Source: Centipeda felix
GTDB lineage: Bacteria > Bacillota > Negativicutes > Selenomonadales > Selenomonadaceae
Assembly: GCF_900186465.1 (NCBI RefSeq)
Contig: NZ_LT891947.1
Span: 1-64,000 of the forward strand
DNA length: 64,000 bases
Direction of reading: 5' to 3'
Shown in pieces: positions 1-64,000 of this stretch; position 1 is the first letter of the stretch, and every line of letters begins with the position of its first letter. The position numbers and the translations under genes were made by a program. The notes under the pieces are model-generated. The model was not told the DNA's origin, did no database searches, and worked only from the letters and a program-made list of their open reading frames with translations.

Positions 1-1
1 G

Positions 2-280
2 GGCGCGGCGGCGGCGGCGCTCTACTTTGTCCAGCTTGCGCGGCGCCTTCTGCGTGCGGCGCGGCGCGGGACAGGCGGTGCGGCGCAGGTGCAGATCGGG
101 TTGGTGCTGATGCTCGTCCTCATCGGAGCGGTTCTCTGGGCGGCAACGATGACGGGCGTGCGGCATTTCTTTGCGGCAGTGGGAGGATTCCTTCTGATGC
201 ACGCGCTGATGATGGCACAGCTGATCGGCAGGGCTCTGTACGCAGATGGAAAGGACCGTCCGACGGACGGTTCGAAGTAG
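2..280 (+). CDS. atpI: ATP synthase subunit I-like membrane protein, 5'-truncated by window edge
   Basis: The reading frame is open from the left edge to a TAG at 278-280, so the N-terminus is missing. The visible ~92 residues hold an Arg-rich loop followed by two hydrophobic stretches with a short charged tail, which fits the small AtpI-type protein that commonly precedes atpB and assists c-ring assembly or Mg2+ handling. It lies 32 bp before atpB on the same strand. A GTG at 89 could serve as an internal start, but the frame continues upstream. The assignment rests mainly on position and hydrophobicity, since this family is poorly conserved. Confidence 0.7.
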   Translation, partial: GAAAAALYFVQLARRLLRAARRGTGGAAQVQIGLVLMLVLIGAVLWAATMTGVRHFFAAVGGFLLMHALMMAQLIGRALYADGKDRPTDGSK

Positions 281-312
281 GAGGGGGGAGACCCCCGAGG
301 GAGGTAGAGGTT

Positions 313-993
313 ATGCACGAAATCGGTGTTCGCGAGGCAGTGCAGATCGCCGGATTTACCTTCAATTCACAGACCCTCGTCATGACGTGGATCTCGATGG
401 CCGTGGTGCTCCTGATCGGCTGGCTGGCGGTACGCAATCTGAAGGTTGTGCCGACGTCCAACTGGCAGATGATGATGGAGACGGTGATCGAGGCGCTGCA
501 TGACCAGGTGGAGGAGAACATGGGCCCGCGCGGGCGTGGATTCCTGTCCACGTTCATCGTGTCCCTGTTCTTGTTCCTTCTCGTGTCGAATTGGATTGGT
601 CTTATTCCGACGATGGCATCGCCGACAAATGATCTGAACACCACCCTGGGACTGGCTCTGCTGGTCATCGTCATGATGCACGTCCTTGGACTGGCGGTGA
701 AGGGAATGCACTATGTGGCACATTTCTTCCAGCCGGTCGCACCGTTCATCATCATCAACATTGTCGAGGAGCTCGCGAAACCGATTACGCTGTCGTTCCG
801 TCTTTTCGGCAACATTCTGGCGGGTGAGATTCTGATTCACATCCTGCTGCAGCTCCTCGGGAACGGTTCGACGATCCCGTCGGTGATCTGGCTCGCGTTC
901 AGCGTGTTCGTCGGCATTGTGCAGGCGCTGGTCTTTACGATGCTGTCGACGGCGTACATCGGCGCTGCCATCAAGACGGACGACGGTCACTAA
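313..993 (+). CDS. atpB: F0F1 ATP synthase subunit a
   Basis: The 226-residue polytopic membrane protein forms the ion half-channels that face the c-ring. The C-terminal half carries the family signature: the essential Arg in 'SFRLFGNILAGE', followed by a conserved helix with 'VQALVFTMLSTAYIG'. The length is typical for Firmicutes subunit a. The ATG at 313 follows a purine-rich GAGGTAGAGG. It is the first complete gene of the atp operon, with 93 bp before atpE. Confidence 0.97.
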   Translation: MHEIGVREAVQIAGFTFNSQTLVMTWISMAVVLLIGWLAVRNLKVVPTSNWQMMMETVIEALHDQVEENMGPRGRGFLSTFIVSLFLFLLVSNWIGLIPTMASPTNDLNTTLGLALLVIVMMHVLGLAVKGMHYVAHFFQPVAPFIIINIVEELAKPITLSFRLFGNILAGEILIHILLQLLGNGSTIPSVIWLAFSVFVGIVQALVFTMLSTAYIGAAIKTDDGH

Positions 994-1011
994 CGGCAGT
1001 ATCGGTCGTGA

Positions 1012-1338
<327 letters not shown>

Positions 1339-1377
1339 GACGCATGTGGCACGGATTTTGCAAAGGGGGCATAGGAA

Positions 1378-1902
1378 TTGAGTGAAATTACGCAAGGCCT
1401 GATTGATCTCAACGGGACGCTGCCCATCCAAATCATCAACTTCCTGATTCTCGTTGCACTTCTGCGCGCGGTGGCATACAAGCCGATCGTGCGCATGATG
1501 GACGAGCGCAAGGCGAAGATCGCTGAGAGCATCGAGAAGGCGGATGCGGATGCCGCGGCAGCGGAGGCGACGCTGAACGAGTACAAGGCGCAGCTCGCTG
1601 CGGCGCGTACAAAGGCGCAGGAGATCGTCGATATGGCGGAAAAGCGTGCCGGCGAGGAGCGCGAGGCGAGCATCCAGGCGACGAAGCGTGAGATCGAGCA
1701 GATGAAGAAGTCCGCCGAGGAACAGATGGAGCGCGAGCGCGCCCATGCGGTGGAGCAGCTGAAGGCCGAGGTCGTCGCCCTATCGCTCGCAGCGGCGGGC
1801 AAGATCATCCAGAAGAATCTGGACGCAAAGGACAATGACGCCATCATCGGCGAGTTCATCGCAAAGCTCGACGCGAAAAAAGTCGGTGACGCGTCATGCT
1901 GA
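1378..1902 (+). CDS. atpF: F0F1 ATP synthase subunit b
   Basis: The 174-residue peripheral stalk subunit has one N-terminal membrane helix ('IQIINFLILVALLRAVAYKP', about residues 14-33) followed by a long charged, alanine-rich coiled coil reaching F1. The start is TTG at 1378, with an AAAGGGGG SD 10 bp upstream; no ATG in frame gives the membrane helix. The 3' end overlaps atpH by 7 bp (ATGCTGA), which suggests translational coupling. Confidence 0.95.
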   Translation: MSEITQGLIDLNGTLPIQIINFLILVALLRAVAYKPIVRMMDERKAKIAESIEKADADAAAAEATLNEYKAQLAAARTKAQEIVDMAEKRAGEEREASIQATKREIEQMKKSAEEQMERERAHAVEQLKAEVVALSLAAAGKIIQKNLDAKDNDAIIGEFIAKLDAKKVGDASC

Positions 1903-2435
1903 ACATGGAGCTGGCGCGCAAGTATGCGCGTGCGATCTTCGAGCTGGCGTGCGAGGAGAACGCGCTCAGCGCCTACGGAAATGACCTCGCCAAGGTGCAG
2001 CAGACATACGTCGACTGCCCGGAGCTGAAGGCGTACCTCTGCAACCCGAACATCCAGCCCGAGGACAAGAAGTCCCTCCTGAAGGAAGTGTTCGGGGACG
2101 ATGTGCGCGAGATGGTGCTGAACTTCCTTCTGCTGCTCATCGACAAGCGGCGCATGATGGTGTTCGAGGCGATCAGCGCGATCTTTGTGCAGCTCTCGAA
2201 CGAGAAGCTCGGCATCGCTGTGGCGGATGTCACGACGGTGGAGCCGCTCAGCGAGATGCAGAAGGCAGAGCTGATGGAAAAGCTCGGACGCGTGACGGGC
2301 AAAGAGGTTTCCCTGCGCGAGCACCGCGACCCCTCGCTCATCGGCGGCGTGGTGGTGCGCATCGGCGACCGCCGCATCGACGGCAGCATCAAGGGACGTC
2401 TGGCAGCGATGACGGCAGAGTTAATGGCGAACTAG
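1896..2435 (+). CDS. atpH: F0F1 ATP synthase subunit delta
   Basis: The 179-residue protein links F1 to the b-stalk. The N-terminal helical bundle begins 'ARKYARAIFELA', and the C-terminal segment 'DPSLIGGVVVRIGDRRIDGSIKGRL' (positions about 2326-2400) contains the conserved GG and the D-S-K-L signature of OSCP/delta. It starts inside the end of atpF; an alternative ATG three codons in (1902 region) is possible. Seventeen bp separate it from atpA. Confidence 0.96.
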   Translation: MLNMELARKYARAIFELACEENALSAYGNDLAKVQQTYVDCPELKAYLCNPNIQPEDKKSLLKEVFGDDVREMVLNFLLLLIDKRRMMVFEAISAIFVQLSNEKLGIAVADVTTVEPLSEMQKAELMEKLGRVTGKEVSLREHRDPSLIGGVVVRIGDRRIDGSIKGRLAAMTAELMAN

Positions 2436-2452
2436 CGGGGTGACAGCGAAAT

Positions 2453-3970
<1,518 letters not shown>

Positions 3971-3988
3971 GGGGAGAGGTGACCGTAT

Positions 3989-4837
3989 ATGGCAAATTTA
4001 CAGGACATCCGCCGGCGCATCCGCAGCGTCAAGAGCATCCAGCAGATCACGAACGCCATGGACATGGTCGCGACCTCGCGTCTGCGCCGTGCCAAGGAGG
4101 CGGCCAACAGCAACCGCCCCTACGCCGAAAAGACGGCTGCGGTCATCCGCAGCGTGGCGGCAGCGGCGACGGGCATCGCGCATCCGCTCCTCGAGCAGCA
4201 TGAGAGCGGCAAGCGCCTCATCCTCGTCATGGCGGCGGACAAGGGGCTTGCAGGCGCATACTCCAGCAACGCGCTCAAAAAGGCGATGACGCTCGTCGAG
4301 GATAAGTCCAACACGCAGATCGTCACCGTCGGGCGCAAGGCACGCGACTTCTTCAAGAACCGCAGCTTTGACATCATCAGTCAGCGCGTTGGCATCAGCG
4401 AGCGCCCGCAGGCGCGTCATGCACAGAAGATTGCGCGCACGCTCATCAGTGCGTTTGAGTCCGGTGAGATCAAAGAAGTCTACATGGTCTACACGCGTTT
4501 CGTGTCGGCCATTACCTGTGTGCCCGAGGCCGTGAAACTCCTGCCCTTTACCGCAGAGGCAGGCGAGGGACACGCACAGGCACCCTACATCTATGAGCCG
4601 AATGCCGAGGAGGTGCTCGGGGCACTGCTGCCGCAGTACCTTTTCACCACCATCTATGCGGCGCTCCTCCAGTCGGCGGCGAGCGAGCTGAGCTCACGCA
4701 TGAACGCGATGAGCAACGCGACCGACAACGCCGGGGAGCTCATCGGGAAGCTCGACCTCTACTACAACAAGGTACGTCAAGCGGGCATCACGAACGAGAT
4801 CAACGAGATCGTCGGCGGCGCCGAGGCACTCAAGTGA
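3989..4837 (+). CDS. atpG: F0F1 ATP synthase subunit gamma
   Basis: The 282-residue central rotor shaft has the typical N-terminal coiled-coil start 'DIRRRIRSVKSIQQITNAMD' and the C-terminal antiparallel helix 'ASELSSRMNAMSNATDNA'. Family length and operon position agree. The ATG at 3989 has a GGGGAGAGGTG SD. The 42-bp gap to atpD contains an imperfect repeat (ACATCCATGTACGCCGCGTGCATGGAGG) that could form a weak hairpin before the atpD SD. Confidence 0.97.
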   Translation: MANLQDIRRRIRSVKSIQQITNAMDMVATSRLRRAKEAANSNRPYAEKTAAVIRSVAAAATGIAHPLLEQHESGKRLILVMAADKGLAGAYSSNALKKAMTLVEDKSNTQIVTVGRKARDFFKNRSFDIISQRVGISERPQARHAQKIARTLISAFESGEIKEVYMVYTRFVSAITCVPEAVKLLPFTAEAGEGHAQAPYIYEPNAEEVLGALLPQYLFTTIYAALLQSAASELSSRMNAMSNATDNAGELIGKLDLYYNKVRQAGITNEINEIVGGAEALK

Positions 4838-4867
4838 CATCCATGTACGCCGCGTGCATGGAGGTAA

Positions 4868-6292
<1,425 letters not shown>

Positions 6293-6295
6293 CGG

Positions 6296-6730
6296 ATGGC
6301 GACCATCAAGCTGGAGATCGTATCTCCCGACCGCGTGGTCTATGCCGCCGACATCGACATGCTCATCGCCCGCTCCACGGGCGGCGAGATCGGCATACTG
6401 CCGAAGCACATTCCCCTCGTCACGGGACTTGAGCCCCATGCCATGAAGATTCATGTCGACGCCAAGGAACAGCTCGTCGCTGTGGCGGGCGGCTTCATGG
6501 AGGTTACCCCCGACAAGATCACCGTACTCGCAACAGCAGCGGAGGAGCCGATCGACATCGACATCAACCGCGCCCAGCGTGCCTATGAGCGTGCGCAGGA
6601 GCGACTGCAGCGTCTGCGCGAGGATCCCGATGCACAGGCGAGCATCATCGACGAGCAGCGCGCCTCCCTCGCACTGAAACGCGCCGCAGCACGCCTGCAG
6701 ACCGCGAAGACAGTGAAGCCCGGTGCATGA
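6296..6730 (+). CDS. atpC: F0F1 ATP synthase subunit epsilon
   Basis: The 144-residue subunit has an N-terminal beta-sandwich beginning 'IKLEIVSPDRVVYAADIDML', with 'GEIGILPKHIPLVT', and a C-terminal helical hairpin rich in Arg, Ala and Gln that can act as the inhibitory arm. It is the last gene of the operon and is followed within 15 bp by an intrinsic terminator. Confidence 0.96.
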   Translation: MATIKLEIVSPDRVVYAADIDMLIARSTGGEIGILPKHIPLVTGLEPHAMKIHVDAKEQLVAVAGGFMEVTPDKITVLATAAEEPIDIDINRAQRAYERAQERLQRLREDPDAQASIIDEQRASLALKRAAARLQTAKTVKPGA

Positions 6731-6743
6731 TTCACCGGGATAG

Positions 6744-6786
6744 AAAAACCGCCTCAGCCGTATTGGTTGGGGCGGTTTTGATTTTT
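6744..6786 (+). terminator. Intrinsic terminator of the atp operon
   Basis: AAACCGCC and GGCGGTTT arms, extended by a CAGCC/GGTTG stretch, form a hairpin followed by TTTTGATTTTT. It sits directly after atpC and overlaps the 3' end of the convergent DUF4160 gene by 2 bp. Confidence 0.85.
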
Positions 6787-7045
6787 ATAACTGTCCAAAA
6801 TGCTGATACCAAGCGAACACAATACTTTCCTTATTCGCTGCAATGCCCTTGAGCAGACGGTTTAGATCCTTTGACGGGATATTTCCATGGTTATGTGCGA
6901 CCACGGGATTGCCGTCTGCCGGTATCCAAATTTTTGTCGCATTCGGGGAAGGCGCACCCTTGCAGACATGAACGTGGACAGGCTCGTTTTCCTCGCGCGA
7001 CCAAAAGAAGATGCGATAGCCGAATAAATCACCCCACGTCGGCAA
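6785..7045 (-). CDS. DUF4160-family small protein
   Basis: The protein contains the family-like core 'LFGYRIFFWSREENEPVHVHV' (split here over positions about 6965-7030), in which the His-x-His pair after Glu-Pro is typical of DUF4160. The function of the family is unknown; members are often encoded with a second small gene in toxin-antitoxin-like pairs. The frame extends to an ATG at 7102, but that would overlap the upstream gene by 74 bp, so I chose the TTG at 7043-7045, which gives 86 residues, a GAGGA 11 bp upstream and only a 17-bp overlap. The start is uncertain. Confidence 0.6.
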   Translation of the reverse strand: MPTWGDLFGYRIFFWSREENEPVHVHVCKGAPSPNATKIWIPADGNPVVAHNHGNIPSKDLNRLLKGIAANKESIVFAWYQHFGQL

Positions 7046-7307
7046 TGACTTCACCGTCCTCGCGTGCGATCTCCCAAATGAGAGAGCTGTTGTTTCTAAC
7101 AAACTCGGTCAGCTTTGCGCGTTCCTCCTCGTTGAAGCCACTGTACTTTGTGCAGGTAATGCTCGGCAGCAGAAACTCCGCCGTATCAAACCCGTGCGCG
7201 TTGGCACGCTCCATGCAGACCAGAATACTCTCGCCGCGCAGCGCGGAGCGGTGAATATCCGAAAACGTCGTGACAATACCGTCAATCGTGCTGTAATAGT
7301 GCTTCAT
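7029..7307 (-). CDS. Small conserved-looking protein upstream of DUF4160
   Basis: This 92-residue acidic protein is not recognised. It has no membrane segment. It is the first gene of a two-gene unit with DUF4160, has a strong SD (GGAGGGAG) before the ATG and its own consensus promoter. The arrangement resembles small two-gene stress or toxin-antitoxin modules, but nothing in the sequence proves that role. Confidence 0.65.
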   Translation of the reverse strand: MKHYYSTIDGIVTTFSDIHRSALRGESILVCMERANAHGFDTAEFLLPSITCTKYSGFNEEERAKLTEFVRNNSSLIWEIAREDGEVIADVG

Positions 7308-7327
7308 GATACTCCCTCCTCATCCAT

Positions 7328-7356
7328 AGTATACGTATGCGTGCGACTGCGGTCAA
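7328..7356 (-). promoter_or_regulatory. Sigma-70 promoter for the DUF4160 pair
   Basis: On the minus strand, TTGACC (7351-7356) and TATACT (7328-7333) are separated by exactly 17 bp, about 20 bp upstream of the 92-residue ORF start codon. Confidence 0.75.
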
Positions 7357-7440
7357 TAGACAGCCGCTGTACCTTTTTGTGGACGATGCGCCGTGAATAT
7401 GCTATCATAGCTCCACACATGACTGCGAAAGGAGGCATCT

Positions 7441-8469
7441 ATGAACCTCGCGAATCACCGTACCTCCATCATCCTTGCCATCGTCTTTGCCGCACTGCTC
7501 TCCTCCTTCTGGTTCTTTCAGGACTTCGCCTTTATCGTCTTTCTCTCGCTCCTCCTGCAGATCCTCCTCCAGCCCGTCGTAGATGCGATGGAGCGGCGGC
7601 GCATCCCGCGCGGCATCGCGTCGGCGGGGGCGATCCTCCTCTTTCTCCTGCTCGTCCTCGTCCTCCTCTCCGTCCTTTCACGCTCTGTTGTCCCGTCCCT
7701 GCAGCGTTTCGTCACGGAGCTGCCGAGCATCGGGCAGGGACTCCAGCAGATGCCTCTTCTCACAGAGATGGATCTGCAGCAGGAGATGGAGAGCTTCCTC
7801 GACAAGCTGCGCAGCGTCGGCGCGGAGCTCCTGCGCGCGTCGCTCTCCTTCCTGCTTGCCGCCGTCGGCAAAATCATGGACTTCGTCATCATCATCTTCG
7901 TTTCCTTCTACCTCCTGAAGGACGGAAAGACGATCAAACGCTGGCTTGCGGGGCTCTTTCCGTATGGATCACGCGGGCGTGTCCTGAGCCTCTTTGACCG
8001 TCTGCTCCACGCTCTGCGCATTTACGTATGCAGTCAGCTTGTCATGTGTATCATCACGGGGCTTATCGTATTCCTTTACTTTGTCCTCATGGGTCTGCCG
8101 TATGGCTCCGTCTTTGCTCTGCTCTCCGGGATCAGTGAGTTCGTTCCCGTTCTTGGCCCCACCGCCGCATCCGCACTCGGCACAATCATGACCGCCTCGG
8201 CAGCCCATGACCTGACTGTGCAGACCGCACTCTTTTACCTTGCATTGACACAGATCAATCACAACATTGTCTATCCCGCCCTTGTCGGAAAGAGCCTTCA
8301 CCTCCACCCCGTTGCCGTCATTCTCGGCGTCGTCTTCGGCGGCGAGATCCTCGGTGCCGCAGGAATGTTCCTCGCCGTTCCCTTCATGGTTATTGTCAAG
8401 ATCGTTGTGACGGACATCTATCATGAGCAGAAAACCGAGACGACGGAGGGGGAGGAAGAAAAGCCGTGA
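7441..8469 (+). CDS. AI-2E family (UPF0118) membrane transporter
   Basis: The 342-residue polytopic protein has about seven hydrophobic helices, with a paired helix at the N-terminus (residues about 10-50), an amphipathic central region and a C-terminal block containing 'GPTAASALGTIMTA' and 'ALTQINHNIVYPALVGKSL', matching the PerM/TqsA-type family pattern. Family members export small molecules or ions, and the substrate cannot be told from sequence. The charged tail (KTETTEGEEEKP) is cytoplasmic. The ATG has AAAGGAGG-like sequence upstream. Confidence 0.85.
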   Translation: MNLANHRTSIILAIVFAALLSSFWFFQDFAFIVFLSLLLQILLQPVVDAMERRRIPRGIASAGAILLFLLLVLVLLSVLSRSVVPSLQRFVTELPSIGQGLQQMPLLTEMDLQQEMESFLDKLRSVGAELLRASLSFLLAAVGKIMDFVIIIFVSFYLLKDGKTIKRWLAGLFPYGSRGRVLSLFDRLLHALRIYVCSQLVMCIITGLIVFLYFVLMGLPYGSVFALLSGISEFVPVLGPTAASALGTIMTASAAHDLTVQTALFYLALTQINHNIVYPALVGKSLHLHPVAVILGVVFGGEILGAAGMFLAVPFMVIVKIVVTDIYHEQKTETTEGEEEKP

Positions 8470-8498
8470 TTGAAAATTCTTTGATGAGGCATTATGAT
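8470..8498 (+). promoter_or_regulatory. Sigma-70 promoter for the MFS gene
   Basis: TTGAAA (8470-8475) and TATGAT (8493-8498) are separated by 17 bp, immediately after the AI-2E gene stop codon, so the MFS gene can be transcribed separately. Confidence 0.7.
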
Positions 8499-8557
8499 AT
8501 GAACTGTGGGAATGCAGCTTTACTCGCACAAATACAAACCGAAAGAAGCGACCTATC

Positions 8558-9778
8558 ATGAAAAAAAGTCTTTCCAACATCCCCAAAATCGTGTGGTTTC
8601 AGCTTTTCCTGCTGGCTCTAGGCTATGCTTTTTACTCGGCCAACCGTTTGTCGTTCGGCGTCGGACTCAAAGCCGTCGCGGCGAGCATCTCACTGACCGC
8701 CGTTCAGCTCGGCACGATCGGCACGATATTTACTCTTGGACAGGCACTCGTTGACATTCCTGCAGGCTATCTGGCAGACCGCTTTGGACGCAAGCGGATG
8801 CTTGTCATGGGGATGGTTGGGCTCGGCTGTATGACGGCTCTCGTGACGACCTCGGCGAGTTTCGCTGCTGCGGCGTTCTGGCGCTTTATGTTCGGTGTCG
8901 CAGAGGGCTGCTGGAACATCGTCATGTACTCCGTGGCGGGCTCGATTTTTCCTGCGGCACGCGCAATGCTCAACGGTCTCATGATGACCTTTTATTCGAT
9001 CGGCGCGTATGTCGGCCCCGCCTACTACGGATGGAGCCTCGAGCGCACGGGAGAGTGGAGTGTCGGCCTTCAGCACATGGGCGTTGTGACCGTCATCTTC
9101 GGCCTTCTCCTCATCGCAGGACTGCGGGCGCGGTACACAGACACGTCCAAGGATGTCAAGCGCCTTCACCTGTGTGAGGCAGTGCGCACCGTCGGCTTCA
9201 ACAAGGTCGTATGGCTCGCCGTGCTGATTCAGATTCTGAACATCATCCCATATTGGGGCTTCGCCTCGATGGGACCGTATCTCTTTATGACCTATAAGGG
9301 ATTCAGTGCGACGGAGGCAGGGCAGTTCTTCGGCGCAATTTATGGGATCGGCGGACTAAGCGGCGTCCTTTTGGGATTCTTTGCCGATCGCTTCGGCCGG
9401 CGGCCGACGGTGCTCTTCCTCTCGGCACTTAACGCGCTCTGCGCCCTCGTCATTTTCCACATTATGCCGCAGAACTCACCGCTCCTCTACATCGTCGGTG
9501 CGATGATGGGCATCGGGCTTCATGCTGTCTATGTTCTCGGCTACACGATCGCACAGGATGGCGTCAGTCATCAGCAGATCGGGCTTGCGACCGGCATCGT
9601 CGGTGCATCGAGCTACTTCCTCTCGTTCTTTTCCGGTCCTTTGATGGGTTTTTTGACGAGTACGCTCGGCCATGCGGCGGCACTTGATATCATTGTCATT
9701 GCCTTCGAGGCGGTGCTCGTCGTCGTTGCATTCTTTATGAAGGAGACGCAGCACAGAGGGCAGGAGGAACAATCATAG
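8558..9778 (+). CDS. Major facilitator superfamily transporter
   Basis: The 406-residue protein has 12 predicted membrane helices. The MFS motif A-type loop 'GYLADRFGRKRM' lies between helices 2 and 3 (about residues 70-81), and its C-terminal echo is 'GFFADRFGRRPTV'. The substrate is unknown; the sequence resembles aromatic-acid/sugar-phosphate-type MFS carriers more than drug pumps, but this is a weak impression. The SD is poor (GAAAGAAG). It is followed by a bidirectional terminator. Confidence 0.88.
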   Translation: MKKSLSNIPKIVWFQLFLLALGYAFYSANRLSFGVGLKAVAASISLTAVQLGTIGTIFTLGQALVDIPAGYLADRFGRKRMLVMGMVGLGCMTALVTTSASFAAAAFWRFMFGVAEGCWNIVMYSVAGSIFPAARAMLNGLMMTFYSIGAYVGPAYYGWSLERTGEWSVGLQHMGVVTVIFGLLLIAGLRARYTDTSKDVKRLHLCEAVRTVGFNKVVWLAVLIQILNIIPYWGFASMGPYLFMTYKGFSATEAGQFFGAIYGIGGLSGVLLGFFADRFGRRPTVLFLSALNALCALVIFHIMPQNSPLLYIVGAMMGIGLHAVYVLGYTIAQDGVSHQQIGLATGIVGASSYFLSFFSGPLMGFLTSTLGHAAALDIIVIAFEAVLVVVAFFMKETQHRGQEEQS

Positions 9779-9840
9779 CGGATCGGATCAACGGGCGGGC
9801 ATGCGGCTCAGAAATGCGCTGCACCTCGTTTCTCAACAGA

Positions 9841-9876
9841 AAAAGCCGCCGTGCAGCTGCACGGCGGCTTTTTTTG
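9841..9876. terminator. Bidirectional terminator between MFS gene and dps
   Basis: A perfect 12-bp stem (AAGCCGCCGTGC / GCACGGCGGCTT) with an AGCT loop has T-runs on both strands, so it serves the MFS gene on the plus strand and dps on the minus strand. Confidence 0.88.
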
Positions 9877-9888
9877 TCGGGAAGAATA

Positions 9889-10341
9889 TTATGCAAGCAT
9901 GGAGCGGAGGAACCAAATCTGCTTTGCGTAGTTGGTGATGTGATCCTCCATGAGGTTCGCAACGCCGAAGCAGTCATGCGCATCGGCAGCCTTGCGGATC
10001 TCGAGCGCCTGATTCTGGAGGAGTTCGAGATCGGCGAGTACGATCTCAAGCACCTTCTTCTGGTCGATCTTCTCGTCCGGGAGCTCCTTGATCGTTGCGA
10101 TTTCCAGGTAGCCTTTGAGGCTCGCGACCGGCTGTGCATCTGCCATCTTGAGGAGCTCCGCCGTCTCGTCGAGCACATCCGCGAAGGAATCATAGAGAGA
10201 CTCAAGGTACTCGTGTACCGCCTTGAACTGTGAGCCGACAACGTTCCAGTGGAGATTGTGCAGCTTGATATAGCCGACGCCGATGTTGGCGATGTAGCCG
10301 TTGATTGCATTTGTGAGTTCAGACATATTCGTGTGTTTCAT
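9889..10341 (-). CDS. dps: Dps/ferritin-like DNA-protection protein
   Basis: The 150-residue four-helix-bundle protein oxidises and stores iron and protects DNA from peroxide. The ferroxidase ligands expected of Dps are visible in 'IKLHNLHWNVVGSQF' (His, Trp) and 'HEYLESLYDSFADVLDETAE' (Asp/Glu). The frame extends upstream to 10443, but those residues overlap the promoter, so I take the ATG at 10341, preceded by AAAGGGGA. It is monocistronic with a consensus promoter. Confidence 0.93.
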   Translation of the reverse strand: MKHTNMSELTNAINGYIANIGVGYIKLHNLHWNVVGSQFKAVHEYLESLYDSFADVLDETAELLKMADAQPVASLKGYLEIATIKELPDEKIDQKKVLEIVLADLELLQNQALEIRKAADAHDCFGVANLMEDHITNYAKQIWFLRSMLA

Positions 10342-10373
10342 AGTGGTAAATCCCCTTTCGTTTTGTTGTTCCG

Positions 10374-10391
10374 CAGATGCCGTGACATCTG
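10374..10391. repeat. Small inverted repeat in the dps 5' leader
   Basis: CAGATG-CCGTGA-CATCTG is a perfect 6-bp inverted repeat located between the dps -10 box and its SD. It could be an operator half-site pair or a leader hairpin. No known regulator site is recognised in it. Confidence 0.4.
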
Positions 10392-10414
10392 TTTCATATC
10401 TCATTACATGTGTT

Positions 10415-10443
10415 ATTATATCCCAGTGCGTTTTATTTGTCAA
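10415..10443 (-). promoter_or_regulatory. Consensus sigma-70 promoter of dps
   Basis: On the minus strand, perfect TTGACA (10438-10443) and perfect TATAAT (10415-10420) boxes have a 17-bp spacer. The leader to the ATG is about 70 nt. AT-rich sequence just upstream (TTATTATTAAATA) only loosely resembles a PerR box. Confidence 0.9.
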
Positions 10444-10465
10444 TACTTATTATTAAATAGTTTTG

Positions 10466-10505
10466 CGAAAAAATATCTCTACGGCAGAAATTACCGCAGA
10501 GATAT
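10466..10505 (-). terminator. Intrinsic terminator of the fucose operon
   Basis: ATATCTCT/AGAGATAT arms with an inner GCGG/CCG(T) extension are followed on the minus strand by TTTTTTCGC. It lies 22 bp beyond the fucP stop codon. Confidence 0.82.
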
Positions 10506-10526
10506 GGAAGGTGGGGATATGTATCC

Positions 10527-11864
10527 TCAGTCCTTCACATTGCGGAAGGCAAGCGAGTACGCGAGCACAACGGCAAAGCAGAGGACGGGGAGGTAGAAGG
10601 CGGTACGGATGGCGGCGATCTCGGGGGTAAAGCCGCTGACAAGTCCGGAGAGTGTGCCGCCGTCGACGAGTGCGCCCATCATCGGGGTGATGATCGCGCC
10701 GCCGAGGATGGCCATAATGAGGCCGGCTGCGCCGAACTTGACTTCAGGACCGAGCCCGCGCAGAGCAATGCCGTAGATGGTCGGGAACATGAGGGACATG
10801 CATCCCGAGATACCGACGAGACAGTAGATGGAGATCTCAATCGGGAGGTAGATGGTCCCGAGGCAGCAGAGGATGCCGCCGAGGGCGAAGACCGCCATCA
10901 TCTTTGCGGGGACGATGTACTTCATGAGCCACGTGCAGATCCAGCGGCAGCCGATGAAGAGGAAGATGGAGTAGATGTAGTAGTTCGCTGCCTCCGCCTC
11001 GATGAGGTTCATGTTCGTCATGACGTACTTGATCGTCCATGTCCAGACGGCGATCTGTACGCCGACGTAGAAGAACTGGCTGACAACGCCGAACGCATAG
11101 CGCGGGCGGGCGACGAGGCGGCGGATTGCCTCACCGACGCTCATGGTGTCGTCCGCATCGCGGTCACTGAGACCGCTGCGGTAGAAGAAGCACCAGATGA
11201 TGAAGGCGATGAGGATGAGTCCGACGTAGGGGACGCAGACCCAGAAGAGTTCGGCGTCGCGGACGGCGGTGAGCGCCTCCGTGCTCATGGCGAGACGGTC
11301 GTCGAGCGTGGCGGGGTTCAGGTGCGCGAGGATGACATATTTCGCGAGGAAGAGCCCTGCCATGGACCCGAGCGGGTTGAACGCCTGAGCAAAGTTGAGA
11401 CGGCGCACACTGGTCGACTCGTCGCCGAGGGAGAGAACGAAGGGGTTGCATGTTGTCTCGAGGACGGAGAGACCGCCCGCGAGAATGAAGATGGAGACGA
11501 GGAAGAGATTATAGCTTTGCAGAATCGCCGCAGGGATATAGCCGAAAGCGCCGATCATGTAAAACCCGAGTCCGACGAGGACACCCATGCGGTAGGAGTA
11601 ACGCTTGATAATGTAGGCGGCGGGGAGTGCCAGAACGGCGTATGCGCCATAGAATGCTACCTGCACGAGAGAGGAGTCGACTGCCTTGATCATAAAGATC
11701 TTGGCAAAGGACGGGACGAGGTTGTCTGTCATGTTGTTGAGCAGTCCCCAGAGTGCAAAGCAGGAGACGAGCAGGAAGAAGTATACGCGGTACTGGTGGG
11801 GCACGACGGGGGTATCGTCCACGTCGCGCACGTCCGCTGTGAAGGCGGCGATATTTTTGGTCAT
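10527..11864 (-). CDS. fucP: L-fucose:H+ symporter (MFS)
   Basis: The 445-residue MFS protein has 12 helices and the FucP-like features 'LFFALWGLLNNMTDNLVPSF'-type helix 1 (spanning about 11745-11810) with the Asn/Asp pair, and 'ETTCNPFVLSLG' in helix 4-5. It imports L-fucose with protons. It is last in the fucI-kinase-fucU-fucA-fucP operon. A GTG at 11873 is in frame, but the ATG at 11864 has GAGGG at the better distance (8 nt). Confidence 0.9.
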   Translation of the reverse strand: MTKNIAAFTADVRDVDDTPVVPHQYRVYFFLLVSCFALWGLLNNMTDNLVPSFAKIFMIKAVDSSLVQVAFYGAYAVLALPAAYIIKRYSYRMGVLVGLGFYMIGAFGYIPAAILQSYNLFLVSIFILAGGLSVLETTCNPFVLSLGDESTSVRRLNFAQAFNPLGSMAGLFLAKYVILAHLNPATLDDRLAMSTEALTAVRDAELFWVCVPYVGLILIAFIIWCFFYRSGLSDRDADDTMSVGEAIRRLVARPRYAFGVVSQFFYVGVQIAVWTWTIKYVMTNMNLIEAEAANYYIYSIFLFIGCRWICTWLMKYIVPAKMMAVFALGGILCCLGTIYLPIEISIYCLVGISGCMSLMFPTIYGIALRGLGPEVKFGAAGLIMAILGGAIITPMMGALVDGGTLSGLVSGFTPEIAAIRTAFYLPVLCFAVVLAYSLAFRNVKD

Positions 11865-11895
11865 GTGAATCACCCTCTGTTCGGTTTGATCTCAG

Positions 11896-12582
11896 TTATT
11901 CCTCAGCGTAGTGCTTATAGCCTGGGTGGCGTCCCTTGACACCATAGTAGCTGCGTAGATCGATGAGCTTGTCGATGTTCGCACGCGAGATTTCCTTCGG
12001 TCCGCCGAGCATATAGGCGGTGAGGTTGATCTTGGCGAACAGTTCGAGTGTCTCCATCTTGTAGTAGGCGTCGATGAGGTTCGCGCCGAGGGTCAGCGCG
12101 CCGTGGTTCTCAAGGAGTACGGCATCGTGCTCCTGGATGTAGGGCGCAATCGCCTCGGGGACTTCGTATGTGGACGGCGTGCCGTACGGCGTGATGGGGA
12201 TGGAGCCGAGCGAGACGACGGTCTCGATCATGTCGTAGCGGTCAAGCGGTATGTGCGCGACGGCAAATCCAGTCGCCGTAGGCGGATGCGCGTGCACGAC
12301 GGAGCGCACGTCTGCGCGGTCCTTGTAGCAGCGCAGGTGCATCTTGATCTCGGAGGAGGGGCGATAGCCCTTGTTCGCCTCAAGGATGTTGCCCTCGCGG
12401 TCGATGCGGACGAGCTTTTCGGGTGTGATAAAGCTCTTGCTGATGCCGGTCGGCGTTGCGAGCAGGGTGTCGTCATCGAGGAGGACGGTGACGTTGCCGT
12501 CGTTCGCAGCGACCCAGCCGAGCTGCCACATCTTATGGCAGACATCGCAGATGGCGTCTTTGGTTTCCTTTATATTATCCAT
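11896..12582 (-). CDS. fucA: L-fuculose-phosphate aldolase (class II aldolase family)
   Basis: The 228-residue enzyme splits L-fuculose 1-phosphate into dihydroxyacetone phosphate and L-lactaldehyde. Family motifs are 'GNVTVLLDDDTLLATPTGISK', the zinc-binding His-x-His in 'VVHAHPPTATGFA', and 'LLENHGALTLG'. The ATG at 12582 is preferred over the in-frame GTG at 12591 because AAGG lies 8 nt upstream. The rhamnulose-phosphate aldolase alternative is disfavoured by the neighbouring fucI and fucU. Confidence 0.88.
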   Translation of the reverse strand: MDNIKETKDAICDVCHKMWQLGWVAANDGNVTVLLDDDTLLATPTGISKSFITPEKLVRIDREGNILEANKGYRPSSEIKMHLRCYKDRADVRSVVHAHPPTATGFAVAHIPLDRYDMIETVVSLGSIPITPYGTPSTYEVPEAIAPYIQEHDAVLLENHGALTLGANLIDAYYKMETLELFAKINLTAYMLGGPKEISRANIDKLIDLRSYYGVKGRHPGYKHYAEE

Positions 12583-12594
12583 TTCTCTCACCTT

Positions 12595-13038
12595 TCAGGC
12601 GTCCGTGACGACACCCTTTTGCAGTATGATGTTGGCGTACAGCGCGGATTCGCCCGTGGTGACAATGGCGTACGCCGTGCGTGCCTCGTCGTAGAAGCGG
12701 AACCGCTCGATCGTGCCGACGGCTGCCGCGCCGCGCGCGTCATGCTTTGCAATGATCTCCTTGTACGTGTCCCAGATCGGTGTTTTGACGGGATCGCCCG
12801 GCATGACCTCCATGAGGCTGACCGGTTTGTCGACGTAGGGGTCGAGCGGGAACAGCGTGAGGATCGCGTCGAGGAGTTCGGGAACGCCGTGCCCGTCGGC
12901 GCGGATGACGATGCAGTCCTTGCCGACCGATTCGGCGGGGAAGTTGCCGTCGCCGATGACGATGCGGTCGCTGTGTCCCATCTCGGCGAGTACCTTGAGC
13001 AGCGCGGGGGAGATGATTTTCGGGATTCCTTTCAGCAT
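12595..13038 (-). CDS. fucU: L-fucose mutarotase
   Basis: The 147-residue protein interconverts fucose anomers to feed the isomerase. The RbsD/FucU family pattern is clear: 'LLKVLAEMGHSDRIVIGDGNFP' (positions about 12945-13010) with the catalytic His and Asp, followed by the acidic C-terminal half. The ATG at 13038 overlaps the end of the kinase gene by 7 bp. Confidence 0.92.
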   Translation of the reverse strand: MLKGIPKIISPALLKVLAEMGHSDRIVIGDGNFPAESVGKDCIVIRADGHGVPELLDAILTLFPLDPYVDKPVSLMEVMPGDPVKTPIWDTYKEIIAKHDARGAAAVGTIERFRFYDEARTAYAIVTTGESALYANIILQKGVVTDA

Positions 13039-14504
13039 GGGGTCAGCCCCTTCCATTTTTCAAAATGTGCGTCCCATTGGTCGGTGTTCTTCGGCTCGTA
13101 CGCCGTGATGTCGGAGGAGGCGCGGATGAGTGCCCGTGCCTCGGCGAGATCCCTGACCTCGCCCGCCGCAATCAGCTGCAGGGCGATATTGCCGAGGACG
13201 GTTGCCTCAATGGGTCCCGCGAGGACGGTGCGTCCGCACGCGTCTGCCGTAAGCTGGGCGAGGAGTCGGCTCTGGACGCCGCCGCCGATGAGATAGATCT
13301 TGTCGTAGTGTTTGCCCGTGCAGGTCTCGATCTCCGTGAGTGCCGCGCGGTAGGAGAGGGCAAGGCTCTCGTCGATGCAGCGAACGACTTCGCCGACGGT
13401 CTCTGGGACGGGCTGTCCCGTGCGCTCACACGCGGCGCGGATCCGGAGCGGCATATCGCCCGAGGGCAGGAACGCGGGATCGTCGGGGCGGATGAAGGAG
13501 CGCTGTGTGGGGGCTGCCGCCGCCATTTGCTCCAGCTCGCCGTAGGAGTATTCGTGCCCTTCGCGCATCCACTGACGGCGGCTCTCCTGAATGAGCCAGA
13601 GGCCGATGAGGTTCTTGAGGAAGGAGATCCGCGCACCGTAGCCGCCCTCGTTCGTGATGTTGCACGCGGCGGAGGTTTCGTTGATGATCGGCTCACGCAG
13701 CTCTGTGCCGAGGAGCGACCATGTGCCGCAGGAGAGGAAGATGAAGTCCTCCTCTCCCGTGGGCACGCCCGCCATGGCACTCTGCGTGTCATGCCCCGCA
13801 ACGGCGATGATGTCGGGCCGCCCCATGCCGAGCTCGGCGGACAGCTCCTCCGTCATGCGCCCAATGGGCGTCGCCGTGGGGACAATGTCCGTGAGGATGT
13901 GCGCGGGCAGGTCGAGTGCGGTGAGCACCTCGTTCGACCATGTGCGGCGGTGTGCATCGAGCATCTGTGTCGTGCTGGCGATGGAGTACTCGGTCTTCTT
14001 CTCCCCCGAGAGGAAGTAGTTGAGAAGATCCGGCATCAGCAGGAGTGTCTTTGTACGCGCGAGCAGCTCGGGACGCTGCTGTCTCAGGGCGAGCAGCTGA
14101 AACACGGTGTTGATCTCCATGATCTGATTGCCCGTAATGCGGTAGAGTTCCTCGCGTGAAATCTTTTGGAATGCCGTGCCGCTCATGCCGACGGTGCGGC
14201 GGTCGCGGTAGTGGACGGGGTTTTCGAGGAGACAGCCGTCAGCGTCCAAAAGCCCGAAGTCCACGCCCCATGTGTCTGTGCCGATGCTCGCGATGTTATG
14301 CCCGCGCGCCTTCAGCAGACCCTGCTTCATCTCGTGAAAGAGGCGCAGGACATCCCAGTACATCGTACGTCCAAGGTGGACAGGGTCGTTTGTGAAGCGG
14401 TGCAGTTCCTCCATGCGGATGCGGCTGCCGTCGTACGCGCCCAGGACGGCTCTGCCGCCCGAGGCTCCGAGGTCGAAGGAGAGCACATATTTTTCCGTAG
14501 CCAT
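13032..14504 (-). CDS. FGGY-family sugar kinase (rhamnulokinase-like; probable fuculokinase)
   Basis: The 490-residue FGGY kinase has the N-terminal phosphate loop 'SFDLGASGGRAVLGAYDG', the substrate segment 'GTDTWGVDFGLLD', the catalytic Asp region 'AGHDTQSAMAGVP' and the C-terminal 'GGGVQSRLLAQLTADA'. Sequence style is RhaB-like, not E. coli FucK-like, but the operon contains FucI, FucU and FucP, so the likely in vivo substrate is L-fuculose. Both roles may be possible. It lies between fucI and fucU. Confidence 0.85.
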   Translation of the reverse strand: MATEKYVLSFDLGASGGRAVLGAYDGSRIRMEELHRFTNDPVHLGRTMYWDVLRLFHEMKQGLLKARGHNIASIGTDTWGVDFGLLDADGCLLENPVHYRDRRTVGMSGTAFQKISREELYRITGNQIMEINTVFQLLALRQQRPELLARTKTLLLMPDLLNYFLSGEKKTEYSIASTTQMLDAHRRTWSNEVLTALDLPAHILTDIVPTATPIGRMTEELSAELGMGRPDIIAVAGHDTQSAMAGVPTGEEDFIFLSCGTWSLLGTELREPIINETSAACNITNEGGYGARISFLKNLIGLWLIQESRRQWMREGHEYSYGELEQMAAAAPTQRSFIRPDDPAFLPSGDMPLRIRAACERTGQPVPETVGEVVRCIDESLALSYRAALTEIETCTGKHYDKIYLIGGGVQSRLLAQLTADACGRTVLAGPIEATVLGNIALQLIAAGEVRDLAEARALIRASSDITAYEPKNTDQWDAHFEKWKGLTPC

Positions 14505-14518
14505 GGAAGCCTCCGATG

Positions 14519-16309
14519 TTATTTATACATTGGCCCGTAGGCGGCACAGGCGCGATAGTCCTGTCCCTCCGCGTCCATGCCGAATGCGTTCCATGCGGCG
14601 GGGCGGAAGACATCGACGTCCGCGACGTTGTGCATGCAGACGGGGATGCGCAGGATGGAGCAGAGCGTGATGAGGTCGGCGCCGATGTGTCCGTAGCTGA
14701 TCGCACCGTGGTTCGCGCCCCAGTTGTTCATCACATCGTAGGCGGAGCGGAATGCGCCCGCACCCGTCAGACGCGGGGTGAACCAGGTGCACGGCCAGGT
14801 GTAGTCCGTGCGCTTCCAGAGCTTGTCCGAGACCTCCTCGGGCAGGTTCACCGTCCAGCCCTCAACGAGCTGCAGCACGGGGCCAAGACCCTTCACAAGG
14901 TTGACGCGCACCATGGTCGCGGGCATCTCGCCGCGCGTGAGGAAGCGGGAGGAGAAGCCGCCGCCGCGGAAATAGCCGTTGTCCGCCGGGCACCACTCGG
15001 TCGCATCGAGGCACGCCTTCTGATCTTTTTCCGTGAGCTCCCAGAACGGCTTGATGACAGACTCTGCACCGTCCTTGATCTCGCCGCACGCATCAAGGCA
15101 CGCTGCGCCGGAGTTGATGAGGTGGATGAAGCCCTTGCCCTCCTTTGCACGTCCTTCCAGCTCGTAGCCCGTCGCCTTTTTGACCGCCGCGGGGCTCCAG
15201 TAGGTACGCACATCGGCAAAGATCTGGGCGCGGTTCGTGAGCAGCTTGTTGAAGAGCATCGCAACGCCGTTCAGTGTATCGTTCTCCGTGGCGAGGATGT
15301 ACGGCTCGCGCGCACCATTCCAGTCGAACGAGGAGTTCATCATCGCCTCGGCGAAGTCGCCGTTCGGGTAGAAGTCCGTCCACTGGCGCTGCCCCTGGAA
15401 ACCGCCTGCGATTGCGTTGTGTCCGAGAACCTCTTCCTCACAGCCCTTCGGCAGATTCTTGTTGCCGTTGTAGAGGTCTTTGATGATGCACATCATCTTG
15501 ACGACGAATTCCCACGCCTCTTCTTTCTCCTTGTCGCTCTTGCGCGCGAATTCGGGGTTCTTGTCAAAGCCCTCCTTGCAGTGCTCCTTCGTCCACGCGA
15601 GTGCCTTCTTGTACTCCTCCGGGGCGTAGACTCCCTCCGTCATGCGGCGGATGATCTCGACCTCGTCGACGGACTCGACGCGCATGCCGAGGTACTCCTC
15701 AAAGAACTCGGGGCTGATGATCGAGCCGCCGATGCCCATGGTGATCGCGCCGATCTGGAGGTAGGACTTGCCGCGCATCGTGGCGGCAGCAACGGCGGCA
15801 CGGCCGAAGCGGAGCAGCTTCTCCACGACGTCGGCGGGGATACCCTCGGCGTCTGCCTCCTGCACGTCATGGCCGTAGATGCCGAATGCGGGCAGCCCTT
15901 TCTGCGCGTGGCTCGCGAGGACGGAGGCGAGGTAGACCGCGCCCGGGCGCTCCGTGCCATTGAAGCCCCAGACTCCCTTGATCGTCATCGGATCCATGTC
16001 CATCGTCTCCGAGCCGTAGCACCAGCACGGCGTGACCGTCAGCGTGATGTCCACGCCCGCGCGGCGGAACTGCTCTGCGCACGCCGCCGCCTCAGGGACG
16101 CGGCCGATGGTCGAGTCGGCGATGATGACCTTCACAGGCTCGCCGTTCGAGTAGCGCAGGTTCTCCTCAAAGAGCTTCTTCGCGGCGCGTGCCATACCCA
16201 TGGTCTGCTCCTCAAGTGCGCCGCGCACGTCGAGAACACCGCGCCGCCCGTCAATCGTCGGACGGATGCCGATCACCGGATAACCGCCAATGCATCTTGC
16301 TTCTGCCAT
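14519..16309 (-). CDS. fucI: L-fucose isomerase
   Basis: The 596-residue enzyme converts L-fucose to L-fuculose with Mn2+. Nearly all FucI landmarks are present: '[11 protein letters not shown]', '[17 protein letters not shown]', '[15 protein letters not shown]', '[16 protein letters not shown]', '[11 protein letters not shown]', and the C-terminal 'RIPVCMHNV'. The E. coli enzyme is 591 residues. The ATG at 16324 lies inside the SD itself; GGAGG fits the ATG at 16309. It is the first gene of the operon, divergent from the AraC-type gene. Confidence 0.96.
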
Positions 16310-16387
16310 GATAATTTCCTCCATTTCACATGTGATTCATCGTGTTGATGAATATTTGCTTTTTTCTGTTATGTCTGTATTATAGCG

Positions 16388-16417
16388 TTGAACAGAGTAC
16401 AGTGCTTGTGCTATACT
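16388..16417 (+). promoter_or_regulatory. Candidate promoter in the fucI-araC divergent region
   Basis: TTGAAC (16388-16393) and TATACT (16412-16417) with an 18-bp spacer point toward the AraC-type gene. On the opposite strand a perfect TATAAT (plus-strand 16379-16384) could be the fucI -10 box but has no good -35, as expected if fucI needs an activator. The ~250-bp gap would hold the regulator's sites, although I see no clear direct repeats. Confidence 0.5.
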
Positions 16418-16560
16418 ATGTAAAAATAGAACAATTTTATCTTTTTAATAAAATGGATATAACTTGAGAAATATTACCAGTAAGAGCAAACGGAGAGTGA
16501 TATGACGTTATTGATAAAAAATGCGACGATATTATCTTTTGTGAAATAGAGGAGAATACA

Positions 16561-17427
16561 ATGAAACCTGCGGGATACAACGAATTCCGTACGCGCGGAC
16601 GCTTTGATTTTCCGATCGAATTCCATCATGTGGACTGCCGTCACCCGCGCTTTCACATGCCCTATCACTGGCATATCGAGTACGAGATCGTCTACGTTCT
16701 GCACGGCGGGCTGACGCTTTCCCTCAACGAGGATACCGTGCAGGCGCGTGCGGGCGACATCCTCTTTATCCGTGACGGCATCGTTCACGGCGGTGCGCCG
16801 CTGGATCAGGAGACCGTCTACGAGTGTATCGTATTCGATATGAAGAAACTCCTGCACGGGAGTCAATGCACGGGGGAGCGCGTGAGCAAGATCCTCGAGC
16901 ATGAACTTCTCATCAATAAATACATCCCCGGCGAGACACACGATGTACCACAGATGATCGCTGCGCTCTTTACGGCGATGAAGGGGGCGCGTGAGGGGTA
17001 TGAGCTGATCGTCACGGGAATGCTCTACAGCTTCATTGGTGCGGTGCTGCAGCATGGACTCTGCCACGTACCGAATGCGGCGCTGCGCGAGAGCAGCCGG
17101 CGGCGTGTCATGCAGCTTAAGAAGACATTTCAGCTCATCGACGATGCCTACGATCAGCCGCTTACCCTCGGCGATCTCGCGGCGGCGGCAGGACTGACGC
17201 CGAACTATTTCTGTCGGTTTTTCCAGAAGATCACGAACCGCAGCCCCATCGACTATCTGAATCATTACCGCATCGAGGCGGCGTGCATCCGCCTCGCGCA
17301 CAGTGGAGAGAGCATCACGGAGATTGCGCTTGCGACGGGGTTCAACGACATCAGCTACTTCATTAAGACGTTTCGAAAGTATAAGGGCATCTCACCGCTG
17401 AAGTATCAGAAGGCAAATTCTGCTTGA
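16561..17427 (+). CDS. AraC-family transcriptional regulator
   Basis: The 288-residue protein has an N-terminal cupin sugar-sensing domain ('FHMPYHWHIEYEIVYVLHGG', with His residues at about 31-37) and a C-terminal pair of helix-turn-helix motifs ('LTLGDLAAAAGLTPNYFCRF' and 'SITEIALATGFNDISYFIKT'). It is divergent from the fucose operon and is the obvious candidate activator of it, responding to fucose or a downstream metabolite. Its 3' end contains the -35 box of the next gene's promoter. Confidence 0.9.
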   Translation: MKPAGYNEFRTRGRFDFPIEFHHVDCRHPRFHMPYHWHIEYEIVYVLHGGLTLSLNEDTVQARAGDILFIRDGIVHGGAPLDQETVYECIVFDMKKLLHGSQCTGERVSKILEHELLINKYIPGETHDVPQMIAALFTAMKGAREGYELIVTGMLYSFIGAVLQHGLCHVPNAALRESSRRRVMQLKKTFQLIDDAYDQPLTLGDLAAAAGLTPNYFCRFFQKITNRSPIDYLNHYRIEAACIRLAHSGESITEIALATGFNDISYFIKTFRKYKGISPLKYQKANSA

Positions 17428-17451
17428 CAAACAGCACATTTTATATATAAT
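17424..17451 (+). promoter_or_regulatory. Sigma-70 promoter of the sulfhydrylase gene
   Basis: Perfect TTGACA (17424-17429) and TATAAT (17446-17451) boxes have a 16-bp spacer. The -35 box overlaps the AraC-type gene's stop codon. No T-box or S-box features are seen in the short (~45 nt) leader. Confidence 0.85.
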
Positions 17452-17500
17452 ACATAGCAATAAAATATGTTATATCATTTTGGGTGAGAGGGGAATCGCC

Positions 17501-18790
17501 ATGAGTGAACAGAAATATCATTTTGAGACCTTGCAGGTGCGCGTTGGACAGGAGGAAGCCGATCCCGTGACGGATGCGCGCGCTGTGCCGATTTATCAGA
17601 CGACCTCGTACGTCTTCCACAATGCGCAGCACGCCGCCGACCGCTTCGCGCTCAAGGATCCGGGCTATATCTATGGACGCCTGATGAACCCGACGCAGGA
17701 TGTCTTTGAAAAGCGCATCGCGGCACTCGAGGGCGGCACGGCGGCCCTCGCCTTTGCCTCGGGTGCCGCGGCGATCACAGCGACGATCCAGGCACTCGCC
17801 CATGAGGGCGACCACGTCGTCGCGCAGCAGAGCATCTACGGCGGTACGTACAACTTCCTCGCGCACACGGCGAAGGACTGGGGCATCGACGTGACCTTCG
17901 TCGAGCCGCGGGCGGGCGCACAGGGCTTCGCCGATGCCATCCGCCCGAACACGAAATGCGTTTTCATCGAGACCGTCGGCAACCCGAACGCCGATCTCGT
18001 GGACATCGAGGCCGTCGCACAGGCGGCACACGCGCAGGGCGTTCCCGTCGTCATCGACAACACCTTTGCGACGCCGTACCTCCTGCGCCCCATCGAGCAC
18101 GGCGCGGACATCGTCGTGCACTCCGCGACGAAATTCATCGGCGGGCACGGCTCCAGCCTCGGCGGCGTCATCGTCGAGGGCGGCACCTTCGACTGGAAGG
18201 CATCGGGACGCTTCCCGCACCTCACGCAGCCGAACGAGAGCTATCACGGCGTGAACTTCGTCGAGGCACTCGGCCCCGTCGCCTTCGTCACCTACATCCG
18301 TGCCCTCCTCCTGCGTGACACGGGCGCGGCGATCGCTCCGTTCAACGCATTCCTCTTCCTGCAGGGGCTCGAGACACTCTCCCTGCGCGTCGAGCGGCAC
18401 GTATCGAACGCACTGAAGGTCGTGGACTTCCTCGCGAAGCATCCGAAGGTCGAGCGCGTCAACCACCCCTCGCTCCCGCATCATCCCGATCACGCCATCT
18501 ACGAGCGGTACTTCCCGCAGGGCGGCGTATCGATCTTCACCTTTGACATCGTGGGCGGGCAGGAGGCGGCGTTCCGCTTCATCGATCACCTGAAACTCTT
18601 CTCGCTCCTCGCGAACGTCGCGGATGTCAAGTCGCTCGTCATCCATCCTGCGACCACCACGCACTCCCAGATGAACGACGACGAGCTCGCAGCGTCCGGC
18701 ATCGGCAGAGGCACCATCCGCCTCTCCATCGGCATCGAGCACATCGACGACCTCCTCGCCGACCTCACGGCAGCATTTGACGCTGTTTGA
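17501..18790 (+). CDS. metY: O-acetylhomoserine sulfhydrylase / Cys-Met PLP enzyme
   Basis: The 429-residue PLP enzyme uses sulfide or methanethiol with O-acetylhomoserine to make homocysteine or methionine. Landmarks are 'YIYGRLMNPTQDVFEKRIAA', 'ASGAAAITATIQAL', the PLP Asp in 'VVIDNTFATPYL', and the Schiff-base Lys in 'VHSATKFIGGHGSSLGGVIV'. The long length and the insert after this Lys place it with MetY rather than cystathionine enzymes. The in-frame TTG at 17480 is rejected because GAGGGG fits the ATG at 17501. Confidence 0.92.
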   Translation: MSEQKYHFETLQVRVGQEEADPVTDARAVPIYQTTSYVFHNAQHAADRFALKDPGYIYGRLMNPTQDVFEKRIAALEGGTAALAFASGAAAITATIQALAHEGDHVVAQQSIYGGTYNFLAHTAKDWGIDVTFVEPRAGAQGFADAIRPNTKCVFIETVGNPNADLVDIEAVAQAAHAQGVPVVIDNTFATPYLLRPIEHGADIVVHSATKFIGGHGSSLGGVIVEGGTFDWKASGRFPHLTQPNESYHGVNFVEALGPVAFVTYIRALLLRDTGAAIAPFNAFLFLQGLETLSLRVERHVSNALKVVDFLAKHPKVERVNHPSLPHHPDHAIYERYFPQGGVSIFTFDIVGGQEAAFRFIDHLKLFSLLANVADVKSLVIHPATTTHSQMNDDELAASGIGRGTIRLSIGIEHIDDLLADLTAAFDAV

Positions 18791-18809
18791 GCCGTTCTCC
18801 TGTAAAAGT

Positions 18810-18852
18810 AAAACCTCTGCGCGAAGGCTTTCCGTCGTGCAGAGGTTTTTGT
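18810..18852 (+). terminator. Intrinsic terminator after metY
   Basis: AAACCTCTGC / GCAGAGGTTT arms enclose an 18-nt loop and are followed by TTTTTGTG, 20 bp after the metY stop codon. Confidence 0.85.
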
Positions 18853-18853
18853 G

Positions 18854-19153
18854 TTGGGTGTCATCCATTTTGCCTGTTTGTGTCGATACTTCATTGGGAC
18901 ATCCATCATTTTGATACACTGATCGTCGCTCCGTATGCGCTCTGTTGGAAAAGTTTTTAACGTTTTTCACAAGATTTTGGATATGTATAGAAGGATTTTC
19001 CGCATTTACGTCGAAAGCGTCCTAGAGTACCTATATGTAGATGCTTCGGATTTCTGACCGAGCGGTCGCAGATGCGTCCTGTCTCCGGGCTCTACGCGGT
19101 ATGGACGTGCAGCGCCTCATCGGTGATGGGGATGCCCTAGGGGAAGGAGGGCG
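18854..19153. other. Leader region before the TPR gene
   Basis: About 300 bp lie between the metY terminator and the TPR gene. The first third is AT-rich with T-runs, with no convincing -35/-10 pair that I could fix. The last ~115 bp are GC-rich and open in one frame (see the small ORF entry). I recognise no known riboswitch or RNA class here. Confidence 0.4.
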
Positions 19154-19157
19154 GTGA
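19041..19157 (+). CDS. Possible 38-residue ORF coupled to the TPR gene
   Basis: ATG at 19041 opens a 38-codon frame whose TGA (19155-19157) overlaps the TPR gene's GTG/ATG start, the geometry of translational coupling. The predicted peptide starts MLRISDRAVADASCLRAL and ends in a Gly-rich tail. There is no SD before the ATG, and it resembles nothing I know, so it could equally be chance. Confidence 0.25.
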   Translation: MLRISDRAVADASCLRALRGMDVQRLIGDGDALGEGGR

Positions 19158-20038
19158 TGTTTTCGGAGATACGGCTTTCTGCACTCATTCTCACCGTCCT
19201 CATCAGTGTTGCCCTCGTGGTAGGGCTGATCCACTATGCTCCGCCGCTGACGCAGACGTACTACTGGCGACTCGGCGGACTGATCGCGGGCGCGGGGCTG
19301 CTCGTCACCCTCTTTGACCGCTTGATGGCGGCGCGGGCGCGGCGGCGTGCGGCAAAGAATCCACCGCTCTCCTTTGAGGAGGGGCAGACCGCCCTGCCCG
19401 TTGCGGCAGAGGCCATGACGGAGCGTCCGTCCGTCTCCGTCTTCCCGGCAAAGGCAGCTGCCATGCCCCAAGCCCCGCCCCAACCGGCGGGAAAGAAATC
19501 GGCGGCAAAAAAGAAAAAGACAAAGGCACACGCGGAGAAGAACGCAGCGAAGCCAGCTCCACCCCTCGCGGCAGTACTGCCTTTGGCGGCAGAACCGCCC
19601 CCAGTGGCGGCACCGCCCGCGAAGAGCCCGCCGCCAGCTCCCTCGCCGGCAGAACACCTGCCGGATGGGCTCGATGCGCTGCTCGACATCGCCTATGTGT
19701 CGGCAGAGCCTGCGCCTGAGCGCGCCGTCGCCGCCTACCGAAAGGCACTCGCACGGTACCCGCAGGACTCCTACATGCCATATCTCATCATCGAGCTCTC
19801 CACACTCTACAAGCGTCTGGGGAACTACGACGAGGCGCTTCACCTCTTTGACGAGGCGCTCGCACTGCCTATCATTGCAAAGAACGCCGTCATGGTGCAG
19901 GAGTTTCGCCACTCCCGCCGCACCCTGCACGCCGTTTCGGATATGCTCCGCGCGCGGGGAACCCCTGCGCTCCCCTTCGGCGAGGTACCGGAGGACGTGC
20001 TGGCGGAGGCTGATCGACAGGCGGGCAATCACACCTGA
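19157..20038 (+). CDS. Membrane-anchored TPR protein with Pro/Ala-rich linker
   Basis: The 293-residue protein has two N-terminal membrane helices (about residues 8-28 and 38-54), an Arg-rich cytoplasmic stretch, a long low-complexity linker rich in Ala, Pro and Lys (residues about 85-165, including a 'KKSAAKKKKTK' cluster), and a C-terminal tetratricopeptide region around 'LSTLYKRLGNYDEALHLFDE'. The function is unknown. GTG at 19154 is an alternative start. It is followed 26 bp downstream by the PRC-barrel gene. Confidence 0.8.
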   Translation: MFSEIRLSALILTVLISVALVVGLIHYAPPLTQTYYWRLGGLIAGAGLLVTLFDRLMAARARRRAAKNPPLSFEEGQTALPVAAEAMTERPSVSVFPAKAAAMPQAPPQPAGKKSAAKKKKTKAHAEKNAAKPAPPLAAVLPLAAEPPPVAAPPAKSPPPAPSPAEHLPDGLDALLDIAYVSAEPAPERAVAAYRKALARYPQDSYMPYLIIELSTLYKRLGNYDEALHLFDEALALPIIAKNAVMVQEFRHSRRTLHAVSDMLRARGTPALPFGEVPEDVLAEADRQAGNHT

Positions 20039-20064
20039 CATTTTATTAAAATGGAGGAATAAAT

Positions 20065-20943
20065 ATGAAGAAAAGCGTTGACATCCTGGGACTTCCCGTC
20101 ATCAGCATCACAGAGGGGCGCGAGCTCGGCATGAGCAAGACCCTTCTCATTGATGCGCCGAACCGCATCGTGGCAGCGATCACGATTGAGGACGAGGACT
20201 GGTATCGCGGAGTCAAGCTCATCCCCTATGATAACGTGATTGCCGTCGGCGATGATGCAGTCACCATCAACAACAGTGAGAACATCCTCACGCTCGATGC
20301 GGCGGGAGATTTTGAAACCCTGCTCGACGACAACATTCGCGTCATCGGCACGAAGGCGATCACGCGCACGGGCGTCATCCAGGGCAACATCACCGAGATC
20401 TTTATCGGCGAGGACGGCAGCATCGAGAAATGCGAAGTCACGACGCCGGAGGGCTCGACCTCCGAGGTCACGGCAGATCAGGTCGCGATCTTCGGTAAGG
20501 AAGTTACGGTCATCTCACCGGAGGGCGATGCAGGAAAAAAATCTGACACAGCGTCTGCACCGGCGGCACCCGCTGTGACATCCCCTGCAGCAGAGCCCGC
20601 TGCGGCTGAGCCGGTCGAGGAGACTGCCCCTGCGGAGGAGATGCCTGCCGAAGAGCCGGCTGCTCCGGAGGAGACGGCTGCCCCCGAGGCACCGGCAGAG
20701 GAGCCCGCACCTGCCGCAGAGGAGCCTGCCCCTGAGGCACCGGCAGAGGACGAGGCCAAGGACGCAGAGCGCACGAACGAGGATCGTCACCGCCGCTTTC
20801 TCCTCGGCAAGAAGGCGACGCGCACCATTAAGATGGACAACGGTGTCGTCATCGTCGAGGCGGGCGCGGACATCACCGAGGAAGTCCTCCAGAAGGCCAA
20901 ACTCGGCAACAAGTTCATCGAGCTCTCGATGAGCGCACAGTAA
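20065..20943 (+). CDS. PRC-barrel domain protein with acidic Pro/Ala-rich linker
   Basis: The 292-residue protein has two PRC-barrel-like halves at the N-terminus (about residues 1-75 and 80-160; 'ILGLPVISITEGRELGMSKT' opens the first), a linker of about 75 residues rich in Ala, Pro and Glu in near-repeats such as 'APEAPAEEPAPAAEEPAP', and a conserved-looking C-terminus 'GKKATRTIKMDNGVVIVEAG'. PRC barrels occur in ribosome maturation and photosynthetic proteins; a role cannot be assigned. It is probably co-transcribed with the TPR gene. Confidence 0.8.
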   Translation: MKKSVDILGLPVISITEGRELGMSKTLLIDAPNRIVAAITIEDEDWYRGVKLIPYDNVIAVGDDAVTINNSENILTLDAAGDFETLLDDNIRVIGTKAITRTGVIQGNITEIFIGEDGSIEKCEVTTPEGSTSEVTADQVAIFGKEVTVISPEGDAGKKSDTASAPAAPAVTSPAAEPAAAEPVEETAPAEEMPAEEPAAPEETAAPEAPAEEPAPAAEEPAPEAPAEDEAKDAERTNEDRHRRFLLGKKATRTIKMDNGVVIVEAGADITEEVLQKAKLGNKFIELSMSAQ

Positions 20944-20955
20944 ATGACATGGATG

Positions 20956-20985
20956 CGGCGGGGCGATTGCCCTGCCGTGTTTTCT
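20956..20985 (+). terminator. Intrinsic terminator after the PRC-barrel gene
   Basis: CGGCGGGGC / GCCCTGCCG form a 9-bp stem (one G-U) with a GATT loop, followed by TGTTTTCTCTT. Confidence 0.75.
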
Positions 20986-21158
20986 CTTGAAATCTTGCGG
21001 AGAATCCCGTGCACGGGAGAGGAATCCGCGCCGCGCGAGATAGGACGGGGCATACAGCAGATTTCCAAACAAACGGACGCTGCTTTTCGCTCCCGCAACA
21101 CCTCCGCGCCGCGAAATGGCATTTTCATCCAGATACCGCAAGGCCTCGCACGGCGAGG
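20986..21158 (+). promoter_or_regulatory. Probable CRISPR leader
   Basis: The 173 bp separate the PRC-barrel terminator from the first perfect repeat. This side is inferred to be the leader because repeats here are identical, whereas those at the other end (next to cas1) are truncated or degenerate, and because the 8-nt tag ACGGAAAC at the repeat's plus-strand 3' end implies rightward transcription. I could not define the promoter boxes with confidence. Confidence 0.55.
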
Positions 21159-22190
21159 ATTTAAGAACCAGAACCCCGCAAGGGGACGGAAACTATTTTT
21201 GTCGTTGCCCCGTTGCGGTCACTTGTAATGAATTTAAGAACCAGAACCCCGCAAGGGGACGGAAACCTCAGAGTGTTGCCCTCAACGACATCCTCAGTGT
21301 AAAAATTTAAGAACCAGAACCCCGCAAGGGGACGGAAACTAGCGAAAACTTCCATCGTCCCACACGCTTCCAGTGCAATTTAAGAACCAGAACCCCGCAA
21401 GGGGACGGAAACACCCGTCACAGACGCTCTCACGCGCTCTCAGAGCGTAATTTAAGAACCAGAACCCCGCAAGGGGACGGAAACGCGGTCATACCACTTG
21501 CCAAAGGGACGATTGCCAACAATTTAAGAACCAGAACCCCGCAAGGGGACGGAAACTTTTTGATCTCCTTTTCTGATAGGTGATTAGCTCTTAAATTTAA
21601 GAACCAGAACCCCGCAAGGGGACGGAAACTCATCATCGGGGCAGAACGCGTCGGCGACGTAATAAATTTAAGAACCAGAACCCCGCAAGGGGACGGAAAC
21701 ATCGGCGTGACGACGGTTCGGTCTGTCTTTTCCCGCATTTAAGAACCAGAACCCCGCAAGGGGACGGAAACTTGCGGCTGATTACCGCGATGCGCTCTTT
21801 GATGTCGTATTTAAGAACCAGAACCCCGCAAGGGGACGGAGCGTACCTCTAGCCTCCCCTGCCAGAGCGGGGGAGGGGGACCGCGTAAGCGGTGGAGGGG
21901 GCGCCATGAACGCAAGCTGTAAACCTTCATAGCATCAGAAGTGCACGCAAGGCACAAGCGCCCCCATCGGCTCGCGTTGCTCGCCACTTCCCCCGTAGCG
22001 ACGGGGGAAGCTAGGGTAGAGGGACCCCGCAAGGGGACGGAAACCCCCTAGTTCGTCCCGCATTACTTCATCCATGTGCACGCATTTAAGAACCAGAACC
22101 CCGCAAGGGGACGGAAACTCTGCTGGCGATCCATCAGTTCACGGTATTGCATGACGTTATTTAAGAACCAGAACCCCGCAAGGGGACGGA
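21159..22190 (+). CRISPR. CRISPR array, main body (type III-A locus)
   Basis: The repeat is 35 bp: it begins ATTTAAGAACCAGAA, contains the palindrome CCCCGCAAGGGG and ends ACGGAAAC. Full copies start at 21159, 21232, 21305, 21378, 21450, 21522, 21595, 21666, 21737 and 22084; copies at 21809 and 22159 stop at ...GGGGACGGA where an unrelated repeat element begins. The nine spacers between consecutive copies from 21159 to 21809 are 38, 38, 38, 37, 37, 38, 36, 36 and 37 bp. A 3' half-repeat at 22024-22044 resumes the array after the first insertion, followed by 39-bp and 40-bp spacers. The GAAAC-ending tag and neighbouring csm genes fit crRNA made by Cas6 in the plus direction. Confidence 0.97.
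21841..22023. repeat. Palindromic intergenic repeat inserted in a CRISPR repeat (copy 1)
   Basis: The ~183-bp element has a left module (GCCTCCCCTGCC...GGGGGAGGGGGACCGCGTAAGCGGT hairpins), a ~60-bp middle, and a right module (CCCCCATCGGCTCGC...ACTTCCCCCG/CGGGGGAAG). It starts immediately after a CRISPR repeat truncated at ...GGGGACGGA and ends where CCCCGCAAGGGGACGGAAAC resumes, so about 17 bp of CRISPR repeat are present on both sides. Related modules recur at 22191, 22392, 22593, 23095, 32724, 48008 and 61918. Confidence 0.85.
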
Positions 22191-22370
22191 GCGTACCTCT
22201 AGCCTCCCCTGCCAGAGCGGGGGAGGGGGACCGCGTAAGCGGTGGAGGGGGTGCCATGGACGCAAGCTGTAAACCTTCATAGCATCAGAAGTGCACGCAA
22301 GGCACAAGCGCCCCCATCGGCTCGCGTTGCTCGCCACTTCCCCCGCAGCGACGGGGGAAGCTAAGATAGG
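22191..22370. repeat. Palindromic repeat, copy 2
   Basis: Near-identical to copy 1, again starting right after a CRISPR repeat cut at ...ACGGA. It is separated from copy 3 by a 20-bp piece of CRISPR repeat (22372-22391, with AAAGGGA in place of AAGGGGA). Confidence 0.85.
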
Positions 22371-22391
22371 GGAACCCCGCAAAGGGACGGA

Positions 22392-22572
22392 GCGTACCTC
22401 TAGCCTCCCCTGCCAGAGCGGGGGAGGGGGACCGCGTAAGCGGTGGAGGGGGCGCCATGAACGCAAGCTGTAAACCTTCATAGCATCAGAAGTGCACGCA
22501 AGGCACAAGCGCCCCCATCGGCTCGCTGTGCTCGCCACTTCCCCCGCAGCGACGGGGGAAGCTAAGATAGGG
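22392..22572. repeat. Palindromic repeat, copy 3
   Basis: Near-identical to copies 1 and 2 and in tandem with copy 2 at a ~201-bp period (element plus 20 bp of CRISPR repeat). This indicates amplification by recombination between CRISPR-repeat fragments rather than independent insertion. It is followed by another CRISPR fragment at 22573-22592. Confidence 0.85.
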
Positions 22573-22592
22573 GAACCCCGCAAGGGGACGGA

Positions 22593-23147
22593 GCGTACCT
22601 CCAGCCTCCCCTGCCAGAGCGGGGGAGGGGGAAAGTTAAGACAGAGGATCCCATGATGAGGAGCGGATGATCATGCGTGATGTACCGGCACATATTCGCC
22701 GTTATGCGAGAGCGATGCGCCGATCTATGACACCTGAGGAACGGTGTATTTGGCATGATTTTCTTTCGTGCAGTCCGTACCATTTTCGCCGACAGTATCC
22801 CATCGGTGGGTATATTGCCGATTTTTATTCACATTGTCTCAGGCTGGTGATTGAGATTGATGGCGGGCAGCATTTTGAACAGGATGGCTGTACCTATGAC
22901 ATGAAACGGACGACGTATATGCAGGCGAGGAGGCTCCGTGTCCTGCGGTTTACCAATGCGCAGGTGCGGAAGGAGTTCCTCAGTGTGTGTGAAGGGATTC
23001 GGCGGGCGATACAGGATATTGCTGATGGGGGTGTGATTCAGGGGGCTGATGAAAGCGGGCGTATGTTATGAGTGGATGCTCCATCCCCCATCGGCTCGCA
23101 TTGCTCGCCACTTCCCCCGCAGCGACGGGGGAAGCTAAGATAGAGGG
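22593..23147 (+). mobile_element. Composite unit: left repeat half - DUF559 ORF - right repeat half
   Basis: Positions 22593-22632 are the left module of the palindromic repeat and 23095-23147 the right module. In the short copies a ~60-bp middle joins these modules, whereas here a DUF559 endonuclease ORF lies between them. CRISPR-repeat fragments flank the unit on both sides (22573-22592 and 23149-23168). This suggests an ORF-bearing version of the element, with the short copies as ORF-less derivatives, although simple insertion of a DUF559 gene into a repeat is also possible. Confidence 0.5.
22667..23071 (+). CDS. DUF559-domain endonuclease-like protein
   Basis: The 134-residue protein of the Vsr/restriction-endonuclease-like fold has an N-terminal 'RRYARAMRRSMTPEERCIW' (Arg-rich, then Thr-Pro-x-Glu), the core 'FRRQYPIGGYIADFYSHCLR' with the conserved Asp, and the metal-site strand 'LVIEIDGGQHF'. 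The family is widespread, often multicopy and close to intergenic repeats; its biochemical role is not established. The ATG at 22667 follows GAGGAGCGG, with 22673 as an alternative. It interrupts the CRISPR array and is not a known cas gene. Confidence 0.85.
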   Translation: MIMRDVPAHIRRYARAMRRSMTPEERCIWHDFLSCSPYHFRRQYPIGGYIADFYSHCLRLVIEIDGGQHFEQDGCTYDMKRTTYMQARRLRVLRFTNAQVRKEFLSVCEGIRRAIQDIADGGVIQGADESGRML

Positions 23148-23148
23148 C

Positions 23149-23240
23149 CCCCGCAAGGGGGCGGAAACCTTCGTCTCTGTATCACGTTCCCACAGCAGGT
23201 CTTTGATTTAAGAACCCAAACCCCGCAAGGGGACGGACCC
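23149..23240 (+). CRISPR. Degenerate leader-distal end of the CRISPR array
   Basis: A 3' half repeat (CCCCGCAAGGGGGCGGAAAC, 23149-23168, one change) is followed by a 37-bp spacer and a final 35-bp repeat at 23206-23240 with several changes (AACCCAAACC for AACCAGAACC; ending ACGGACCC). Degeneration of the last repeat is typical of the trailer end. The cas1 start lies 45 bp further on. Confidence 0.85.
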
Positions 23241-23285
23241 GTAACCTGAGGAAGCTGAAATAGAGGATCTCCACAGGGCTTCGCT

Positions 23286-24329
23286 ATGATCGGAGTGGGA
23301 GAAGTCCACTGTTATGAAAGAGAAGGTGGTCGCGTGTTTGCCTATATTACGGAGGAAGGGGCATACGTTCAGAAACGCGGCGGGAATTTCGTCATTGGGC
23401 GCAACAATGAGTGTGTGATGGAGATTCCCGAGGAGGTGCTCGAGGCACTGACGCTGATCGACAGTGTTCAGGTCTCCTCACAGGCGATGGTGGAGCTCTT
23501 GCGGCTCGGTGTTCCCGTGACGTGGCTTTCGCGGTCGGGATATTTTTTTGGACGACTCGAGTCCACACGACATGTGAATGTCTTTCGGCAGGAACGTCAA
23601 GTGCTCATGAAGGGCTCGGGATTTTATCTTCGTATGGGCAGGAAGGTTATTGCGGCAAAGGTGCACAATCAGCTGACGCTGCTGCGGCGCTATAACCGTA
23701 ATGCGGATATCGAGGGCGTTCGCCGCGCCATCGATGAGATCGTTGCCCTGCGAAAACGTATCTCGACGGCAGAGACGAGTGAGCAGCTGATGGGCTATGA
23801 GGGGGCGATTGCCAAGGTGTATTTTCGCGCACTCGGGCTGCTCGTGCCGGAGGAGTTTGCCTTTACGGGGCGCAGCAGGCGTCCGCCGCTTGACCCGTTC
23901 AATGCGATGCTGAGTTTCGGCTATACGCTGCTGATGTATGATATTTATACAGCACTCTCCAATGAGGGGCTGCATCCGTACTTCGGCTTTCTCCACGCAC
24001 TGAAGAATCATCATCCCGCTCTCGCCTCTGATCTGATGGAGGAGTGGCGTGCGGTGCTGGTGGACGCGATGGTACTGTCTCTCGTGAGTCATCATGAGGT
24101 GCGGACGGAGCATTTTGCGGCGATGAAGGAGGATGAGCCGGGGATTATCCTGACACGCGAGGGGCGGGCGATTTTCCTGCGTGCCTATGAGAAGAAGCTG
24201 CGGACGGTCAATCGCTATGTGGAGGGGCAGCATTCCTATCGCCGTACGCTCGCCTATCAGGCGCGGCAGTATGCACAGGCGCTGCTCGCAAAAAATGAGG
24301 AGATGTATGAGCCGATTGCGCTGAGGTGA
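23286..24329 (+). CDS. cas1: CRISPR-associated endonuclease/integrase Cas1
   Basis: The 347-residue protein integrates new spacers with Cas2. Putative metal ligands are Glu172 in 'MGYEGAIAKVYF', His237 in 'GFLHALKNHHPALASDLMEEW', and Asp249/Glu252 in the same segment. The length is normal. The ATG at 23286 has only a weak SD, and the 45 bp upstream include GGAAGCTGAAATAGAGGAT, which resembles the right end of the palindromic repeat, so the original promoter may have been displaced. It overlaps cas2 by 4 bp. Confidence 0.95.
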   Translation: MIGVGEVHCYEREGGRVFAYITEEGAYVQKRGGNFVIGRNNECVMEIPEEVLEALTLIDSVQVSSQAMVELLRLGVPVTWLSRSGYFFGRLESTRHVNVFRQERQVLMKGSGFYLRMGRKVIAAKVHNQLTLLRRYNRNADIEGVRRAIDEIVALRKRISTAETSEQLMGYEGAIAKVYFRALGLLVPEEFAFTGRSRRPPLDPFNAMLSFGYTLLMYDIYTALSNEGLHPYFGFLHALKNHHPALASDLMEEWRAVLVDAMVLSLVSHHEVRTEHFAAMKEDEPGIILTREGRAIFLRAYEKKLRTVNRYVEGQHSYRRTLAYQARQYAQALLAKNEEMYEPIALR

Positions 24330-24649
24330 TGCCGATGATGGACTATGAGGAAAATGAATTTCTGGTGGAGGATGAGCGGCGCTATATCGTGCTGGTGATC
24401 TATGACATTACGGACGATCGGCGGCGCACGCGGATGGTGAAGTGTTTGGAGCGATATGGCATCCGCGTGCAGAAGTCGGCGTTCGAGGCGTTTCTGACGG
24501 AGAAGAAGTATGAGCGCATGATGGAGCTGACGTCCGGTCTGATTGATCCTGCGACGGATTCGCTGCGGGTCTATCTGCTCGCCAATCATACGTCGGTGCG
24601 CTCGTGGGGAATCGGGGATCGTCATGTGGAGGATGTGGTGATTTTTTAG
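24326..24649 (+). CDS. cas2: CRISPR-associated protein Cas2
   Basis: The 107-residue (from GTG 24326) adaptation partner of Cas1 has a ferredoxin-like fold with 'YIVLVIYDITDDRRRTRMVK' containing the conserved Asp after the first strand, then 'LERYGIRVQKSAFEAFL'. ATGs at 24329, 24335 and 24338 are alternative starts. The GTGA overlap with cas1 implies coupled translation. A terminator follows, separating the adaptation pair from the csm operon. Confidence 0.94.
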   Translation: MMPMMDYEENEFLVEDERRYIVLVIYDITDDRRRTRMVKCLERYGIRVQKSAFEAFLTEKKYERMMELTSGLIDPATDSLRVYLLANHTSVRSWGIGDRHVEDVVIF

Positions 24650-24670
24650 GATAGGTTTGGCCTTCTTTTT

Positions 24671-24700
24671 CCTGCCGATTGGCAGGGATTTTTCGTTTTA
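24671..24700 (+). terminator. Intrinsic terminator after cas2
   Basis: CCTGCC-GATT-GGCAGG is followed by GATTTTTCGTTTT. It separates cas1-cas2 from the cas10 operon. AT-rich sequence just downstream (TAATATTAAT) may contain the csm promoter -10 but has no clear -35. Confidence 0.75.
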
Positions 24701-24745
24701 TGTGGAATTTTCTAATATTAATCAGTGATGAGAGGAGATGAGGCT

Positions 24746-27232
24746 ATGGATGATCTGTGTGGGCAAATTGAGCGGGCGGCTCTGCTGCATGATATCGGGA
24801 AACTGGTGCGGCGGGCGCACCCAGAGTCAAAGACACACGCGGCGTGCGGCGCGGCGTTCCTCGAGCGTTTCTTCGGCGGCGAGGGACGGGATATTCTGCG
24901 CGCCGTAGGACATCATCACTGGAGTGATCTGAAGGATCTGCGCGCCGATGCAGATGATATCAGCTATATTATCTATGAGGCAGATAATCTGGCAGCGGCG
25001 ACGGATCGCCGTGAGACAGAGGAGGGGACGGGCGGCTTTTCTGCCGCCGCGAATCTTCAGAGCGTCTTTTATCTTTTCGCTGACGGCGGGGCACACTCCG
25101 CGAAGGAAGCGTTCCATCTGCGCGGACTGGATCCTGAGACCTATGAGATGCAGATGCCCTGCCCGTCCGCCGAGATACGGGCAACGGAGGCGGCGTATCA
25201 GGATCTCTGTCAGCATCTCGAGGCGAATTTTCAGCGCAGATCTCCGCTGGAGATGACCGTGGGAGAGCTCCTGCGCGTGTTGGAGGGGGTACTCAGCTAT
25301 GTGCCGTCGAGTACGGCACGTGCGGAGGCGGCGGACATCTCACTCTATGATCATGTGCGTCTGACGGCCGCGTATGCGGCGGCGATGTACCGCTATTTCG
25401 AGGCGCATGGGATCACCGATTACCGTCGCTGTACGACGGGCGATGAGGGGCGTGCATGGCGGGAAAAGCCGATGTATCTGCTTGTCTCAGGTGATGTGTC
25501 GGGGATTCAGCCGTTCATCTACGGAATTCCGTCGGCGGGTGCGCTCAAGAGTCTGCGCGGGCGGTCGTTCTATCTTGAGATTCTGCTTGAGAATGTGGTG
25601 GACGAGATCTTAACGGCATGCGGCATCAGCCGCAGTGCGCTCCTCTATACGGGCGGCGGTCATTTCTACCTGCTGCTGCCGAATACGGATGCAGTGCAGG
25701 AGATCCTGACGAAATGCCGTCATGCAGTGAATGCCTGGCTGCTGGAACACTTTGGCACACACCTCTATCTGGCAATGGCATGGACGCCGTGCGCGGCGGC
25801 AGAATTCGGCGTGACGAAGGAAGGCGGGCACGGAACACAGGCGGCATTTCGCCGCGTGAGCGAGCTGCTGTCTGCGGAGAAGCTCTGCCGCTACTCTGAG
25901 GATCAGCTGGCGGCACTCTTTTCCCCGTCGAGTGCACTGAACAAGGTGCGCGATGCCTCGCGTGAGTGTGCGATCTGCCGTACATCGACGACGGAACTCG
26001 CACAGTATCGTGATGGATCTGAGATCGAGGTGTGCCCGATGTGCAGAGGGCTGTATGTGTTCGGTGAGCGTATTTTGGCGGGCGATGTGTTTGCCGTGTC
26101 AGAAGATCCTGCGGCGGATGCCCTGCCGCTCCCCGGGCTCTCGGGAACGCTATATCTCACGGCGGAGAAGCTGGCGGAAACGGACGATCTGCCGCAGACC
26201 CTGCGGCGGATCTACATCAAGAACAAGGTATATACGGGGGCACAGCTGGCGACGCATCTCTGGCTGGGTGACTACACGGTATGCAAGGACGATGGCGGCG
26301 TGATGGAGCTGGGACAGCTTGCCGCACGCAGCGGCGGCACGGAGGATGCGGCGGGGATCCGTCGCCTGGGCGTGCTGCGCGCGGATGTGGATAATCTCGG
26401 CGCGGCGTTCCTCGCGGGGTTCCCTGCTCAGTATGCGACGCTGACACGGACGGCATCACTGTCGCGTCAGCTGTCCCTGTTCTTCAAGCGATATATCAAT
26501 GAAATTTGCTGCGGCAATGTGGGCTGCGGTGCGGAGAAGTTCTCCCTCTTCGGTCGGGAGAAGAAGGCGGCGCGCGATGTGCATATCGTCTACTCCGGCG
26601 GTGACGATATTTTCCTCCTCGGCACGTGGGACGATATTGTGGAGCTTGCCGTTGACCTGCGGCGTGCCTTCCAGCGCTTTACGAGCGGAAAGCTGCATTT
26701 CTCTGCAGGCATCGGTTTTTTCAAAGACAAATGTCCTGTGGCGGCGATGGCGCGGCAGACGGGGGCGCTGGAGTCACTCGCGAAGGGACTGCGCCCCGCA
26801 AAGGATGCGGTGGCGCTCTTTGGCACGTCGCTGAGCGGACGCTCTGCCGATACGGTCAAGGAGCGCGCGGAGGCCTATGGCTGGGACGACTTCATCGATG
26901 GCGTCTGCGGCGAGAAGCTCGCTTTCCTGCGGGAGAATCTCGCATGGAACGAGGTGCGGGATAAGACGCGTGTTCCCTTCGGAAAGTCCAAGGCATATCA
27001 GCTGCTGACTCTGCTGGAGGACGGCGGCGACGATATTCAGATTGCACGGTTCGCCTATGTGCTTGCCCGTCTCGCTGCGGGGCTTCATACGGAACAGAAG
27101 GCGGCATACGAGCGCGTCCGCAGCCAGCTCTACGCATGGTATCGGGACAAGGAGGCGCGGCGGCAGCTGCGGACGGCACTGGAATTTATCATCTACAACA
27201 TTCGCGAGAAGGGAGAGAATGCCGATGGCTGA
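24746..27232 (+). CDS. cas10: Cas10/Csm1, type III-A CRISPR large subunit
   Basis: The 828-residue signature protein of type III systems has an N-terminal HD nuclease motif His15-Asp16 ('ALLHDIGKLVRR'), a second His cluster 'VGHHHWSDL', a zinc-finger region with 'CAICRTS' and 'CPMC', and a Palm cyclase motif GGDD at about residues 618-621 ('VYSGGDDIFLLG'). Both HD and GGDD are intact, so target-activated ssDNase and cyclic oligoadenylate synthesis are expected. The ATG at 24746 follows AGGAGATGAGG; the in-frame GTG/ATG at 24725/24728 are less well placed. Confidence 0.96.
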   Translation: MDDLCGQIERAALLHDIGKLVRRAHPESKTHAACGAAFLERFFGGEGRDILRAVGHHHWSDLKDLRADADDISYIIYEADNLAAATDRRETEEGTGGFSAAANLQSVFYLFADGGAHSAKEAFHLRGLDPETYEMQMPCPSAEIRATEAAYQDLCQHLEANFQRRSPLEMTVGELLRVLEGVLSYVPSSTARAEAADISLYDHVRLTAAYAAAMYRYFEAHGITDYRRCTTGDEGRAWREKPMYLLVSGDVSGIQPFIYGIPSAGALKSLRGRSFYLEILLENVVDEILTACGISRSALLYTGGGHFYLLLPNTDAVQEILTKCRHAVNAWLLEHFGTHLYLAMAWTPCAAAEFGVTKEGGHGTQAAFRRVSELLSAEKLCRYSEDQLAALFSPSSALNKVRDASRECAICRTSTTELAQYRDGSEIEVCPMCRGLYVFGERILAGDVFAVSEDPAADALPLPGLSGTLYLTAEKLAETDDLPQTLRRIYIKNKVYTGAQLATHLWLGDYTVCKDDGGVMELGQLAARSGGTEDAAGIRRLGVLRADVDNLGAAFLAGFPAQYATLTRTASLSRQLSLFFKRYINEICCGNVGCGAEKFSLFGREKKAARDVHIVYSGGDDIFLLGTWDDIVELAVDLRRAFQRFTSGKLHFSAGIGFFKDKCPVAAMARQTGALESLAKGLRPAKDAVALFGTSLSGRSADTVKERAEAYGWDDFIDGVCGEKLAFLRENLAWNEVRDKTRVPFGKSKAYQLLTLLEDGGDDIQIARFAYVLARLAAGLHTEQKAAYERVRSQLYAWYRDKEARRQLRTALEFIIYNIREKGENADG

Positions 27233-27623
27233 GGAGAAGGTTAAGGATATCGCGCAGGAGGCGGAGAATGTTATCCTGCGGCTGAAAAAGGATGGCGGCG
27301 GGAAGCTGGTCATTACGAAAAGTCAGATACGGAAGTTCCTGGCGGCGGTGAATGCCCTGACGAACAAGGTGGATGACTACCGTGCACGGAACCCGAGGGC
27401 AGTGGAACTCAGCCCTGCGCTGGCCTCTACGGTGAAGTATCTGAAGGTGCAGCTCGTCTATCAGGCGGCGCGCGAGCCGAAAAAGGTCAAGCCGTTTGTG
27501 GAGGCGTCGCGCCTGAAGGAGTGCATCGACGGCATCGGTACGGACCTTCGCGCCTATGAGGATTTCGCACACTATGTGGAGGCACTCGTTGCCTATCATA
27601 AGTTTTATGGAGGCGAAGACTAA
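27225..27623 (+). CDS. csm2: Csm2, type III-A small subunit
   Basis: The 132-residue helical, Lys/Arg-rich protein lines the Csm complex. The start is ATG 27225, overlapping the cas10 stop by 8 bp, with GGGAGAG 7 nt upstream; the alternative ATG at 27219 sits too close to the SD. Typical Csm2 features are the 'ITKSQIRKFLAAVNAL' helix and 'STVKYLKVQLVYQAAREPKKVKPFV'-type region (27430-27500). It lies directly before csm3. Confidence 0.9.
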   Translation: MAEEKVKDIAQEAENVILRLKKDGGGKLVITKSQIRKFLAAVNALTNKVDDYRARNPRAVELSPALASTVKYLKVQLVYQAAREPKKVKPFVEASRLKECIDGIGTDLRAYEDFAHYVEALVAYHKFYGGED

Positions 27624-27624
27624 T

Positions 27625-28356
27625 ATGGAGCAGCAGAGTACACTCAAGGGCAAACTGGACATTCGAGCATGCCTGCGTATCGAGACGGGGCTCCACATTG
27701 GTTCATCCTCGGACTTCGCTCCGATCGGTGCGGTGGACAGCCCGTTCGTGCGTGACCCGCTCTCGCGTCAGCCGATCATTCCCGGCAGCTCGCTGAAGGG
27801 GAAAATTCGCACCCTGCTCGTGCGCAGCATGGCCGAGGGGTACGACCTGCCCGATGTGAAGGACGACAGCGATGAGGTGCGCCGTCTCTTTGGCGCAGCA
27901 CTGAAAGGGAAGGACGGAGGAGAGGGCGGAGGAAAGGCGTCACGCCTGCAGTTCTTCGACCTGCGGTTGTCTAAAGCATCGTTCGAGCGGCTCAAGGAGC
28001 TGGAGCTGGAGACGTACATCGGTGAGATCAAGTGGGAGAATACGATCAACCGCATCACGGCGGCGGCTAATCCGCGCCAGATCGAACGCGTGCCTGCAGG
28101 GGCGGAGTTCGATTTTCGGCTGGTCTACAATATCGAACACGAGGATGAGGTCGCGGAGGACATGGCGCTCCTCGGGGATGGTCTGCATCTCCTGCAGATG
28201 GACTATCTCGGCGGGCATGGCTCGCGCGGCTATGGCAGGGTCTCGCTGCATGACTTCACTGTGAGCTATTTCTCCCTCTCTGCGCCCGATGCACTCACGC
28301 AGGAGAAGCTGGATGAGATTGCGGCAGTCCTGTCGAAGGGCGGGCAGACGTCGTGA
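27625..28356 (+). CDS. csm3: Csm3, RAMP backbone and target-RNA nuclease
   Basis: The 243-residue RAMP protein forms the Csm filament and cleaves target RNA at 6-nt intervals. Asp38 in 'IGAVDSPFVRDP' aligns with the catalytic Asp32 of S. epidermidis Csm3 by motif. Further landmarks are 'IIPGSSLKGKIRTLL', 'NTINRITAAANPRQIERV' and 'DYLGGHGSRGYGRV'. The ATG at 27625 lies 1 bp after the csm2 stop with GGAGGCGAAG upstream. The catalytic residue is intact. Confidence 0.95.
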   Translation: MEQQSTLKGKLDIRACLRIETGLHIGSSSDFAPIGAVDSPFVRDPLSRQPIIPGSSLKGKIRTLLVRSMAEGYDLPDVKDDSDEVRRLFGAALKGKDGGEGGGKASRLQFFDLRLSKASFERLKELELETYIGEIKWENTINRITAAANPRQIERVPAGAEFDFRLVYNIEHEDEVAEDMALLGDGLHLLQMDYLGGHGSRGYGRVSLHDFTVSYFSLSAPDALTQEKLDEIAAVLSKGGQTS

Positions 28357-29366
28357 GCTGCGTGATCTATCCGCTCGTGTTTGACACGGCGGTGCATTTC
28401 GCTCCGACGGGGCAGGAGGGGCGGCTCGATGCGGCAGGTGCGTCCTATACGGCGGATACGCTGTTCAGTGCGCTCTGTGCGGAACTGGCGGCGGCCGACG
28501 AGGATGCTGCGTTCGAGCGTCTGTATCGGCAGGTGATGCAGGGGGCGATCCGTTTCTCCGACCTCATGCCGTGGCGCAGAGACGGAGAGGGGGAGATGGC
28601 GTTCTATCTCCCGCGTCCCGTTCTGTCGATTCCCGCTGACACCATGTCGCACGGTGAGGGATATGATACGGTATGCTGTCAAGCGAGTGCGCGAAAAAAG
28701 CAGAAGTCGATGAAGTACATCCGAGCGAGCGAGATGGATGCCTATGTGCATGCAATGCGCACGGGAAAGGCGCTCGCCTCGGGGGCGGAGGTCGGTGCAG
28801 CCTCCCTGCGCCCACGCGTGAACACGCGCGGCGAGGTACCCCTGCCGTACTATGTCGGGCAGTTTGATTTCCATGTGGATGCCGGGCTCTACCTCCTGCT
28901 CGAGACAGGGGATGAGGAGCTCGCGGACTGGATGGGCGAGCTGCTGACGTGGCTCGGCATGACGGGGATCGGCGGAAAGCGGTCGAGCGGTCTCGGCAAG
29001 TTCCATATCGAGGAGGAGGGCGACATCCGTCTCGATACGTCGGAGGACGGCATCTATACGGACGATGCGGCACTCTGCACGCTGCTCGCCGCAGCGGACG
29101 CACCGTGGCAGATGGCACTCTCTCCTGTCCTCCCGACGACAGAAGATCTCGCCGCGGTCAAGGAGGGCGCCTATCGTCTGCGGCGTGCGGGCGGCTTTAT
29201 CACGGATCCGCGTCATGCGGCGGTGAAAAAGAACAGTGTCTGCCTCATTGATGCGGGCTCCTGCCTCAGGACGCGTGTAGCGGGATCACTCTGTGAGCTC
29301 GGGACACAGGACGGGCATCCTGTGTGGCGGTATGGATTCGGTCTCTATGCGGGGGTGACGGCATGA
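28353..29366 (+). CDS. csm4: Csm4, RAMP that caps the crRNA 5' tag
   Basis: The 337-residue RAMP contacts Cas10 and the crRNA 5' handle. It has the N-terminal 'YTADTLFSALCAEL' segment and the glycine-rich 'MTGIGGKRSSGLGKFHIEE' motif typical of Csm4/Cas5-like RAMPs. The GTG start at 28353 overlaps the csm3 stop (GTGA). The C-terminus ends four bases inside csm5. Confidence 0.92.
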   Translation: MSCVIYPLVFDTAVHFAPTGQEGRLDAAGASYTADTLFSALCAELAAADEDAAFERLYRQVMQGAIRFSDLMPWRRDGEGEMAFYLPRPVLSIPADTMSHGEGYDTVCCQASARKKQKSMKYIRASEMDAYVHAMRTGKALASGAEVGAASLRPRVNTRGEVPLPYYVGQFDFHVDAGLYLLLETGDEELADWMGELLTWLGMTGIGGKRSSGLGKFHIEEEGDIRLDTSEDGIYTDDAALCTLLAAADAPWQMALSPVLPTTEDLAAVKEGAYRLRRAGGFITDPRHAAVKKNSVCLIDAGSCLRTRVAGSLCELGTQDGHPVWRYGFGLYAGVTA

Positions 29367-30583
29367 GCGGACAAATCGTTCGTCAGGAGTACGAGCTCAC
29401 GTGCATTGCTCCGGTGCATGTCGGCTCGGGAGAGGTATTGAGACCCTTTGAATATCTTTACGACAGAGATAAACTGGAAGCATACTTTTTACATGGGGCT
29501 AAATGGTTTTTGTTTCTCGAGGACCGTGAGCTCTCAGATGCTTTTGTTCAATATCTTGAGACGGAAGCAACGGGGAGAAAATCACGCAATCTGCTTGAAT
29601 GGCTAAAGGTCAACCATGTGACACTGGCAGATCTCCGGCAGGCGGGCGCTATCCGACGCAAGATTCCTGTCGCGAAGCTTTCAGACCAAAGAGCCAAGAA
29701 GCCTACACTCAATAATGTCACATGTCAACTCGTACGTTCTGACAATGCGCATCCCTATATTCCAGGCAGTACCATTAAAGGCGCACTGCGTACAGGGATT
29801 CTCTACCACTTTATTCGCAAAGATCCCAGACGATTTGATTCTTATTGGCAGGAAATTTCTTCTGTACGGGGGCCAGATAAAGCAGCTGCGTGGAATGATA
29901 TCATCCTGCGGCTGGAACAGGAGATTCTGCATACGCTCACCTATGACGGTGCAAAGAAAAAGGATGCGGTTGTAAGCGCACTGCGCGGACTCTCTGTTAG
30001 TGATGCGGCTCTTGTTGGATGTAAGGCATCAGCACCAACTGTTATCGTCCAGAAAATCGATGCCACGACACTCATCAAACGCGGTGCGGCGAGAGGGGAA
30101 AGCGCGATCAGTCTCTTTCGCGAGTGTATCCCTGCCGGCAGCAGACTGCGTTTTGCCGTCACGGCGAACCTTAGTATGCTTCACACGGCGGGGATCGAGT
30201 CATTACCGTCCATCCTTGCCATGCTGCGTTCTTATACACTTGATGGTTTAAAGCTCCAACAGCGCGCCTTTGAAGCCATTGATAGAAAGTATTATGGAGA
30301 TCTTTTTGATGATGTTACGGCATACAAGGCGAATGCGCTCCTTGGCGGGGGCACGGGATTCCTTTCAAAGACCATCATCTATACGTTAGCAGGTGCGGAA
30401 GCTGAGGCACGCCGTTTTGCTGCTGCTTATTTTGATGGGCAGTTCACGAACCCGTCACATAAACATAGGGCGATAGATAAGGTTCTGACACCACGTACGT
30501 TAAAGAGAGCACAGACGGACGGCGCGGACTGGATTATGGGGCTGTGCTCCATTCGGGGGATTGGCAATGCTCAGACGATATGA
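29363..30583 (+). CDS. csm5: Csm5, RAMP at the crRNA 3' end
   Basis: The 406-residue RAMP has N-terminal 'YELTCIAPVHVGSGE', 'YIPGSTIKGALRTGILY', and the C-terminal 'LGGGTGFLSKTIIY' loop. It assists crRNA 3' trimming in III-A complexes. It starts at ATG 29363, overlapping csm4 by 4 bp, and overlaps cas6 by 17 bp. Base use changes inside the gene: about 29430-30000 and 30230-30490 are clearly richer in A/T (AAA, TTT, AAT codons) than the flanking csm4 and cas6, suggesting allelic exchange. Confidence 0.92.
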   Translation: MSGQIVRQEYELTCIAPVHVGSGEVLRPFEYLYDRDKLEAYFLHGAKWFLFLEDRELSDAFVQYLETEATGRKSRNLLEWLKVNHVTLADLRQAGAIRRKIPVAKLSDQRAKKPTLNNVTCQLVRSDNAHPYIPGSTIKGALRTGILYHFIRKDPRRFDSYWQEISSVRGPDKAAAWNDIILRLEQEILHTLTYDGAKKKDAVVSALRGLSVSDAALVGCKASAPTVIVQKIDATTLIKRGAARGESAISLFRECIPAGSRLRFAVTANLSMLHTAGIESLPSILAMLRSYTLDGLKLQQRAFEAIDRKYYGDLFDDVTAYKANALLGGGTGFLSKTIIYTLAGAEAEARRFAAAYFDGQFTNPSHKHRAIDKVLTPRTLKRAQTDGADWIMGLCSIRGIGNAQTI

Positions 30584-31328
30584 GGCGGAGCTCCGCTTCC
30601 CCACGGGGGAGCGTGCCGTTTCGGCGATGGGCTCGATCCTCCACGGCGCTCTGATGGAGCGTCTGCCCGCGGATGCGGCGGCAGTCCTGCATACACAGAG
30701 CCTGCGCCCGTACCGACAGAGTATCCGCATCGAACGGGAGTCGGGGCGTGTATTCTGGTGCATCGGGACACTCACGGAGGCGATGGGCGAGCTGGCTGCG
30801 ATGGCACTCGGCACGACGACGGAGCTGTTCCTGCGGCAGAAGGGCTATGCGGTCTCGCTGCATGACTTTCACTGTGTATCTGAGAGTACAGATACGGCAC
30901 TTGCCGATGCGTTCTTTCTCCCTGCACGAGCGCCGCGCGGAGCAGAGCTGACCTTTTATACGCCGACGGCGTTCAAGCGGGATGGACAGTATGTCCTCCT
31001 GCCGGAGATGCTGCTGATCGTCCAGAGTCTTCTCATGCGGTGGGGGCGTTTCTGTCCGCACGTACGCATGGAGGAGGATCTTGCCGCACAGCTCGCCGCC
31101 GGATGCCAGATTCGGCAGTATGCGCTGCACACGGCGACATTCTCCGTGGACGGACATCCGCTGCGCGGCTTTCGCGGGTCTCTTACCATAGGCTTTACGG
31201 GGACGGACAGCATGCGCCGTATCCTTGGGATGCTCATGTCGTTCGCATCGTATGCGGGCATCGGCATCAAGACCGCCCTCGGCATGGGCGCCGTGGAGGC
31301 GGATGTTTGGAAAGGGCGAGACGGATGA
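30567..31328 (+). CDS. cas6: Cas6, crRNA-processing endoribonuclease
   Basis: The 253-residue RAMP cuts within repeats, leaving the 8-nt 5' tag ACGGAAAC. The C-terminal glycine-rich motif typical of Cas6 is 'SFASYAGIGIKTALGMGAVE'. An N-terminal His (position about 29, in 'MGSILHGALM') could be catalytic. The start is ATG 30567 with GGGGGA 6 nt upstream; the in-frame TTG at 30561 is less likely. It ends with an ATGA overlap with csm6. Confidence 0.9.
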   Translation: MLRRYEAELRFPTGERAVSAMGSILHGALMERLPADAAAVLHTQSLRPYRQSIRIERESGRVFWCIGTLTEAMGELAAMALGTTTELFLRQKGYAVSLHDFHCVSESTDTALADAFFLPARAPRGAELTFYTPTAFKRDGQYVLLPEMLLIVQSLLMRWGRFCPHVRMEEDLAAQLAAGCQIRQYALHTATFSVDGHPLRGFRGSLTIGFTGTDSMRRILGMLMSFASYAGIGIKTALGMGAVEADVWKGRDG

Positions 31329-32653
31329 GGATTCTTTTTTCACCGCTGGGCGATACCGATCCCGTACGCGGCTGCTATGATGGCGCGATGCTGCATATCG
31401 TGCGGCACTATCAGCCGGAGCGCATCGTGCTTTTTTATACGCACGATATGGCGGAGAAGGAGCGGCATGATCACCGCTATACACGTGCGGTTCAGCGCCT
31501 CGCACCGGAGTGTCAGATCGAGGAAGTATTTACCGAGATACGTGATGCACATCTCTATGAGTCTTTCAGCCGCATCCTGCCGCAGGAGGTGCTGCGCATC
31601 CGCGAGACATACCCCGGGAGTACACTCCTCCTGAATCTCAGCTCGGGGACGCCGCAGATGAAGACGGTCCTCGCGATGCTCGCGTCCGATATGGAGCACT
31701 GTATCGGTGTGCAGGTGGCGGCACCGGCACGGCACTCGAACCGTGCGAATGAGGCAACGCAGGATGCCGAGGACATCGACGCCCTGCTCGAAAACAATTT
31801 TGACAACGAAGAAGGGGCGGAGAACCGCTGTGAGGAACCACCGCTGTCGGCGTTTCACTACTATGCAGAGCGGAGCCGTATCCTGTCTCTGATCGACTCC
31901 TATGAGTATGCGGCGGCAGGGAAGATTGCACGGCGGAGTGCGCTCGTTCCGTCGGAGGCGTCGCTGCTCCTTTCCCATGCAGAACGGCGCAGTATGCTCC
32001 TGACGGAGGAGGCAAAGGCTGTCCTGCGCGAATACGAAGGAAAGAAGCTCTTTCCTTTCACTGGGAAAACGGAGGAGCTGGTTGAATACTTCCTCATGAT
32101 GCAGATCGATCAGGAAACGGGGCGGCTGTCGAATCTGATGCTGCGCATGATTCCGTTTCTCTATGAGTTCCTCAGGGAGTATACCGCGAAGAATCTGACA
32201 ATCCCGATTCGTTCCCTTTGTGAGCCGCGTCATGGTGTTCGTTTGCTCGTGCGGGAACGCCTTACTGTGCAGGAGAAGGAGCTGCTTGCCGCATTGGATC
32301 GGGAATTTCCCTACGGCTATCGGGATCAGCCGCTTTCATTTTATCTATTGTCTCTTTGCTGCACTTATGCAGGTGAGGCACAGCGCATTCGTGATGCGAA
32401 GCTGCACACGGCGGTCATGGTGGAACTGGAATCTATTGCGGATATTCGGCAGCTGCGCAACGAGGCGGCGCATGAGATCGTGAATGTGACGGAGGATCAG
32501 TTCCGTCAAAAGGTCGGTATGGGCTCACAGGAAGCCGTAAGCTGCTTCTGCCGCATGCTTGCGCTCGTCTATGGGGATAAGGTACGGGCGATGCGCAGCA
32601 CCTATCGTGATCTCAATGCGTGGATTGGACAGGCACTTGAGGTTCATGCATAG
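31325..32653 (+). CDS. csm6: Csm6-like CARF-HEPN ribonuclease
   Basis: The 442-residue ancillary RNase is activated by cyclic oligoadenylate from Cas10. The N-terminal CARF (Rossmann-like) domain opens with 'ILFSPLGDTDPVRGCYDG' and has the loop 'LNLSSGTPQMK'. The C-terminal HEPN has Arg378-x4-His383 in 'RQLRNEAAHEIV', the catalytic R-x4-6-H motif. ATG 31325 overlaps cas6. A longer frame from 31040 is spurious. It is the last gene of the csm operon; no obvious terminator follows, only a palindromic repeat. Confidence 0.93.
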   Translation: MRILFSPLGDTDPVRGCYDGAMLHIVRHYQPERIVLFYTHDMAEKERHDHRYTRAVQRLAPECQIEEVFTEIRDAHLYESFSRILPQEVLRIRETYPGSTLLLNLSSGTPQMKTVLAMLASDMEHCIGVQVAAPARHSNRANEATQDAEDIDALLENNFDNEEGAENRCEEPPLSAFHYYAERSRILSLIDSYEYAAAGKIARRSALVPSEASLLLSHAERRSMLLTEEAKAVLREYEGKKLFPFTGKTEELVEYFLMMQIDQETGRLSNLMLRMIPFLYEFLREYTAKNLTIPIRSLCEPRHGVRLLVRERLTVQEKELLAALDREFPYGYRDQPLSFYLLSLCCTYAGEAQRIRDAKLHTAVMVELESIADIRQLRNEAAHEIVNVTEDQFRQKVGMGSQEAVSCFCRMLALVYGDKVRAMRSTYRDLNAWIGQALEVHA

Positions 32654-32723
32654 AGCATTCGCGTACGTTCGTGTCCATGCCCATATCGGTGGGAAAACAG
32701 ATCTACCATAAAGGTGGTGTGCA

Positions 32724-32838
32724 CGCCCCCATCGGCTCGCTGTGCTCGCCACTTCCCCCGTAGCGACGGGGGAAGCTATTATGCCGTTATATCCCAAAGC
32801 CTTCCCCGTTATGACGGGGGAGCGGTGGAAGGGGCACA
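32724..32838. repeat. Palindromic intergenic repeat (right-left form)
   Basis: Right module (CCCCCATCGGCTCGC...CTTCCCCCG/CGGGGGAAG), then a ~25-bp joiner (TATTATGCCGTTATATCCC), then a left-like module (CTTCCCCGTTATGACGGGG, then GAGCGGTGGAAGGGG). The same order and a similar joiner occur at 48008 and, inverted, at 61918. It sits between csm6 and the pectate lyase gene. Confidence 0.75.
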
Positions 32839-32865
32839 AAGGCGGGGCTCGCGGGAGATAAGAAT

Positions 32866-34134
32866 ATGAAAAAGAAGATTTTACTGATTGCCTGCATTAC
32901 TGCGTTAGCGGCTATTTTCCTCTTGCCGTTCGTCCAGCGCTCGATGGGGAAGACGGATTTTATACGGGAAGTGCTCGCTAAAGATGATGGATTTGCCGCA
33001 GAGGGCAGCGGCACGACCGGGGGTGCTGCTGCGGGACAAGACAATATCTTCCGCGTGACCAATAGGCAGGAGTTTATTGCCGCATTGGGGAATCGAAAGA
33101 ACACAGAACCTAGGATTTTGATGATTTACGGTACGATCGACTTCGATACGGACGCGGATGGAAAGCGCCTGACGAAGGAAGATTATATGGCGGAGGGCTA
33201 TGATTTTCAGCAGTATCTGGAATCGCATGCACCGCATAGTACCGCGCCGCAAAGCCGAAAAGAAGAGCAGGAAGAAAAAAGAAAACAATCTCAAAAAAAT
33301 CAGGAAAAAAACATCATGGTTCATGTCCCCGCCAATACGAGCATCATTGGGATTGAACATGCGAAATTAAAGGGCGTGGATTTAGTCCTCGACGCGGATA
33401 ATGTTATCATCCGAAATGTTATGTTTGAGTCCCCGTATGATTATTTCCCGTCGTGGGATCCAAACGATGGGCCGGAAGGCAGCTGGAATTCTCAGTATGA
33501 CAGTATTACGATCCGCGGCGGCACGCATATTTGGATCGATCATTGTCATTTCGAGGATGGCACGCAGCCGACGGAAACGTATTTTCATCGTGAATACGAG
33601 CATCGGGACGGTTTGGTCGATATTACGAATCAGGCAGACGACATCACGATGTCGTACAATGTTTTTGAACGGCATAATAAAGCGATTTTGATCGGGAACA
33701 GTGATGCAAAAACGGCGGATGACGGCAAACTGAATGTGACGCTGCATCATAACTACTTCCATAATTTGGTTCAGCGTGCACCGAGAGTGAGATTTGGCAA
33801 GGTTCACGTGTATAATAATTACTACCAAACGGACGATGAAAACGGCGCATACCGTTATGCGTATTCGTTGGGCGTCGGAAAAAACTCGAAAATATATGCC
33901 GAAAATAATGTCGCGGATATCGACGGCAGGACGTATCAAGATTTTGTCAAAGTATTTGGCGGCATGGAGTTTACCGCGGTCAATAATATCTTCAACGACG
34001 AGAAAATCGATGCATTTAGCGAGCATTTATCCCCGGTCGCGTGGGTGCCCGAGCGATACATAAAAATCGACGATGTGAGTGCGGTGAAAGAAAAAGTTTT
34101 ACAGCATGCGGGCGTGCTGAAAAATGAAGATTAA
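32866..34134 (+). CDS. Secreted pectate lyase, polysaccharide lyase family 1
   Basis: The 422-residue protein has an N-terminal hydrophobic signal/anchor (residues 4-23), then a linker with a Lys/Glu/Gln-rich stretch (about residues 125-150), and a parallel beta-helix. PL1 landmarks are 'IWIDHCHFEDG', 'HRDGLVDITNQADDITMSYN', and 'VQRAPRVRFGKVHVYNNYY', which holds the catalytic Arg. It cleaves polygalacturonate by beta-elimination. The gene is distinctly richer in A/T than its neighbours and is flanked by a repeat and a large palindrome, which suggests horizontal acquisition. Confidence 0.9.
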   Translation: MKKKILLIACITALAAIFLLPFVQRSMGKTDFIREVLAKDDGFAAEGSGTTGGAAAGQDNIFRVTNRQEFIAALGNRKNTEPRILMIYGTIDFDTDADGKRLTKEDYMAEGYDFQQYLESHAPHSTAPQSRKEEQEEKRKQSQKNQEKNIMVHVPANTSIIGIEHAKLKGVDLVLDADNVIIRNVMFESPYDYFPSWDPNDGPEGSWNSQYDSITIRGGTHIWIDHCHFEDGTQPTETYFHREYEHRDGLVDITNQADDITMSYNVFERHNKAILIGNSDAKTADDGKLNVTLHHNYFHNLVQRAPRVRFGKVHVYNNYYQTDDENGAYRYAYSLGVGKNSKIYAENNVADIDGRTYQDFVKVFGGMEFTAVNNIFNDEKIDAFSEHLSPVAWVPERYIKIDDVSAVKEKVLQHAGVLKNED

Positions 34135-34150
34135 TTTGTTCCGATTGGAA

Positions 34151-34209
34151 TATGACCTGCCCCCCAAAAGGCCGATCTTCTCATCTAACCTTTGGGGGGG
34201 CAGGTCATA
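34151..34209. terminator. Large inverted repeat after the pectate lyase gene
   Basis: Two 21-nt arms (TATGACCTGCCCCCCAAAAGG and its near-complement) surround a 17-nt centre, with a single mismatch where a C6A4 run faces a C7A3 run. No T-run follows on either strand, so it may be a rho-independent-like block between convergent genes or the end of an inserted segment. Confidence 0.5.
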
Positions 34210-34245
34210 AAACTTCGTGCGGCAGCCTCGATTGCCGGCCCACTC

Positions 34246-34665
34246 TCAGAGCCGGATGCGCTCGATATGCTCCATGTCGATGGTGACAACCGCTGTGTTG
34301 AGCGAGATTTCGTAGAGGATGAGGTCGTCGCCGACAGCATCAATGGTCTCCTGATAGCGTGGGATCTTTGCGGCAAAGAGTGCCGCGAGATCGTAGACGG
34401 TGCGCGCAGACTTCACGGCGCGTCCGCTCGCGCGGACGTGTTCGTTTGTGCCGTTGTGCGGAACGGTAGTGAATGCGATATTCGGATTTGCCGCGATCTC
34501 GACGACCTTCTCGTTGTCTTTGAACGTGGCGAAGTAGACGCAGTGTTCCTCGGGGGCATAGTAGAAGTTCACAATGCGGACATGCGGCAGCCCGTCCGTC
34601 GTTGTTGCGAGCGCGATCTCGCGCTGTTCGCGCATGATGCGCTCAAATTCGTCCCGTAGATTCAT
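34246..34665 (-). CDS. Pyridoxamine 5'-phosphate oxidase-family flavin-binding protein
   Basis: The 139-residue split-barrel protein contains 'IALATTTDGLPHVRIVNFYYAPEE' and 'VYFATFKDNEKVVEIAANPNIAFT', the FMN-binding pattern of small PNPOx-like proteins. The precise substrate is unknown. The ATG at 34665 (MNLRDE) has GAGG 8 nt upstream; the ATG at 34674 overlaps the SD region. Confidence 0.85.
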   Translation of the reverse strand: MNLRDEFERIMREQREIALATTTDGLPHVRIVNFYYAPEEHCVYFATFKDNEKVVEIAANPNIAFTTVPHNGTNEHVRASGRAVKSARTVYDLAALFAAKIPRYQETIDAVGDDLILYEISLNTAVVTIDMEHIERIRL

Positions 34666-34715
34666 CTCATTCACCTCTTTGATGATGATGCAATATTCTT
34701 CGTGTGAAAGATATG

Positions 34716-34753
34716 AAAAGAAACGCCATCGGTCATGTTTGCCGATGGCGTTT
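34716..34753 (-). terminator. Intrinsic terminator of the OPT transporter gene
   Basis: On the minus strand, GAAACGCCATCGG and CCGATGGCGTTTC arms are followed by TTTTC, 18 bp after the OPT stop codon. Confidence 0.8.
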
Positions 34754-34771
34754 CCGCTTTTGCGAGAAATT

Positions 34772-36799
34772 TCATGTTTCCTTTTTCCCGCTCAGCACGA
34801 CTTTGCTGAAGAGGACGAGGACGCCGAGGAAGACGAGGAGCCCAAGCATCTCGGCAGTGCCGGCAAAATCGGCGCCGACGACGGCGAGAGGGCTTTCGCT
34901 GCCGCCGTTCGAGACGGAGATGACGATGATGCCTGCCAGGAGGACGCCGATGATGGATTCGCCGACGATGAGCCCCGAGGCAAACAGCGTGCCGCGCCGC
35001 AGACCTGCGCGCTCCGCCTCCTCCCCCTTCGTCTGACGCAGGTGACGGTTGACGAAGTAGCCGAGGATCGCACCGACGACGAGCGGTGTCTGGATGACGG
35101 GCGGGAGGTAGATGCCCATACCGACGGCGAGCGGCGGCATGGCGAGATTCTTCGTCGAGCGGCGCAGGAAGAGGTCGATGAGGACGAGCACGATGCCGAC
35201 CCCGATGCCGATGTAGATGTACTCCCATGCGAGCTTCTGCGAGAAAATGCCCTGAGCGATGGTCGTCATGAGCACTGCCTGCGGTGCGGCGAGTGCCTGC
35301 GCGGGATCCATGCCCGCACGCGGCAGCGCGCCCGAGAACCCATACGCCTCATAGAGGAGGTTGAGCACGGGGGCGATGACGAGCGCGCCGACCACGCAGC
35401 CGATGAGGAGCGCGACCTGCTGACGCCACGGCGTTGCGCCGACGAGATAGCCGGTCTTGAGATCCTGCATATTGTCATTCGAGATGCAGGCGATTGCGAG
35501 GATGATCGACGTGGTAAAGATGGCGGTCGCCGTCGCGAATTTCTCACCGCCCGGCAGCGCGAAGATGCCGAACATGGAGCACAACGCGTACATGACGAGC
35601 GATGCAACGATGATGCCGAGGATGCCGATGCCCGAGATCGGGCTGGAGGACGTGCCGACGAGACCTGCCATATAGGCGCAGGCGGCGGCAACGAAGAAGC
35701 CCATGAGGACGGCGACGCCGACGCCGACGAGGGTGAAGATGACTTTCTGACTGCCCGGGATCTGCTCGGGGCTGACGAAGGCGTAGAAGATGACGAGCAG
35801 CCCGATGACGGTGACGGCAAAGACGAGCCCGACACTCTTCATCGTCATGTCGATGTCCATGCGGTGCAGACCGCGCTCTGCGCTGTCTGCGCGTGCGCCT
35901 GCGATGGATTCCTTTACGCCGTCAATGACGGGGCGAGCGAGGCAGAGCAGCGTCCAGATCGCGGCGACGCCCATGGCGCCCGCGCCGATGAGGCGCACCT
36001 TCTGCTGATAGACGGTACCCGCGAATTTCTGCAGGGTCATGCCGTCGGGGAGTGCACCGGTGATGGTGAAATAGGGGACGAAGCCCGCCCATGCGATGGC
36101 GATACCGATCAGCATCGCGAGTCCACTCGTGATGCCGATGAGGTAGCCCGCACCGACGAGTGCCGACGAGTAGCCGAGCGGGAGCTGCGTCATGCCGCGT
36201 CCGACGTGGAACCATGCGGAGAGGCTGCCGCCGAGCACCTGCAGGCCGTTCGTGAGGAACGCGATCACGCCAGCGATGGCACTGCCCGAGAGGATCTCTT
36301 TCAGTCCCGAGCCGTGCTGCTCGCGGCTGTCGTCGTGCGAGCCGACCTTCAGGATCTCCGCCGCAGCGACGCCCTCCGGGTAGGCGAGGTCGCTGTGGAC
36401 AACCATCGCACGCCGCAGCGGGATGGTGAAGAGGACCCCGAGGCAGCCGCCGCAGGCAGAGACGACGAGCGTCTGCCAGAACTCAAAGTCCTGCCAATAG
36501 CCGATCATGAGCATGCCCGGGATGATGAAGATGATGGCGGACAGCGTCCCCGCTGCCGATGCCTGCGTCTGCACCATGTTGTTCTCGAGGATGTTCGCAT
36601 CCTTCGCCATCTTGAGTACCGCCATCGAGATGACCGCCGCCGGAATGGCGGAGGAGAACGTCAGACCGACCTTGAGGCCGAGGTAGACGTTCGATGCGGT
36701 AAAGATGATGGTGAGGATTGCGCCGAGGATCATGCCGCGCATTGTCAGCTCAGGGAGCCGCAATTCGTGCTGCATGAACTCGTTTTCGGAGTGTTTCAT
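34772..36799 (-). CDS. OPT family oligopeptide transporter
   Basis: The 675-residue polytopic protein has about 15 hydrophobic helices, family motifs 'ASNVYLGLKVGLTFSSAIPAAV', 'NNMVQTQASAAG' and 'DLAYPEGVAAAEIL', and a conserved 'SNDNMQDLKTGYLVGATPWRQQ' (about 35415-35480). OPT members import oligopeptides or metal chelates; the substrate is not predictable. It is monocistronic, with AGGTGG before the ATG. Confidence 0.92.
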   Translation of the reverse strand: MKHSENEFMQHELRLPELTMRGMILGAILTIIFTASNVYLGLKVGLTFSSAIPAAVISMAVLKMAKDANILENNMVQTQASAAGTLSAIIFIIPGMLMIGYWQDFEFWQTLVVSACGGCLGVLFTIPLRRAMVVHSDLAYPEGVAAAEILKVGSHDDSREQHGSGLKEILSGSAIAGVIAFLTNGLQVLGGSLSAWFHVGRGMTQLPLGYSSALVGAGYLIGITSGLAMLIGIAIAWAGFVPYFTITGALPDGMTLQKFAGTVYQQKVRLIGAGAMGVAAIWTLLCLARPVIDGVKESIAGARADSAERGLHRMDIDMTMKSVGLVFAVTVIGLLVIFYAFVSPEQIPGSQKVIFTLVGVGVAVLMGFFVAAACAYMAGLVGTSSSPISGIGILGIIVASLVMYALCSMFGIFALPGGEKFATATAIFTTSIILAIACISNDNMQDLKTGYLVGATPWRQQVALLIGCVVGALVIAPVLNLLYEAYGFSGALPRAGMDPAQALAAPQAVLMTTIAQGIFSQKLAWEYIYIGIGVGIVLVLIDLFLRRSTKNLAMPPLAVGMGIYLPPVIQTPLVVGAILGYFVNRHLRQTKGEEAERAGLRRGTLFASGLIVGESIIGVLLAGIIVISVSNGGSESPLAVVGADFAGTAEMLGLLVFLGVLVLFSKVVLSGKKET

Positions 36800-36839
36800 G
36801 CCAATACCACCTATCTATAATAAAATGAAAAACATCTGT

Positions 36840-36867
36840 ATTATAGCACGTAAATCCAAAATAGCAA
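36840..36867 (-). promoter_or_regulatory. Promoter of the OPT transporter gene
   Basis: On the minus strand, TTGCTA (36862-36867) and perfect TATAAT (36840-36845) have a 16-bp spacer, about 40 bp from the start codon. Confidence 0.6.
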
Positions 36868-36909
36868 AAATACATTGGAACGCTGTGCCCGCAGCGCTAG
36901 AAAAGATAC

Positions 36910-37468
36910 GCCAAAAACAAAACCGCCGATGCGCTTTCTCGTCACGCATCGGCGGTTCTGAGGAAAATACGGGAAGTGATAGGTAACTCTCTTGCATTCA
37001 AACGATCCACGCTTCATTCCGCATCGCCGCTAGCTTGAGATGCGGAACTTTCCGGCGAAAACGCTGAGAAAAACCACCACGACATGTTCTCTGTGCGCAC
37101 ATTCTGTTCCTCTCTGGGGAACGTCCTCCTCGTCATGCGCTAATCCATGCCCTCTTGTGTGCCCACCCCACGCGGGCTGCCGCATTCCCTGCCGCACCTT
37201 CGCTCGGCATCCCCGTCCGACCCAGCGGGGCGGGGTGCACAGTGCAGACCTTTGCGGCCACTCAGTAACCCATCGGAATCTCCTCCCAGTCCGTCGTGGA
37301 CGCTGCGGCTGCTTCCTCACTCAGCCAGCGAGGTGCATCCCGTGTCCCTCTCCAACAACCGTCGGTCAACACGGTGGGAAATCCCCGAAGGAGATACACC
37401 ATGTGCTTACAGATCACATGGGGGCAGCCTGTCCTGAATCAGCCTGCCATCTTACGTTCTCCTTAACT
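36910..37468 (-). ncRNA. Large (~560 nt) structured non-coding RNA, family not identified
   Basis: A consensus promoter (37475-37503, minus) fires into a ~560-bp stretch without protein-like ORFs that ends in a strong intrinsic terminator (13-bp stem, plus-strand arms 36921-36933 and 36945-36957, then TTTTGTTTTT on the minus strand). The interval is packed with local hairpins: perfect CCATGTG/CACATGG (37399-37421), TGCCG/CGGCA (37190-37209), GTTCC/GGAAC (37106-37122), and a 9-bp stem TTCCGCATC/GATGCGGAA (37017-37047). No RNase P, tmRNA or 6S signature was found. The size suggests ROOL- or OLE-like large RNAs, but I cannot confirm a family. A 3-codon ORF with a perfect SD (AAGGAG...ATG GCA GGC TGA) lies at its 5' end. 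Confidence 0.75.
36915..36957 (-). terminator. Terminator of the large ncRNA
   Basis: AACCGCCGATGCG and CGCATCGGCGGTT arms (perfect 13 bp), an 11-nt loop, and a U-rich tail on the minus strand. Confidence 0.88.
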
Positions 37469-37474
37469 ATCCTT

Positions 37475-37503
37475 AGTATAGTAAAACTTCAGAAGATTGT
37501 CAA
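37475..37503 (-). promoter_or_regulatory. Consensus promoter of the large ncRNA
   Basis: On the minus strand, perfect TTGACA (37498-37503), a 17-bp spacer and TATACT (37475-37480). It is divergent from the cyclase promoter 31 bp away. Confidence 0.88.
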
Positions 37504-37533
37504 CGCTTTTTGAAAAATTTTTTTCGCGGTGGA

Positions 37534-37586
37534 TTGACAAACGCAGAAATTCGCAATAGAATAACATATAAATTTACTATGTTATT
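37534..37586 (+). promoter_or_regulatory. Promoter plus palindromic operator for the cyclase gene
   Basis: TTGACA (37534-37539) and TAGAAT (37557-37562) have a 17-bp spacer. An inverted repeat AATAACATA (37560-37568) / TATGTTATT (37578-37586) overlaps the end of the -10 box and the expected start site, the usual place for a repressor operator. The regulator is unknown. Confidence 0.75.
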
Positions 37587-37600
37587 AAGGAGATGGAACG

Positions 37601-38368
37601 ATGGGATATCATCTGTGGAATGTTCTTGATGAGCTGAAGTCGGATGCGTATGAGTGGGTGGATCTGACGCACCCACTGAATAACGACAGTCCGTGCTGGG
37701 CGGGGATCCCCGAGGGCTCGGTGGAGCTCTCAAAGACGTGCTTTGACTGGGGCAATCCGATGCTCGACTGCCTCATCCAGACGTTCAAGTTCCCGGGGCA
37801 GTTCGGGACGCACATTGACTTTCCGGGACATTTCGTGCGCAACCTCCCGCTCGCGGAGGACTTCGGTGCGCGGCACATGCTCTATCCGCTGTGTGTGATC
37901 GACGTGACGGAGCAGGTTGCACGCGATGTGCACTATGCGGTGACAGTGGAGGACATCAAGGCGTACGAGGCGAAGTACGGCGCGATTCCGGACGGTGCGT
38001 TTGTCGCACTCTATACGGGGTGGAGCCGTCACTGGCCGGATATGGATGCGATCTCCGGGATCGCCGCGGACGGCAGTGAGAACTTCCCGTCGTGGTCGAT
38101 GGATGCGCTGAAGTATATCTATGAGACGCGCAATGCCGCGGCGAACGGTCATGAGACGCTCGATACGGATGCCTCGACGGAGGCGGCAAAGGCAGGGGAT
38201 CTCGCGTGCGAGCGCTATGTCCTCGGCAAGGGGAAGCTGCAGGTCGAGGTGCTGACGAATCTCGACCGCGTGGCGCCGGCAGGGGCGCTGCTCTTCCTCG
38301 GGTGGCCGAACATCGAGGGCGCGACGGGGCTGCCCGTACGCGCGCTGGCGATTACGCCGAAAAAATAA
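37601..38368 (+). CDS. Cyclase-family (kynurenine formamidase-like) metal hydrolase
   Basis: The 255-residue protein of the cyclase superfamily has the metal-binding motif His-x-Asp-x-Pro-x-His in 'FGTHIDFPGHF' and a second conserved block 'ALYTGWSRHW'. Members hydrolyse N-formylkynurenine, isatin or other amides; this substrate is unknown, and no tryptophan-degradation genes are nearby. AAGGAG precedes the ATG. It is apparently transcribed alone. Confidence 0.85.
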   Translation: MGYHLWNVLDELKSDAYEWVDLTHPLNNDSPCWAGIPEGSVELSKTCFDWGNPMLDCLIQTFKFPGQFGTHIDFPGHFVRNLPLAEDFGARHMLYPLCVIDVTEQVARDVHYAVTVEDIKAYEAKYGAIPDGAFVALYTGWSRHWPDMDAISGIAADGSENFPSWSMDALKYIYETRNAAANGHETLDTDASTEAAKAGDLACERYVLGKGKLQVEVLTNLDRVAPAGALLFLGWPNIEGATGLPVRALAITPKK

Positions 38369-38527
38369 GGGAATGACCTGTGGCAGAGGTGCTGCCATCG
38401 TCTTCGAGCCGTTTTGCAAAGCCGATACCTACCGGCTTGCAGGCGGCTCCTTTTGTCTCCGTGGCAGGACTTTTGCGCTGGGTATCGAATCATAAAGAGA
38501 TAACTTGTGTGTTTAGGAGACGATGAA
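38369..38527. other. Intergenic region before the broken mqnE copy
   Basis: About 160 bp contain two small inverted repeats (TGGCAG-AGGTG-CTGCCA and AAGCCG-ATACCTAC-CGGCTT) but no T-run terminator or clear promoter. No known RNA element is recognised. Confidence 0.35.
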
Positions 38528-39647
38528 TTGCAGAGTAAATACCTCGATATTGAGAAGAAAGCAGAGCGCGGAGAGCGGCTGACGTATGAGGACGGCGTGG
38601 CCCTCTTTGCCTCGCACGACATCGCGTGGCTCGGTGCCCTCGCCGATCATGTGCGCGCAGAAAAATGCGGCGATATTGTCTACTACAATGTGAACTGTCA
38701 TGTGAATCTGACCAATATCTGCATGGCGCACTGTAAGTTCTGCGCGTTTGGGCGTGACGCAGAGGATGCGGGCGCCTACGAGATGAGCGCGTCGGAGGCG
38801 GTGGCACACGTCGCGGAGGCGATGCGCGACCCGCATCTCGCGGGACTGCACGTCGTGAGCGGGCTGCATCCGACGTGGACGTTTGACGACTACCTCCTGC
38901 GTCTGCGCGCGCTGCACGAGGCCTTCCCCTCACTCTACCTGAAGGGGTTCACGGGCGTGGAGATCACGCATTTTGCCCACACGTCGGGGCTCTCCGTGCG
39001 CGAGGTGCTCCTGCGCCTGCGCGAGGCGGGGCTGCAGTCGATCGCGGGCGGCGGCGCGGAGATCCTCTCCGACCGCGTCGGGCGGCGGCGCGGAGATCCT
39101 CTCCGACCGCGTGCGCGGGGAGCTCTGCCCGAACAAGGCGACGGCGGATGAGTGGCTCGCAACGCACCGTACGGCGCACGAACTTGGGATCAAGACGAAT
39201 GCGTCGATGCTCTACGGACACATCGAGACGCTCGAGGAGCGCGTCGCGCACATGATGCGCCTGCGCGACCTGCAGGACGAGACGGGGGGCTTTCAGACGT
39301 TCATCCCGTTCCCGTTCCTGCCGTCACATACGGAGCTGGGGCGGACGGTGCGGCAGACGTCGATGTGGGACGATCTGCGGACGATCGCGATCGCACGCCT
39401 CCTGCTCGATAACTTCCGCAACATCAAGGCGTACTGGGTGATGCTGACCGTGCCCGTGGCGCAGGTCGCGCTCGGGTTCGGTGCGAACGACATCGACGGC
39501 ACCGTGCACAAGGAGACGATCCTCCACGACGCGGGGGCAAAGAGCCCGCGCGCCCTCTCCGAGGATCACATCATCCGCATCATCCGCGAGATCGGACGCA
39601 CGCCCGCCGCGTGTGACAGCAATTTCAACATCATCGAGATGTATTGA
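38528..39647 (+). pseudogene. Second aminofutalosine synthase (mqnE-like), frameshifted by a tandem duplication
   Basis: It encodes a radical SAM protein with the CxxxCxxC cluster in 'NICMAHCKFCAFGRD' and the GGGAEILSDRV segment, like the intact mqnE at 52248. A perfect 34-bp tandem duplication (39045-39112) shifts the frame after 'GGGAEILSDRV', so translation from the TTG at 38528 ends at 39151 with a scrambled tail, while the rest of the enzyme continues in another frame to 39647. Removing one copy restores a continuous frame of 361 residues, the family length. It is either a recent mutation, a reversible (slippage-type) switch, or an assembly error. Confidence 0.85.
39045..39112. repeat. 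34-bp perfect tandem duplication inside the mqnE-like gene
   Basis: Units 39045-39078 and 39079-39112 are identical (each begins CGGGCGGCGGCGCGG and ends CCGACCGCGT). The unit length is not a multiple of three. Confidence 0.95.
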
Positions 39648-39719
39648 GAATTTCGCCAATATGTCCACCGCGAATCCCTTGGAATCAGGGAATATGGCGT
39701 GACGAAGGAGATGAGGACA

Positions 39720-40355
39720 ATGTCCGACACGACGGACGAGGAACGCATTGTGCGCACGATGGAGGCATTCCGCAAAAATCGCTACGATGTCTCGCGCTTT
39801 GCGGAGCGGACTGCGGCGGCGGACTATCTCGCTCGTGAGATTCGCGGCAAGCGCGTCGGATTCGGCGACTCCGAGACGCTGCGGGCGCTTTCCCTCTACG
39901 AGCGGCTAAGTGAGCATAACGAGGTGGTCGATCCGCCACGTGCAGGACACGTCGGCGGCATCGAGGCATTTCTTGCCGCAGGGCGCGAGGCACTGATGAC
40001 GGACATCTTTGTCCTCTCGGCGAACGCCATCACGGAGGAGGGGCAGATCCTCAACATGGACGGCGCGGGCAACCGTGTCGCAGGCTCGCTCTTCGGACAT
40101 GAAAAGACCTACTTTGTCGTGGGCATCAACAAGCTCGTTCCCAACATTGAGGCGGGCATCGACCGCATCCACCGCATTGCCGCCCCGCGCAACGCCCAGC
40201 GCAAGGGGAAGAAAACGCCCTGCGCAGCGGCGGGCGATCGCTGCTATGACTGCGTGGCACTTGAGCGCATCTGCAATGCCCTCACCATCCACTACAAGAA
40301 AATGAGCTACCGCCCGATGGAGCTGGTACTGATCGAGGAGGAACTGGGATTATAG
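39720..40355 (+). CDS. LUD-domain protein (LutC/YkgG-like)
   Basis: The 211-residue LUD-domain protein has 'VGFGDSETLRAL', 'DIFVLSANAITEEGQILNMDGAGNRVAG' (about 39985-40085), and 'GINKLVPNIEAGIDRIHRIAAPRNA', the pattern of stand-alone LUD proteins. LutC-type members work with LutA/LutB in lactate oxidation, but no lutAB is near. Cysteines in 'CAAAGDRCYDCVALERIC' could bind metal. The ATG at 39720 follows GGAGATGAGG; the GTG at 39699 is upstream of that SD. Confidence 0.85.
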   Translation: MSDTTDEERIVRTMEAFRKNRYDVSRFAERTAAADYLAREIRGKRVGFGDSETLRALSLYERLSEHNEVVDPPRAGHVGGIEAFLAAGREALMTDIFVLSANAITEEGQILNMDGAGNRVAGSLFGHEKTYFVVGINKLVPNIEAGIDRIHRIAAPRNAQRKGKKTPCAAAGDRCYDCVALERICNALTIHYKKMSYRPMELVLIEEELGL

Positions 40356-40381
40356 GTGTAAAGCAAATGACACGAAAAAGA

Positions 40382-40410
40382 TTGATATGTCTTTACAAAT
40401 ATGATATTCT
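40382..40410 (+). promoter_or_regulatory. Promoter of the RelB/YoeB module
   Basis: TTGATA (40382-40387), a 17-bp spacer and TATTCT (40405-40410), with AAAAAAGGAGG following before the relB-like ATG. Confidence 0.65.
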
Positions 40411-40431
40411 ACAAAAAAGGAGGCGATTGAT

Positions 40432-40701
40432 ATGGCCCAGGCAATGGTGAATTTTCGGATGGATGCAAACCTCAAGAGCGAGATGGAGGAGACCTGTCGC
40501 AAGATGGGGTTGACGCTCACATCGGCATTCACGATGTTCGCGGCGAAGGTGACGCAGGATCGCCGAATTCCGTTCGAGGTAACGGCAGAACCCGATCCGT
40601 TCTACAGCGAGGAAAACATGGCACGTCTGCGTGCGGCGATTGCGGATGTTGAGGCGGGGCGTAGCACGCTGAAACCGCATGAGCTTATCGAGGTCGACTG
40701 A
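40432..40701 (+). CDS. RelB/DinJ-family antitoxin
   Basis: The 89-residue protein has an N-terminal ribbon-helix-helix ('MVNFRMDANLKSEMEETCRKMGLTLTSAF' spans 40444-40530) that dimerises and binds the operator, and a C-terminal acidic region that should wrap the toxin. The stop codon overlaps the toxin ATG by 1 bp (TGATG), as in typical antitoxin-toxin operons. Confidence 0.92.
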   Translation: MAQAMVNFRMDANLKSEMEETCRKMGLTLTSAFTMFAAKVTQDRRIPFEVTAEPDPFYSEENMARLRAAIADVEAGRSTLKPHELIEVD

Positions 40702-40964
40702 TGGAGAAACTGTGGCAGGATGAAGCGTGGGAAGCCTATCTGTACTGGCAGACGCAGGATAAGAAGACGCTGAAAAAGATCAACCGTCTCATTCAGGATA
40801 TTGACCGCAACGGATACCAATGCCAAGGACAGCCGGAACCGCTCAAGGGCGAGCTTTCCGGCTTTTGGAGTGTTCATATTGATGAAAAGAATCGTCTGGT
40901 TTTCCGCATCAAGGATGGGCGATTCGAGATATGGCAGTGCGGTTCGCACTATCGGGACAAATGA
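40701..40964 (+). CDS. yoeB: YoeB/Txe-family mRNA interferase toxin
   Basis: The 87-residue ribosome-dependent endoribonuclease contains 'WEAYLYWQTQDKKTLKKINRLI', 'GQPEPLKGELSGFWSVHIDEKNRLVFRI' (about 40830-40910), and the C-terminal 'CGSHYRD', in which His and Tyr are part of the YoeB active site ('SHY' end motif). It is translationally coupled to the antitoxin. Confidence 0.93.
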   Translation: MEKLWQDEAWEAYLYWQTQDKKTLKKINRLIQDIDRNGYQCQGQPEPLKGELSGFWSVHIDEKNRLVFRIKDGRFEIWQCGSHYRDK

Positions 40965-40994
40965 ACAACAAAAAAGACGGAATTTTCACGAATT

Positions 40995-41030
40995 CAGCCG
41001 TATCTCATTTCGAGAGGGGCTGTTTTTATT
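40995..41030 (+). terminator. Terminator after the toxin-antitoxin pair
   Basis: CAGCC ... GGGCTG arms with a loop containing a nested ATCTCATTTCGAGAG are followed by TTTTTATT. Confidence 0.6.
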
Positions 41031-41119
41031 GTCTATATACAGTGGATATCCAACCAAGAAAGAGACTTTTGACTTTCTATTGTATAATAACGGATATAAA
41101 ATGAGTAGGAGGGATTTTC

Positions 41120-42718
41120 TTGGCGGTAACGAAACTGGAATTGACATGGGTGGGAAAAGACGAACCCATGCAGAAGATAGAGCCGCGCCTGTTGCTGCAT
41201 CACAAAGAGAAGTCCTACGGTGAGACGGGGACAGGAAATATGCTGATTCACGGGGACAATCTGCTGGCCCTCAGGGCACTACTACCGAGGTACGGCGGGC
41301 AGGTGAAGTGCGTGTATGCAGATATCCCGTATAATACGGGATCGGCGTTCTCTCAGTATGATGACAATCTGGAACATAGTACATGGCTGAACCTCATCAG
41401 GCCACGTATGGAAATCCTTTACCAGCTGTTGAATAGGGATGGCAGCCTGTGGGTTAGCATTGACGATGACGAACAGGCATACGTCAAGGTTTTGCTGGAT
41501 GAGATATTCTCACGCAAGAATTTCATCGCCTCCATCGTTTGGCAAAAACGGACTTCTCCGGACATGAGATCCGTCATCAGCGATGGTCATGACTATGTGC
41601 TTGTTTATGCCAAAGACAAAGATGCATTCAAGGCATCCCGCAATTATTTGCCACTCAGTCCAGAGCAGGCATCCAGTTACAAGAATCCAGATAACGATCC
41701 CAGAGGGCCATGGCGTTCGATTGATTTGACCGGACAGGTCGGTCATGCTACCGCCAGCCAGTTTTATGAAATCGAACTCCCGGACGGACGAAAATTGCCT
41801 CCTCCTGATGGCAGGTGCTGGGCTTTATCCGAAGAAACCTTTCACTCTCTATTGAAGGACAACAGGATTTGGCTTGGCGCAGACGGAACGTCTCGTCCCA
41901 GACAAAAGAAATTTCTGTCAGAAGCAAAGGGTGTCGTTCCTTGGACTTGGTGGACGAATAAAGAGGTCGGGCACAACCAAGAAGCCAAGAAGGAAGTCAT
42001 CGCCCTGTTTGGGCCTGAAAGTCCTTTTGACACACCCAAGCCGGAACGCCTGATTCAGCGCATCTTACAGATCGCCTCCAACGAAGGCGATCTGGTGTTG
42101 GATGCCTTCCTCGGCTCCGGCACCACCGCCGCCGTGGCCCACAAGATGAACCGCCGCTATATTGGAATTGAAATGGGCGACCACTGCTATACCCATTGTA
42201 AGGCGCGCCTAGATAAGGTGGTGGACGGCGAGCAGGGCGGTATCTCCAAGGCACAGAGCTGGACCGGCGGGGGCGGCTATGACTTTTACGAACTTGCACC
42301 TACCCTCCTCAAAGAGGATGCCATCGGGGAACTCGTCATCAATAAGGAATACGATGCCGACAAGCTGGCGGCGGCAGTGGCCCTCCATGAGGGGTACACC
42401 TACTGCCCCGACCAGAAGATGTTCTGGAAACAATCGCAGGGGACGGAGCATTCCTTCCTCTATGTCACCACCAAGCATATCACCGCCGCCTACCTTGCCG
42501 GTATTCAGCAGATAATGGCGGAAAATGAATTCCTGATTGTTGCCTGTAAGTCCTTTGATGAGGGCGCTGACAAGGGAACGCCTCAAATTCGCATCAAGAA
42601 AATTCCCCAGATGCTTTTGGGCAGCTGTGCGTTTGGACGTGAGGACTACGCTCTAAACATTGTGCGCCCGCCACAGTACGAGGACGAGGAAAGTGAGGGC
42701 GAAGATGATGAAGGCTGA
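41120..42718 (+). CDS. mod: Type III restriction-modification DNA methyltransferase (Mod)
   Basis: The 532-residue beta-class adenine-N6 methyltransferase carries catalytic motif IV as 'YADIPYNTGSAF' (Asp-Ile-Pro-Tyr in place of the more usual Asp-Pro-Pro-Tyr) and the SAM motif I 'DAFLGSGTTAAVAHKM' near the C-terminal third. The central 41560-41960 segment should be the target-recognition domain. The TTG start at 41120 has AGGAGG 8 nt upstream. It overlaps res by 14 bp. Confidence 0.92.
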   Translation: MAVTKLELTWVGKDEPMQKIEPRLLLHHKEKSYGETGTGNMLIHGDNLLALRALLPRYGGQVKCVYADIPYNTGSAFSQYDDNLEHSTWLNLIRPRMEILYQLLNRDGSLWVSIDDDEQAYVKVLLDEIFSRKNFIASIVWQKRTSPDMRSVISDGHDYVLVYAKDKDAFKASRNYLPLSPEQASSYKNPDNDPRGPWRSIDLTGQVGHATASQFYEIELPDGRKLPPPDGRCWALSEETFHSLLKDNRIWLGADGTSRPRQKKFLSEAKGVVPWTWWTNKEVGHNQEAKKEVIALFGPESPFDTPKPERLIQRILQIASNEGDLVLDAFLGSGTTAAVAHKMNRRYIGIEMGDHCYTHCKARLDKVVDGEQGGISKAQSWTGGGGYDFYELAPTLLKEDAIGELVINKEYDADKLAAAVALHEGYTYCPDQKMFWKQSQGTEHSFLYVTTKHITAAYLAGIQQIMAENEFLIVACKSFDEGADKGTPQIRIKKIPQMLLGSCAFGREDYALNIVRPPQYEDEESEGEDDEG

Positions 42719-45380
42719 CCTGCGTTTCCTCCAATATACACCGGATTTTATCAGCGGCACGATGTCCCTGCGAGAACCGCAAAAGATTTCCTTGGAGGTG
42801 CTGGCAAATATTCTTCAGGTCGTGCCGCCGGAGAAGGGCATCGACCTCAAGGGCGCCTTGCAGAAGGTGCATGGCCTTTATCCCACATGCACGGACTTCG
42901 AGAGGGAGTTCCTTTCCCTCACCTTTGCACTGGCGACCGGCGTGGGGAAGACGCGCCTGATGGGAGCGTTCATCACCTATCTCTATACGCAATACGGTTT
43001 GAAAAATTTCTTCGTGGTTGCGCCCAACATCACGATATACAACAAGTTGCACAACGATCTCTCACAGTCATCGAGTACCAAGTATGTGTTTAAGGGGTTG
43101 TCCTGCTTCAGTTGGCCGCCCATCATCTATCACGACGATGACTACAAGGAGAAAAATGGCGACGTTTTCTTAGGGGATAGCATCTCCATCTACATCTACA
43201 ACATTTCGAAGTTCGACTCTGAGACGGCCAATATGCGACGTCTGAACGAGCGGCGGGGAGAATCCTTCATCGACTACTTGGCGGGGCTGGATGATCTGGT
43301 GCTGATCATGGACGAGTCTCACCACTACCGTGCGAAAGCTGGAATGCAGGCACTCAATGATCTGAAGCCCGTGCTGGGACTGGAACTGACAGCCACGCCG
43401 CTGGTGGCTGGCAAGGGAGGAAGGCAGGAGAAATTTAGGAACGTCGTATATGAATATCCTCTTTCAGCAGCCATCGAGGCAGGATATACACGTACACCCT
43501 ATGCTATGACCAGAAGCAATATTGAGAGTTTCGGCTTCGGTGAAAAAGAGTTGGATCGTGCTATGATTGATGATGGTATACGGCATCATGAGAAGGTCAA
43601 GGCGCATTTGACCGCGTATGCCGACAAGAGCAACGCCCGTCTCGTGAAGCCTTTTGTCATGATCGTTTGTAAGGATACCGAGCATGCCCAGTCCGTCAAT
43701 GATTACGTCACCTCCGACGATTTCAGGCAGGGCTGTTACAAGGGAAAGACGCTGCTCATCCACTCCAAGCAGGGAGCGGCAGCCAAGGCGTCGAATGTCG
43801 CCTTGCTTGCCGATGTGGAACGGGCAGACAATCCCATAGAAATTGTCATCCATGTGGACATGCTTAAAGAGGGGTGGGATGTGAACAACCTCTACACCAT
43901 CATCCCTCTGCGTACTGCTGCATCGCGTATTCTGCGAGAGCAGATGGTGGGGCGCGGACTACGCTTACCCTACGGTGAACGCACCGGCGACCGCCTGGCG
44001 GATATGGTCATGCTCACTGCTCATGACAACTTTGCTGCGCTTGTCCGGGAAGCCCAAAGCGGCGAGAGCATCTTCTGTCGCGGCAACCTCATCGAGGCGG
44101 ACAAGCTGCCCGATGAGAAGCAAAGCCCTCAGCAGATACCGTTGATCCAGCCGGAACCAGAGGATCTGTCCGAGGCTCACAGAAAGCTTGGGATCGAGCA
44201 GGAAACGGACGAGACCCGCAAGGCGATCCAGGCTGTGAACGCTGTGGCGCAAAAGGCCGTACAGTCAAAGATGAAGGAGAAAAAGTCTGCGGGACTGGAA
44301 GTAAAAGACAAGCAGGACATTGCTAAAGCAGTCATCGAGGAAATCAAAGCCAAAGAGGACTACGGCTATGTCTTCCAGCACAACCAGGATGCTTTTGCAG
44401 CCTTTGTGGCGGAGCAGACCGAGGAATACACTGTGAGGACAAAGGAACGGTTCATCCCCATCCCTCAGCTTGCCATGACCAGCACGGGTGGCGGCGCATA
44501 CATTTTCGATGAGTTCGATCTTGATCTGGCAGAGTTCAACCATGCCCCCATCTCCACCGAACTGATTAGACAGAATCTAGTGGACGCACGGGATGCGGAG
44601 AGGGATGCTACGAGCAAAATAACCTTTATCGCTGAGCGCCCTGTCAACTGCATCGTCGAAATCCTGCGAGGAAAGCCCGTCATCGACTACGAGCAGTGCG
44701 GGGAGCTTGTCGTGAGTCTTGTTCAGTCCGTCTGCCGGCACTATACGGAGCGACATGGCTGCGAGGATATGCGAAACATCGTCATGATGTACCGGCAGGA
44801 CATTGCAGGAAAGATTTACAGGCAGATGATGCAGCACTTTCATAAGACGGAGGAAATGTTCTCCTACGATATCGTGAAGGTCAATGATTTCAATATGCCT
44901 CAGGAACTGTTTGGCAGCTCTGAGCTGGATCTGTTCTCCCCAGACGCTAAAGCGGACGGCATCCGCTCCGTGGTCTTCACGGGGATAGAGAAGGGAGTCT
45001 TCGATAGGGCAAAGTTCGACAGTATTCCGGAACTGACTTTTGCCAGACTCTGTGAACAGGATGTCAAAGTGCTGAAATGGCTTCGTCCTGCTCCTTCCGA
45101 TTTTGATCTCAAGTACGGCAGGGGACACAACTACGAGCCGGACTTCGTGGTGGAAACCGCCGACAGATGTTATCTGGTGGAGATCAAGGGGGAGGACAAG
45201 CTGAACGATACTGGGGTGCTGGCAAAGAAGGAAGTGGGTATTAGATACTGTCAGACAGCCACTGCCGTGTGCCGTGAGCTGCACTACAAGCCATGGGACT
45301 ATGTGTTCATCCCATCGAAGCAGGTGCAGCCAACCTCCAGCATGGAATATCTTTGCGGGCAGTTCGTCTGCCATGTATAA
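42705..45380 (+). CDS. res: Type III restriction enzyme helicase-nuclease subunit (Res)
   Basis: The 891-residue SF2 helicase has Walker A 'ATGVGKTRLMGAF', a DExH box 'LIMDESHHYRA', motif III 'GLELTATPLVAG', and a C-terminal PD-(D/E)xK nuclease with 'YEPDFVVET' and 'YLVEIKGEDK'. It forms the Mod-Res complex that cuts after head-to-head site encounters. The start is ATG 42705 (or 42708) inside the mod 3' end. All catalytic motifs appear intact, so the system is probably active. Confidence 0.94.
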   Translation: MMKADLRFLQYTPDFISGTMSLREPQKISLEVLANILQVVPPEKGIDLKGALQKVHGLYPTCTDFEREFLSLTFALATGVGKTRLMGAFITYLYTQYGLKNFFVVAPNITIYNKLHNDLSQSSSTKYVFKGLSCFSWPPIIYHDDDYKEKNGDVFLGDSISIYIYNISKFDSETANMRRLNERRGESFIDYLAGLDDLVLIMDESHHYRAKAGMQALNDLKPVLGLELTATPLVAGKGGRQEKFRNVVYEYPLSAAIEAGYTRTPYAMTRSNIESFGFGEKELDRAMIDDGIRHHEKVKAHLTAYADKSNARLVKPFVMIVCKDTEHAQSVNDYVTSDDFRQGCYKGKTLLIHSKQGAAAKASNVALLADVERADNPIEIVIHVDMLKEGWDVNNLYTIIPLRTAASRILREQMVGRGLRLPYGERTGDRLADMVMLTAHDNFAALVREAQSGESIFCRGNLIEADKLPDEKQSPQQIPLIQPEPEDLSEAHRKLGIEQETDETRKAIQAVNAVAQKAVQSKMKEKKSAGLEVKDKQDIAKAVIEEIKAKEDYGYVFQHNQDAFAAFVAEQTEEYTVRTKERFIPIPQLAMTSTGGGAYIFDEFDLDLAEFNHAPISTELIRQNLVDARDAERDATSKITFIAERPVNCIVEILRGKPVIDYEQCGELVVSLVQSVCRHYTERHGCEDMRNIVMMYRQDIAGKIYRQMMQHFHKTEEMFSYDIVKVNDFNMPQELFGSSELDLFSPDAKADGIRSVVFTGIEKGVFDRAKFDSIPELTFARLCEQDVKVLKWLRPAPSDFDLKYGRGHNYEPDFVVETADRCYLVEIKGEDKLNDTGVLAKKEVGIRYCQTATAVCRELHYKPWDYVFIPSKQVQPTSSMEYLCGQFVCHV

Positions 45381-45397
45381 ATAGGGCGGATGTTTTT

Positions 45398-45427
45398 TTA
45401 GGCGAGTGTCAATGGAGGTACTCGCCT
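45398..45427. terminator. Hairpin between convergent res and TPR genes
   Basis: AGGCGAGT ... ACTCGCCT arms (8 bp) lie between the two stop codons. T-rich sequence precedes it on the plus strand, and neither side has a classic T tail after the stem, so efficiency is uncertain. Confidence 0.45.
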
Positions 45428-47970
45428 TATCCCTTCCGTTCGCCGACATTCCAGTCGGCATCCACCTCGAAGTAGGCACTTTTTTCCTTCCACGGGTATT
45501 TGTACTCGAGCACGACGGTGTGATCGAGTAAGATTTGCACGGCGATGAGCTGTGCCGTGCCGTGCTCATCCGTATGTTTTACCCATGCCCCGCTGTCGAT
45601 GTGATCCCTGACCTCGGTCAGCCATGTGATGGGGAGCTTGGACATGCCCGCCTCATTCATGCGGAATACGATCTCCACCTCTGTATCCCCGGCCTTGCGC
45701 GGGAAATGGCAGTAGGGCGCGTTGCGCGTGTAGCTGCCCGCCGATATGGGGGAGAAGAGGCGCAGGACGCGGGAGAGTCCCTCCTCGTCGACGCGGATGC
45801 AGAGGATGGATCGCTGCTTTTGGTACATGTCATCGACGGCATCCGCCGCCGCGCCCTCCTGCGGAACCTCGGCCGCACGCGATGCCTGCTGCAGCTCCTC
45901 GTCATACGCTCCGTCGACCCAGTGAAAGCACATCTGCTCAATCGTTGCACCCTCCTCGATCTCACGTTCCAGCGTCAGGAACTCGTGGTCGTCCGGCACG
46001 AGGGAAAGCCCCTGCCGCACGGCGTCCAGCGCACCGTCACGGTCGCCGAAATGGGCGCGCAGCTTGCCGAGCACGAGATAGCACCACGGATAGTCTGGCT
46101 CCTCACGCGTTCCCTGCGCGGCATAGCGGAGCGCCTTTTCCAGATAGCCGCAGTGCATGAGGGCGACGGCGTAGCGATAGTACCACGTCCCGCACCCGCA
46201 CGCATTCGGCTCGGAGTCCGGCATCCACTGTATCGCACGGTAGAAGTAGGGGTACTGATCGACATTGTTGCACGCATAGGCATACCACAGCGCAATGTCG
46301 CGGTCACGATGCGCCTCCTCGCGTGTGAACCGCCCCTTAATGATGCCGTTCTTGATGTATTTGTTCAGATAGCTGAGCATTTTAAAGAAATAGCCCGTGG
46401 ATCCATCCTCCATCGCCTCGAGTTTGGCGACGGCCTCCGCTGTGAGCAGGGGGCCTTTTTCTGTGTCGGAGCTCTCCGGCGCGTCGGCGGCGTCCTCCTC
46501 CTCCTCGTCGCGATCAAAAATGTTGACGGTGCCCGCCGCGTCTCGTCGGAAGGAGTGAAACACCGCCCACGGCAGATTCGTCCTCTTGAGAACGGTTTCT
46601 GCGGCGACGAGGACGGCGTGCAGATCCCACGCGAGAAAGTCCAGATAGCCGTAGTTCGTGCCCGTCGCTCCGCCGAGGAAGGTCACCGCGTGCAGACAAT
46701 CGGTCTCCTCCTCAATCGCCTGCATGAGCGCATCGCGAAAATCGAGAATCCCGTCGGCACTTTCGCGCATCTCATCCGTCAGCGGATAGGCGATAAAGCC
46801 CGCCGCGATCCCATCCGCATGGTAGATGTCCACGAGCGTCGCATCGTTATCCATATAGGAACTGAGGAGGGAGGGCAGGCGCGTGCTGCCCGCATAGACA
46901 TCGAGCCGCAGATCCGCATCGTCCGATGTGTCCGGCTCGCGCTCGTAGGCGAGATAGTAGTGGTCAAGGTACTCCTCTGCATCGTTCGCGAGGGAGTACC
47001 CCGCCTCTGCGAGTGCCTGCGGCAGATCCGCCAGCAGAGTCGACGGCTCCTCGCGCGGCGCATCGAGGAGATCAAAATCATGGATGAGTCGGATGGCGGC
47101 GATCTCGCCGAGTGCCTGATCGACGAGCGTGGAGAGCATCCACCACGCGCGGCTCTCGTCCTCCTGCAGGAGCGGCAGGAGCTTTTCACAGTAGACCGTG
47201 AGGGCGATCCCGTCGCCGTCCGGCGCGAACCAGACGGCGACATCCGTCATCTCGATGCTGTAGTCGTCCGTGCGAAGGGAAAAGCCAAGAGAGGACGTGC
47301 GCCCGACGTGGATGTCCCAGTGCTCGCGCACAGAGGCAGGGGCATGGCACGCGAAATAGACGAGCGGAAAGAGCTTTGCGCGCAGACCTTCGGGCGTGAG
47401 GATGAGCTCATATTTCTCGTTGCCCTTTCCGAGCTCGAATGAGACATCGTCAAAGGCGATGTGCAGAGCAGAGCTGCACCGCTCGATGAGGTCCTCGCCG
47501 TGATCCGGTCCCGCATCCATCAGCGCGCGCAGCTCCTCCTCCGCCTCGGAGAACGCGAGCCATGCCTCCTGCACGCGGATGCGGAACGGGCGCGAAAAGA
47601 GCGGGAGAGAGAGTCCGCGGCGGCAGTCCTCGATCATCTGCTCGGTGTCCTCGTCGCCCGGCAGCGCCGCAAGCGCCGCCTCAAAGTAGGGCAGGGCGCG
47701 GTTTTCCTGATCGAGGTAGTAGTAGGCATAGCCCATGCGGAAGTTCCAGACGTGATCGTCGGCAGAATCCTCTGCGTGCGGCGCGAGGAGGTCGATCGCT
47801 TTTTTGAAATACCACCACTCGCTCGGCTGCGCGAAGTTGTTGTAGGCGCGCGCCAGCTCGCCATCGAGCTCGGGCGTGCGCTCTGCGGCGGGGATCTCCT
47901 CAATCGCCGTGATGATCTTCTCGTAATCTCCGTGATTGTGCCATGCTTGACACTGTTCCAGTAATGTCAT
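45427..47970 (-). CDS. Large TPR-containing protein of unknown function
   Basis: The 847-residue acidic, soluble protein has no signal peptide or membrane helix. Tetratricopeptide-like repeats occur at the N-terminus ('LARAYNNFAQPSEWWYFKKA', 'FRMGYAYYYLDQENRALPYFEAALAAL') and again near residues 590-680. The central part resembles DUF4026-type proteins in style, but I cannot place it firmly. It forms a minus-strand group with the SUFU/DUF4253 protein. It has no SD of strength, and GAGGAGCAGC lies before the ATG. Confidence 0.75.
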   Translation of the reverse strand: MTLLEQCQAWHNHGDYEKIITAIEEIPAAERTPELDGELARAYNNFAQPSEWWYFKKAIDLLAPHAEDSADDHVWNFRMGYAYYYLDQENRALPYFEAALAALPGDEDTEQMIEDCRRGLSLPLFSRPFRIRVQEAWLAFSEAEEELRALMDAGPDHGEDLIERCSSALHIAFDDVSFELGKGNEKYELILTPEGLRAKLFPLVYFACHAPASVREHWDIHVGRTSSLGFSLRTDDYSIEMTDVAVWFAPDGDGIALTVYCEKLLPLLQEDESRAWWMLSTLVDQALGEIAAIRLIHDFDLLDAPREEPSTLLADLPQALAEAGYSLANDAEEYLDHYYLAYEREPDTSDDADLRLDVYAGSTRLPSLLSSYMDNDATLVDIYHADGIAAGFIAYPLTDEMRESADGILDFRDALMQAIEEETDCLHAVTFLGGATGTNYGYLDFLAWDLHAVLVAAETVLKRTNLPWAVFHSFRRDAAGTVNIFDRDEEEEDAADAPESSDTEKGPLLTAEAVAKLEAMEDGSTGYFFKMLSYLNKYIKNGIIKGRFTREEAHRDRDIALWYAYACNNVDQYPYFYRAIQWMPDSEPNACGCGTWYYRYAVALMHCGYLEKALRYAAQGTREEPDYPWCYLVLGKLRAHFGDRDGALDAVRQGLSLVPDDHEFLTLEREIEEGATIEQMCFHWVDGAYDEELQQASRAAEVPQEGAAADAVDDMYQKQRSILCIRVDEEGLSRVLRLFSPISAGSYTRNAPYCHFPRKAGDTEVEIVFRMNEAGMSKLPITWLTEVRDHIDSGAWVKHTDEHGTAQLIAVQILLDHTVVLEYKYPWKEKSAYFEVDADWNVGERKG

Positions 47971-48007
47971 CTGCTGCTCCTCTTGTCTGGGTCTAAGTTG
48001 CGCTCAG

Positions 48008-48133
48008 GGCGCCCTATCGGCTCGTGATGCTCGCCGCTTCCCCCGCGCGACGGGGGAAGCGAATATACCGTCATCCAATGCCTCCCCCGTGCGACACGGG
48101 GGAGGGGGACCGCGAAGCGGCGGTGGGGGCGCT
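48008..48133. repeat. Palindromic intergenic repeat (right-left form)
   Basis: Right module (CCCTATCGGCTCG...GCTTCCCCCGCGCGACGGGGGAAGC split), joiner GAATATACCGTCATCCAATG, and left module (CCTCCCCCGTGCGACACGGGGGAGGGGGACCGCGAAGCGG split). It has the same organisation as the copies at 32724 and 61918. Confidence 0.75.
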
Positions 48134-48138
48134 TGTTC

Positions 48139-50079
48139 CTAATCCCACCAGAAATACCAAATATGCGATTTCCGCAGGCCGTCGGCGAGTCTGCTGATGC
48201 TCATGCCGGGGGTGCCCTGCTCGATGATGTCGCTGCAGTAGGCGTACTGCTCCACGGCGCGCGCGGCGGCGTGCTCCGGCGCGACGGGCGTGGGGACGCG
48301 GTACTCAAGCGTGTCGTAGGTGAGGACGGCAGGGACGGCTCTGTCCGTCTCGTACCAGTACTTTGCGATCGCCGTATGCGCGGCGGTATCGGGGCAGTCG
48401 TTCCACCCGCCGAAGGGCAGGTAGGTGAAGATCTCCCACGGATGCTTGACGGGGATCTTGGCGAGGATTACGGGATGCGTTTTCCCCGTCTCGCAGTTCC
48501 AGTAGGTGATGAGGTCGTCGTTTGCCTCACCCTTCGTATCTTCTTTGACCGTCATGTCCTCCGTACATGCCGCGCGCCGCTGCATAAGCACCGTTTTGCC
48601 GTCCTTGACCGCCTTCTGCGCCATGCGCTCACGGAACGCGATGACGGCATCCCGATCGAATTCGTAGTCCTCAAACGCACCCTTTTCGGCCTCAGCATTC
48701 ATCGTCAGTGCCTCCCAGAGTGTGTCGCTCGGGACGATGATGACGGGGACAATGCCGTCGCGCGCGGCTGTGCGCGTGGCGTAGCTGTACCATGAGGCGA
48801 TCGGGTCGTCGTCCGCCAGCGGCGGGAGGTACATCAGAGAGCAGCTCGCCCTGCTGGCGTTCAGGTACTGCATCGTTGCGATGGCAACGTTGCTCGGATC
48901 GGCGTCCACCTGCTCCTCAGTGTTGCGCTTCCACGCATCCCAGTGCCGCTCGATGAGCTCCGCCATCTCCCGATAGAGGCGCTCGTCGAATGGGACGAAG
49001 AGATATGCCTCGTCGTCAAACTCCTTCGAGTAGTATTTTTCCGCCCCGAAATACGCGAGGGCGTGATTGTCGACGTCCGATGGGTAGGAGGGAGCCTCAC
49101 CATCGTAATAGTAACGCGCGAACGCCGCGCCCTCCTTGTTAAAGAAACCGCGCATCAGGATTCCGTGCAGCTCGTCGCGGAGGAAGGGGCGCAGATCTGT
49201 CTCCGCCGGATGTTCCTTTACGGCACGGACGGTCGCCTCGTACTCGCGGATGAACCAGTCTGCCATCAGGTCATGCAGGATGCACCACCGCAGGTAGACC
49301 GCCATGTGGCTGTACGCCGTGATCTCGTCCACGGGCAGCTTCTTCTCGTGCAGGCTGGAGAGATGCCACTCTGCATTGTCCATCACGAGATCCTCAAAGT
49401 CCTCAGGGGCGCATGCACTGCGCCGCTGTGGATCGACGACGAAGCTCACGTGCCGCTCGTCAAAGAGGTTCAGCAGTTCCTTTGCACTGCGGTCGAATTT
49501 GTAGTTGAGCTCGTCGCGGTAGAGCGGGATGATCTGATAGAAATTGACCTCGTCGCCGTCCGGCAGGGGACAGACCGTGTTGTCTCCCTTTACCTGCGCC
49601 CCGATGATCAGGGAGGCGGTCAGCTTGGTGTTCTCGGCGTAGTTGTTTGTCCTGCTGTCGATGGTATGCCCCCAGCCGAGCCATGTATCATCCTCGATCG
49701 GCAGACGTGCGAGGCTCTTCAGCAGGCGGATCGGCCAGTAGTGCTCCTCGTCGTCCTCGTGGATCTTCCAGTCGGACGGCAGGGCGATCGCGAGCTCGGC
49801 ACGTTCGAGCTTGTACTCGGCGAGCTCTTTTGGCACGTTCATGCGGTGCGCCCCCATCCCGAGGGTGACGAGCATGTAGTAGTTCCGTTCCTCGGTCGGA
49901 TCGACGATGCATATATCCAGATGGATATCGGGCGAGACAATCTCGTGAAAGACGTTTGCATACGTGCCGAAGTTCGTCTCGATGAAGTCCTCGACGGCAG
50001 ACATCTCCTCCTCGGTGTAGACTTCCGTGGGCACGGGCTTTTTTCCATGCGAAGAATTATTGCGGACGATTTTTTTCAT
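48139..50079 (-). CDS. SUFU-domain plus DUF4253-domain protein
   Basis: The 646-residue soluble protein has an N-terminal (about residues 25-210) suppressor-of-fused-like domain ('LDICIVDPTEERNYYMLVTLGMG', 'ELAIALPSDWKI') and a C-terminal (about 440-645) DUF4253-like domain with 'HPWEIFTYLPFGGWNDCPD'. The middle is unassigned. In bacteria both domains are often encoded in polymorphic-toxin or immunity neighbourhoods, though no toxin is visible here. An AAAGGAG SD precedes the ATG. Confidence 0.8.
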   Translation of the reverse strand: MKKIVRNNSSHGKKPVPTEVYTEEEMSAVEDFIETNFGTYANVFHEIVSPDIHLDICIVDPTEERNYYMLVTLGMGAHRMNVPKELAEYKLERAELAIALPSDWKIHEDDEEHYWPIRLLKSLARLPIEDDTWLGWGHTIDSRTNNYAENTKLTASLIIGAQVKGDNTVCPLPDGDEVNFYQIIPLYRDELNYKFDRSAKELLNLFDERHVSFVVDPQRRSACAPEDFEDLVMDNAEWHLSSLHEKKLPVDEITAYSHMAVYLRWCILHDLMADWFIREYEATVRAVKEHPAETDLRPFLRDELHGILMRGFFNKEGAAFARYYYDGEAPSYPSDVDNHALAYFGAEKYYSKEFDDEAYLFVPFDERLYREMAELIERHWDAWKRNTEEQVDADPSNVAIATMQYLNASRASCSLMYLPPLADDDPIASWYSYATRTAARDGIVPVIIVPSDTLWEALTMNAEAEKGAFEDYEFDRDAVIAFRERMAQKAVKDGKTVLMQRRAACTEDMTVKEDTKGEANDDLITYWNCETGKTHPVILAKIPVKHPWEIFTYLPFGGWNDCPDTAAHTAIAKYWYETDRAVPAVLTYDTLEYRVPTPVAPEHAAARAVEQYAYCSDIIEQGTPGMSISRLADGLRKSHIWYFWWD

Positions 50080-50221
50080 TGTGTTCTCCTTTATGACTGA
50101 GGAGCAGGCTCTCCAGCATCGTTTCCAGAAGGCTTGTCGGTGTGATGACGAATCCCTCCGCCGTGATCGTTTTGTTGAAGAAATCGACGGAACGGTCGTG
50201 GTCGATTATGGCGCGCCTCAC
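50057..50221 (-). CDS. Possible 54-residue small protein between two minus-strand genes
   Basis: The GTG at 50219-50221 overlaps the upstream gene's TGA (GTGA), and the frame runs 54 codons, overlapping the SUFU gene start by 23 bp. The peptide is protein-like ('IDHDRSVDFFNKTITAEGFV' then a Leu-rich helix). It could be a real coupled small protein or the tail of a decayed gene. There is no clear SD. Confidence 0.35.
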   Translation of the reverse strand: MRRAIIDHDRSVDFFNKTITAEGFVITPTSLLETMLESLLLSHKGEHNEKNRPQ

Positions 50222-51303
50222 GTCTGCTGGTGCTGCATGGAGACAATCTGACAGTCGGGGCAGAACTCGATGTAGAGCGTGCCCTCCATATAGTCCGTCA
50301 GTGCATCCCAATGAATCTGCATGAGATACTTCATCGGCTGCCCGCAGTCGGGGCAGGTCGTGTATTCCCAGTCCTGCCACCAGAGCGCAAAGCCGCCGAG
50401 CGTGCAGGTGTCCTCGAAGCGTGCGCCGTAGAACAGAGGAACAGGCGTCTCGCCGAGGATGAGATCGTTTTCAAAAATCCTGACAAGCTCCTCTTCGATA
50501 TACATGGTATCGCCCGCATCCTCGCAGGAAAGCACCTCGCTGCCGCCGTCGAGCGCATAGCGGCTCAGCCTCGGTCCCTCATACGAAACGCAGTTTGGGC
50601 AGCAGGTCGCTGTGAGGATGCCATCGATGCCGAGGAAGTGCAGACGCGCATCCCGTCCGTCGAGGACGAGCATATCCGCCATGCGGCTGCCGCAGTGCGG
50701 ACAGTGCTCCTCCCGTGGTCGGGCAATGCGGACGGGCGAGCGGCGGAGCTCTTCCTCCGATGCGGCGTGCACCAGCGTATAGCAGGTGGCGAAATTCAGC
50801 GTGCGCCGTCGCCCCTCACGGTCGAATGTCCAGCCGCCGCACTGCGCATAGACAGAGGGGTTGACGTGCAGCTTCCCGCGCCAGGGGCGCGGATTGCGTT
50901 CGAGTGCGAGGAGTGCCGCAAGGGCTTGGTCGTCTCCCTGCATACCGAGGCACATCATAAGCTCGTTCGCCTCATGTGCGGCATCCGTCTCCATCAGTGC
51001 TGCGATCAGTCCGTCCCGCACGTCCGTCGGTGCATGATAGTAGAGTGCCGAGGGCCAGAAGGAACGTGCCGCGAGTGCCGCGCGTGGGATCTCCGGCGCG
51101 AGCCGTCCGCGACAGCAGAGCAGATACCAGAAGTCATCGGGAACATCCTCGATCTGCGCGATGATCTCCTGTTCCTTTGCCGAGACCTCCTCGGGCGTCC
51201 ATGCGAGTGCCGCACGGCGATTCGCCGCCGTACGGCAGCGCCAGCAGAGTCCCTTGTAGCCGAGCTCCGTGCCGCAGTCGGGGCACTGGTAGGGTAGATT
51301 CAT
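50218..51303 (-). CDS. Zinc-ribbon protein of unknown function
   Basis: The 361-residue protein has several Cys pairs: 'YQCPDCGTEL...CWRC' at the N-terminus, 'CPHCGSRM' with 'CCPNC' in the middle, and 'CPDCGQPM' with 'FCPDC' at the C-terminus, implying three zinc ribbons. It has no recognised catalytic motif. It is first of the minus-strand group that continues with the SUFU/DUF4253 and TPR proteins. The ATG at 51303 has AAAGGAG upstream; the ATG at 51321 does not. Confidence 0.75.
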   Translation of the reverse strand: MNLPYQCPDCGTELGYKGLCWRCRTAANRRAALAWTPEEVSAKEQEIIAQIEDVPDDFWYLLCCRGRLAPEIPRAALAARSFWPSALYYHAPTDVRDGLIAALMETDAAHEANELMMCLGMQGDDQALAALLALERNPRPWRGKLHVNPSVYAQCGGWTFDREGRRRTLNFATCYTLVHAASEEELRRSPVRIARPREEHCPHCGSRMADMLVLDGRDARLHFLGIDGILTATCCPNCVSYEGPRLSRYALDGGSEVLSCEDAGDTMYIEEELVRIFENDLILGETPVPLFYGARFEDTCTLGGFALWWQDWEYTTCPDCGQPMKYLMQIHWDALTDYMEGTLYIEFCPDCQIVSMQHQQT

Positions 51304-51423
51304 GGGCGGCTCCTTTCCCATTTAGACATATCGATTCATTCTGATAATAATACGGATGTGGAGCAGCTTCAATAGGTCTTTTGGGAAAGTAAATGAGAAG
51401 GCGGCGAAAATCCCCGCGCTTCC

Positions 51424-51452
51424 TTTACCTTTTCGCTGAATCTATATATAAT
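51424..51452 (+). promoter_or_regulatory. Promoter of the fic-mqn operon
   Basis: TTTACC (51424-51429), a 17-bp spacer and perfect TATAAT (51447-51452), with a ~50-nt leader ending in TTGGAGGTGATGCT before the ATG. Confidence 0.7.
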
Positions 51453-51507
51453 AGAAGAAGGGAATCGCTGAATTTATCCGTATTTCCCAAGTTTTGGAGG
51501 TGATGCT

Positions 51508-52251
51508 ATGCGCTCAGGGGAGAATCCGCTCCTTTTGCGGCTGCGGGAGGAGAAGGCGCATCGCCTCTCGGGCGGCATCTACCATGAGCTGCAGGTGCGC
51601 ATGACCTACAACTCAAACCACATCGAGGGGAGCCGCCTCAGTGAGGAGGAGACGCGGCGCATCTTTGAGACGAATACCGTGGGCGGGGATGCGCATGTGG
51701 ATGATATCATCGAGACGGTCAATCACTTTCGGGCGATGGACTACTGCATCGACTGTGCGGAGGAGCCGCTGACGGAAGAGATCATCAAAAAACTCCATGA
51801 GTTGCTGAAAAGCAGAACGTCTGACGAGCTGCTCCCCTACTTTCGCGTGGGCGACTACAAGGAACGTCCCAATATGGTGGGCGGCGTGGAAACGACTCCG
51901 CCGCAGGAGGTTGCAGCGGCGATGCGGAGGCTCCTTGACCGCTATCAGGCCAAAGAGAAGATCGCCTTTGAGGACATTGTGGACTTCCACTACCATTTTG
52001 AGCGGATTCATCCGTTTCAGGACGGCAACGGGCGTGTCGGGCGGCTTATCGCGTTCAAGGAGTGCCTGAAGTACAATATTGTTCCGTTCATCATTGAGGG
52101 CACAAAGAAGGCATTCTACTACCGTGGACTGAAGGAGTATGAGCGCGAGCGCGGGTATCTCGTGGATACCTGCTATGATGGGCAGGATACAATGCGGCGC
52201 CTGCTCGATTTTTTTCAGATTTTCGGACATTCCTTTGAGGAGAGTACATGA
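51508..52251 (+). CDS. fic: Fic-domain AMPylase-type protein
   Basis: The 247-residue Fic protein has the catalytic motif 'HPFQDGNGRVGR' (His plus the Asn-Gly-Arg anion site) and an N-terminal inhibitory-helix motif 'SNHIEG' matching (S/T)xxxE(G/N), so it should be self-inhibited. It transfers AMP or a similar group to protein hydroxyls; the target is unknown. Its stop overlaps the mqnE ATG (ATGA), so it is co-translated with menaquinone genes, an unusual context. Confidence 0.93.
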   Translation: MRSGENPLLLRLREEKAHRLSGGIYHELQVRMTYNSNHIEGSRLSEEETRRIFETNTVGGDAHVDDIIETVNHFRAMDYCIDCAEEPLTEEIIKKLHELLKSRTSDELLPYFRVGDYKERPNMVGGVETTPPQEVAAAMRRLLDRYQAKEKIAFEDIVDFHYHFERIHPFQDGNGRVGRLIAFKECLKYNIVPFIIEGTKKAFYYRGLKEYERERGYLVDTCYDGQDTMRRLLDFFQIFGHSFEEST

Positions 52252-53345
52252 GCGATTTGAGAACGGCCCGTGCCGCTGCCGAGGGCGGGGCGCGGCTGAC
52301 GAGGGAGGATGCACTCCTCCTCTATGAGGACAACGACCTCCTCGCGCTCGCCGCGTGGGCGCGTGCGGCGAAGGAGCGCGCGAGCGGGAAGAATGTCTAC
52401 TATACGGTGAACCGTCACATCAATCTCACGAATATATGCAGTGCGAATTGTCCGCTCTGCGCGTTCCAGGTGGAACAGGGCGATGCACGCGGCTATATTA
52501 TGGAGACTGACGATGTGGCGCGTGTTCTGGAGACGGCGAAAAAGACACCGCGCCTCACGGAAATCCATATCGTGAGTGCGCTGCATCCCGACCGTCCCTT
52601 CTCCTACTACGAGGGCGTGGTGCGGCAGGTGCGCGCGGCACTGCCTCATGCGGACATCAAGGCATTTACGCCCGTAGAGGTTGTGAACTTCGCAAAGACG
52701 GAGGGGGCCTCCGTCCGCGACATCCTGCACCGTTTGCAGGCGGCAGGGCTGTCATCCCTCCCCGGCGGCGGCGCGGAGATTCTCTCCGACCGCGTGCGCG
52801 CCATCATCTGCCCGAATAAGGCAACGCGTGCCGAGTGGCTCGACTGCATGCGCACGGCGCACGCGCTCGGCATCCGTACAAATGCGTCTATGATGTACGG
52901 ACACATCGAGACGGTCGAGGAGCGCATCGATCACCTGCTCGCTCTGCGCGAGCTGCAGGATGCGACGGGCGGCTTTCAGGCATTCATGCTCTTTCCGTTC
53001 CATCCCGAGAACACGGTACTCGGTGCGGAGAAGAAGCTCGCGCGCGTCGGCTCGTGGGAGGATATGAAGATGCTTGCACTCTCACGCCTTGTGCTCGACA
53101 ATGTGGCGCATTTCAAGGCATTCTGGGTCATGCTGACGCAGCCCATTGCGCAGCTGGCGCTCGGCTTTGGTGCGGACGATCTCGACGGTACGATCGGCGA
53201 GGAGAAGATCATTCACGCGGCGGGGGCACAGACGCAGACGGGCATCACGCGGCGCGAGCTCGACGCGATGATTCGTGAGGCGGGCTACGAGCCTGTGGAG
53301 CGCGATACGTTTTATCAGCCGATTGCGGCAGGGGAGGGTGCATGA
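52248..53345 (+). CDS. mqnE: Aminofutalosine synthase
   Basis: The 365-residue radical SAM enzyme joins 3-[(1-carboxyvinyl)oxy]benzoate to SAM-derived adenosine, giving aminodeoxyfutalosine in the futalosine menaquinone pathway. The 4Fe-4S ligands are in 'NICSANCPLCAF'. Further conserved segments are 'SSLPGGGAEILSDRVR', 'TNASMMYGHIETVEERI' and 'LGFGADDLDGTI'. It overlaps fic upstream and mqnC downstream by 4 bp each. This is the intact paralogue of the broken copy at 38528. Confidence 0.93.
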   Translation: MSDLRTARAAAEGGARLTREDALLLYEDNDLLALAAWARAAKERASGKNVYYTVNRHINLTNICSANCPLCAFQVEQGDARGYIMETDDVARVLETAKKTPRLTEIHIVSALHPDRPFSYYEGVVRQVRAALPHADIKAFTPVEVVNFAKTEGASVRDILHRLQAAGLSSLPGGGAEILSDRVRAIICPNKATRAEWLDCMRTAHALGIRTNASMMYGHIETVEERIDHLLALRELQDATGGFQAFMLFPFHPENTVLGAEKKLARVGSWEDMKMLALSRLVLDNVAHFKAFWVMLTQPIAQLALGFGADDLDGTIGEEKIIHAAGAQTQTGITRRELDAMIREAGYEPVERDTFYQPIAAGEGA

Positions 53346-54367
53346 GACTCACGGAGCAGGAGGCTGCCGATCTCCTCATGCACGGCGACCCGATCGAACT
53401 CGGACGTGCGGCGGACGCGGAGCGGCGGCGGCGGTTCGGCGATACGGTGACGTTCATCGTTGACCGCAACATCAACTATACGAATATCTGCGTGAACGAG
53501 TGCCGTTTCTGTGCGTTCTATACAAAGGTAGGCGCGGAGGACGGCTACCTCCTGCCGATGGAGGAGATTCTCGCAAAGGTCGGCGAGACGGCGGCGGCGG
53601 GCGGCACGCAGGTCATGATCCAGGGCGGCATTCACCCCGACCTGCCGCTTTCCTACTATGAAAATATGCTGCGTGCGATCCGTGACCGCTATCCCTCCAT
53701 CGTGATTCACTCCTTCACGGCGACGGAGATTCTGTACTTTGCGGAAAAGGAAGGCATTACGATTGAGGACACGCTGCGGCGGCTGCAGGATGCGGGGCTC
53801 TCGTCGCTCCCAGGCGGCGGGGCGGAGATCCTCGTGGATCGCGTGCGAAGGCTCATTGCACCGAAGAAGATCATGACGGAGGACTGGCTGCGCGTGATGC
53901 GGACGGCGCACAAGATTGGCATGGAGTCGACGGCGACGATGGTCATCGGCTTCGGCGAGACGATGGCGGAGCGCGTGGAGCACATGGAGCACATCCGTCG
54001 TTTGCAGGAGGAGACGGGCGGCTTCCGCGCGTTCATCACATGGACATTTCAGCCGGGGAACACCGCGCTCGGCGGCGAAAAGACTTCGAGCTGGGACTAC
54101 ATGCGGACGCTTGCCGTCACGCGTCTCTACATGGATAATGTCGCGCATATCCAAGGATCGTGGGTGACGCAGGGCGAGCGTATCGGACAGCTGACGCTCG
54201 GCTTCGGTGCGGACGATCTCGGGAGCATCATGCTTGAGGAGAACGTTGTGCGTGCGGCGGGAACGCGGTACAATATGTCGATTAAGAAGATGATTGATCT
54301 GATCCGCGGCGCGGGCAGAGAGCCGGCGCAGCGTGACACGCAGTATCGCGTGATACGGAGGTTTTAG
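53342..54367 (+). CDS. mqnC: Dehypoxanthine futalosine cyclase
   Basis: The 341-residue radical SAM enzyme forms cyclic dehypoxanthinyl futalosine, the last-but-one early step. Cluster Cys residues are in 'NICVNECRFCAFY'. MqnC-type segments are 'MIQGGIHPDLPLSYYENML', 'SLPGGGAEILVDRVRR', 'MVIGFGETMAERVEHM' and 'TWTFQPGNTALGG'. The ATG at 53342 overlaps mqnE. One base separates its TAG from the next gene's ATG. Confidence 0.94.
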   Translation: MRLTEQEAADLLMHGDPIELGRAADAERRRRFGDTVTFIVDRNINYTNICVNECRFCAFYTKVGAEDGYLLPMEEILAKVGETAAAGGTQVMIQGGIHPDLPLSYYENMLRAIRDRYPSIVIHSFTATEILYFAEKEGITIEDTLRRLQDAGLSSLPGGGAEILVDRVRRLIAPKKIMTEDWLRVMRTAHKIGMESTATMVIGFGETMAERVEHMEHIRRLQEETGGFRAFITWTFQPGNTALGGEKTSSWDYMRTLAVTRLYMDNVAHIQGSWVTQGERIGQLTLGFGADDLGSIMLEENVVRAAGTRYNMSIKKMIDLIRGAGREPAQRDTQYRVIRRF

Positions 54368-54368
54368 T

Positions 54369-55217
54369 ATGGCAGAGCAACAGGTTCCTGCGGCGGGTTA
54401 TGCCATCATCGGCGGCTCGGGGACGCTGTCGAGCGACTTCCCGCGCGCCTCGATGGCGGCGGATGTGGAGATCCTCGCGGACGGGCTGCACTTTGCAACA
54501 CCCTACGGCGCGAGTCCTGCATTCCGCCTCTTCTCCGTCGCGGGACGGCGCGTGCTGACCTGCCGCATGCACGGCTGGCGCAGCGGCGTGACGCGCGCGG
54601 ATGCGTCGCGGCAGGTGTTCTGGGTGCTGCGGGAGGCGGGCGTGCGGCGCATTCTCTCCGAGGGCGGCGTTGGGACGGTGAACCCGCTGCTCGACCCGCG
54701 CGACTTCCTCATTCCTGACGATTACCTTGATATGTCCGTGCGCAAGGATGTCATGCTCGACGGACGTTATCTGCTTGTGATGCGGGATGCGCTCTGCTCG
54801 GAACTTCGCACGACGCTCATTGAGGAAACGAGGAAGTGCTATACGGGGCGCATTTTTGACCGCGGCATCTACGCCGTCACTGACGGGCGGCATTTCGAGA
54901 GCCCTGCCGAGATCGCGATGCTGAAAGGGCACGCGGACATCGTCGGGCAGAGCCTTGCGCCCGAGGTCTACCTTGCGCGCGAGATCGGCGCGTGCTATGC
55001 GGGACTGTATTTCGTCGTCAACTACGGCGAGGGCATCCGCCCGTGGTCGCACGACACTCTAGAGCAGATCTTCTACGACGATGCACCGATGATCGGCGAC
55101 ATCCTCCTCGCGACGATCCGCAGCGTCCCCGCCGAAAAGAGCGCGTGCGAATGCCGCAGCCTGCGCAAGGAGACACTGCTCAAGGATGTTTACAACGAAG
55201 AGTCGGACAAGGGTTGA
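54369..55217 (+). CDS. MTAP/PNP-family nucleoside phosphorylase in the mqn operon
   Basis: The 282-residue phosphorylase has 'YAIIGGSGTLSSDFP' (phosphate loop), 'CRMHGWRSG' in the position of the usual His-Gly-x-x-His phosphate site, and 'SEGGVGTVNPLLDPRDFLIPDDYLD' (split; 54657-54730) like the MTAP substrate segment. It should split a 5'-modified adenosine or inosine nucleoside with phosphate. Being third in fic-mqnE-mqnC suggests a role in removing the base from aminodeoxyfutalosine/futalosine (the MqnB step) or recycling 5'-deoxyadenosine or MTA. GGAGG lies 7 nt before the ATG. Confidence 0.85.
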   Translation: MAEQQVPAAGYAIIGGSGTLSSDFPRASMAADVEILADGLHFATPYGASPAFRLFSVAGRRVLTCRMHGWRSGVTRADASRQVFWVLREAGVRRILSEGGVGTVNPLLDPRDFLIPDDYLDMSVRKDVMLDGRYLLVMRDALCSELRTTLIEETRKCYTGRIFDRGIYAVTDGRHFESPAEIAMLKGHADIVGQSLAPEVYLAREIGACYAGLYFVVNYGEGIRPWSHDTLEQIFYDDAPMIGDILLATIRSVPAEKSACECRSLRKETLLKDVYNEESDKG

Positions 55218-55242
55218 CGAAAAACGCCGAACATCGTATAAT
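55214..55242 (+). promoter_or_regulatory. Promoter of antisense RNA 1
   Basis: TTGACG (55214-55219), a 17-bp spacer and perfect TATAAT (55237-55242). It overlaps the end of the phosphorylase gene and drives a short RNA, not a protein gene. Confidence 0.85.
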
Positions 55243-55248
55243 GGACAT

Positions 55249-55345
55249 AGAAAAAGGTGCTGCCGGTAAACGGTCAGCCCCCGTAATCTAAGAAATGGTT
55301 ATAAGAAACCCGCCTAGAGTTGGTGACTGCAGGCGGGTATTCTTA
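55249..55345 (+). ncRNA. Antisense antitoxin RNA 1
   Basis: This ~97-nt RNA runs from the promoter above to the hairpin ACCCGCCT / AGGCGGGT (55308-55338) plus ATTCTTA. Its 3' part is complementary to the 3' end, including the stop codon, of the convergent toxin mRNA. The body contains AAAAAGGTGCTGCC and GTAAACGGTCAGC, shared almost exactly with the second copy at 56956, which supports a conserved RNA. The hairpin has U-rich tails in both directions, so both transcripts end in it. Confidence 0.75.
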
Positions 55346-55411
55346 TGGTCTCAAGGCTACGATACAGATCGTTACAAGAAAGATGAACGACAGAAAATCG
55401 TACAGAGTCAT
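55343..55411 (-). CDS. Type I toxin-like hydrophobic peptide 1
   Basis: The 22-residue peptide has core 'YDFLSFIFLVTICI', then AL-Arg-Pro: a single membrane helix with a polar start and a basic end, like TxpA/Fst/holin-like type I toxins. GAGGAGG lies 9-11 nt before the ATG, and the sequence CTCCTC just upstream can pair with GAGGAG, hiding the SD in a hairpin. The paralogue at 57048 keeps 11 or more of the core positions and the same RNA architecture. Confidence 0.78.
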   Translation of the reverse strand: MTLYDFLSFIFLVTICIVALRP

Positions 55412-55474
55412 AAGTATCGCCTCCTCTCTTGAGGAGACTGACCGCCTACCGCTCGTGACAACACCTGCGTGTAT

Positions 55475-55643
55475 TATAGGAAGCACTGATAAATTCAGCA
55501 CTGCCATCTTGGCACATCTTTTCCGCCCGCTCTGTGTCGACAAATCCTCCACATAGCCTTTGCTATGCGTCCGGTTTGTCTCCTTGATCGGACGGAAAAT
55601 CTGTACCAATCTGACAGACTTCATTTTATCAGCGATTCCTATA
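55475..55643. mobile_element. 169-bp MITE-like element with terminal inverted repeats
   Basis: The left end TATAGGAAGCACTGATAAA (55475-55493) and right end TTTATCAGCGATTCCTATA (55625-55643) are inverted repeats, 17 of 19 matching. There is no ORF. The outer TATA may include a TA target duplication. The left end abuts the -10 box (TATAAT, minus, plus-strand 55473-55478) of toxin gene 1, so insertion would have replaced its -35 region; the second toxin copy lacks this element. Confidence 0.75.
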
Positions 55644-55738
55644 GCATGAAAATATTTGTCTGTGAACTGTTGTTTCATATTGACAGGTCGGCAATACGAA
55701 CTCTCCTGTATACACGCTATACTCCGTGAAAAAACCCG

Positions 55739-55767
55739 TTGACAATAATTCCCTGTGGTGCTACTAT
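55739..55767 (+). promoter_or_regulatory. Promoter of ldh
   Basis: Perfect TTGACA (55739-55744), a 17-bp spacer and TACTAT (55762-55767). It is followed by the perfect hairpin CGCAGGA-AA-TCCTGCG at the RNA's 5' end. Confidence 0.8.
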
Positions 55768-55822
55768 GATGGCGCAGGAAATCCTGCGGCGATGATTTGA
55801 CCGAGAAGAGGTGTGATTCGTC

Positions 55823-55864
55823 GTGAAACAATTATTATCTGTACAAATTCTTCTTCGACCGTAG
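55823..55864 (+). CDS. Possible 13-codon leader peptide of ldh
   Basis: GTG AAA CAA TTA TTA TCT ... CTT CTT CGA CCG TAG, with GAGG about 11 nt upstream. Four of 13 codons are Leu, in two adjacent pairs. It ends 1 bp before the leader terminator, an arrangement used in attenuation. It could be a chance ORF. Confidence 0.35.
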   Translation: MKQLLSVQILLRP

Positions 55865-55865
55865 T

Positions 55866-55897
55866 GCCCGAGTGCGTTTTTGCGTTCGGGCTTTTTA
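55866..55897 (+). terminator. Leader terminator upstream of ldh (candidate attenuator)
   Basis: GCCCGAGTGCG and TGCGTTCGGGC form an 11-bp stem (three G-U pairs) with a TTTT loop, followed by TTTTTATTATTT. It sits between the ldh promoter and the ldh SD (AGGAGG), so full-length ldh mRNA requires readthrough. Confidence 0.8.
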
Positions 55898-55917
55898 TTA
55901 TTTAGGAGGTCATTATT

Positions 55918-56877
55918 ATGTCCATCAACCGGGGAAAAGTCGTCATCATCGGTACGAGCAATGTTGGCTCCGCCGTGCTCAACAAGATCGCGGACTTTCA
56001 GCTTGCCTCGGAGATCGCGCTGATCGATCTCGACATGGATCGCGCACGCGGCGAGGCACTGGATACCAGTCATGCCATGTCCTCACCGTACAGTACGAAC
56101 ATCAAGATCCATACGGGGACGTATGAGGACTGCCGCGATGCGGCGTTCATCGTCATCACGGCGGGACCTTCGATCCTGCCCGGGGAGAAGCCCGACCGAC
56201 TGAAGCTCGCGAGCACGAACACGAAGATCATGCGCTCCATCTTCTCTGAGATCGTGAAATACACGAAGGAAGCCATGGTCATCATGATTACGAATCCGCT
56301 TGACGTTGCGACCTACGTCGTATCAACCGAGTTCGACTACCCGCGCGAAAAGATCCTTGGCACGGGCACGATGCTCGAGACCTATCGCTTCCGTTACCTT
56401 CTCGCGGAGCATTATGATATGGATCCGAAGAATATCCACGGCTATGTCCTCGGAGAGCATGGCAACGATGCTTTTGTTGCGTGGTCGACGGTCAACTGTG
56501 CGGGGCTCGGGATCGATCATCTTGACGAATACTTCCACTTTAAGGAGCGGCTGAATCGTCATGACATCGAGCAGGGACTCATACAGACGGCATACGATGT
56601 CATCAACCTCAAAGGATTTACCAACACGGGAATTGCTATGGTTGCCTGCCGCTTTATTAAGGCGATTCTCTACAATGAGCATACGATCCTGCCCTGTGCC
56701 GCCGTTATGAACGGCGAGTACGGCATGAAGGATGTTGCACTCTCCATTCCGCGCATGATCGCACAGGACGGCATCGTCCGCTCGCTCGAGGTGCGCCTTG
56801 CCGACGATGAGATGGAAAAACTTTTCCGTGCGCAGAAGAGCGTTCGTGCCGCACTCGACGGTGCGGGCGTGAAGTAA
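55918..56877 (+). CDS. ldh: L-lactate dehydrogenase
   Basis: The 319-residue NAD-dependent LDH/MDH-family enzyme has the Rossmann start 'KVVIIGTSNVGSAVLNKI' with Asp after strand 2 ('IALIDLDMDRARGEALD'), the substrate Arg region 'MLETYRFRYLLAEH', and the catalytic His in 'LGEHGNDAFVAWS' (LDH usually has GEHGDSE). It reduces pyruvate to lactate for NADH reoxidation. It is preceded by a leader terminator. The unusual 'GND' after the catalytic His leaves some doubt about substrate, with another 2-hydroxyacid as an alternative. Confidence 0.88.
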   Translation: MSINRGKVVIIGTSNVGSAVLNKIADFQLASEIALIDLDMDRARGEALDTSHAMSSPYSTNIKIHTGTYEDCRDAAFIVITAGPSILPGEKPDRLKLASTNTKIMRSIFSEIVKYTKEAMVIMITNPLDVATYVVSTEFDYPREKILGTGTMLETYRFRYLLAEHYDMDPKNIHGYVLGEHGNDAFVAWSTVNCAGLGIDHLDEYFHFKERLNRHDIEQGLIQTAYDVINLKGFTNTGIAMVACRFIKAILYNEHTILPCAAVMNGEYGMKDVALSIPRMIAQDGIVRSLEVRLADDEMEKLFRAQKSVRAALDGAGVK

Positions 56878-56920
56878 AGGCTGTTATGTCCTTTGCAGTG
56901 AACGCTCCCACCCGTCAGGC

Positions 56921-56949
56921 TTGACGGAACGGTTCACACGTCGTATAAA
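56921..56949 (+). promoter_or_regulatory. Promoter of antisense RNA 2
   Basis: TTGACG (56921-56926), a 17-bp spacer and TATAAA (56944-56949): the same design as the promoter at 55214. Confidence 0.8.
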
Positions 56950-56955
56950 TGAGCA

Positions 56956-57050
56956 CAGAAAAAGGTGCTGCCAGTAAACGGTCAGCTCCTCTGCTAAAAA
57001 CGAACTAAGATTAGCCGCCTAAGTTTGGAGACAGAGGGCGGCTTTTCTTA
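56956..57050 (+). ncRNA. Antisense antitoxin RNA 2
   Basis: This ~95-nt RNA ends at the hairpin AGCCGCC / GGCGGCT (57013-57043) plus TTTCTTA. It shares AGAAAAAGGTGCTGCC and GTAAACGGTCAGC with RNA 1 near its 5' end, and overlaps the 3' end of toxin gene 2 on the other strand including the stop codon. Confidence 0.75.
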
Positions 57051-57116
57051 TGCTTTGATCGCTGCAATACAAATTGTAACGAAAAAGATCAGCGAAAGAA
57101 ATTCGTATGGTCCCAT
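57048..57116 (-). CDS. Type I toxin-like hydrophobic peptide 2
   Basis: The 22-residue paralogue of the peptide at 55343 has core 'YEFLSLIFFVTICIAAIKA'. A GGGAG SD lies before the ATG; CTCCC-GTAA-GGGAG immediately upstream forms a hairpin that hides it. Stop-codon overlap with the antisense RNA is as in copy 1. Unlike copy 1, its promoter region is intact. Confidence 0.78.
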   Translation of the reverse strand: MGPYEFLSLIFFVTICIAAIKA

Positions 57117-57179
57117 AAGCATCACTCCCTTACGGGAGCGTGAATCGACCGCCTACCGTTATTGACAATACCTATGTGT

Positions 57180-57208
57180 ATCATAACATGAAATTTCATG
57201 TTTATGAA
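57180..57208 (-). promoter_or_regulatory. Toxin 2 promoter with a perfect palindrome between -35 and -10
   Basis: On the minus strand, TTCATA (57203-57208), a 17-bp spacer and TATGAT (57180-57185). The spacer is almost exactly the 18-bp perfect palindrome AACATGAAATTTCATGTT (57185-57202), a natural operator position. The 5' UTR sequence after the -10 (AGGTNTTGTCA...CGGTAGGCGGTC) is shared with toxin 1. Confidence 0.7.
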
Positions 57209-57222
57209 CATCTGTTTCATAC

Positions 57223-57257
57223 AAAACACCGCCCCGTGTGTAGTGGCGCGGTGTTTT
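57223..57257 (-). terminator. Terminator of the kor operon
   Basis: AAAACACCGC / GCGGTGTTTT arms with a 15-nt loop; the minus-strand tail is TTTTGT. It lies 10 bp beyond the korC stop codon. Confidence 0.8.
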
Positions 57258-57266
57258 CGTTTGTCG

Positions 57267-57797
57267 TTATCCCTTCGCCGCCTCGTATCCGACCATCAAT
57301 GCCTGCATATTCGCCTCAACGGTGTGCGGCGGAACGCGGTTCGCGACGGCATTCTTGACCGCATCGAGCGGGACGATGCCGGAGACGTGCGTGATCACGC
57401 CGAGGGCGACGATATTGGCAAAGAGTGACTTGCCAATCTCGCGGGTGGCGAGCGTGGTGATGGGAACGGAGACGATGTGCGCTGCCTGCGGTACATTTGG
57501 CACAAGCTCGCTGTCAACGATCAGGATGCCCGTCGCGGGGTCGAGATCGCCCGCGTACTTGTCCGCCGCCGCCTGTGTCATGGCGAGGACGATGTCGGGA
57601 TGTTCGACGTGCGGATGATAGATCACGTCATCGCTGATGATAACCTCGGAGCGGGACGCGCCGCCGCGTGCCTCGGGACCGTAGGACTGCGACTGTGCGA
57701 CATTCATTCCGCACGCGGTTGCCGCCTCGGCAAAGATGATGGCGGCGGTGATGACGCCCTGTCCGCCCGAGCCTGAGAGACGAAGTTCCTTCTGCAT
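57267..57797 (-). CDS. korC: 2-oxoacid:ferredoxin oxidoreductase, gamma subunit
   Basis: The 176-residue gamma domain has the opening 'LRLSGSGGQGVITAAIIFAEA' and 'QSYGPEARGGASRSEVIIS', both typical. It is last of korDABC, 1 bp after korB. With the other subunits it converts 2-oxoglutarate (or another 2-oxoacid) and CoA to acyl-CoA with reduced ferredoxin, or the reverse. Confidence 0.93.
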   Translation of the reverse strand: MQKELRLSGSGGQGVITAAIIFAEAATACGMNVAQSQSYGPEARGGASRSEVIISDDVIYHPHVEHPDIVLAMTQAAADKYAGDLDPATGILIVDSELVPNVPQAAHIVSVPITTLATREIGKSLFANIVALGVITHVSGIVPLDAVKNAVANRVPPHTVEANMQALMVGYEAAKG

Positions 57798-57798
57798 A

Positions 57799-58647
57799 TC
57801 AGAGCCCTCCCGCGCGCCGCTGAATCTCGGCGTTCGCCGTGCCGTACTCCTCGCCCGCGCATTCGTAGAGCAGTCCGATGGGGAATTTCTCCGGCGTGCG
57901 CTTCTCGGGCGGGAGCTTGTCCCATGCCGCCTTCATGACGGCGGAGTCCTTCATCCATGTGAGCATCGCGGCGGGCGACCCCATCTTGTTCTTGCGCCCG
58001 TAGGCGGTCGGGCACTGCACCATCGCCTCGATGAGGGCAAAGCCGTGATTTTTGAGCCCTCCCGCAATCATCTGCGTGAGATGCTTGACGTGGAACGCCG
58101 TCGAGCGTGCGACGTAGGTCGCACCTGCTGCCTCGGCGATGCGGCACGCGTCGAGCGGGCGGTCGATCGTCCCGTATGGTGCCGTCGCCGTCATCTTGCC
58201 CGGCGGGGTCGTCGGCGAGGACTGTCCGCCCGTCATGCCGTAGATATTGTTGTTGAAAAGTACGACGGTGAGATCGACGTTGCGCCGACAGCCGTGCAGG
58301 AAGTGATTGCCGCCGATGGCAGTGCAGTCGCCGTCTCCTGTAATGACGATGACGTTCAGCTCGGGTCGTGCGAGCTTGATCCCCGTTGCGAAGGGAATGG
58401 CGCGCCCGTGCGCCGTGTGTACGGTGTCAAAGTCCATATAGCCCGAGCCGCGTGAGGAACAGCCGATGCCGGAGACAATGACGGTGTTGTCCTGCGAAAA
58501 TCCCTCCGCAGCGTCCACCGCCTCCGCGATGCACTTCATTGCCGTGCCGTTGCCGCAGCCCGGACACCAGAGATGGGGGAGGCGGTTCTGACGAAAATAC
58601 TGCTCGAACGGACGCTGTATGTCGGTCTTTGTATGTGCTGTGCTCAT
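57799..58647 (-). CDS. korB: 2-oxoacid:ferredoxin oxidoreductase, beta subunit
   Basis: The 282-residue ThDP-binding subunit has 'LWCPGCGNGTAMKCIAEAVD', the ThDP/Mg2+ motif 'VITGDGDCTAIGGNHFLHG...NNNIYGMTGGQSSPTTP' (58200-58350, two parts), and no additional Cys-rich domain. The start overlaps korA by 4 bp. Lack of its own ferredoxin domain fits a four-subunit enzyme with korD. Confidence 0.94.
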   Translation of the reverse strand: MSTAHTKTDIQRPFEQYFRQNRLPHLWCPGCGNGTAMKCIAEAVDAAEGFSQDNTVIVSGIGCSSRGSGYMDFDTVHTAHGRAIPFATGIKLARPELNVIVITGDGDCTAIGGNHFLHGCRRNVDLTVVLFNNNIYGMTGGQSSPTTPPGKMTATAPYGTIDRPLDACRIAEAAGATYVARSTAFHVKHLTQMIAGGLKNHGFALIEAMVQCPTAYGRKNKMGSPAAMLTWMKDSAVMKAAWDKLPPEKRTPEKFPIGLLYECAGEEYGTANAEIQRRAGGL

Positions 58648-59795
58648 GCCCGCACCTCCTCGCTCATCTGACGGATCGCCGCCGTGATCTCCTGCGGCGT
58701 GAAATCCAGCATATTGTACTTGAGGCAGGAGCGGACGTGCGTGCCGTGTGCAGCGCGCGTGACCTCACCTACGAGCTGCCCGTAGTTCAGCTCCGCGGCG
58801 AGAATGCCCTTGACACGTGCCGCGAGCCGTGCGACTGCCGCATCCGCGAACGGCCAGATCGTCTGGAGCCGCAGGAAGCCGACCTTGATTCCCTCGGCGC
58901 GTGCCGTGCGCACCGCTTCGTATGCCGTACGCGCCGTGCCGCCGTAGCTGACGACGGCGTACTCCGCGTCCTCCATAAAGGATTCCTCTGTGTGGATAAT
59001 CTCCTCACCCACGCGGCTGATCTTCTCGTGGAGACGGCGGATGAGCTGCTCCGTCACGGCAGGACTGCCTGAGGGAAAACCCGTCTCATCGTGGAGCAGT
59101 CCCGTGACGTGGATGTGATATCCGTCGCCGAAACGCGCCGCGTCGGGTACGAGATCCTCGCCCACGGCATAGGGCTGATAGCCCTCGGCACGCGTTGCTT
59201 TCGGCAGGCGGCGCGGGTAGATTTCGATTTCCTCAGGGGAGGGCAGTGTCACATTCTCGCGCAGATGCCCGATGATCTCGTCCGTCAGCAAAATGACGGG
59301 GGTGCGGAAACGCTCCGCATAGTTCACTGCCATGACTGCCATGTCGAATGACTCGCGCACGCTCCACGGGGAGAGCGCGATGATCGGATGATCGCCGTGC
59401 GTGCCCCAGCGCGCCTGCATCACATCGCCCTGCGAGGGTGCGGTCGGCTGTCCTGTCGAGGGGCCGACGCGCTGGACGTTCGCCACCACGCAGGGGATCT
59501 CCGCGCACGCGGCATAGCCGATCAGCTCCTGCTTCAGTGAGAAGCCCGGGCCGCTCGTCGCGTCCATGACCTTTGCCCCTGCGAGTGATGCGCCGAGAAT
59601 CGCGCCCATCGCGCCGATCTCGTCCTCCATCTGGAGGAATGTGCCGCCGATTTTCGGCAGCAGCTTTGCCATCTGCTCGGCGATTTCCGTGGACGGCGTG
59701 ATCGGATAGCCCGCGAAGAACGTCACACCTGCCGCAATCGCGCCCTCGGCAACCGCCTCGTTGCCCTGCATGAGCCTTGCTCTCGTCTCGCTCAT
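58644..59795 (-). CDS. korA: 2-oxoacid:ferredoxin oxidoreductase, alpha subunit
   Basis: The 383-residue protein has the pyrimidine-binding domain 'GVTFFAGYPITPSTEIAEQM', then 'MEDEIGAMGAILGASLAGAKVMDATSGPGFSLKQE' (59570-59670), and 'RVGPSTGQPTAPSQGDVMQARWG', characteristic of KorA. The frame runs upstream through the korD gene, but the ATG at 59795 (MSETRARL) overlaps korD by 4 bp and has GGAGGGAGAAG upstream, so it is the start. Confidence 0.94.
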   Translation of the reverse strand: MSETRARLMQGNEAVAEGAIAAGVTFFAGYPITPSTEIAEQMAKLLPKIGGTFLQMEDEIGAMGAILGASLAGAKVMDATSGPGFSLKQELIGYAACAEIPCVVANVQRVGPSTGQPTAPSQGDVMQARWGTHGDHPIIALSPWSVRESFDMAVMAVNYAERFRTPVILLTDEIIGHLRENVTLPSPEEIEIYPRRLPKATRAEGYQPYAVGEDLVPDAARFGDGYHIHVTGLLHDETGFPSGSPAVTEQLIRRLHEKISRVGEEIIHTEESFMEDAEYAVVSYGGTARTAYEAVRTARAEGIKVGFLRLQTIWPFADAAVARLAARVKGILAAELNYGQLVGEVTRAAHGTHVRSCLKYNMLDFTPQEITAAIRQMSEEVRA

Positions 59796-59995
59796 TTGTG
59801 CTTCTCCCTCCGTTCCACGAATATCGCAAAATCGGGACAGCGCATCTCGCACTGTCCGCACGCGATGCAGTCCTCGGGGCGGATGGGTGTGATCTTGCCG
59901 AGCAGACTCACCTCGAGCACCTTCTTCGGGCAGAATGCCGCGCAGATGCCGCAGCCCTTGCACCGCTTTTCCTTGATATACAGCTCACCTTTCAT
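59792..59995 (-). CDS. korD: 2-oxoacid:ferredoxin oxidoreductase, ferredoxin-like delta subunit
   Basis: The 67-residue protein has two 4Fe-4S motifs: 'CKGCGICAAFCPKKV' and 'CIACGQCEMRCPDFAI'. It transfers electrons from the ThDP site to ferredoxin. It is first in the operon; AAAGGTGA-like sequence is weak, and GGGAGAGAAGTGCC precedes the ATG. Confidence 0.93.
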   Translation of the reverse strand: MKGELYIKEKRCKGCGICAAFCPKKVLEVSLLGKITPIRPEDCIACGQCEMRCPDFAIFVERREKHK

Positions 59996-60299
59996 GGCAC
60001 TTCTCTCCCGCCGGGATGCGGAAACACATCCTCACATACACAAAAGCTCATCCTATCATTTCTATAAAAACGATTTTATCATTATAACAGAAAATACAGA
60101 AAGAGGATATATCCCCTGATAGGAAAGGGGGTTCGCGCGTGTATACATCTGCTTGTCTACCGATTGCCTACAAAAATCATTTGTCTGCAAGCCGTTCAAA
60201 GATACGATACATGAGTTAGGGCGCAGGATAATATGTGCCGCCTGTGAGGATGACGGCGAACTGTTCGGGCGTGATAATGGTACTTAGGACGGCTTTTCT
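59996..60299. other. Intergenic region upstream of korDABC
   Basis: A perfect TATAAT on the minus strand (plus-strand 60081-60086) is a candidate kor -10 box, without a good -35 box at the expected distance. The rest (60120-60299) shows no gene, repeat or RNA class I recognise; CCCC...GGGG at about 60113-60130 could form a small hairpin. Confidence 0.4.
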
Positions 60300-60639
60300 A
60301 TGCCCAAATTTTCTGTGTGTACGAACGACGAAAGCCGGGGCGGGAATTTTCGCCGCATGATGGACGCCATCAAATCGGTGGGAAAGCCTTCCCCGCATGT
60401 TGAAGTTCGCGACGGCACAGAGAAGTGACAGCGGATATCGGTGTATCGCAGGTGAAACGGTTCATGAAGGACAAGCGTCCCACCGACGGTGCAGTGATCT
60501 CTCGCCGCGAACAGCTGCACAGGAAGTGCGCATTACCTACTACACCTGCAGCGCTATGGACATCGGCTGTGCCGACGATGCAAAGAGCGCGCTGCACAAG
60601 ATATTTTCGGTCATTGAAACCGCCATTTTTTTGTGCTAG
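60300..60639 (+). pseudogene. Possible decayed gene split over three frames
   Basis: An ORF at 60300-60428 (42 residues, 'MPKFSVCTNDESRGGNF...') stops where a second frame becomes protein-like (from about 60425: 'VSQVKRFMKDKRPTDGAVIS'), then a third frame continues ('RITYYTCSAMDIGCADDAKS') to about 60620. Together they read as one basic ~105-residue protein with two frameshifts. The family is not recognised. The base composition and lack of a promoter fit a relic. Confidence 0.35.
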
Positions 60640-60672
60640 AATAAATTGCGATCGGATCGGAGAAAGGATGCC

Positions 60673-61368
60673 ATGATGGATGAGGAACTGCGCCGCTACG
60701 AGAAGATACGCGGAGCGTACTGTTCGGTCGGGCGGCTCGCGAGCCTCTATGACGGAATGATGACGTACTCGACATGGTCGGGGAAGCTGGTCTCACGGCT
60801 CGTGTGGGGGCTGGATCGCAGCGGCGTGCGCCGCTATGTGACGCTTGCGCTGCGTGCGGCGCACGAGGGCTTTACAGGACGCCTGCTTGAGGTACCCGTC
60901 GGGACGGGATGTCTCTCGCTGCCCGTCTATGCGGAGCTCCCGGAGGCGGACATCACCTGTCTCGACTACGCGCCCGCGATGCTTGCGGCGGCGCGTGCGC
61001 GTGCGGAGGCACTCGGCATTCGGAACGTCACCTTTACCGAGGGGGACGTCGGGCATTTGACGTTTGGCGACGCTGCGTTCGATGCGGCGGTTTCGATCAA
61101 TGGGGTTCATGCGTTTCCCGACAAGGAAGCGGCATGGAGCGAGGTACACCGCGTACTGCGTCCCGGCGGACGTCTGACGGGGTCGGTGTTTGTCCTGGGG
61201 GAGAATGCGCGGACGGACTTCGTCGTGACGCAGCTCTACACGCGCATGGGATTCTTTACGCCGCCGTATGACACCCGGGAGAGCTTGACGGAGCGCCTGC
61301 GTGCGCTCTATGCGGAGGCCTCTGTGGAGTGCGTGGAATCGCTCGCTTGTTTTTCCTGTGTAAAGTAG
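60673..61368 (+). CDS. Class I SAM-dependent methyltransferase
   Basis: The 231-residue Rossmann methyltransferase has motif I 'LLEVPVGTGCLSLPV', the acidic residue after strand 2 in 'ITCLDYAPAMLAAARARAE', and motif post-I/IV 'FDAAVSINGVHAFPDKEAAWSEVHRVLRPGGRL' (61075-61170). The Methyltransf_11-like substrate is unknown. The ATG at 60673 has GGAGAAAGG upstream. It is probably co-transcribed with the next gene 30 bp downstream. Confidence 0.9.
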   Translation: MMDEELRRYEKIRGAYCSVGRLASLYDGMMTYSTWSGKLVSRLVWGLDRSGVRRYVTLALRAAHEGFTGRLLEVPVGTGCLSLPVYAELPEADITCLDYAPAMLAAARARAEALGIRNVTFTEGDVGHLTFGDAAFDAAVSINGVHAFPDKEAAWSEVHRVLRPGGRLTGSVFVLGENARTDFVVTQLYTRMGFFTPPYDTRESLTERLRALYAEASVECVESLACFSCVK

Positions 61369-61398
61369 GGGGATGCCTACTAGAAGGAGGACGTTTTT

Positions 61399-61845
61399 AT
61401 GAAGTCTCGTACCCTTTCCCGTTTCCTTGCTGCCGCGCTCGTTGCGGGCAGCGCATTTGTTGCCGCACCGGTGGGCTATGCGGCGGATGCTCCCGCTGCA
61501 CAGGCGCAGGAGGAGCAGGCACCGTTCCAGGGTGATGTCGTCCAGCAGCACATGATGGCGACGATTGACCGCTTCGAAAAGGGGGATATCGCAGGCCTGC
61601 AGAATGAGGCGACCGCCGATCTGAAGGCGCATCTCTCGGCCGATCAGCTGAAAGAGGCAAAGGCTCAGTTCGCACAGGACTGGGGCGCACGCGTCTCCGT
61701 TGGCAAGCCGTATATGACGGCAGGCAAGGAGAATAATGCGTGGTTCGCGGTCTGCGAGATCGCTGTCGGCTACAAGGCGACGGCTGTGGTCTACCGTCTT
61801 AGCTACGACCAGAACATGAAGCTCGCAGGATTCTTCATCCGCTGA
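61399..61845 (+). CDS. Secreted DUF3887-like protein
   Basis: The 148-residue protein has a clear Sec signal peptide (residues 1-29, cleavage after 'VGYAA'), a short Ala/Gln/Glu linker, and a compact alpha+beta domain ('FEKGDIAGLQNEATADLKAHL ... YRLSYDQNMKLAGFFIR', 61570-61842) resembling NTF2-like DUF3887. No catalytic residues are recognised. AGAAGGAGG lies before the ATG. Confidence 0.8.
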   Translation: MKSRTLSRFLAAALVAGSAFVAAPVGYAADAPAAQAQEEQAPFQGDVVQQHMMATIDRFEKGDIAGLQNEATADLKAHLSADQLKEAKAQFAQDWGARVSVGKPYMTAGKENNAWFAVCEIAVGYKATAVVYRLSYDQNMKLAGFFIR

Positions 61846-61867
61846 CGGATCCCTTGATTGCAGCAAA

Positions 61868-61916
61868 AAGGGGCTGTTGTACGAAGTCGTAAACTTCGTG
61901 CAACAGCCCCTTCTTT
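61868..61916 (+). terminator. Long hairpin terminator after the DUF3887 gene
   Basis: AAGGGGCTGTTGTACGAAGT pairs with ACTTCGTGCAACAGCCCCTT (20 bp, one G-U type mismatch) with a short loop, followed by TTCTTTG. The CAACAGCCCC sequence recurs at 62043, so the region also carries a wider inverted/direct repeat around the next element. Confidence 0.8.
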
Positions 61917-61917
61917 G

Positions 61918-62038
61918 TGCCCCTTCCACCGCTTGCGCGGTCCCCCTTCCCCGTGATAACGGGGAAGGCTTAGGATAACGGTATATTAGCTTCCCCCGCT
62001 AACGGGGGAAGTGGCGAGCGTAGCGAGCCGATGGGGGA
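61918..62038. repeat. Palindromic intergenic repeat (inverted copy)
   Basis: Reverse orientation of the element at 32724 and 48008: complement of the left module (CCTTCCACCGCTTGCGCGG, CCTTCCCCGTGATAACGGGG), joiner CTTAGGATAACGGTATATTAG, and complement of the right module (CTTCCCCCGCTAACGGGGGA, AGTGGCGAGCGTAGCGAGCC). Confidence 0.75.
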
Positions 62039-62066
62039 ATATGCAACAGCCCCTTTATGATGCCGT

Positions 62067-63077
62067 TTACGCCGCGTCGTGGTAGACGCTCTGGTCGTTT
62101 GTGCTGTCTGCCTTGGCCGCAGGTGCCTCTGCGTCGCGCTGGAACGGTGCCGCGCTGTCGTAGGTGGTCTGCACGCCGAAGAGAGTCGTCTCGTGCTGTG
62201 TCTGGATGTAGAGCTCTGTGCCGGCGGGGAGGTCGACGTTCTTGCCGTGGACGAACGCACCCGCGACAACGCCGATGGGGCCGAGGACGGCGATGCCTGC
62301 GAGGGATGCACCGGCTGCCATGGCGAGATGGGTCATCTCTTTCTTTGACTCCTCACCGATGAAGGTCGTCACGTACGTGCCGTCGAGTGCCTTGGTCTCC
62401 TTAAAGTCGATCTCGACCTGTGCGTTGCGGCCGAAGTTGCGCGCTTGGCGCACCTTCGTGACCGTGCCCTCACCGCGCGAGCCCTTCGTAAAGACGAGTA
62501 CGTCGTTGACGAAGACATCATCCGCGATCTGGTACTCGATGGTGTCGCCCACTTTGAGATTCTTCGCGTTGACCGGGGTGACAAGGGCAATCTTGATGAG
62601 TGTGTTTGCAGGAACGGAGACGGGGGTGACGGGGATTTCTGCACGTCCAAAGGATGCGGTCGAGAGGGCGGCAATGCGCTTTTTGAACGTACCCTCGGAA
62701 GTCTTGCCGAGGAGTGCCGTTTCGAGTTCGCCGACGCGCTCCTGCACGGAGCGCATGCTCGTCTCGTGGTTGATGTTCCACTCGATGGCGTTGAGATCCA
62801 TTAGAACGGACGGCGATGCGCTGTTCGTATAGACCTCCTCGTAGATCGCATCGATGCGCGCCATGAGGCTGCCGCCGCGATGTTTTCCGTCGTAGTCGCG
62901 CTCCAGGCGGTTGATGCGGTCGATGAGCGCACCCGTCTGCTCGCGTCCGTAGGTGTCCTGCTCGATGAGGGCGAGCTTTGACTGGACGGCGTTCGGCGGC
63001 TCTGCGGCAAACGCCGTACCGATGGACGTGAGTGCCAGAGCGAGCGTCAGCATGAGAGCGCAGATTTTCTGTCGCAT
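62067..63077 (-). CDS. Secreted protein with periplasmic/envelope domain
   Basis: The 336-residue protein has a Sec signal peptide (residues 1-24, ending 'GTAFAAE'), a helical, charged region (about 30-125, possibly coiled coil), then a beta-rich domain ('VPANTLIKIALVTPVNAKNLKVGDTIEYQ', 62510-62600) with the look of SH3-like/TraB-type barrels. A Gly/Ala-rich hydrophobic patch 'MAAGASLAGIAVLGPIGVVAGAFV' (about 62255-62330) may be a membrane hairpin. The function is unknown. AAGGAGGATG lies before the ATG at 63077. It is second gene after 63498. Confidence 0.78.
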   Translation of the reverse strand: MRQKICALMLTLALALTSIGTAFAAEPPNAVQSKLALIEQDTYGREQTGALIDRINRLERDYDGKHRGGSLMARIDAIYEEVYTNSASPSVLMDLNAIEWNINHETSMRSVQERVGELETALLGKTSEGTFKKRIAALSTASFGRAEIPVTPVSVPANTLIKIALVTPVNAKNLKVGDTIEYQIADDVFVNDVLVFTKGSRGEGTVTKVRQARNFGRNAQVEIDFKETKALDGTYVTTFIGEESKKEMTHLAMAAGASLAGIAVLGPIGVVAGAFVHGKNVDLPAGTELYIQTQHETTLFGVQTTYDSAAPFQRDAEAPAAKADSTNDQSVYHDAA

Positions 63078-63090
63078 GGATTCATCCTCC

Positions 63091-63498
63091 TTATGGTGTC
63101 GTCTTCTGCTTTGCGAGCAGTTCTTCGATAAAGTCCTCGATGCTCTGCATCGGCGAGGTGGGCGTGTAGACCTGTGGCGCTGCCATGCCCGGCGTCGTGC
63201 GCAGTACCTCCTTCGTGTCGTAGACCCCGACCTGACCGGAGAGAATCTGGTAGGTGCGCATCTGCCGATTGAATCGGATGCGGTAGAGGAGGCGACGGTT
63301 CTCCGTTGCTTTGACCACGGCGACGCCTGCCTCGCGCTCGGCATCCGAGAGGCGTGTGATGCTCGCGGCATCCACGTAGTAGCCCGTGTCGCCGTTCGCG
63401 TCGACAAAGCGCATATCCTCTGCCGCTTCGACGCTGCTGAGGCCAGTGAAAAGGCCAATCAGCACCGCCCAAAATCCACACACTACAATACGCCGCAT
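63091..63498 (-). CDS. Small secreted protein, unknown function
   Basis: The 135-residue protein has a signal peptide (residues 1-26, 'SSVEAAED' cleavage area), followed by a short beta-rich domain ('DMRFVDANGDTGYYVDAASI') reminiscent of small surface-adhesin-like SH3 domains seen near envelope proteins. It lies 13 bp upstream of the next secreted protein gene, so they form an operon. Confidence 0.75.
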   Translation of the reverse strand: MRRIVVCGFWAVLIGLFTGLSSVEAAEDMRFVDANGDTGYYVDAASITRLSDAEREAGVAVVKATENRRLLYRIRFNRQMRTYQILSGQVGVYDTKEVLRTTPGMAAPQVYTPTSPMQSIEDFIEELLAKQKTTP

Positions 63499-63543
63499 CC
63501 GCAGGACTCCTTCCGTACCTGTCTTTCTCTCTGATTTCGCTCT

Positions 63544-63572
63544 ATTATAGAGGAAAAATTTTTACGCGTCAA
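63544..63572 (-). promoter_or_regulatory. Promoter of the secreted-protein operon
   Basis: On the minus strand, TTGACG (63567-63572), a 17-bp spacer and perfect TATAAT (63544-63549), about 45 bp before the ATG at 63498. Confidence 0.85.
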
Positions 63573-63709
63573 ATCCTATGGACGTATGGATACAATGAAG
63601 TTTCTCAGATTGGTGTAGATTTTTTGAGGACTGCGGGAAAACGAATGCTGGGGGATTTTCTGTCGTAGTGTTTCCCTCGGAACGAGCAGGGCGCGTGCGC
63701 TCTTTTCAG

Positions 63710-63738
63710 TTGCGAAAATTCCGTTTATGATGTAGTAT
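63710..63738 (+). promoter_or_regulatory. Promoter of the right-edge gene
   Basis: TTGCGA (63710-63715), a 17-bp spacer and TAGTAT (63733-63738), 42 bp before the ATG at 63780. Confidence 0.6.
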
Positions 63739-63779
63739 AAGAACGTCAAATCACTTTTAAAGGACAGGAGAACGCGCCG

Positions 63780-64000
63780 ATGAGTACAGCCCACACCACC
63801 CGTATTCTGCTCGCACTGACCACCGCCTGTGCGATTTTTCCGGGAGCGGCGCACGCGGCGTACAGCTCAGACTCGGATACGGGGATCGAGCGCCTAGATT
63901 TTATCGAAAATCAGCGGCGTGCGGAGCGTGCCAATCGTCTCACGCCGGAGCAGGAAAAGCTGCTTGCCGACGTGGCGGCGATGCGAGAGCATCTGCGTCA
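63780..64000 (+). CDS. Secreted protein, 3'-truncated by window edge
   Basis: 73 codons are visible. There is a signal peptide (residues about 1-27, 'LLALTTACAIFPGAAHAA'), then an acidic, Arg/Glu-rich helical region ('QRRAERANRLTPEQEKLLAD') that may be a coiled coil. The rest lies outside the window, so no family can be given. GGAG lies 8 nt before the ATG. Confidence 0.75.
   Translation, partial: MSTAHTTRILLALTTACAIFPGAAHAAYSSDSDTGIERLDFIENQRRAERANRLTPEQEKLLADVAAMREHLR

What the first reader, a model, noticed from the sequence alone, without database searches (positions are those of the whole stretch)
36910..37503. A ~560-nt structured non-coding RNA with its own consensus promoter and terminator
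Seen directly: TTGACA-17-TATACT on the minus strand, a perfect 13-bp terminator hairpin with U tail ~560 bp later, no protein-like ORF, and many perfect local hairpins between them. Known large bacterial RNAs of this size include OLE, ROOL and GOLLD. ROOL (about 580 nt, first noted in rumen bacteria) is the closest in size and lineage, but I could not match conserved motifs and the OLE partner gene is not adjacent. A divergent or new class is possible. The 3-codon ORF with a perfect SD at the 5' end is an extra oddity.
Basis: partly seen in the sequence, partly recalled or inferred. Interest (0 to 1): 0.85.

Follow-up and report, generated by a model that had tools for sequence, protein, structure and literature searches.

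The report
Structured RNA with a three-codon ORF
This stretch encodes a conserved, structured bacterial RNA of about 550 nucleotides that fits no known family; its best-conserved part is a ribosome start site leading into a reading frame only three codons long, and related genera carry a much shorter relative with the same start site.

Summary
A ~550-nt minus-strand RNA (about 37468-36916) with its own promoter and terminator occurs in 14 of 14 genomes of the window's genus. Its fold is supported by covariation: 38 of 140 pairs change on both sides, 16.6 +/- 2.5 in shuffles, 0/500. It reaches no Rfam 15 family's cut-off; ROOL kinship is not supported.

New: (1) ten other genera of the same family carry short forms (154-215 nt) with the same kind of start site; 35 of 59 also share the terminator loop UGACGAGAAAG. 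(2) The core is SD + AUG-GGN, then a stop within codons 3-6 in 74 of 75 sequences; other frames give 4 and 10 of 75. (3) The long RNA is not tied to the OPT gene beside it: OPT has its own TGnTATAAT sequence in 12 of 12, and the RNA persists in two species where intact OPT is not beside it.

Best guess: a free-standing RNA that works by engaging ribosomes on a dead-end ORF. How the start site is opened or closed is unresolved; function is untested.

The parts
37498..37503 (-). -35 box TTGACA
   Evidence: invariant in 14 of 14 sequences
37475..37480 (-). -10 box TATACT, spacer 17
   Evidence: invariant in 14 of 14
36916..37468 (-). whole RNA (5' end inferred from the promoter, 3' end from the terminator)
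   Evidence: one full-length copy in the own genome, other 5 matches are 17-24 nt noise; 14 of 14 genus genomes; ends inferred, no transcript data
37459..37464 (-). 5'-end AAGGAG, invariant; can pair with UUUUCCU near the 3' end
   Evidence: invariant in 14 of 14; pairing predicted when the full 5' end is included
37427..37444 (-). first hairpin, loop AUUCAGGA; UUCA recurs near the 5' end of 28 of 59 short forms
   Evidence: helix 1, 97% paired; short forms
37398..37422 (-). second hairpin, loop with invariant GUAA
   Evidence: 5 of 8 pairs with changes on both sides
37288..37394 (-). 5' domain closed by helix 3, contains invariant GUGUUGACC.ACG
   Evidence: helices 3-8, alignment
37282..37286 (-). 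Shine-Dalgarno GGAGG, 8 nt before the AUG
   Evidence: invariant in 14 long forms; near-identical purine block in the 61 short-form rows
37262..37273 (-). mini-ORF ATG GGT TAC TGA (M-G-Y-stop)
   Evidence: in-frame stop within codons 3-6 in 74 of 75 rows
36960..36982 (-). conserved 3' strand CUAUCACUUCCCGUAUUUUCCUC; predicted partner of the start site in two near-equal registers
   Evidence: consensus folds -146.3 and -146.8 kcal/mol; arms almost invariant, so no covariation; none of 14 single-sequence folds pairs it with the SD
37016..37048 (-). hairpin with covarying stem and invariant self-complementary loop GCUAGC (37034-37029); possible kissing-loop dimer contact
   Evidence: helix 23: 5 of 11 pairs with changes on both sides; loop invariant 14 of 14; dimer is inference
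36918..36956 (-). intrinsic terminator
   Evidence: helix 25, 98.5% paired, 4 of 14 pairs with changes on both sides
36933..36945 (-). terminator-loop element GTGACGAGAAAGC
   Evidence: exact 13-mer at this RNA in 13 of 14 genus genomes plus one other hit inside a 695-codon open frame; in G002 the two outer bases change together (G-C to A-U) and the loop TGACGAGAAAG stays (row L012)

Best explanation
It is a free-standing structured RNA gene, the enlarged form of a new RNA family found in 11 genera of one bacterial family. SHOWN computationally: promoter and terminator, conserved fold, short relatives with the same start site, a conserved SD-AUG-GGN followed by a stop within codons 3-6 while amino acid 3 varies, and a terminator loop specific to this RNA in its genus. 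INFERRED: initiating ribosomes engage the AUG, make fMet-Gly(-x) and terminate or drop off at once, so the peptide is irrelevant and the act of initiation is the function. The conserved 3' strand CUAUCACUUCCCGUAUUUUCCUC is the likely partner of the start site, in one of two near-equal registers, with the 5' AAGGAG as a competing partner; many short forms have a local CCCAU instead. Ribosome binding would then switch the RNA between folds, letting it report on, or occupy, initiating ribosomes, while the terminator loop and the GCUAGC loop contact a protein, another RNA or a second copy.
For: Structure. Conservation and copy number. Short relatives: model R1 (3' domain of the long form only) matched 21 places outside the genus; 16 were fetched and 15 of these carry the start-site motif. 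Model R2 (short forms only) hit the long RNA's 3' end in 9 of 14 genus genomes at E <= 0.001. Mini-ORF: in-frame stop in 74 of 75 rows; in 47 distinct 32-mers 46, versus 3 and 9 in the other frames; TAA, TAG and TGA all used, codon 3 variable, codon 2 GGT/GGC/GGA/GGG. AUGGG can pair fully with a segment 9-45 nt downstream in 30 of 50 distinct short forms, 7.2 expected. Promoter score of at least 10/12 in 56 of 73, 1.47 expected from mononucleotide shuffles. Independence: OPT follows in 12 of 14, each with TGnTATAAT 64-75 nt before a fixed point at the OPT start; in L014 only a 38-residue OPT remnant follows, in L013 none; in L003 another gene lies between.
Against: No expression or ribosome data. 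The fold-back of the start site is unresolved: the trimmed alignment gave SD/UUUUCCUC plus AUGGG/CCCGU, but with the full 5' end the consensus puts SD against AUCACUUCCC and AAGGAG against UUUUCCU, energies -146.3 and -146.8; both sets are nearly invariant, and none of 14 single-sequence folds pairs SD with the 3' strand. R2 was built from rows that already had the stop, so its hits lean towards keeping it. The R1/R2 cross-hits rest largely on the terminator. 24 of 59 short forms lack the terminator loop, including all 16 beside guaB, so homology of those rests on the start site alone. In 20 of 50 short forms no full AUGGG partner was found; 15 of 73 rows had no promoter by my rule. Ten of 17 DUF362 copies lie 40-56 nt from the ORF, mostly without a convincing promoter. 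One row (L106) lacks the stop in the first frame.
Confidence: 0.45

Rival explanations
1. Cis-acting leader: ribosomes on the mini-ORF control the terminator and hence the gene downstream, as proposed for the Streptococcus fthC motif.
For: Many short forms have hairpin, SD-AUG, stop near a second hairpin, then terminator, the layout described for the fthC motif (PMC11109978 section 13). A same-strand gene of one of five groups follows in 55 of 72 distinct places. Ten of 17 DUF362 copies are 40-56 nt from the ORF, mostly without a clear promoter of their own.
Against: The genes differ (DUF362, IMP dehydrogenase, polyamine ABC, MFS, OPT). OPT has TGnTATAAT in 12 of 12 gaps; 8 of 9 guaB gaps examined score 10-12 in my promoter script, though one by one only L108 clearly beats shuffles; potA gaps (3 of 5 examined) are weaker. 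17 of 72 places have none of the five genes. I noted no antiterminator, but did not search systematically.
Confidence: 0.24
2. The SD-like element is a protein or rRNA binding site (decoy RNA, for example for CsrA or for the anti-SD of 16S rRNA) and is not translated.
For: In most rows the core can be drawn as GGAG-GNRA-KUCC with N = A, G, C or U, a fold a protein could read. CsrA is encoded in 14 of 14 genus genomes. The first loop of the long form holds an invariant CAGGA.
Against: The in-frame stop is kept while codon 3 and the stop type vary, which binding alone does not require. By eye only one GGA is invariant in an apical loop, unlike CsrB-type arrays (recalled), and several short forms lack it.
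Confidence: 0.2
3. A member of a known large-RNA class (ROOL, OLE, GOLLD, HEARO, raiA) too divergent to be recognised.
For: Size and complexity alone; ROOL contacts include quaternary kissing loops and OLE forms a dimer (PMC12286853, passages), and this RNA has a palindromic loop.
Against: No Rfam family above cut-off in the window and none of these among weak matches; raiA's best match in the genus is 12.9 bits against a cut-off of 101.3, at another place; a short relative exists.
Confidence: 0.03
4. The conserved element is the end of a longer small-protein gene (...EEIPMG-x-stop).
For: The frame upstream is open for 4-67 codons, median 25.
Against: 20 of 75 rows have a stop within 10 codons upstream; only 9 of 75 have an upstream in-frame start preceded by an SD-like string.
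Confidence: 0.03

Closest known systems
fthC motif (uORFC-39-1, Streptococcus; PMC11109978, section 13 read)
   Same: Hairpin, SD-like stretch plus putative AUG, second hairpin often holding the in-frame stop, terminator hairpin; the authors suggest the speed of initiation could be what is sensed.
   Different: 69 representatives, exclusively Streptococcus, with 5-formyltetrahydrofolate cyclo-ligase as main ORF; sequence not compared here. Ours sits beside several unrelated genes, often has a specific terminator loop and has a ~550-nt form.
Two-codon minigenes (axe-txe mg2; PMC8708949, abstract and outline read; lambda bar minigenes recalled)
   Same: AUG, one or two sense codons, stop; function in the act of translation.
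   Different: The axe-txe minigene lies inside an operon mRNA and acts in cis; not a free-standing structured RNA.
rli53 / lmo0919 attenuator (PMC11550727, passage read)
   Same: A short uORF linked to conditional termination.
   Different: Controls an antibiotic-efflux gene in cis; here OPT has its own promoter-like sequence.
OLE, ROOL, GOLLD large RNAs (PMC12286853, passages read)
   Same: Hundreds of nucleotides, ornate fold, homo-oligomers; a palindromic loop here may allow a dimer.
   Different: No Rfam match; no mini-ORF core mentioned in the passages read ('start codon' occurs 0 times); no short relative known to me.

Membership tests
ROOL / OLE / GOLLD / HEARO (Rfam models) | match to the family covariance model | tested here: not met
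   no family at gathering threshold in the window and none of these among weak matches; that ROOL, OLE and GOLLD are in Rfam is stated in PMC12286853, HEARO is recalled
raiA RNA (RF03072) | match to the family covariance model | tested here: not met
   best 12.9 bits against cut-off 101.3, at another place
RNase P RNA (housekeeping RNA) | match to RF00010 | tested here: not met
   the genome's RNase P RNA lies on contig C17, 305.8 bits; no match in the window
fthC motif | layout hairpin / SD-AUG / hairpin with in-frame stop / terminator | tested here: inconclusive
   met by many short forms (full AUGGG partner in 30 of 50); in the long form the partner of the start site is unresolved
fthC motif | main ORF is the 5-formyl-THF cyclo-ligase gene | tested here: not met
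   none of the five identified downstream gene groups is fthC; the genes at the 17 other places were not identified
fthC motif | sequence and covariance similarity | not testable with these tools
   alignment not available
New mini-ORF RNA family (this work) | SD-AUG-GGN with stop within codons 3-6 | tested here: met
   window M-G-Y-stop; 74 of 75 rows
New mini-ORF RNA family (this work) | own promoter | tested here: met
   window 11/12; 56 of 73 rows at least 10/12, 1.47 expected
New mini-ORF RNA family (this work) | terminator loop TGACGAGAAAG | tested here: met
   present in the window and 14 of 14 long forms; 35 of 59 short forms, so a feature of a subgroup
CsrB-like CsrA sponge | many GGA motifs in hairpin loops | tested here: inconclusive
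   judged by eye on A2: one invariant apical-loop GGA; CsrA present in 14 of 14 genomes

The most novel reading that the evidence does not exclude
A new category of regulatory RNA: free-standing structured RNAs whose working part is dead-end translation initiation. The ribosome is the ligand. An initiating ribosome on a 2-3 codon ORF refolds the RNA, so that it reads out (or soaks up) the cell's initiation capacity and acts elsewhere through its terminator loop; in one genus the RNA grew by about 300 nt, between the AUG and its conserved 3' partner strand, into an ornate and possibly dimeric machine.
Probability: 0.28. Interest if true: 0.9.

Novelty: new variant of a known kind. Interest (0 to 1): 0.75.

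Why it matters
Large ornate bacterial RNAs mostly have no known function and no simple relative to learn from. Here a large RNA has short relatives with the same core, which turns an intractable 550-nt puzzle into a testable ~170-nt one. The core is a ribosome start site feeding an ORF too short to make a protein, found in 11 genera beside unrelated genes. If ribosomes do engage it, translation initiation itself could be the input signal of a free-standing RNA.

Tried and rejected
Rfam at gathering level for the window and at relaxed E-value for the locus and 13 relatives: only noise (HDV-like 19.2 bits against a cut-off of 50). Rfam for 10 and 17 loci with short forms or look-alikes at gathering level and one at relaxed E-value: only nearby tRNAs and noise. 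raiA and RNase P: rejected. OPT leader: rejected for the long form. Pairing of the GCUAGC loop with GCUGGC of the 5' domain: by eye the partner is lost in L012-L014, so I prefer a kissing loop. Pairing of the terminator loop with the first hairpin: by eye possible in some short forms, not general. Peptide ORFs from CATG of GCCGACATG in short forms: by eye not conserved. CsrA sponge: not excluded, not favoured.

Changed on checking: my first model had the start site closed by SD/UUUUCCUC and AUGGG/CCCGU. Searches showed an equally good alternative and no support from single-sequence folds, so the lock is now given as unresolved, and I lowered the main odds from 0.5 to 0.45, the novel case from 0.3 to 0.28 and raised the two main rivals slightly. 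The first count of distinct 32-mers (44 of 47) was spoiled by short slices; one search gives 46 of 47 versus 3 and 9.

Spread: R2 over 380 genomes of the class gave 54 genomes, 11 of 102 genera, all in the window's family; at least one locus of each of the 10 other genera was read and carries the motif. R2 over 398 genomes of a phylum drawn around a Lachnospiraceae genome gave 7; six have the same coordinates and scores as genomes already counted, the seventh (L133) lacks the motif. My one scan of genome contigs used a pattern one base short for an in-frame stop, so it tested the wrong thing; it returned 4 Clostridia records, and the tool may leave out records near the window. 299 genomes of the family of G382 searched with the start-site 18-mer gave 4 genomes (one the seed), 0 for the reversed pattern; of the five places in these four genomes, one is the start of a 475-codon ORF. 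R2 scores on the Clostridia loci are weak (best E 0.0065), so I do not count them as members.

Rows dropped: of 65 R2 matches, four were left out before the mini-ORF count (L066:1417, L061:1616, L063:1626, L065:1626: other-strand matches, no start site). 61 + 14 long forms = 75 rows; L037 and L069 are the same place. For some searches, and the 59-row counts, the partial or extra copies L104:2312 and L091:2366 were also left out. One search examined 9 of 16 guaB, 17 of 17 DUF362, 3 of 5 potA and 2 of 5 MFS places.

Literature: nine searches showed no description of this RNA; that is all 'not in print' means here. Papers: PMC11109978 (passages and section 13), PMC8632094, PMC6429828, PMC11550727 and PMC12286853 (passages only), PMC8708949 (abstract, outline); all others in listings only.

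Full report
OBSERVATION. The minus strand of 37503-36918 carries TTGACA-17-TATACT and a terminator hairpin about 550 nt downstream. I searched 60 related genomes with the DNA: 14 matched, all 14 of the window's own genus and none of the 46 others; a genus search gave 14 of 14, one place per genome except one (G003) where the match falls in two pieces. The own genome has one full-length copy; five further matches are 17-24 nt. In the alignment of 14 both promoter boxes and much of the RNA are invariant. RNAalifold predicts 140 pairs in 25 helices. Counted on the alignment, 94.9% of cells pair (shuffles 91.2 +/- 0.3; slid partners 35-45%), 38 pairs show changes on both sides (16.6 +/- 2.5; 0/500) and 79 cells do (24.8 +/- 4.1; 0/500). 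Related sequences can exceed such shuffles by kinship alone; the slid controls keep kinship and fall far below, though a structure taken from the consensus is favoured there too. The lone sequence has z = -4.34. The finding is real.

IDENTITY. No Rfam 15 family reaches its cut-off in the window; relaxed searches of the locus and of 13 relatives give only noise. RNase P RNA is elsewhere in the genome. The raiA model gives noise. ROOL, OLE, GOLLD, HEARO and raiA are not supported.

A SHORT RELATIVE. A model of the 3' domain (R1) was run over 189 genomes of the family: 34 matched at E <= 0.01, 14 of them the genus itself at 6.2e-37 or better, 20 weakly in other genera, at 21 places, mostly over the terminator only. 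Reading 16 of the 21 showed in 15, just upstream, the start-site motif of the window RNA (GGAGGAGATTCCGATGGG or near it); these 15 also have the terminator loop TGACGAGAAAG. These RNAs (165-192 nt as cut for alignment A5; UUCA near the 5' end in 14 of 15, by eye) have no Rfam match above cut-off in the 10 loci tested. A model built from them (R2) found 54 of 380 genomes of the class, 11 of 102 genera, all in the window's family, several genomes with two copies; nine are hits on the 3' end of the long RNA in the window's genus. Of 59 short forms, 154-215 nt, 35 carry the terminator loop and 28 have UUCA in the first 45 nt; the 16 beside guaB and 8 others lack the loop, so their kinship rests on the start site. 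I infer that the long RNA is the genus's version of this family: neither R1 nor R2 reported a separate short copy in those 14 genomes, and AUG lies 283-325 nt from CCCGU, where many short forms have CCCAU some tens of nucleotides away. The 13-mer GTGACGAGAAAGC is not a general terminator loop of the genus: 14 exact hits in 14 genomes, 13 at this RNA and one inside a 695-codon open frame.

THE MINI-ORF. The most conserved block is GGAGG, 8 nt, AUG GGN. Over 75 rows (14 long, 61 short) an in-frame stop occurs at codon 3 (13), 4 (60) or 6 (1); one row has none. The other frames give 4 and 10 of 75. In 47 distinct 32-mers the counts are 46 against 3 and 9. Codon 2 is GGT, GGC, GGA or GGG; codon 3 varies widely; TAA, TAG and TGA are all used. 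The exception L106 has a small local repeat with a second ATG GGC AGG TAA. Amino acid 3 is thus free but the ORF length is not. R2 was trained on rows with the stop, so the short-form counts lean that way; the 14 long forms were found by DNA similarity and all have it. Upstream extension of the frame does not look coding: 20 of 75 close within 10 codons, 9 of 75 have an SD-preceded start. In most rows the SD block can be drawn as GGAG-GNRA-KUCC with all four bases at N; a few (L102, L108) do not fit. AUGGG finds a full partner 9-45 nt downstream in 30 of 50 distinct short forms, 7.2 expected.

HOW THE START SITE IS HELD IN THE LONG FORM. With the 5' end trimmed, the consensus pairs the SD with UUUUCCUC and AUGGG with CCCGU. 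With the full 5' end it pairs the SD with AUCACUUCCC and the invariant 5' AAGGAG with UUUUCCU. Forcing one or the other gives -146.3 and -146.8 kcal/mol; nearly all these pairs are invariant (165 of 168, 126 of 126 and 80 of 84 cells paired), so there is no covariation to decide; and 0 of 14 single-sequence minimum-energy folds pair the SD with the 3' strand. The strand CUAUCACUUCCCGUAUUUUCCUC is strongly conserved and complementary to the start site, but a lock is a hypothesis.

CIS OR TRANS. In 72 distinct places the same-strand gene downstream is DUF362 ferredoxin-like (17), IMP dehydrogenase (16), OPT transporter (12), polyamine ABC ATPase (5), Bcr/CflA MFS (5), or none of these (17). OPT has TGnTATAAT in 12 of 12 gaps, 64-75 nt before a fixed point at the OPT start; in L003 another gene sits between; in L014 only a 38-residue C-terminal OPT remnant (50% identity, E 9e-6) follows and in L013 none is found in the 10-kb stretch. 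The RNA thus outlives the transporter. guaB gaps score 10-12 in 8 of 9 examined, but one by one mostly do not beat shuffles; what counts is the recurrence of ATTGACA and a TATATTAA-like block, seen by eye. For DUF362 the case is open. I treat the long RNA as free-standing and leave a leader role open for some short forms.

MECHANISM. My best reading, a little under one in two: ribosomes initiate at the AUG and leave after two or three codons; initiation, not the peptide, is the signal; the RNA's folds with and without a ribosome differ in what the rest presents, notably the terminator loop and the palindromic GCUAGC loop (invariant in 14 of 14 in a hairpin whose stem covaries), the latter suggesting a kissing dimer. 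None of this has been tested at the bench. The closest published layout is the Streptococcus fthC motif, for which the speed of initiation was proposed as the signal (PMC11109978).

NOVELTY. Nine literature searches (listed under tried and rejected) found no description. I class it as a new variant of a known kind (structured bacterial RNAs, mini-ORF elements), with a categorically new reading kept open. The taxon name is not shown by my calls: genomes are anonymised, and the one named scan returned only Clostridia records.

Noticed in passing
window 39045-39112 (+): A perfect two-copy tandem duplication of 34 bp lies where the radical-SAM gene (38507..39151, Radical_SAM; 38973..39647, CofH/MqnC C-terminal region) splits into two overlapping frames, so the gene looks frameshifted by it.
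   Followed up: partly
window 37534-37562 (+): A promoter-like site TTGACA-17-TAGAAT (11/12) faces the putative cyclase gene 37601..38368, divergent from the RNA promoter.
   Followed up: no
L124 1501-1540 and 2749-2804 (genome G540, family of G382): Two copies of GGAGGAGATTCCAATGGG behind promoter-like sequences, with ORFs ATG GGA AAG TAA and ATG GGA ACG TAA, the second followed by repeats such as CCAATGGGAACATAA and CCAATGTACACATAA: apparently an array of three-codon ORFs.
   Followed up: partly
L125, about 130 nt upstream of the start-site 18-mer (minus strand): A hairpin with loop GCGACGAGAAAAC, close to the GUGACGAGAAAGC loop of the window's RNA, precedes the same start-site motif in a distant genome.
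   Followed up: no
L091 2366-2534 and 2563-2716; L104 2312-2357 and 2501-2695: Tandem copies of the short RNA or of its start-site block close together.
   Followed up: partly
L117 5343-5456 (genome G003): A 38-residue C-terminal remnant of the OPT transporter follows the long RNA, behind a TATAAT-like sequence: the gene seems to have been lost while the RNA stayed.
   Followed up: partly
L004, L006, L008 (long RNA, 3' domain): The block TTTCTCAGCGTTTTG appears tandemly duplicated in these three sequences only.
   Followed up: no
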